Shown one piece after another: positions 1-24,803 of a DNA stretch of 24,803 nucleotides. The notes beneath the pieces are model-generated. The model did no database searches. It was not told where the DNA came from and was given only the letters and a program-made list of their open reading frames with translations. Position numbers and translations under genes: made by a program. The DNA is from Spirogloea muscicola (Eukaryota > Streptophyta > Zygnematophyceae > Spirogloeales > Spirogloeaceae), in NCBI GenBank assembly GCA_009602725.1, contig WELB01000067.1, forward strand, positions 460,250 to 485,052, given 5' to 3'. Numbering within the stretch: position 1 is the stretch's first letter; the number at the start of each line of letters is the position of its first letter.

Positions 1-539
1 GGGGGGCGGGCAGGGCGGCCAGCCCGCGGGCCCCCGCCCGGCCCGCCCGGCCTCGAAAGTGCCGACTCGGGCTGCCCGGGCCCCACGGGCAGCGCGACCG
101 CCCGGGGCTGCAGCCCCGGCTCGATCCGCCACGTGCAGGACGTGGCGTTGCCAAGACCACCACGTGGCGCCTCGCCAGAGGCTAGGATCCCCTTCCAGAA
201 AATCCAGTCCTCCACTCTCCTCGACCCCCGGCGCCAGATCCGGGCGCCGTCCCGCACCATTCCGGAACGCGCCAGCCCGAAGGCGCGGGAGGGCATATTG
301 GCGTTTCCACGAGCTATCCTGCTGTCGTCGCGCCGCCCCCCGGCGGCAGGCCTCCCTTCCGCTCGTCGTTCGCCACGTGGCGCACCGCCGGGCACCCGCG
401 GCCTCCTTCCGCGCGCCGTGAGTCGGCAGCTCAGCTCGCGGCGCCACTTGGCGTCGCCGCTACGGCGGCGCAAGCGGCGGCGGCCGTGGCGGGCGGCTTC
501 AGAATGTCGACTCCACTGTAGTTATCCATGGCCTTGCTT
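1..539. other. GC-rich left end without a supported gene
   Basis: Very GC-rich sequence with three perfect CACGTG G-boxes. Open frames exist on the plus strand, but they are rich in Arg, Pro and Ala and show no recognisable domain, and GC-rich DNA gives such frames by chance. It may be the promoter side of a gene lying outside the window. Confidence 0.5.
130..379. promoter_or_regulatory. Cluster of three G-box (CACGTG) motifs
   Basis: CACGTG occurs at 130-135, 161-166 and 374-379; the last two sit in the same context, CCACGTGGCGC. A related GACGTGG lies at 139-145. G-boxes bind bZIP and bHLH factors in the green lineage, often in light-regulated genes. Which gene they would serve is not visible: nothing recognisable starts nearby on either strand. 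Confidence 0.4.
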
Positions 540-1110
540 GGTACTGCTCTTTCGGCTTGGGGCAATCAATCTTGTCGATCTTTCTTCGGGCTGGCTGTTC
601 AGCGTGCTCTGGCCCACCTTTGGGATCGCCCACTTTCTCTGCGCATTGACGGAGGGCTTGGGGGGAAATGACCTCGCATGTGTAATGTTCGGTGCTAGCA
701 GGAAGGAAGAAGCGGAGCACTTCCGAAGGAAGAAGCGGAGCACAAAGGAAGGAGGCGAAAGAACAGCTCTTCCAACCAAGTGGCGCGAGGAAGCAAGCGC
801 GGCCAGATTAACTGGTGGCTGGGAGAGGCCAGCCCAAAGGAATGGACAAAGTCTGCGCGAGGAGCTGTGAGAAGCCAGCCCAGAAATAATGAACAAGGTC
901 CAAAGGACCGGAAGGCGCCAAAAGCCCACAGCTGTGCTGTGATTGGCAAGACCAGCAAGAGGATGGACAAGGATGGACAAGGGCCCGAAGGGCCAGAAGG
1001 CGCTAAATCCGGCTGTTTCACAGCCCCCCCGCCTCCCCCCATGGCTGAGCTTACCTTCGTGTGGACGGCGCACTATTCGTTCCTTTGGGCTGGCCTCTCT
1101 CGGCCAAGTA
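540..1110. repeat. Dispersed foldback repeat, left cluster
   Basis: Copies of the core that recurs across the window, GGGCTGGCYTCTCACAGCC. Plus-orientation copies lie at about 588-600 and 1087-1099. Reverse copies lie at 817-835 and 863-881, with a more decayed one near 936-960. The flanks also match other copies, for example CTTGTC and GGACAAGG before or after the core. A 16-base unit, GGAAGAAGCGGAGCAC, is also duplicated at 705-720 and 728-743. Confidence 0.65.
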
Positions 1111-2643
1111 AAGCCTGGTCCCTACCGACGGCACACCGTTCACGCCGAACGCGCTGCTGGCGGCCTCCGCGACAAAACGAGGCGTTGAACGTCCCGCCAC
1201 ATTGAACGTCCCGCCAGGCGAAAGCAAGCCCGTCATGGCGCCCTCGACGAGTGGCGGCCACCAACTCAAGGGGTGCCCAGTAGGTAGTAGCCAGCGCATA
1301 CAGGACTGTCATTCAATGACCACATGCACCGCGAAATGGGCGGACGTTGTTGCACCCTTGCACGTCTCTGTTGCGTGTCCGCAAATGGCAGGTGGGCGCC
1401 AGATGGCAGCCCCGCCCCTCGCCCAGACCAGCCACATCGCACAAGTACTGGCCTCGAGCAGTGCTATGTTGTTGGCGCAGTCGTGGCAGGGCTGCTCCCA
1501 CCTCATCGTCCTCCCTTGTGCAAGTTCAAATAGTCTCTGCACAATGCTCGTGATCTTGGTCAAGGCATGCATCAGTCTAAAATTGCTATTGTCATTCGGT
1601 CGTGATTTACGAAGAGACGGTTGATGCGAGACAATGCGTACTAGTATCTACTGCGATGTCTGCAATCTATAGCAAGCACTCAAAGTAGGAGCAAGACTAT
1701 CTTTTACTAGATCGGGAAAGCATTGCAAGGCAACTCTTGCTCGAGTCACTGGAGATGCAGACATCTGCCAACAGTCACTTTGGGAGCACAACTGGCTGCA
1801 CTTTCACAAAACATGCCACGATGAGCAATCCTTTATCCTGGTGGATGCAGGGAGGCATTTAGCAGTGGCTTCAACCGCCAGCATGTTGTCGATGTTGCCA
1901 AGCTAGCTCTCAAGCTACAATCACAGGCCAATAAATAAGAACCGGCACTGCAGTAACATGCTTAATGCCCAGGATTCCTCAGAGAGCAGCCTCTGCACGA
2001 AGTGTATGACTCCAATACAGGAGCACTACTTGCCAGATCAAGCAACCTATGAAGCGAGTAAAGGCTATATGCCCCTCATTCGTGTACCTGTGTGTTGTGG
2101 AAGTAGGGTATGCTGTACGAGACTTACAATGCACGCTAGCTTCGCTGTTGGAAGCCGTTGTGGCAAGTCCTAGGTGATTGTCAAAGGGGGCACACTTGTG
2201 CAGTAAGCACGTACACGACTTAAGACATGACTAAGAATCACTATTCGCGACTCTGTGCAAAGCTGCGCCCCTGGCCTAGCTGCACAAGCAAAGACCTAAA
2301 CGGAAAAACCACAAGAACATGTCAGAACTCGTACTAAGTATTATGACCAACATCCAACGACAAAAAGCAGCTATGACTCCAGGCAATCTGCAGTGCATAT
2401 CTCCTGCAGCTTATTCCAAGAATTACAAGAAAAGGCTTGTGGAAGGAGCTATGGGCAATGAGGACCTATGTCTGTGACTTTCTCAAAAGCTAGCCTGGAC
2501 ATGGCTGACACTGGGTATAGGAAGAAGCGGGGCCAGTGCTCATTGTCTTCCTGCTAGTCCCGGACCTAAACCTTGAAGGCACATTGCGACTGGCTTCAGG
2601 TGGCTAGAGTCAGGGCTAAAATCACGTCCATCCGATCAAAACC
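1111..2643. other. Intergenic, no gene recognised
   Basis: Open frames here are short, overlapping and without family motifs. A 15-base unit (TTGAACGTCCCGCCA) is duplicated at 1185-1199 and 1203-1217. The right part, at lower GC, is immediately downstream of the L18 stop codon and probably includes its 3' untranslated region. Confidence 0.5.
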
Positions 2644-3704
2644 CTAAAAGTCAAGGCCCGCCTCACGAGCCGCATCAGCCAGAGCCTGAATGCGACCATG
2701 GTAGATGAACCCGCCGCGGTCGAACGCCACCTTGTTGATGCCCTTGCTCAGGCAGAGCTTTGCGAGCTCCTCCCCCACGCGCTTGGCGGCCTCCTGGAGC
2801 CAATGCGGCGCTCGAGCCAGGGCAACACCAAAAGCGTTAATGTTGTGCGTGTGCAGCCGCAATGGTGCTGCAGGCTATAAACGTGGGCGACCGGAAGCGG
2901 GCAGCAGAAGGCAAGAGTGGGGCCGACCCAGGGGAGCTCTCACAATGGTGGGGCCAGCCGTGAGCTTGAGCTCCTCGCGGAGCGCGGCCTGGACGGTGGA
3001 CGCAGCGGCAATCGTCACGCACTGCGTGTCGTCGATGACCTGCGCGTAGAGGTGCTTGTTGGAGCGGAACACCGCCAACCGCGGCCGCTCCGTGGTGCCG
3101 CTCAGCTGCGGCCGCAATGGAATTAATGAAAGTGTCAGCGTCGACTGCCGCGGCTCTCCGATCCAACTAAGCTTTGATGAACGGCACGAGGCGAGGCAGC
3201 TTTGTTCCTAGACGGGTTTCCCGCTTAGATGGCTTCAACGTCTCATAATAAGTGACGGTTCAGCTCCTTTTATTCCTCTTCTTCGTCAATCCTCCTCACT
3301 AATAGACCAGGTGCCGGGCCGGGCCGGCATGGCGGCGCCCATTAAACCCTGAACCGACCAGCCACGGCAGCGGCGTCGACCGCCGAAGGTCTCTCGCGGC
3401 GCGCCCGGGCGCGGCGCCCGCAGGAGCAGCCGGCGGCTCGGCTCGGACCTCTTGCCCGTAACAATGGTGGAGGCGCCAGGTATCGATCCCGGTACCTCTC
3501 GCATGCCAAGCGGGAGGTACCGGCGGAGGCCGGCGGGGGAGCCGCGGCAGGCGCCTCACCTTCCGCCGGATCCGCCGGTGGCGCGTCCGCACGTTCTCCC
3601 GCCGCGTCGGGCCTGCCGCCTCCACCGCCAGGCAGCCCGGCGCCACCGCCGCCGCCGTGGCGNGCTGGCGCCGGCGCGACGGCGGCGGCGGCGGCGGCGG
3701 CCAT
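2644..3704 (-). CDS. PRPL18: Plastid 50S ribosomal protein L18 (uL18c), nuclear-encoded
   Basis: This is a large-subunit protein of the plastid ribosome; the L18 family binds 5S rRNA in the central protuberance. Three exons join in phase: 3704-3560, 3105-2944 and 2793-2644, giving 151 residues. The first 30 or so residues are rich in Ala, without acidic residues until a single Glu, and could be a transit peptide. The basic stretch [10 protein letters not shown] ends exon 1. Exon 2 carries [20 protein letters not shown] and ends GPTI. Exon 3 carries [14 protein letters not shown] and ends in the classic [11 protein letters not shown]. Introns are GTGAGG...CAG (454 bases) and GTGAGA...CAG (150 bases). 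The ATG at 3704 is in frame with exon 1 only if the ambiguous N at 3663 is left out, so that base is probably an assembly error. The family identification is secure; the exact N-terminus is less so. Confidence 0.92.
3175..3252 (-). pseudogene. LSU rRNA 3'-end-like fragment in L18 intron 1
   Basis: Read on the minus strand, the stretch around 3236-3212 is close to the conserved 23S segment that in bacteria and mitochondria reads about CTGAA(A/G)GCATCTAAGCGGGAAAC near the 3' end. The core ATCTAAGCGGGAAACCCG is at 3230-3213. Similarity fades on both sides, so it would be a short decayed organellar insertion or chance resemblance. It has the same orientation as the host gene and lies wholly in intron 1. 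Confidence 0.35.
3468..3523 (-). pseudogene. tRNA-Ala 3' half, anticodon arm extended into a 14-bp hairpin
   Basis: On the minus strand 3509-3468 reads as an anticodon loop with GGC, a GCGAG stem strand, a 5-base variable loop, a T arm (CCGGG-ATCGATA-CCTGG), the acceptor strand CGCCTCC and discriminator A. This is a eukaryotic tRNA-Ala 3' half. The 5' half (acceptor strand, D arm) is absent. Instead the anticodon stem runs on as an inverted repeat: 3489-3502 pairs with 3510-3523 over 14 bp with one mismatch and a 7-base loop. It lies in intron 1 of the L18 gene and cannot give a normal tRNA. Confidence 0.7.
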
Positions 3705-3734
3705 GGCTGCGGCGGGCAAGGAGCTCTGCGGCGG

Positions 3735-3753
3735 GGGTTTAGGGCCCTAACCC
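3735..3753. promoter_or_regulatory. Telomere-repeat-like palindrome upstream of L18
   Basis: GGGTTTAGGGCCCTAACCC, a near-perfect palindrome of two head-to-head telomere-like units, sits 31-49 bases upstream of the L18 ATG. In plants, telo-box motifs (AAACCCTA type) are common in promoters of ribosomal protein genes. The match here is to the telomere repeat rather than an exact telo-box, so a regulatory role is inference. Confidence 0.35.
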
Positions 3754-4164
3754 TATTCCAAACCCGCCCACTCCCGGCGCCCCGTTCCGACTGAAGCGAC
3801 TCAAACGTGTCGTGTCGTACACGTCGGACGCCTTCTTGGCAGAAAATTCAGCCACATCAGCTGTGACGTGCCTGCACGTGCGCAAAGGGCCGGCCGAGCC
3901 GCCCGGTGCGCGACGCCGCAGACGGGAGCGGGGTGGCTGGGAGAAGGTCGTGGGGACAAGCGATGACGATCCGACGGCATTCGAGGCCCCACGCAGCACG
4001 AGTTGGATACCTCCAAGCGATGGGCCACGCTTCCAGCCCCTATCCTATCTTCAATTGGCGAGCCCTTCTTCTTGGGGGATAGTTTGGATGGGGATAAGTT
4101 TCCGGCAGCTAGTCTGTCGGATTTGAGGCTCCTCACTCGTAACTACTGAGTGGTCCATCCTCCC
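3754..4164. other. L18 upstream region, no gene recognised
   Basis: The 5' side of the L18 gene. A CACGTG G-box lies at 3875-3880, about 170 bases upstream of the ATG, next to a TGACGTG at 3864-3870. I see no coding signal on either strand. Confidence 0.45.
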
Positions 4165-5840
4165 CCGTTCTGCCATAGCCTCTTCAGGCCCCGAAGTCGC
4201 TGCTTAGCTCGTAATTTGGCCCCTTCGAACCTTGTCAATTCTTTTCGGGCTGGCTTCTCACAGCCCTTGCCCCCATTGGGAGAGCCACTTCTTCTTCTTA
4301 GCAAAAGGAGCGGCGTCGGACCCTGTCCTCGGCAGAACAAGAAGACTGCAGAAAGGAGAAGACGCTTCCAGTAGAGGGCGGTGGATGGGAGTGGCCAGCC
4401 CTGGCTTGCGCTGCCGCCCATTCCACTCCTTGCTCTGCACTTGCTGACTAGAGGTTTCTGAGTACTACTGGGGTTTCTTGGGTCGCTGTTACTCTCCGCC
4501 CTCTAGCTATTCTGACCTGCACTTGCCGACGAGATTTCTGAGAGTCTCCTTTCTGACATCTTAGCGCTTCTTTGAACTTGGCCACACAGGCCCTCCATCT
4601 CCTAATACACACTCCTTTCTGACGTCTTCGCGCTTAGTATCTTGTTTCTTGCACCATCTGGCCCTTTCAGACCTTGTCCAATCTTTTGGGCTGGCTTCTC
4701 ACAGCCACTGCTGTCAATCTGGAAGCACTAATTTTGCTGATGCTTCGAACTTGTCAATCTGATTCCAGGCTTGCTTTTTACAGCTCTCGCCCCCCTTTAA
4801 AAGAGCTCACTCCTTGCTCATACTTCTGTGGGCTGGCTTTTCGGCCCTTTCGACCTTGTTCACTTTTCTTGGCTGGCCTCTCACAGCCATTGCCGTAACT
4901 GGGATGAGTTGCTCAATTTCACAGCCATCGCCTCACTTTGTAAGAGCTGTTCGTTTGTGTCCCATTGAACCTTGTCCTTCGCTCGGGCTGGCCTTCATGA
5001 CCATCCTCTCTGGTACTTGTCTACTTGTTTCTTTCAGCACTTCCTTCGGACCCTGTCCCATCTGTTCGGGCTGGCTTTTCACAGCCCTTGGCCCATTTGG
5101 ATAGGCTTACTTCAATGCCTTTTCTAAGAGCTGTTTCTTTTTGGACCTTGTACATTCCTTTGGGCTGGTCTTTCATAGCCACTGCTTTACACTGGAAGAG
5201 CTCTTTCATCCGAGTTTCTCTAAGTTGCGGCTGCGGACTTGGGCTTACTAAGCTTCCATTCGCTTCATTCTCTTGCATAGCTGTGTCATTTCAGCGCCAT
5301 CCTGTCCTTGAACTTTGTCCATCGCCCTTTACTGGAAGTCTCATTCTTCTGAACTTTCTGGGCTGGCTTTCTACGGCTATGTAGGGTCCTGCATCGTCTC
5401 GTGTCTACTTGGGTACTTTTTCTTTTTGGCTCCTTCATCGGCTTTTGGATGTTGTCCATTCTTTTGGGCTGGCTTTGCCAGCCCTACTTCTCTATGGGAG
5501 AGCACTTTCTATGTAGGTACCACGTAGGATGATCCTTTCGTAACCTCTAGTTAGCAGCCGCACGTTAGAAAGACTAGCCACTGCTCACAGCCCTCGCTCC
5601 CTTTGGATGAGCTATTTAATTGTCCCCAGCTTCTTTGTAAGAGCTCATTTACTTTTGAGTGAGCTCAGCGTCTTACCTTGCCCCGTTCTCTAAATAGAGA
5701 AAGTCGCTTCCAGGAGAGGGCCGTGGCTGTGAGAGGCCAGCCCACAGGAAAGAATGAACCAATAGCCTGAAGAAACAGCTCTTCCAATTTACGGCAATGG
5801 CTGTGAGAGGCCAGCCCGAGTATGTACGAAGGGCTGATCG
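4165..5840. repeat. Array of decayed foldback repeats
   Basis: At least a dozen copies of a unit of roughly 80-110 bases. It runs CTTGTCnATnnTTTT, then the core GGGCTGGCYTCTCACAGCC, then a short GC stretch, then TTGGRAGAGC and a pyrimidine-rich tail. Plus-orientation cores lie at 4247, 4688, 4768 (decayed), 4871, 4985 (decayed), 5068, 5162, 5360 and 5466. Reverse cores lie at 4383-4401, 5725-5743 and 5799-5817. Within each core GGCTG and CAGCC can pair as a small hairpin. No open frame resembling a transposase is present, so this looks like a non-autonomous, tandemly amplified element. Confidence 0.75.
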
Positions 5841-6691
5841 GCGCAAAAAGCATGAAACCACCCTTGAAGGCTCCTGCGAGTGGGCCCTCAATGACCTCTA
5901 GTCGACAAAAGGAAAGAATTTCGTGTATTTGAAACAAACGAAGGCCAAATGGCCAAGTACAAAGGCAAGCACATATTAAGACCTACATAACCTACAGTAG
6001 ATTGACCCGCTCAGTAACCACGGGTCAAAACATAAAGGTCGCTAATCGATGCCTGGATACTAGATGGCAGATACGAAGCTCTTCTGCCACCAACTAGAGC
6101 TCGCCCAGCTTTCTGGTGCAAAGCATTGGCCTGAGCACGCTGCAAACAGGCCGAAACTCGTCGTCGCAACAACGACAGATAAGCAGCTGACAAGCCCATC
6201 TCAGCCGGGAACACATCTGCATGTCGTGTGTAGCCTAGATTGGCTATGTTTTGAAGGAGAGGAAGGAAACGAGGACCTAAGCAGCCAAAGATGTCGATTG
6301 CCGCTGGCAAGAGCTGATCACATCGGGGGTAATCGGAGTAGTGCTGCAACTTTCTTTGTTCAGCACTGCAGACAGAAGGGCTGATCAGAATGACTAGAGG
6401 GCGGGAAATAGAGTGCATTGGCTTCATCTGCCGTCCCTTTCATCTCATGCGCACTGCGTCGCCGACAGCTCCTCCCGTAGCCCGCTGTATTTAGCTGTCG
6501 GAGAGCTGCCTGAGAAGCGCCTGGATGCCACCGACAGCTGCAGGACCCCGCCGACTGGAGCTGTCGTGAAGCTCGGGGCCAGCACCCGCTTTACGACGCC
6601 GCCGCCGCCGCCGCCGCGGCACTCAGCACCGTCGGCCTCCACGGAAGAGACGAGGCAAAGCGGCATTGGCAGACCACCAGCCGTCGCAGTG
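5841..6691. other. Upstream region of the aldolase gene
   Basis: No gene recognised. A (GCC)n microsatellite lies at 6596-6618, about 75 bases before the proposed aldolase ATG. The region probably holds the aldolase promoter and 5' untranslated region. Confidence 0.45.
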
Positions 6692-9600
6692 ATGGCTGCT
6701 CTTGTGGCGCCGTGCGGCACCACATTGGCGGCCGTCTCACGCGGCCTCCCCGGCAGTGGTACACGCTGTCGATGCCGGCGATGCCGCCAGCCGCGCTTGC
6801 CGTCGACGCGCCACAGATCACGGATCTTCTTCATCGCGGCTGCGTTACTCAGCAGCAGCTAAAGACTGATGCGTCTCATATCCAATGGCAGTCGGTTTCC
6901 CACTCAACGTGAGCTCTTATTCCCGCTTGCGTGCTGTCAACAGGACAGCAGGAGACCCTTTCGCTGCCGGCGTCGGCGTTCTTCGGATCCAATGGCGGCG
7001 CCGTGCGCAGGCCATCGCACAGCCGCGCGGTGTGGCGGCACCGCCAACGAGCGGGGCAGCAGGGTGGTGCCACCGTCATGACTTCCGACTTTGAGCGCAC
7101 CAACTCCTACGCCGACGAGCTCAAGTGCACAGCCGCGTACATCTGCCAGGCTGGCAAGGGCATACTCGCCTCCGACGAGAGCAATGCCACCACCGGAAAA
7201 AGGTGCGCACGCCCTGTCCAAGCTGTGGGTTGATCTGCCAATGCCGACTTGATGAGAGCAGCTGATTGCTGAAACTTGGCATGCTGCACTGCTATCGCCG
7301 CTCAGTCACGTGCTAAATGGCCTTGCAAGGCCATCACAGCAGCATCCCTTGGTGATGGATGAGATAACTAGCTGTATTGCTTCTCCAAGCAGGCTCGCCT
7401 CAGTTGGAGTTGACAACACCGAGGATAACCGACGGGATTGGAGAGATCTTCTGTACAGCGCGCCTGGCCTAGGGAATGTATGCAATCTGCACTAATTGCA
7501 GATCCAGAGGCTGCTACTGCGACTTGGCTTGGCCAGCAATAGCCTCATTGTCAAACTGTAGATGGAGACTGGTTGAGTTGTTGCTTCACATCTGCCTTGG
7601 AAAAGCATGAAAACACATGTGCATTCACAGTCCAAGCTTGTGATGAGATCGTGCATGCATAGCTCATGGCTGTCATCAGCTTCGACATCTTGAGAGTCTC
7701 AAACGACATCTTGAGAGTCCTTCTTGAAGCTGCTCATACAAAGTAGAGCAGTAAGGTGATAGGCGCATCTCACTATGTAGCCATTGCCTGAGATCGCATC
7801 AGGAGGCTAATGACATTGCTAGTGGCTGCAGTACATAAGCGGCACAATCATGTTCGACGAGACACTCTTCCAGTCGTCGCGTGAAGGCAAACCCTTTGTG
7901 GACATCCTGAAGGAGCAAGGGATTGTCCCAGGTATAAAGGTCGACACAGGACTGCAGCCAATTGACGGCACTGATGGGGAGACAGCTACCCAGGGTCTTG
8001 ACGGCCTCGCTGATCGCTGCAAGAGGTTAGTACAAGGCAGTGGGCTTTGACATCAATGAGATGCTGCACTGCATATGATGTCCTCTTTGAAGCTCCATAC
8101 ATTCAACCGTAGCCTTTTGGGAGCAGGTATTACCAGCAAGGGGCCAGGTTTGCCAAGTGGCGAGCTGTCATCAAGGTGGACGCAAGCACTTGCCCATCAT
8201 CCGTCGCAGTTGTGGAGAACTGCCATGGGCTGGCTCGCTATGCTCTCATTTGCCAGGTCTGTCTGTGCCGCGGTGGTGCCCCGGTCAAAACTAACCCCCC
8301 CTACCCCCCACCCACCCCTTCCATTTCTTCTCAAGTCGTGGCCAAGGCAGTCATAGGCAGATAATGGCAGGCCGCTGAGCTTGCTAAGTCAATAACAGTT
8401 CTCTATAAGAGCTTGCACTGACAACCTGCTGGCAAATGTTCTGCATTCCAAGACTTGCCCTACAGGTTCTCTAGGGTAGTGGAATCAGTGGTAATCTGGT
8501 CACCATGGTGACTTTGTGGCAGGCCAATGGCCTTGTGCCAATAGTGGAGCCAGAAGTGACTCTTGGTGATGGCGACTACAGGTTCTGCCTATACCCCCAA
8601 GTGTATAGCTCTACTGGCTCGTGCTGCATATGTCAAGGTCTGCACAGACGAACATGAAAGTCTTATCCACAGGTTGATTTAATATGGATGTACATTTTTG
8701 CTGCTACGATCACAGCATTGAGAGGACGGCTTATGTGTCTGAGATGGTGAACTCCCATGTTTTTCGGCTACTGAATGAGTACAAGTATGACAAGCCCCAA
8801 TATTCTCTTTGTGTCGGCAAATTTGTTTGCTAAAGCACTTGGTACTTAATGATACATGCATCTTAGACTCTTGTGCTAAAATTTCAATTGATCCATCAAC
8901 TGATCGGAAATGGTCGGTTCCTAAAATAAGCGTATGTAAACAATATTAAAGAGATTGCTCACACCCTCAGCTATTCGCTCTTGCAGTGTCATGCTGGAGG
9001 GTATCTTGCTCAAGCCCAACATGATCTTGCCAGGTGCATTGTGGTCGACGTGCTCCTGCCTCGTGATTCTGCACCTACGCAACGAAGAGAAGCGAGGATG
9101 CACATTGTCATAAGCGTCAAGAGTACTCAACTGTGTTGTCTCTGAGCCCCTTGCAGGCCTTGATGTCCCGACTCCTCCACCACAAGAAGTCGCAGCTTAC
9201 ACAGTCCGAACGATGAGGAGATCAGTTCCTGCTGCCGTGCCTGGTACATGCACCACACGAGCAGGAACTCAACGATGGAGTTGTTTGCCCTGCCTACTTG
9301 TGTACAAGCAAAGTGTTCCTTTCTTGCTTGATAAGATGATGCTGTTATTTGTGCCTGCAGGCATTCACTTTTTATCGGGCGGGATGAGCGAAGAGGAAGC
9401 AACACTCAATCTGAATGCACTGCAGGTGAGTTGGTAGAGCAAGTGGACACATGCGTGCCTGTCTACTTTACTGGTCATGCACGGCTGGTCATGGTCATGA
9501 ATAGGCCCCTGCACCTTCTCCTGATAACTGCACACACGCATTTACACTCCAGGCGTTTGGTCCGCAACCGTGGGCCCTCACATTCTCCTATGGACGCGCT

Positions 9601-10167
9601 CTTCAATCGAGCACACTGAAAATCTGGGCCGGCAAGGTAAGAGCAACTCTTCCACGCATCCATTCACAGCGCTGCAAGGCTTCGGGTACTCCATGAGGAA
9701 TATGTATCCACATCTCTGGCCAAGGAGCACTAATATGGCACTTAAAGTGGCAGTGAAATTTTGTTATTGTCTTGCCGTGTATCCTTACTGTTGCTAGTGC
9801 TTGCTTGCAATTGCTTGCTCTGAAAGCGTACTGGTTCTGAACAACGTATGACATTGGTTTCCTCTTGGAGTAGGAGGAAAATCGAGAAGCAGCTCAGACC
9901 CGGCTCGTGGCACTAGCAAAGGCCAACTCTGACGCCCAGGTTTGCATTCCCCACAGAGATAACCTCGGTTTACTGATTATAGTGCTGTATCATTTGATGC
10001 AGACCATCTCTTCCTGGTGCTTCTTTAGTTGGTGATTAGTTATTAGTAACATCTAAATTTGGCCTCGTTTCATATTCGTGCAGCTGGGCAAGTACGATGG
10101 TCCTCACCCTTCTCCTGGCGGGGGCCGCATCCTCCAGGCCCTCCGCCTTGGAGGTGTTGGCAAGTAG
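6692..10167 (+). CDS. FBA: Fructose-bisphosphate aldolase, class I, plastid type
   Basis: Interconverts fructose 1,6-bisphosphate with dihydroxyacetone phosphate and glyceraldehyde 3-phosphate, in the Calvin cycle and plastid glycolysis. Thirteen exons join in phase: 6692-6758, 6944-7202, 7393-7477, 7832-8025, 8127-8256, 8523-8581, 8716-8784, 8987-9033, 9157-9243, 9361-9425, 9553-9636, 9874-9939, 10084-10167; 431 residues. Residues 1-67 are Arg/Ser/Ala-rich with one acidic residue and look like a transit peptide; Met68 would be the cytosolic-style start. Catalytic residues are all visible: D100 ([15 protein letters not shown]), K173 (PGIKVD), K212 (FAKWR), E254 (PIVEPEV) and Schiff-base K297 (LLKPNM). 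Phosphate-binding FLSGG is in exon 10. The ESNATTGKR motif favours the plastid subfamily. The C-terminus is odd: it ends [14 protein letters not shown] and lacks the usual terminal Tyr. The first short exon is the least certain part. Confidence 0.94.
8295..8318. other. C-rich tract, i-motif / G-quadruplex candidate
   Basis: In the aldolase intron after exon 5, about 40 bases past the donor, four C runs (6, 6, 3 and 4 bases) are separated by loops of 2, 1 and 1 bases. On the minus (template) strand this is a G-quadruplex pattern. Confidence 0.5.
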
Positions 10168-10674
10168 ACATGCCAGTCAGCACATCAGCGCTGAACACTA
10201 TGACAGTCAAATATTGCCATCTGTAGCTGTAGTAGTAGCAGGATAGGCTCACCATCTGTTGTAGTTGAGTGCTTGCTCACTTGCGGTCCGTGCAGCCTTG
10301 TTGTGCACGCACTTCAGTGGTGAGCAGGCGCAAACTCCTATCCCAGCATTCAAGTACTTCGTGAGGTGAAGCAAAGCATAGCGGAAAGTGTTTACGGTGA
10401 GGACGCAGCTCCGTCGGGGCGCAGGGAACGGCATCTCCCAGGGCATTGAGTCGGTGTGCCTCCTCCAACCGGCCCATGGGAGGCCAGTGTGTGGGCACCT
10501 CACGGCCCCTGCGGGGGCTCAACGTGGGCGAGTCACTCGCAGCTTGCAGGCCAAGCACCCAGCTGTAGGAGCGTAGTGACCCCGAGTCAGCAGCCGCAAG
10601 TCGGAGTAACTCTCAGCTGGAATAGTGGCACCCCGACGAGAGCCACAAGTAGCAGCTAAAAGGCGAAGCAGCTG

Positions 10675-10720
10675 TCCGCATGTAAGGCAATGGCAGTGAG
10701 ACGCCAGCCCAAACGAATGT
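10675..10720 (-). repeat. Single foldback repeat copy
   Basis: The core at 10692-10710 (GGCAGTGAGACGCCAGCCC) is the reverse complement of the GGGCTGGCYTCTCACAGCC core with a few changes. It is preceded by GGCAAT as in other reverse copies. Confidence 0.6.
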
Positions 10721-10853
10721 AAATAGCGTTAAGCAAGCCTTGCCGCGCCAGCTTGCCGCGCCAGCTTCGTCAACGGTGGGCGCGGGAACGACGCGAGTCT
10801 GCCGACGTCGTCCGCCGGTCGTGCCGTCGGGCCCATCCCGAACAGGGGCCTGC

Positions 10854-10859
10854 CACGTG
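10854..10859. promoter_or_regulatory. G-box upstream of the At5g03900-like gene
   Basis: Perfect CACGTG in the context GCCACGTGGA, about 360 bases upstream of the ATG at 11221. A role in light or clock control is possible but not shown. Confidence 0.35.
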
Positions 10860-11220
10860 GAGGCCTCAGTGAGACCACCACGACATCTCTCCTCGTCGCC
10901 TTCTTCGGACAGCCCCTTCCAGCCCCCGCACCCGCCGCCGCCGCCACCGCCGCAAAACGCGGCGCAGGCGACGGCGTCTCTGCCACCCGCGCGACCCGCC
11001 CTCCGGCCCGGCGGCGCGGCGCTCAGACCGCCGTGTCGCCCGGCGTTTCTCGCGGCGTCCGGCCGGCTCGCGCCAGCGAGCGCCGTTGTCGCAGGTCAGC
11101 CAAGGCGGCGGCGCCTGGCGCGAGCGGCGTCGCCGTCGCCGTCGTCGCTCTCGGAGGAGGCGTCGCTGCGGGGCTCCACAGCATTCTCTGCGGGCCCGGA
11201 GCTTCCGCGGCCACGCAGGC

Positions 11221-14200
11221 ATGGCCTCGGCTGCCTTCCCGCTGCGGCTGGCAGCGCCGCCGCTGCCGCTCGCCCGGCGAGACGGCCGCGTCGCCAGCTT
11301 CGAGCCGCGCCGGCCGCAGGCGTCGCCACTGGTGGCGGCCGTCCATGGCAGGCGCAGGGCTACAGGAGACAGGCCGGCTGCCGTCGTGCGCCTCAAGGCA
11401 TGGCGGTCCTCCATTGGCGGTACTCAGTTGAGCTCTAGCGGCAGCCTCGGGTCGTCTCGACTTGCCGTCTACAAGAGGGACATGGCGGCACTCACCGTCC
11501 AGACCCGGTACCAGGCCGAGCCGGAGCGCGAGCGGCAGCTGGAGCGGGCCGCCTCGCGGCCGCTGCCGCCGTTCCAGGAGGCCGAGCGGGACATGCCGGA
11601 GCTCAAGCTGGGGCTGCGCAACGAGGTGGACGCGCTTCCGCCTGCCGTGCGAGACAGCGCGATAGCCGCGGTGTCGGACCTGGGAGGCCGGGTGACGGTC
11701 GGCGACGTCGCGGCGGCGGCGGGGCTGAAGCTCAGTGAGGCCGAGAGCGCCCTCAGAGCTCTCGCTGCGGATGCTCAGGGCTTCCTTGAGGTGCGTGGCG
11801 CCAGACTGCAGCAAGGCCTGTGATCATCTCCCTTTCATGAGCTTCAGCTCACACGAGGTTTCTTTGTCAAGCTCTTGTCGGACTTCTGTATCGCCAACAC
11901 TGAGCATTCAACAGTGCTACAGCCCATGTGCCCTGAGCAGAGTTGGTCAGCCACGTGCTTGTGACGCTCATGGTGATGGAGGAGCCTGCAGGTGTCTGAC
12001 GAGGGTGACGTGCTGTACGTCCTTCCCAAGAACTTCCAGGCCATCCTTAACCAGAAATCTCTGTGGCTTAAGTTTCAGCCGCTGATTAAGCAAATCCAGG
12101 TCAGGAAAACCAACAATCTTTGAGCTGTCTAAGACTCGTGTAGTGTAGGTCCCCTTTGCAGATCCTGACTCACCTATAGATAGACCTATTATTGAGCAGT
12201 ACTTTGGGCCCATGGACTTGAGGCAGCCAGGATGGTCGTCAGATGGCGTCTGACCTTGCTGGCTTCCTTTGTTGCTGCTGTGCACCTCCTTGAGCCAGGG
12301 CGCGGCAGAGTACCTGCTTCGCGTCTCCTTTGGGACAACTCTCCTGGCGTCGATCGCTCTTGTATACACAACCATCTTCGTACTCCTGTCCTCTGCACGC
12401 AGGCATGCACAGGCCCTTGAGTGACCCACACGATACACTTATGCAGCAGTAGCAGCAAGTGAACTGATTTGATTGGCTATTGCATGAGATGGTTTTACAG
12501 ACACTAGCTGATGTCTTCTATTGTAAGTAGCACTGTTGACATTTTTGGACATGACTATGACGCTAACAGCAGCGAACAAGACAACCGAAATCAGCGTGGA
12601 GGATACGGAGGAGGCTACTATGCAGGCCCAAGAGTCTCCTATGGGCCTAGCTTTTACATAAGTCCACTAGACATGTTCTGGTGAGTCTGCACTCTCCTTG
12701 CTCCTCATCATGTGGTGCACCTTCATTGTCCATGGCTGCACGTCCAGCAAAAGACCACTTTTGTTTGCACATTGAGTAATTCTACCTTCTGTGTCAGGTA
12801 TTGGAATCCAAATTACAACCGCAACATGAGGGCAAAGTTGCGGGAGAAGAAAGGCTTGAATTTCTTTGAAGCAGTAAGCTGTCTGGCTTATCCCTTCTAT
12901 CGTTGCTTCTGTACAGAATTGATTGGCACAGCCTTCTTAATAGTCATTGCTGAAGTAGTGCCACACTTTACATGCAGGTGTCACATCTTACATTGACGCT
13001 TGGCATGTGCGGCATGGTTACTAGGTATTCTCCTTCGTCTTTGGAGATGGTGATCCCAACCAGGGCATGGAGGCCCAGAGATGGAGGAAGGTGTGTTAGC
13101 TGCTGCAAGCCTGTGCTAGATATAGAACACGTAAGATTCTTCAGTAGCAGATGTGGCCCATATATACTCTCTCAGCTGCTGCAAATCTGTCCATGCAGTT
13201 GATGTCACCTGCATGGCATGCTTTGAGTTGCAGATTGGAGACTACATCACAAAGCAGGGTGGTGTGGTGACAGCTGAAGAATTAGCACCTTATCTGGATC
13301 CACCCCAGCTCAACCCTGATGCACCGGTGCGTACAACTGCAAGTCATGTGGTTCTTGTTGTGCAGCTCTTTAGGCAAGACATTGCTTCTTCAGGGATGTA
13401 TACAGGACGTTTTGAACCAAGTGGGAAGGGGTTTGATTGCTGAGTGCATAAATGAGACATGAGCACTGTTGTCACTTTGCAAGTCAGCTTTTCATTGAAC
13501 GTATGGAAGATTTTGGGCTGGCAGGACGACGAGTCCTACATGCTTCCTGTACTACAAAGGTTGGATGGCCACCCTGAAGTCGACGAAGAGGTAGCTACAA
13601 TGGGCAAGCTTTGCCACCCAAGATGTCCAGATTGGTATACTAATTTTGCTGTGCATTCTCAAAGTCCTTGTTGTTCTTCTTATAGCTATGCCTACTCAAG
13701 AGGAATTCTTGCTTACAGATGACGCCACACCTCTGCGTGAGCATCTTGCAGGGACATATACTGTACCGCTTCCCCTCCTTGCAGAGGACTGCCAAGGATC
13801 GAGGTTGGTTTGGTGCTCTCAAACGCAGGCTTCAAGGCAGACCCGGAGAAGAGCCTAGTGAAGAGCTTGAGGATCAGCGGCCCTTCTTATTAGAGAAGCA
13901 GTGGAAGTTTAGGTGACGATCATTTCCTCTGTAACTGATGGTAGCTTAGTAGTACCAGCTGGATGTAGAAGAGTCCTGTATTGCCACTGTTGGGTGAGAG
14001 GGAAAACCTTCTGATGATTCTGGCTGGCATTTGAGATATAGATGTACTTTTAGCAAGTAATGCTAATCAGAATCCGCTTTGAGGCTTCACATAGATGCTG
14101 ATATGCTCCTTGGTATGCCGGTACTGCCCTTTCTACAGTGAGGCTGCTGGATCTCAGCAGGCTTTGGCCATTGGGCTCGGTGCAGTCAATCTTGCAGGAG

Positions 14201-15284
14201 TGCTCATTGTCGGCGGCCTTCTTAGGTATGCAGCATCTCACTTAGAAATCTTTGTACAATGTCTTGAGCACCTTATCAAATCCTTTTGCAGACTTCAAGA
14301 GCAACCATGATGTATATCCATGGTTCTACCTTCTCTACTTCAGGTTGCACATCGTTGCACTGCCTCCTCTTACCCTGTCCTATCACAATGAAACGAGCTG
14401 TATATTACTTGACGTAGTTGGCGTCTTGTTCTTATGACCTCGTGATTAACAGCTTGCACTGGATCAAGAAGTGCAGAGATCCTCAGGTAGCCCGGGAAAT
14501 AGGCTCTGGATTGGTAGGCTTTGTCTCCAGGTCTCTACCATTCCTACAGGTAATCAATTTGATGCCCAGCTGTAAATATGTGTCGTGCCATTCTCCTCCT
14601 GCTCATGACAATCTGAGATAAGAGGACTTTTGCTGGGATTGTCCACAGCTGCATTGGTACTTAGTGTGAATATCTCCTTCTGTGCTCTGCTGCTGCAGTA
14701 TGACAGCTTCTCAAACGTTTCTGTGAAATCACACATCTCTGTTTTGGTACACTCGTTTGCAGGTATATGCAGGCTCTTTCTTTGCCATCCCGGCCATACG
14801 ATGGCTGTTCTTGCAGAGAAAAAATGAGAAGATAAAGGCAAGAAATGACAGCAGAGTCCAGCGAGCTGTGTCTGTAGGCCGGCCCACGCCAGAGCTGCGC
14901 CGTAAGGCAAGTCTGGCAAGCGCAAACTCATTGCTCCTCTGAGTTACACTTATCATACAAAGATTCTGGCAAGGTGCAAGTTGCACGGGCATGTCTTGCA
15001 AGCCTTGTTACTCATAGGAACTGCCCTCATTCACTTGCCGACTAAGCTTTATGCAAGTGGTCAGAAGGCCACTGAGATGCCCAGAGACCACTTTCTGTGT
15101 GTTGGGTTTTGAAGTAATGTTGTTGTGTGGCTAATTCTTGCAGCTGATCAACGCTCGTGAGAAGGCCGAGCGTTTGGAGATTGGCAGTGACCGCATCATA
15201 TATTCCACAGAGAAGGAGGTGTCAGAGCAAGATGTTGATGCTGCTGACTTTGACAGGAGGTTGAGAGAAAGTGGAAGGACATGA
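11221..15284 (+). CDS. At5g03900-like plastid membrane protein
   Basis: Member of the plant/cyanobacterial family listed in Arabidopsis as 'iron-sulfur cluster biosynthesis family protein' (At5g03900); its molecular role is unproven. Thirteen exons: 11221-11790, 11992-12099, 12299-12402 or -12420, 12570-12680, 12798-12873, 13025-13090, 13234-13326, 13525-13590, 13752-13912, 14139-14225, 14453-14549, 14763-14906, 15144-15284; 607 or 613 residues. The Arg/Ala/Pro-rich N-terminus suits a plastid transit peptide. Family marks are RVSFGTTLLASIALVYTT (first membrane helix), FVFGDGDPNQG, GGVVTAEELAPYLDPP, LYRFPSLQRTA, YAGSFFAIPAIRWLFLQRKN and a C-terminal DRIIYSTEKE. Two more hydrophobic segments lie in exons 10 and 11-12. 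Residues about 152-206 and 352-417 look like two copies of one winged-helix-like unit. Exon 12 ends at a GC donor (AAG|GCAAGT). Exon 3 has two in-phase ends: a GC donor after 12402 or a weak GT donor after 12420. Confidence 0.9.
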
Positions 15285-16468
15285 TTGTCACCTTCCAACT
15301 TAGCACTAATGTAAGGAAACTTAGTACTTATGTAAAAAACATATTGTTGCTTATAGCTGTTTGCCAGAGCTTGGAGCTTGTGTTGCTTGAACCTCTACTC
15401 CTCTCTCAGCCTGAGATGTTCCCACTTCCTTGGCACATCGGTGATCATATTGCTTTGAGCTCGCAACTTTCTCAATAAGTATGTTGTGTCGTTGGCCGTG
15501 AGTCAATGTGCCTCACTGCGCCAATTCGACCACAAACGTCTAGATCCATGTTAAATAGCATGTCAGAGGACGAATTTGTGTATACTGTCAATACCTGAAA
15601 AAGTTTGAAGATTGGTGCTCTAGTGTGGTAGGCGCTTTAAAGTTGTTCATTCGTGCGGAAGAGAAGTTGAGGATCTCTGAGGACCTTCTGCGGCTACACA
15701 CCAATTGACAAGGCTACTTCCATGTACTCGCATTCAAATTTATTAAGTTTGCTGTTCACACGCATGCACATCAGGAGCTGCCTGCTGGAAGAAACATAGT
15801 TGCAGTGTGCGTCCTTGTACGGACTGCAAGGTTGAGAGCATTTGTATATTTGGAGTGCAAGTAACACGATGCATGTCAGATGGACAGCAGATGGAGCTTT
15901 TTATTCTGCCAACAGCCTTACATTCAGCCCGCAGCAGCCTGCGGTGGCTGTAGCCCCTAATTCATAAGCGTGCTGAATCCCTTATGCCTCAGCTTCTGCT
16001 TTAAATAGGTGACTTAGTGCTCTACCTACTTTGAAGTTACAAATTTAACAGCAGCCTGGAAAGTAGAGAATTGCGAATCTGTTGGAGCTTTGCAACCACA
16101 GTACTAAGTCATAGTACACATCTTACCACCAGGTGCATGGAGAGACCTAAAAGCTAGACTGAAGTGGAGGTGAGTGTGGCACTTATCATTAGAATATGGC
16201 ACAGGCTCTGCACTTTGCTGAGTAACAATGTTTGTATATATGTACACAATGCGGGCGATCACGCCCTTCTGGAGGTTATTTTGACACAATGTTCTGACAT
16301 CACCTATACAATAATACAATCATGACAGGCACTGTGCCTTTTATCAACAAATCACGCCTGATAAGGAGCATTGCCACCGTATGCAGATATAAACCCAAAG
16401 CCAAGCAGCCTGCAGTGGAGCTGCCCATGCACAGGTACAGTATTGACAGGCGAATGAGCGAATCATGC
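15285..16468. other. Convergent intergenic region
   Basis: It lies between the 3' ends of the At5g03900-like gene (+) and PyrP2 (-), and no gene is recognised. TGTAA, the usual green-algal polyadenylation signal, occurs at 15310-15314 and 15331-15335, 26 and 47 bases after the stop of the plus-strand gene. The motif is short, so the assignment is weak. Confidence 0.45.
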
Positions 16469-18561
16469 TCATAGCCAGTCATCATCCCGAAACTTGAGCG
16501 CAGGGAGTGCAACCTGCTGCTGCTCCTCAGGCTCCATCTCCAGCTCAGGCTCAGGCTCGGGCGCCTGGAACTCGGGCGAGTCCAGGTCGGCGAGATTCTT
16601 GAGGTCCACCATGGAGAGGTTGTCGAGTCGCCGGATGACCAAGTCTGCTGCACTCAGCTCGTAGGCAGGATGCCTCCCGGTCGTGCAGATGCACTGCAGG
16701 GCAACACAGCATACCAAGATCAGAAGTCAAGCCTAACACCTTGGCTGCTGCAATCTGCTTCTGCTTCTGCCGAGCTTCTTATAACACCTCACAACAAAGT
16801 GCAATAAATGCAGTAACTCAGCGGCGGTATGTATGCAGGCGGCCTGTAGCGACCTTCATGAGCGAGTCATGGGCAGCTTCGACAGTCGAATTAGAGTTGC
16901 CGACCACAATGCAGCGCTCAGGGATATATTGCAGTAGCTCCGCAGCGTACTGCAAGCGCCAGGCATGACGATACAATGTAAGTACCGATCAAATGATCTG
17001 GGTCTGCCATTGGTGATTACGTACTGCATGGCATTCGCGTCACAAAGCCAGTACCTGGAACATTTCCGGGTCCGGCTTCCCGCGGTACACGTCCTCTGCT
17101 GCGACCACGACATTGAAGAAGCCCTCCATGCCGACTGCCTCCATGGCTCGCTCTAGGTACTTCTTTGGGCGTGTGGAGACGACGGCCACGGGCAGCTTGT
17201 ACTTCCGGAGCGTCTCCACGAAGTCCCTGATGCTCCCAAACACTTCCTCAGCAGCGCTACAAACCAAGGACTCGCTTGCAGAAAAGCTAGCAATGTTCTA
17301 GCAAAGTTGGTCAAAGTGACAACTGGCAGCAGTTATCCAAGAGATCCAAAACGCCGGCTGCTCGTCCAGATTGATACAAGAAGCTGAGGCTGAGACTAAG
17401 TTGTGAATGGACAGGCTAGCAGCCTCGGATGGGCCTCAGCAGATGCAAGCTGCCAGTCAACTCCGTGTTGATTTACTGGCGCCAAGGCTGATTGCCACTT
17501 AAAACCTCCTCAGAGGAGTCAAGGAAGCAGACCTGGCACCCGGGCGAAGGCGGTAGCAGCCGCCTTGCATTGCCTCGTACAGCTCCTCCTTGCGAGCCGC
17601 GAGGCGCCGCACCGCCAGGAAGTCGCGCGACCAGCACAGCACTTCCTGGATCGCCTGCTCGTTCTTCATGCCCTCCACCTTGCGCAGCACGAACGCCATC
17701 GGCTGCCGGCCAGCCAGCGAGCGCAAGCCAAGCAAGCAGAATGAGCAGAAGCAGTGAGAGGAGTAGCTGTTACGGCACTCATCAGCTTGATTGAGAAAAA
17801 CCCTTAACTAGTTAGTAGCTTAAGTAATAGCAAGCCAGTGTTTCCAAATAAGACAGACCTAAAATCATTTCTGGGCAAGTGAGAGCCAATGGCGGATGAA
17901 GCAGGCCCGACGAGAGCCGAGGGGCGGCGCATCCGCAGCGGCGTACCTGTGGGCGGCCCTCCTCCTCGGCCAGGGCTGCCCATGCACGCCGCTCGATCTC
18001 GCTGTCCTCCTCCACCATCACGCCCTCCCACTCGACGATTACCGCCAGCCAGCCGCAGCCCATGCGCTCGAGCCGCTGCAGAGGGTTGTTGAGCGACGAG
18101 TCGTCTGCCCGATTCTTCCTCGGCAGCTGCGCACGCGACACGGCGGCAGGGGGCTTCAAGGACAGGCAGATGGGTGAGGCTCGGGACGACGAGCGGGACA
18201 GCGGCCATGACGACAGGCTTGCACTGGCAGTCAACTCTGTGCTCCATCGGGACAGCACTAACCGCCATAGATAGGAGACACTGCGAAGAGCATCTTACAA
18301 TATATGACTCTTGACCAAGAGTAAGCAACGCATGGAGACCAAGAGGGGGGATAATTGAAATCCATTTTCCGCAGTGGCGTAGCTGGGATGTACCTGAGCC
18401 GGAGGCAGGCGGGGCAGTGGGGAGTCCTGGATGAAGGACGTGATGTCGAGCGTGCGGTAGTCCCGCCCGCCGGGCATGACCGCCTCCTCGGCCGCCTCCG
18501 CAGCCTGCGCCCGCACCAATGACCGCCCGCTGGTCGACGGCGCCAGCCCGAACGCCTCCAT
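16469..18561 (-). CDS. PYRP2: HAD phosphatase PyrP2-like (riboflavin pathway)
   Basis: Resembles plant PyrP2 (Arabidopsis At4g11570), a phosphatase for 5-amino-6-(5-phospho-D-ribitylamino)uracil in plastid riboflavin synthesis. Six exons join in phase: 18561-18394, 18126-17947, 17702-17533, 17256-17055, 16949-16854 and 16693-16469; 346 residues. Family blocks in order are NNPLQRLERMGCGWL, VEWEGVMVEED (motif I region, 87-97), VEGMKNEQAI with EVLCWSRD, VAVVSTRPKKYLE (motif II, S200/T201), EDVYRGKPDPEMF (motif III, K233), ERCIVVGNSNSTVEAAHD (motif IV) and a Glu-rich tail ending DDDWL. Motif I has E88-W-E90 where the HAD superfamily normally has DxD, and motif IV has N258 where Asp/Glu is usual. 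I recall land-plant PyrP2 sharing EWEG, so this may be a family trait. The N-terminus (MEAFG) is not a clear transit peptide; an upstream exon may be missed, because AG precedes the ATG closely. Confidence 0.88.
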
Positions 18562-18684
18562 ACCTGGCGGCCCACAACGCTGCCGTGAGCGACTCGCCGG
18601 CGAGGCGGCAATGGACCAGACAGGCCTCGCCTCAGGTTATGGCGCGTATCCCATTCCCATAGGTGCCCGTGCTCGCTGGCGGCG

Positions 18685-18718
<34 letters not shown>

Positions 18719-19339
18719 AGGGTAAACGGACCTAGGTGGTCCAGCAGAGTGGCGTCGCCATGGCGGAGGAGGCTCCGGGCGCCGCCGCCATTGGCGGCCG
18801 CCAGGCATGAGGGCCCGGCGCTGGCGACCTGCGGCGGCTCGGGCGAGAGGAAGGCTCTGGCGCAGGCGGCGGCGGCGNGAGCCGCCGGCGGCGACGGCGG
18901 CGGCGGCGGCGATGGCGGCGGCGGCGGCGGCGGCGGCGGAGGACGACGCGGCGCCGGGAGAAGGTGCGGGAATGCGAGGCTGGGGTGGCCGCTTCCTGGG
19001 CAAGGCCCCTGACGGGACGGTAACGGCGGCGTTTGAGAGCTGTTTCCGTCCTGGTGGCGTTGCGTCGCGGGGCGTTACGGAAGGCGCCACGTCGGCCCGC
19101 CGACCGGGCCCCCGGCGCCGCGTGTTGGGCTTGACGCCCATCCGCGTGGCGTGCCCGGCGGGTGACGCCGCTTCGTTGACTCATCTCGCCGTTTGAGAAC
19201 GGCCGCCAACGGAAAGTGGAGCTTCGCTCGGGCGCCGTTACCAGGTCGCCAAGATGGCCCGTGTTCACAATTCTCGTTGGGACGGAACGGCTTTTGTAAG
19301 GTCAGCCTCAGATTCCAGGAAAATGCAGCTTCTTGGAGT
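18562..19339. other. PyrP2 upstream region with CGG repeats
   Basis: Very GC-rich. (GGC)n microsatellites lie at about 18686-18718 and 18884-18940, with an ambiguous N at 18878. Open frames on both strands are Arg/Ala/Pro/Gly-rich shadows of these repeats. Probably the promoter and 5' region of PyrP2; a first exon with a transit peptide could hide here, but I could not identify one. Confidence 0.5.
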
Positions 19340-19680
19340 AAGAAATAGCTCTTACAAATTTACATTCTTCGGTCCTTCAGGGCTGGCCTCTCACAGCCAT
19401 TCCTGACATTAAGGTGTAGGCCTGAAGCTTGCCTTGGATCAAAGTGCAATCTTCAGTCCCTCAGGGCCGGCCTCTCACAGCCAGCCTATCACAGCCATTC
19501 CTACGTTTCGGGCTGACAAACGTGAGAGCTCTTGCCATCAAGTTTGGCTTTTTGCAGCCAGCGACCTTACTGGAGGTGCTGTTTCTTCTAGAGGAAAGGC
19601 GGCCAGCCTGAAGACTGCTATTTGAAGAGATCGCCTGGCCGTGAGACGCCAGCCCAACAGAATTAAATGGTCACTCCAGG
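19340..19680. repeat. Foldback repeat pair
   Basis: Two plus-orientation cores, 19380-19398 (GGGCTGGCCTCTCACAGCC) and 19464-19482, are followed by a reverse core at 19637-19655 (GGCCGTGAGACGCCAGCCC). The plus-then-minus order repeats that seen at 4165-5840, so the whole segment could fold back on itself. Confidence 0.65.
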
Positions 19681-20424
19681 GGCACAGGTGAAAGCTTAGC
19701 CACAACATGAGTTGCCCAGCTGCAAATCTGTTGTCTTGCACTCTCAATAACAAGCGGCCATGAATCGAGCCATTGTGGCATACTGCAGATCAACGTTGCA
19801 TACAATATGTGTGAGTTGCTCCCTCTTGCAGCTGTCGACTATGACAGGCAACTTGACTCATGGGCGACCGTTCTACGGCACTCCTTGCCACTACAAAGCC
19901 ACATTCTCACCAATATGTTGCTGAGGAAACACATGGACTGAAGGGCCCTTTGTCTACTGGCATAAGCCACCCACAACAACATCTACTTACTGAAAGGAGC
20001 TAGTGTTTTGCACACCTTGTGGAATCAACTAATAGCATATTATATTGAAAATGGAACGAACTTGCCAGAACATGTGAGCAGGATGGATACCCCTGAGGAG
20101 CCACCATCACTCTGCCAAATTGCTATCTACACACATGCCACTCTGCACTAAAGGTGCAGGCGAGCCGGCGCTGGCCTGGCACTCTGGAGAGTTGGATAAG
20201 AGTGTACTACTGCTTGAAGTTCAGGACACTCTGCTGATGAAAGCGCAACAACAGGGAGAAGCAGAAAGGAATAAGTACAGCAAAGGGAGAAAGGTACACC
20301 ACAGATGTCCAAGTTGCCCATTGCTGCCTTGCGGCAGGTGCTTGAACACTTGTGTGGTATTTGACTTTAGCAATTTGGAAGTGCGTCATCAAAGGCACAG
20401 GCCCCAGAGGAGGGGCCGCCCATA
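19681..20424. other. PRR 3' flank, no gene recognised
   Basis: Lower-GC sequence downstream of the PRR stop codon, probably including its 3' untranslated region. I see no coding signal. Confidence 0.45.
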
Positions 20425-23400
20425 TTATCTGGCCTGCTCTGGTATCAGCACTGCTGCCTCACTGGCGCTCTGCCGCACAAATTGACCGCGCACGCGAGGA
20501 CGCTGCTCAGCCAGGCGCTTCCGGCTCTGGTAGCGCACCTGCGATTATGCATGGGGCCAGCTGTCAATTGGCTGTTTGTTGACTTGTATGCAGTATTGAC
20601 AACCACCAACCACGGATCCTCAAACCCAAGAAAATAAGCGCAATTTCATCAAATGGACAGATGGAAAGCTGACCTTTTTCTCAAAGCACCGCTCCGTACG
20701 CTTCTGCCGGAACTTGGTCAGTGCAGCTTCCCGCCTGGCCAACCGATTATGAGCTGGGCCGACAACACCGACACCAGAATCGCTGGCTGTGACGGTGTGA
20801 CCATTACCCCAAGGACTACCACTCTTGCACCCACCGCTTTCCGCATCAAGCCTGCCAACCACTGGGCTGCCGCTGTGGCTCCCATTCTGTGCCACCTGGT
20901 TGCTGCCGGCGCCACTCCCGCTGCCAGCTCTGCCACCGGCACCACTGCCGCTGCCAGTGCCGTTACAAATGTAACCCTGGCTGCCGCCGCTGCCATTGTC
21001 TGCCAGAGACATCTCAAGGTTGGAGCTAGCAGCCATTGCCAGTGGTCCAGTCGCCTCCTGCTGTGTAGCTCTTGCAGCATTGAACTGGTCCAAGGGTGGT
21101 CGCCGGTGATGGTGCTGGTGGTGGCCTCCGCTGTGGTGATGATGATGGTTGTGGTAATGCTGCCGTTGCGCATGTGCATGAGTATGGCCGCCGTGCTGGT
21201 AGTGGCGATAGTGCGGCAGTTGCGGCGGGCCACCATATGGGGAATCCTCAAAAGAGCCGCCAATGCCGCCACCGCCACCGCCGTTGCCACCGCCGCCGCC
21301 TCCGCCGTAGTGTTCCTGATCCAGGGCCCACATGGACGGTGGGCCGCCAACGCCACGTTGGTAGAAGAGAGGGTGCACGCCATACGGAGGCGAAACATGG
21401 CCCTTGAAGCCGTGCATGCCAGGTGGCAGCGCCACCACAGGCAGCCCGCCGGCTCCTCCATTACCAGGGTCGTCAGAGCCCTCATCCTCCAGTGGAGCCT
21501 GACCCGCGTACATGGGCCCTGGTTCTCTGTGAGCAGACGTAAGTTCTCATCATGTCAGGTCGTCATCCACATGCTTATTTTTCATTGTTGGCGACAAGAA
21601 AAAACTGTGCCTCTTGAAAACTTGCTGGCATGTAGTGACTGTTAGCAAATGCTGATAGAAGAAGTAATAAAAGTGTGACACGCTGCACAAGTTCTCTGCA
21701 GAATGGCAGGCCAGAGGAGTTAGGAGAGGGTTCCCTACCTCCTCGGGCTGCTGATCTCCTGGTTATGGCCTCCCCCATTGTGGGGATACGGCGACTGCTG
21801 CTGAGTGAGCACGCCACTGGTGCTGTACCTGCACAGCACCATCGAGGCAACCAGGAGCTGCCAGGTTCAGAAGGACGACCACTGTCACAGCATCGTGCCT
21901 GACTATCGCAATCAAGGCTAATCAGGTTAACAATGTGCATGTAGATGGCCTGCTCATGGGTGCTGCTTCTGACCTTGAGAAAGCGGAGCCACCAGACTGG
22001 TGCAGGACGCGGCGCTCCTCTTGCTGCTCCTCCTCCGACTCCCGCGGCCGCTTCAGCGTCAGTTCCAGCAGCGGCAGGTGCTCGCCATCGTCCTCATCGC
22101 CAGAGCTCTTCATCTTGGGGCTGTTGCTGCCGCCGCGGTCGAGCACCTCGTTGCCCTCAGCATCGCAACGATCATCCAGGTCAGCCTCGTCCTTGCCACT
22201 GTTGCTGCCCAGGGGAGACTTGGCATCGTTGCTGCCACCACTGGCCCTCCCGCTGCCGCCGCCACCACCACCGCGGCCACCGCCCCCACCTCCGCCCCCA
22301 CCTTGCTGCTTGATCGGCTTGTTGGCCATGGCGCCAATCAAGTCAGCAGCGAGGATGGACGTTGAGCCACCAGATCCATCATCATCCTGTGCACCATCAT
22401 CCCCATCCTCATCAACATCGTCATCCTCCTCCTCATTGTCCTGCTCGCGTTCCTTGTCCCCGTCCATGCAGGCCTCGCTGCGACCTGCGCCTGAGGTGGA
22501 TGGCCTCTCGTTGGGCGACGGCGAGGACGTCGGCGTCGGCGAGTGCGACTGTGGGCTGTCCTTGCGCAGGTCCTCCCCAACAATCGCATCCCCGGCTGGT
22601 AGATCCTGCGGTATGTCCTCACCCATGAATCCAGACGTGCCACTGCCGCTGCCACTGCCGCTTGACTGCGCACGAACAGACATATCCCAGCAACTTTGCA
22701 ACAGAGTCAAGCCAAGCGCCTGACATACTCAGATCTTGCACTGCGGACAGGATCTTCCACAGCATGGTCGCAACAGCAGATGTGCGCAGCAGCAATAGAG
22801 CACTCACGCTGTTGCACTTGCGCCACACATGCTGCCAGAGATTCTTGAGCTCGTTCTTGCGGACAGGCTTCACGAGAAAGTCGGATGCGCCCTTCTGCAG
22901 GCACTTGAGCACCATGTCTATGGAGTCCAGCGACGACATCACTGCGCGAGTGGGCAGCCAGAGGATTCTTTTATTAGGTCCTTGAAAGGACAGGACTAGC
23001 AGTGCAAATGATAGACTAATGCGATGACACTGTCGCTGTGGTGGTGGCAGAATGTCCAATTACCTGCCTGATTAATGTGGATGGCAACGAAGCAAGTTAC
23101 GGGAGAAGAAGTGAGTAGCAGAGGGAAGGCGCGGCTTACTGATCACGGGCACGCGGCGAGAGATGTCAAGCTGCATGATCTTGGTGAGCAGCGCGATGCC
23201 GCTCAGGCCGGGCATCACGACATCCGTGAGCACCAGGTCAAACCAGTTGTTCCGGTCCTCCAGGAGCTCCAGCGCCTGCTGCCCGTTGGACGCCGGAATC
23301 ACTGCAGTGCAGGTGCCTCTAATTGCGTCAGCCCTGGACGACAAGACCACAGTAGCAGTGCGGAGCCCAGAGCCACAGTGGCTTACTGGACAGCCACTCT

Positions 23401-24104
23401 AAACTGAAGTCTGCAAGTCTCTCATGTGTCCTTGCTGGCTGTCTACCATTGTGATACAAAGAATGGCAGCCAGACACTTTGGCAGGAGGCATGCGAGATA
23501 CAGGACGGAATGTGGTGGTGGAAAAGTTGCTAGATGGGCAAAGGCAAAGTTGGGCACAAGTAAGGTGGTGGTAGCAGAGGCCCTCACCTTCATAGTTGCA
23601 ATTCCTCAGGAGGGCGCCGACGACATGCCGCGTGGAGTCATCGTCCTCCACGAGCAGCACCTTGAGATGGCGCTGCGGCAGGAACGACTCCCAGCACATC
23701 TGCGGGCCAGCCTCCACAACAGCGCCGCCTTCATCGCTCTCCGAGTCCATTCCGCGCCCGCGGCGGCCGCTGCTGGTGCTGTCGCTCTCTGCTGCGCCCG
23801 CTGCCGCCGCAGCACCGGCCGGGTACTTGGCGTCGAGCTCTCGGCGCACTAGCTCCAATGCCGCCTCGTCCTCCTCGTCGCCGCGCCGGATGAGCGCAAT
23901 TTTGCCGAAAACGCCGTGCACGACCTCCGCAGCCCGCTGCGGCTTGGCCAGGGATTTGGCGCCGGCGGCCGTAGCGGCGGCGCTGGCGTCGGCCTCGCGC
24001 TTAATGGGCTTGGCGACGAAAGGCTGCAGCGTGCTGGCTCGCGCGCGCGGGCTCTGCCCGTTGGCAGCCGTGTTCCCCATGATGGCAATCTCGGTGCTCC
24101 TCAT
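20425..24104 (-). CDS. PRR: PRR-family clock regulator: receiver plus CCT domain
   Basis: A nuclear transcriptional regulator of the PRR family of the green-lineage circadian clock. Seven exons join in phase: 24104-23588, 23301-23140, 22941-22808, 22665-21974, 21828-21739, 21526-20674 and 20538-20425; 853 residues. The receiver domain is residues 147-271: [56 protein letters not shown]. The acidic pair (E153/D154), D199, S229 and K251 are all present, so it keeps a phosphorylatable site; land-plant PRRs usually have Glu at the D199 position. A Ser/Gly run follows the receiver, as in plant PRRs. Residues 471-475 (LELTL) form an LxLxL repression motif, followed by the conserved SAFSRYSTS. A His-rich stretch is at 637-674. 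The CCT domain starts at 797 ([20 protein letters not shown]) and is completed by the last exon ([20 protein letters not shown]). Poly-Gly tracts are coded at about 22255-22305 and 21260-21310. Confidence 0.94.
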
Positions 24105-24331
24105 GATCGGCGTCGCCGCAAGGATGGCAGCGTCGTCGGTAACGGCGGCGCTGCCCCGCCTGCCGAGCTACGGCGGCGGCGCCGATCCTCCTCCGGCGAA
24201 GGTGGCGGCCAACAGACCCCGGCCTGCATCGCACGGCCCTGCCGTGCCCCCTGGCCCCGCGCTGGTCTCTCGGGGCAACGTAGCGGCTTCCCGAGCGAGG
24301 CCAAGAAGCGCTGCGGCGACAACCGCGGCCT

Positions 24332-24370
<39 letters not shown>

Positions 24371-24803
24371 GGATGGCGGTGGGGGAAATATCAGCCGTGA
24401 TGTAAGGCGGTGGGAGCGATCGAGGGGGGGGGGGGCCTGACCCGCCATAGCCAGCCGGGGGGGCTAATGGCCGCCCGGCAAAAGATCTGTGGCACGGGTC
24501 CGGCATCCATAGCCGCGGTGGGGGGGGGGGCCGCGGAGATATTTCGTCGCGCCCGGGGTGCGCCGTCGGATGGCGCGCATCGGCGGCCGCCGCGGCGCAG
24601 CCATCCGCGGGCGAAAAGCGGAAAAAGCGCGCCGCCGACGTGGCCGGATCTTTAGCGCGCCGCGGGGTGGGTCGCGCCGTGATATTTCCGGCGGGCCCGA
24701 TCCGTTCCTGGCCAAGCATTGGCCCGGGCGCGGGCGGGCCACCTGCCGCGCGGCGCGTGGCGCCACCGCGCGGCCCCCACGCGTGCCGCCCCAGCGGCTG
24801 GCG
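24105..24803. other. PRR upstream region
   Basis: Very GC-rich, with a (GGC)n tract at 24332-24369 and G runs of about 12, 7 and 10 bases at about 24424, 24458 and 24521. Open frames here are repeat shadows. No divergent gene is recognised before the window ends. Confidence 0.5.
24386..24687. promoter_or_regulatory. Three evening-element-like AAATATC sites
   Basis: AAATATC occurs at 24386-24392 (+), 24544-24538 (-) and 24687-24681 (-), each preceded by G. The middle one, GAAATATCT, matches the plant evening element AAAATATCT at 8 of 9 bases. The sites lie about 280-580 bases upstream of the PRR ATG in DNA where such AT-rich words should be rare. Evening elements bind CCA1/LHY/RVE-type MYB factors that control PRR genes in plants. 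Confidence 0.45.

Follow-up and report, generated by a model that had tools for sequence, protein, structure and literature searches.

A clock-type PRR gene, probably from a green alga, that keeps the active-site residues of a working receiver

Introduction

A working receiver is described as requiring two acidic residues, a central Asp, a Ser/Thr, and a Lys, and plant PRRs as typically carrying Glu at the acceptor position (PMC12632262). In the same paper, about 80% of bacterial pseudo-receivers carry a non-acidic residue at the second of the two acidic positions (PMC12632262). Loss of the Asp is stated for the Arabidopsis PRRs in two reviews (one of them PMC9486492), and the EAR (LxLxL) motif of PRR5, PRR7, and PRR9 is reported to bind TOPLESS (PMC8408442 and PMC7415786). 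According to section 12 of PMC5638080, TOC1 is split from PRR3/7; that section assigns one TOC1-type gene and one gene of the other PRR type to Klebsormidium, and considers it unclear whether TOC1 or the remaining PRRs are the closer kin of the O. tauri and C. reinhardtii genes.

Several green algal proteins depart from the Arabidopsis condition. Ostreococcus TOC1 is reported to keep the Asp (PMC3130137, PMC3017809, and PMC12704426), and it is proposed to receive signals from two light-sensing histidine kinases (PMC12704426). In 2010, the Ostreococcus protein was described as the only such case to date (PMC3017809). A 2017 paper goes further and reports the DDK motif (i.e., a potential true phospho-acceptor) in the PRRs of both Ostreococcus and Chlamydomonas, naming one Ostreococcus and two Chlamydomonas genes and suggesting that an ancestral phosphorelay has been partly kept (PMC5508029). 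The original prediction made for the locus described here, which cited a prasinophyte TOC1 as retaining the Asp, is thus right for Ostreococcus but too narrow, as the Chlamydomonas PRRs retain it too (PMC5508029).

The original prediction also set the locus against the land-plant PRRs, which were said to have lost the Asp; this stands for Arabidopsis but is too broad for land plants as a whole. In Satbhai et al. 2011, the DDK motif is reportedly kept in PpPRR2, PpPRR3, and PpPRR4 of the moss Physcomitrium patens, just as it is here (compared by description), and PpPRR2 is said to carry out phosphotransfer in vitro. Another moss PRR, in which the DDK motif has partly diverged, reportedly transfers no phosphate, and PRR receivers therefore seem to vary in activity. 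If these moss data hold, the contrast belongs with flowering plants rather than with "land plants." PpPRR2, PpPRR3, and PpPRR4 are assigned to the PRR7 clade in section 5 of PMC9486492.

Results

A seven-exon gene encoding a REC-CCT protein

The window (i.e., the whole stretch of DNA that was analyzed; 24,803 nucleotides) carries a PRR gene at positions 20425 to 24104 of the minus strand, for which we predict seven exons; once joined, they give a single uninterrupted frame that ends in a stop codon after 853 codons (Table 1). The six introns removed are 286, 198, 142, 145, 212, and 135 bases long (in the order from 24104 to 20425), and all six have GT...AG borders. The start codon is bounded by an in-frame stop codon at 24170, the first one upstream, and translation could alternatively begin at M9 (24080). 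The span marked in the original prediction (22808 to 24104, minus strand) is exactly exons 1 to 3 of this longer gene. Exon 7, and with it the latter half of the CCT, lies beyond the part that had been marked. The G+C content is 0.642 in the coding sequence, 0.72 at third positions, and 0.504 in the introns, values that agree with a real gene model.

Table 1. Positions of the predicted exons, the protein features, and the upstream motifs of the PRR gene within the window
Feature	Positions	Strand	Remarks
Exon 1	23588..24104	-	N-terminal extension and receiver start, with E153/D154; GT donor
Exon 2	23140..23301	-	Receiver center with D199; 162 bases, both borders in phase 1
Exon 3	22808..22941	-	Receiver end with S229, F248, and K251, then tail; splice model
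Exon 4	21974..22665	-	Ser/Gly linker, acidic and Gly-rich stretch, LELTLKR; splice model
Exon 5	21739..21828	-	SAFSRY (residues 498 to 503) crosses the exon 4/5 joint; splice model
Exon 6	20674..21526	-	Gly/His-rich stretch and first half of CCT; splice model
Exon 7	20425..20538	-	Second half of CCT and stop codon; full CCT only after splicing
D199 codon (GAT), phospho-acceptor position	23222..23224	-	Aligned with PleD D53 and the ARR1 Asp
LELTL, EAR-type LxLxL motif	22054..22068	-	Residues 471 to 475; sole LxLxL in 853 residues
AAATATCT, evening-element variant	24537..24544	-	Sole copy in the window; sense strand of the gene
GATATTTC, first copy	24385-24392	-	No copies in the window beyond these three
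GATATTTC, second copy	24538-24545	+	
GATATTTC, third copy	24681-24688	+	

In the spliced protein, Pfam Response_reg covers residues 149 to 260 (E 5.3e-26; profile positions 1 to 108 of 111) and CCT covers residues 797 to 839 (E 3.5e-17), while no third Pfam family was found at E values up to 0.01, and neither a GARP nor a Myb domain, as expected of a type-B regulator, was found at that threshold. The unspliced frame that contains exon 2 (23072-23398) gave a Response_reg match with an E value of 1.7e-09, and the one that contains exon 6 (20620-21546) matched half of the CCT (E 1.9e-05, below its cut-off).

The protein has the N-terminal receiver-type domain and C-terminal CCT of the clock PRR/TOC1 architecture. 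A Ser/Gly run directly follows the receiver, and LELTL and SAFSRY lie further along, before the CCT; LELTL stands between the two domains, which is where repressors of the PRR5/7/9 type have their EAR (LxLxL) motif. The SAFSRY motif and the Ser/Gly run are marks of PRRs, and Arabidopsis PRR7 and PRR3 likewise have a Ser/Gly run after the receiver. ARR1 also has a complete receiver, but its output domain is the DNA-binding GARP where the window protein has a CCT. The predicted REC-CCT protein of the clock-PRR kind is borne out by the two Pfam matches, and we regard the assignment to a PRR-type gene as nearly certain.

Two other ways of reading the DNA were rejected. A chance frame is ruled out by the E values of the domains together with the spliced open frame, and an unspliced reading meets a stop codon if intron 2 or intron 6 is kept. 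As a separate observation, exon 2 has the same phase at both ends, so that skipping its 162 bases would preserve the frame and delete D199; such skipping could serve as a switch between receiver-plus and receiver-less forms, the latter without D199 and the receiver center.

An intact receiver active site

The receiver contains E153 (GAG), D154 (GAC), D199 (GAT), S229 (TCG), and K251 (AAG), and F248 occupies its aromatic switch position. An acidic pair, D199, S229, and K251 had been predicted originally, and the splice model and the alignments confirmed them, residue numbers included. Under the definition of a functional receiver by the residues DD, D, T, and K, five of five are present in the window protein. 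HMMER aligned D199 to D53 of PleD, the phospho-acceptor of that protein, and to the corresponding Asp of ARR1.

A search of prokaryote genome contigs with a PRR alignment (the window protein and four provisional PRR rows) provided 50 bacterial receivers with identities of 25 to 44%, of which 46 were kept (L009, L030, L047, and L050, with fewer than 95 residues, were dropped). In all 46, the column of D199 holds D, that of K251 holds K, and that of S229 holds S or T. The columns of D154 (D) and E153 (D or E) are each conserved in 45 of the 46, with one gap.

The five provisional Arabidopsis PRR rows all have Glu at the D199 position and N, A, or S at the D154 position; in PRR7 and PRR3, unlike in the window protein, the two positions hold Glu and Asn, respectively. 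While the choice between D and E at residue 199 hangs on a single third-position base (GAT versus GAG/GAA), D154 is encoded by a separate codon, and its intactness is a second sign that the active site has not decayed. The feature that defines a pseudo-receiver (i.e., absence of the phospho-acceptor Asp) is lacking here, since D199 is present; because algal PRRs are also reported to keep the Asp, we file the protein as a REC-CCT protein of the PRR family and not as a pseudo-receiver. That the active-site residues are intact in the genome is hardly in doubt.

Relationship to PRRs and other receivers

For the identity counts and trees, the rows of five Arabidopsis PRRs were provisional reference sequences, and the letters of ARR1, CONSTANS, and HD1 were taken from structure matches. 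The receiver shares 81/122 residues with the provisional row of PRR7 (66%), 75/122 with PRR3 (61%), 68/122 with PRR5, 67/122 with PRR9, and 47/122 with TOC1, compared with 53/118 (45%) for ARR1. The CCT shares 39/43 residues with provisional PRR7 and 32/43 with provisional TOC1, against 23/43 with CONSTANS and 20/43 with HD1. The receiver thus appears nearest to PRR7, a lead that is judged against provisional sequences. Among solved structures, the nearest to the receiver by sequence was that of the type-B regulator ARR1 (E 8.6e-26; best 60 of 264 matches), and those nearest to the CCT were HD1 and CONSTANS (three matches in all at E values up to 1).

In a tree of 54 rows (the window protein, the five provisional PRR rows, ARR1, PleD, and 46 bacterial receivers), a branch with support of 99/89 held the window protein and the five PRR rows on one side. 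On these provisional rows, the protein falls with the PRRs, apart from ARR1, PleD, and the 46 bacterial regulators; they give no sign of the position outside the PRR clade that would count against the original prediction. ARR1 was the next to join the PRR side (98/84). The window protein stood beside all five Asp-less PRR rows and not inside them (99/91). With respect to the PRR3/7 subfamily, PRR7 and PRR3 are the closest by identity, while the position in the tree is outside them (both with provisional sequences). An eight-row tree gave the PRR side a support of only 80/78 (provisional PRR rows), and in the 54-row tree TOC1 was nested among the rows of PRR3, PRR5, and PRR9, unlike the published split. 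Since the PRR rows are provisional, the clade placement is a lead only.

The spliced receiver and CCT gave 5 and 49 pattern matches, respectively, against viral contigs, and the spliced receiver gave 21 against prokaryote genome contigs; none was confirmed. The PRR alignment (the window protein and four provisional rows) gave 39 pattern matches against the viral contigs, with no relative among them. Because these collections consist of viral contigs and prokaryote genomes, they are uninformative on PRRs, and absence of PRRs there carries no meaning.

Upstream motifs and neighboring genes

The 699 bases upstream of the PRR gene have a G+C content of 76.3%. The evening-element variant AAATATCT sits 433 to 440 bases 5' of the start codon, and the same 8-mer is listed as the EE of B. 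prasinos TOC1a (PMC12704426, Table 1). Of 10,000 local dinucleotide shuffles, 17 produced it upstream; against this, the expectation across the whole window is 0.25 copies, and 22 of 100 shuffles contained it. The full evening element AAAATATCT is absent. Matches to it with at most one mismatch number two, each of them upstream (a count that 1 of 2,000 local shuffles reached), and those with at most two mismatches number four upstream (2 of 2,000 local shuffles) and 36 across the window.

A second motif, GATATTTC, occurs three times upstream, a count that none of 5,000 dinucleotide shuffles matched, for a motif first picked by eye. When corrected for this choice (i.e., any 8-mer with an expectation of at most 0.02 that is seen three times), the test was passed by 10 of 3,000 shuffles. 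The second copy (24538-24545) overlaps AAATATCT. An evening element lies upstream of algal TOC1 as well (PMC12704426), and the candidate variant offers no more than a lead that a CCA1-type MYB may time the PRR gene.

The Pfam analysis also covered 20 further open frames. Two of them, at 6913-7230 and 8940-9110 (plus strand), hold pieces of a class I fructose-bisphosphate aldolase gene, with Pfam Glycolytic E values of 1.1e-05 (above the cut-off) and 8.9e-04 (below the cut-off), respectively, and the solved chain nearest to the first piece is cytosolic fructose-bisphosphate aldolase 6. A piece of an L18-type ribosomal protein (2875-3207, minus strand; Pfam Ribosomal_L18p, E 2.7e-16) and one of a HAD-type hydrolase (17043-17297, minus strand; Pfam HAD_2, E 2.4e-11) were also found. 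These neighbors fit a chlorophyte and a streptophyte host equally. The window contains no tRNA genes and no Rfam matches at the gathering score. Simple repeats rich in GGC/GCC are located at 3646-3747, 18661-18974, and 24304-24417 (among 22 copies listed, of one family). The only two N of the window (3663 and 18878) lie inside the first two of these tracts, where the assembly may accordingly be weakest.

Discussion

What the sequence itself shows is the gene model with its protein architecture and the presence of all five catalytic residues of the receiver. The explanation that we consider probable is a clock-type PRR gene of the green plant lineage (REC, linker, EAR, SAFSRY, and CCT) whose receiver never degraded and whose product would be a phosphate-switched repressor; the host is probably a green alga. 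Ostreococcus tauri TOC1 and Chlamydomonas CrPRR1 and CrPRR2, compared by their published descriptions, likewise combine REC with CCT and are reported to keep the phospho-acceptor motif (PMC5508029, PMC12704426, and PMC3130137). We infer that the Asp at D199 is the ancestral response-regulator state, retained in this gene as in other algal PRRs but replaced by Glu in the PRRs of flowering plants. Retention of the ancestral state would account for the kept phospho-acceptor, and what the original prediction proposed as an intermediate may simply be a gene that kept this state.

In the mechanism that we envisage, a sensor histidine kinase would pass phosphate through a phosphotransfer protein to D199. 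Phosphorylation of a receiver reshapes its face around the Ser/Thr and aromatic switch residues. Phosphate on D199 would accordingly be expected to alter the face around S229 and F248 and, with it, dimerization or the choice of partner. The state of the receiver may then tune the repression of clock genes through the CCT and LELTL, the latter with a TOPLESS-type co-repressor, and the gene itself would probably be timed by a CCA1-type MYB at the upstream AAATATCT. We put the chance that D199 is phosphorylated in vivo at roughly even, and we find it possible, at somewhat below even chance, that such phosphorylation feeds the clock.

The receiver residues could instead be kept while the phospho-switch goes unused, the domain serving only in dimerization and partner binding and the Asp surviving by chance or for folding. 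There is precedent in the Arabidopsis PRRs, which function without the Asp and use the domain for homo- and heterodimers (PMC9486492). However, the five catalytic residues are intact together here, including the metal-binding D154, which occupies the acidic position that is more often lost in bacterial pseudo-receivers (PMC12632262), and the motif is reported to be kept in other algal PRRs too (PMC5508029); we therefore regard an unused switch as unlikely, though well worth bearing in mind. A sequencing or assembly error that reads Glu as D199 in an otherwise ordinary PRR is very unlikely. Such an error would require only the one third-position base that divides GAT from GAG/GAA, and the window does contain two N; the codon itself is uninformative on this point, since GAT is common in the gene (25 GAT and 30 GAC among its Asp codons). 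Against an error, D154 is intact as well, at a position where none of the five provisional Arabidopsis rows is acidic (N, A, or S), and Asp is what would be expected in an algal PRR (PMC5508029).

The best structural match of the receiver, to ARR1 at an E value of 8.6e-26 with no PRR receiver named among the best 60 of 264 matches, would suit a plain type-B response regulator, or a non-PRR regulator with some other output domain. Several observations argue for a PRR instead: a CCT is present and a GARP absent, the receiver is 66% identical to provisional PRR7 versus 45% to ARR1, the CCT is closer to provisional PRR7 and TOC1 (39/43 and 32/43) than to CONSTANS and HD1 (23/43 and 20/43), and the tree groups the protein with the provisional PRR rows at 99/89. 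We consider a regulator from outside the family extremely improbable.

The reading of an undegraded, phosphate-switched PRR is only modestly surprising, because retention of the Asp has already been reported in other green algae, and the locus looks like a well-preserved further example of known algal PRR retention and not like a new kind of protein. If the host were a chlorophyte, a PRR3/7-type repressor with a working receiver (LELTL, SAFSRY, Ser/Gly linker, and CCT) would predate the split between chlorophytes and streptophytes, a scenario that we judge improbable; a chlorophyte host together with true membership in PRR3/7 would make the finding more interesting. The passage of plant clock regulators from phosphate-switched to phosphate-independent proteins is an evolutionary question, and a protein that joins PRR7-like repressor parts to a receiver with none of its catalytic residues missing lends itself well to testing whether the switch still works.
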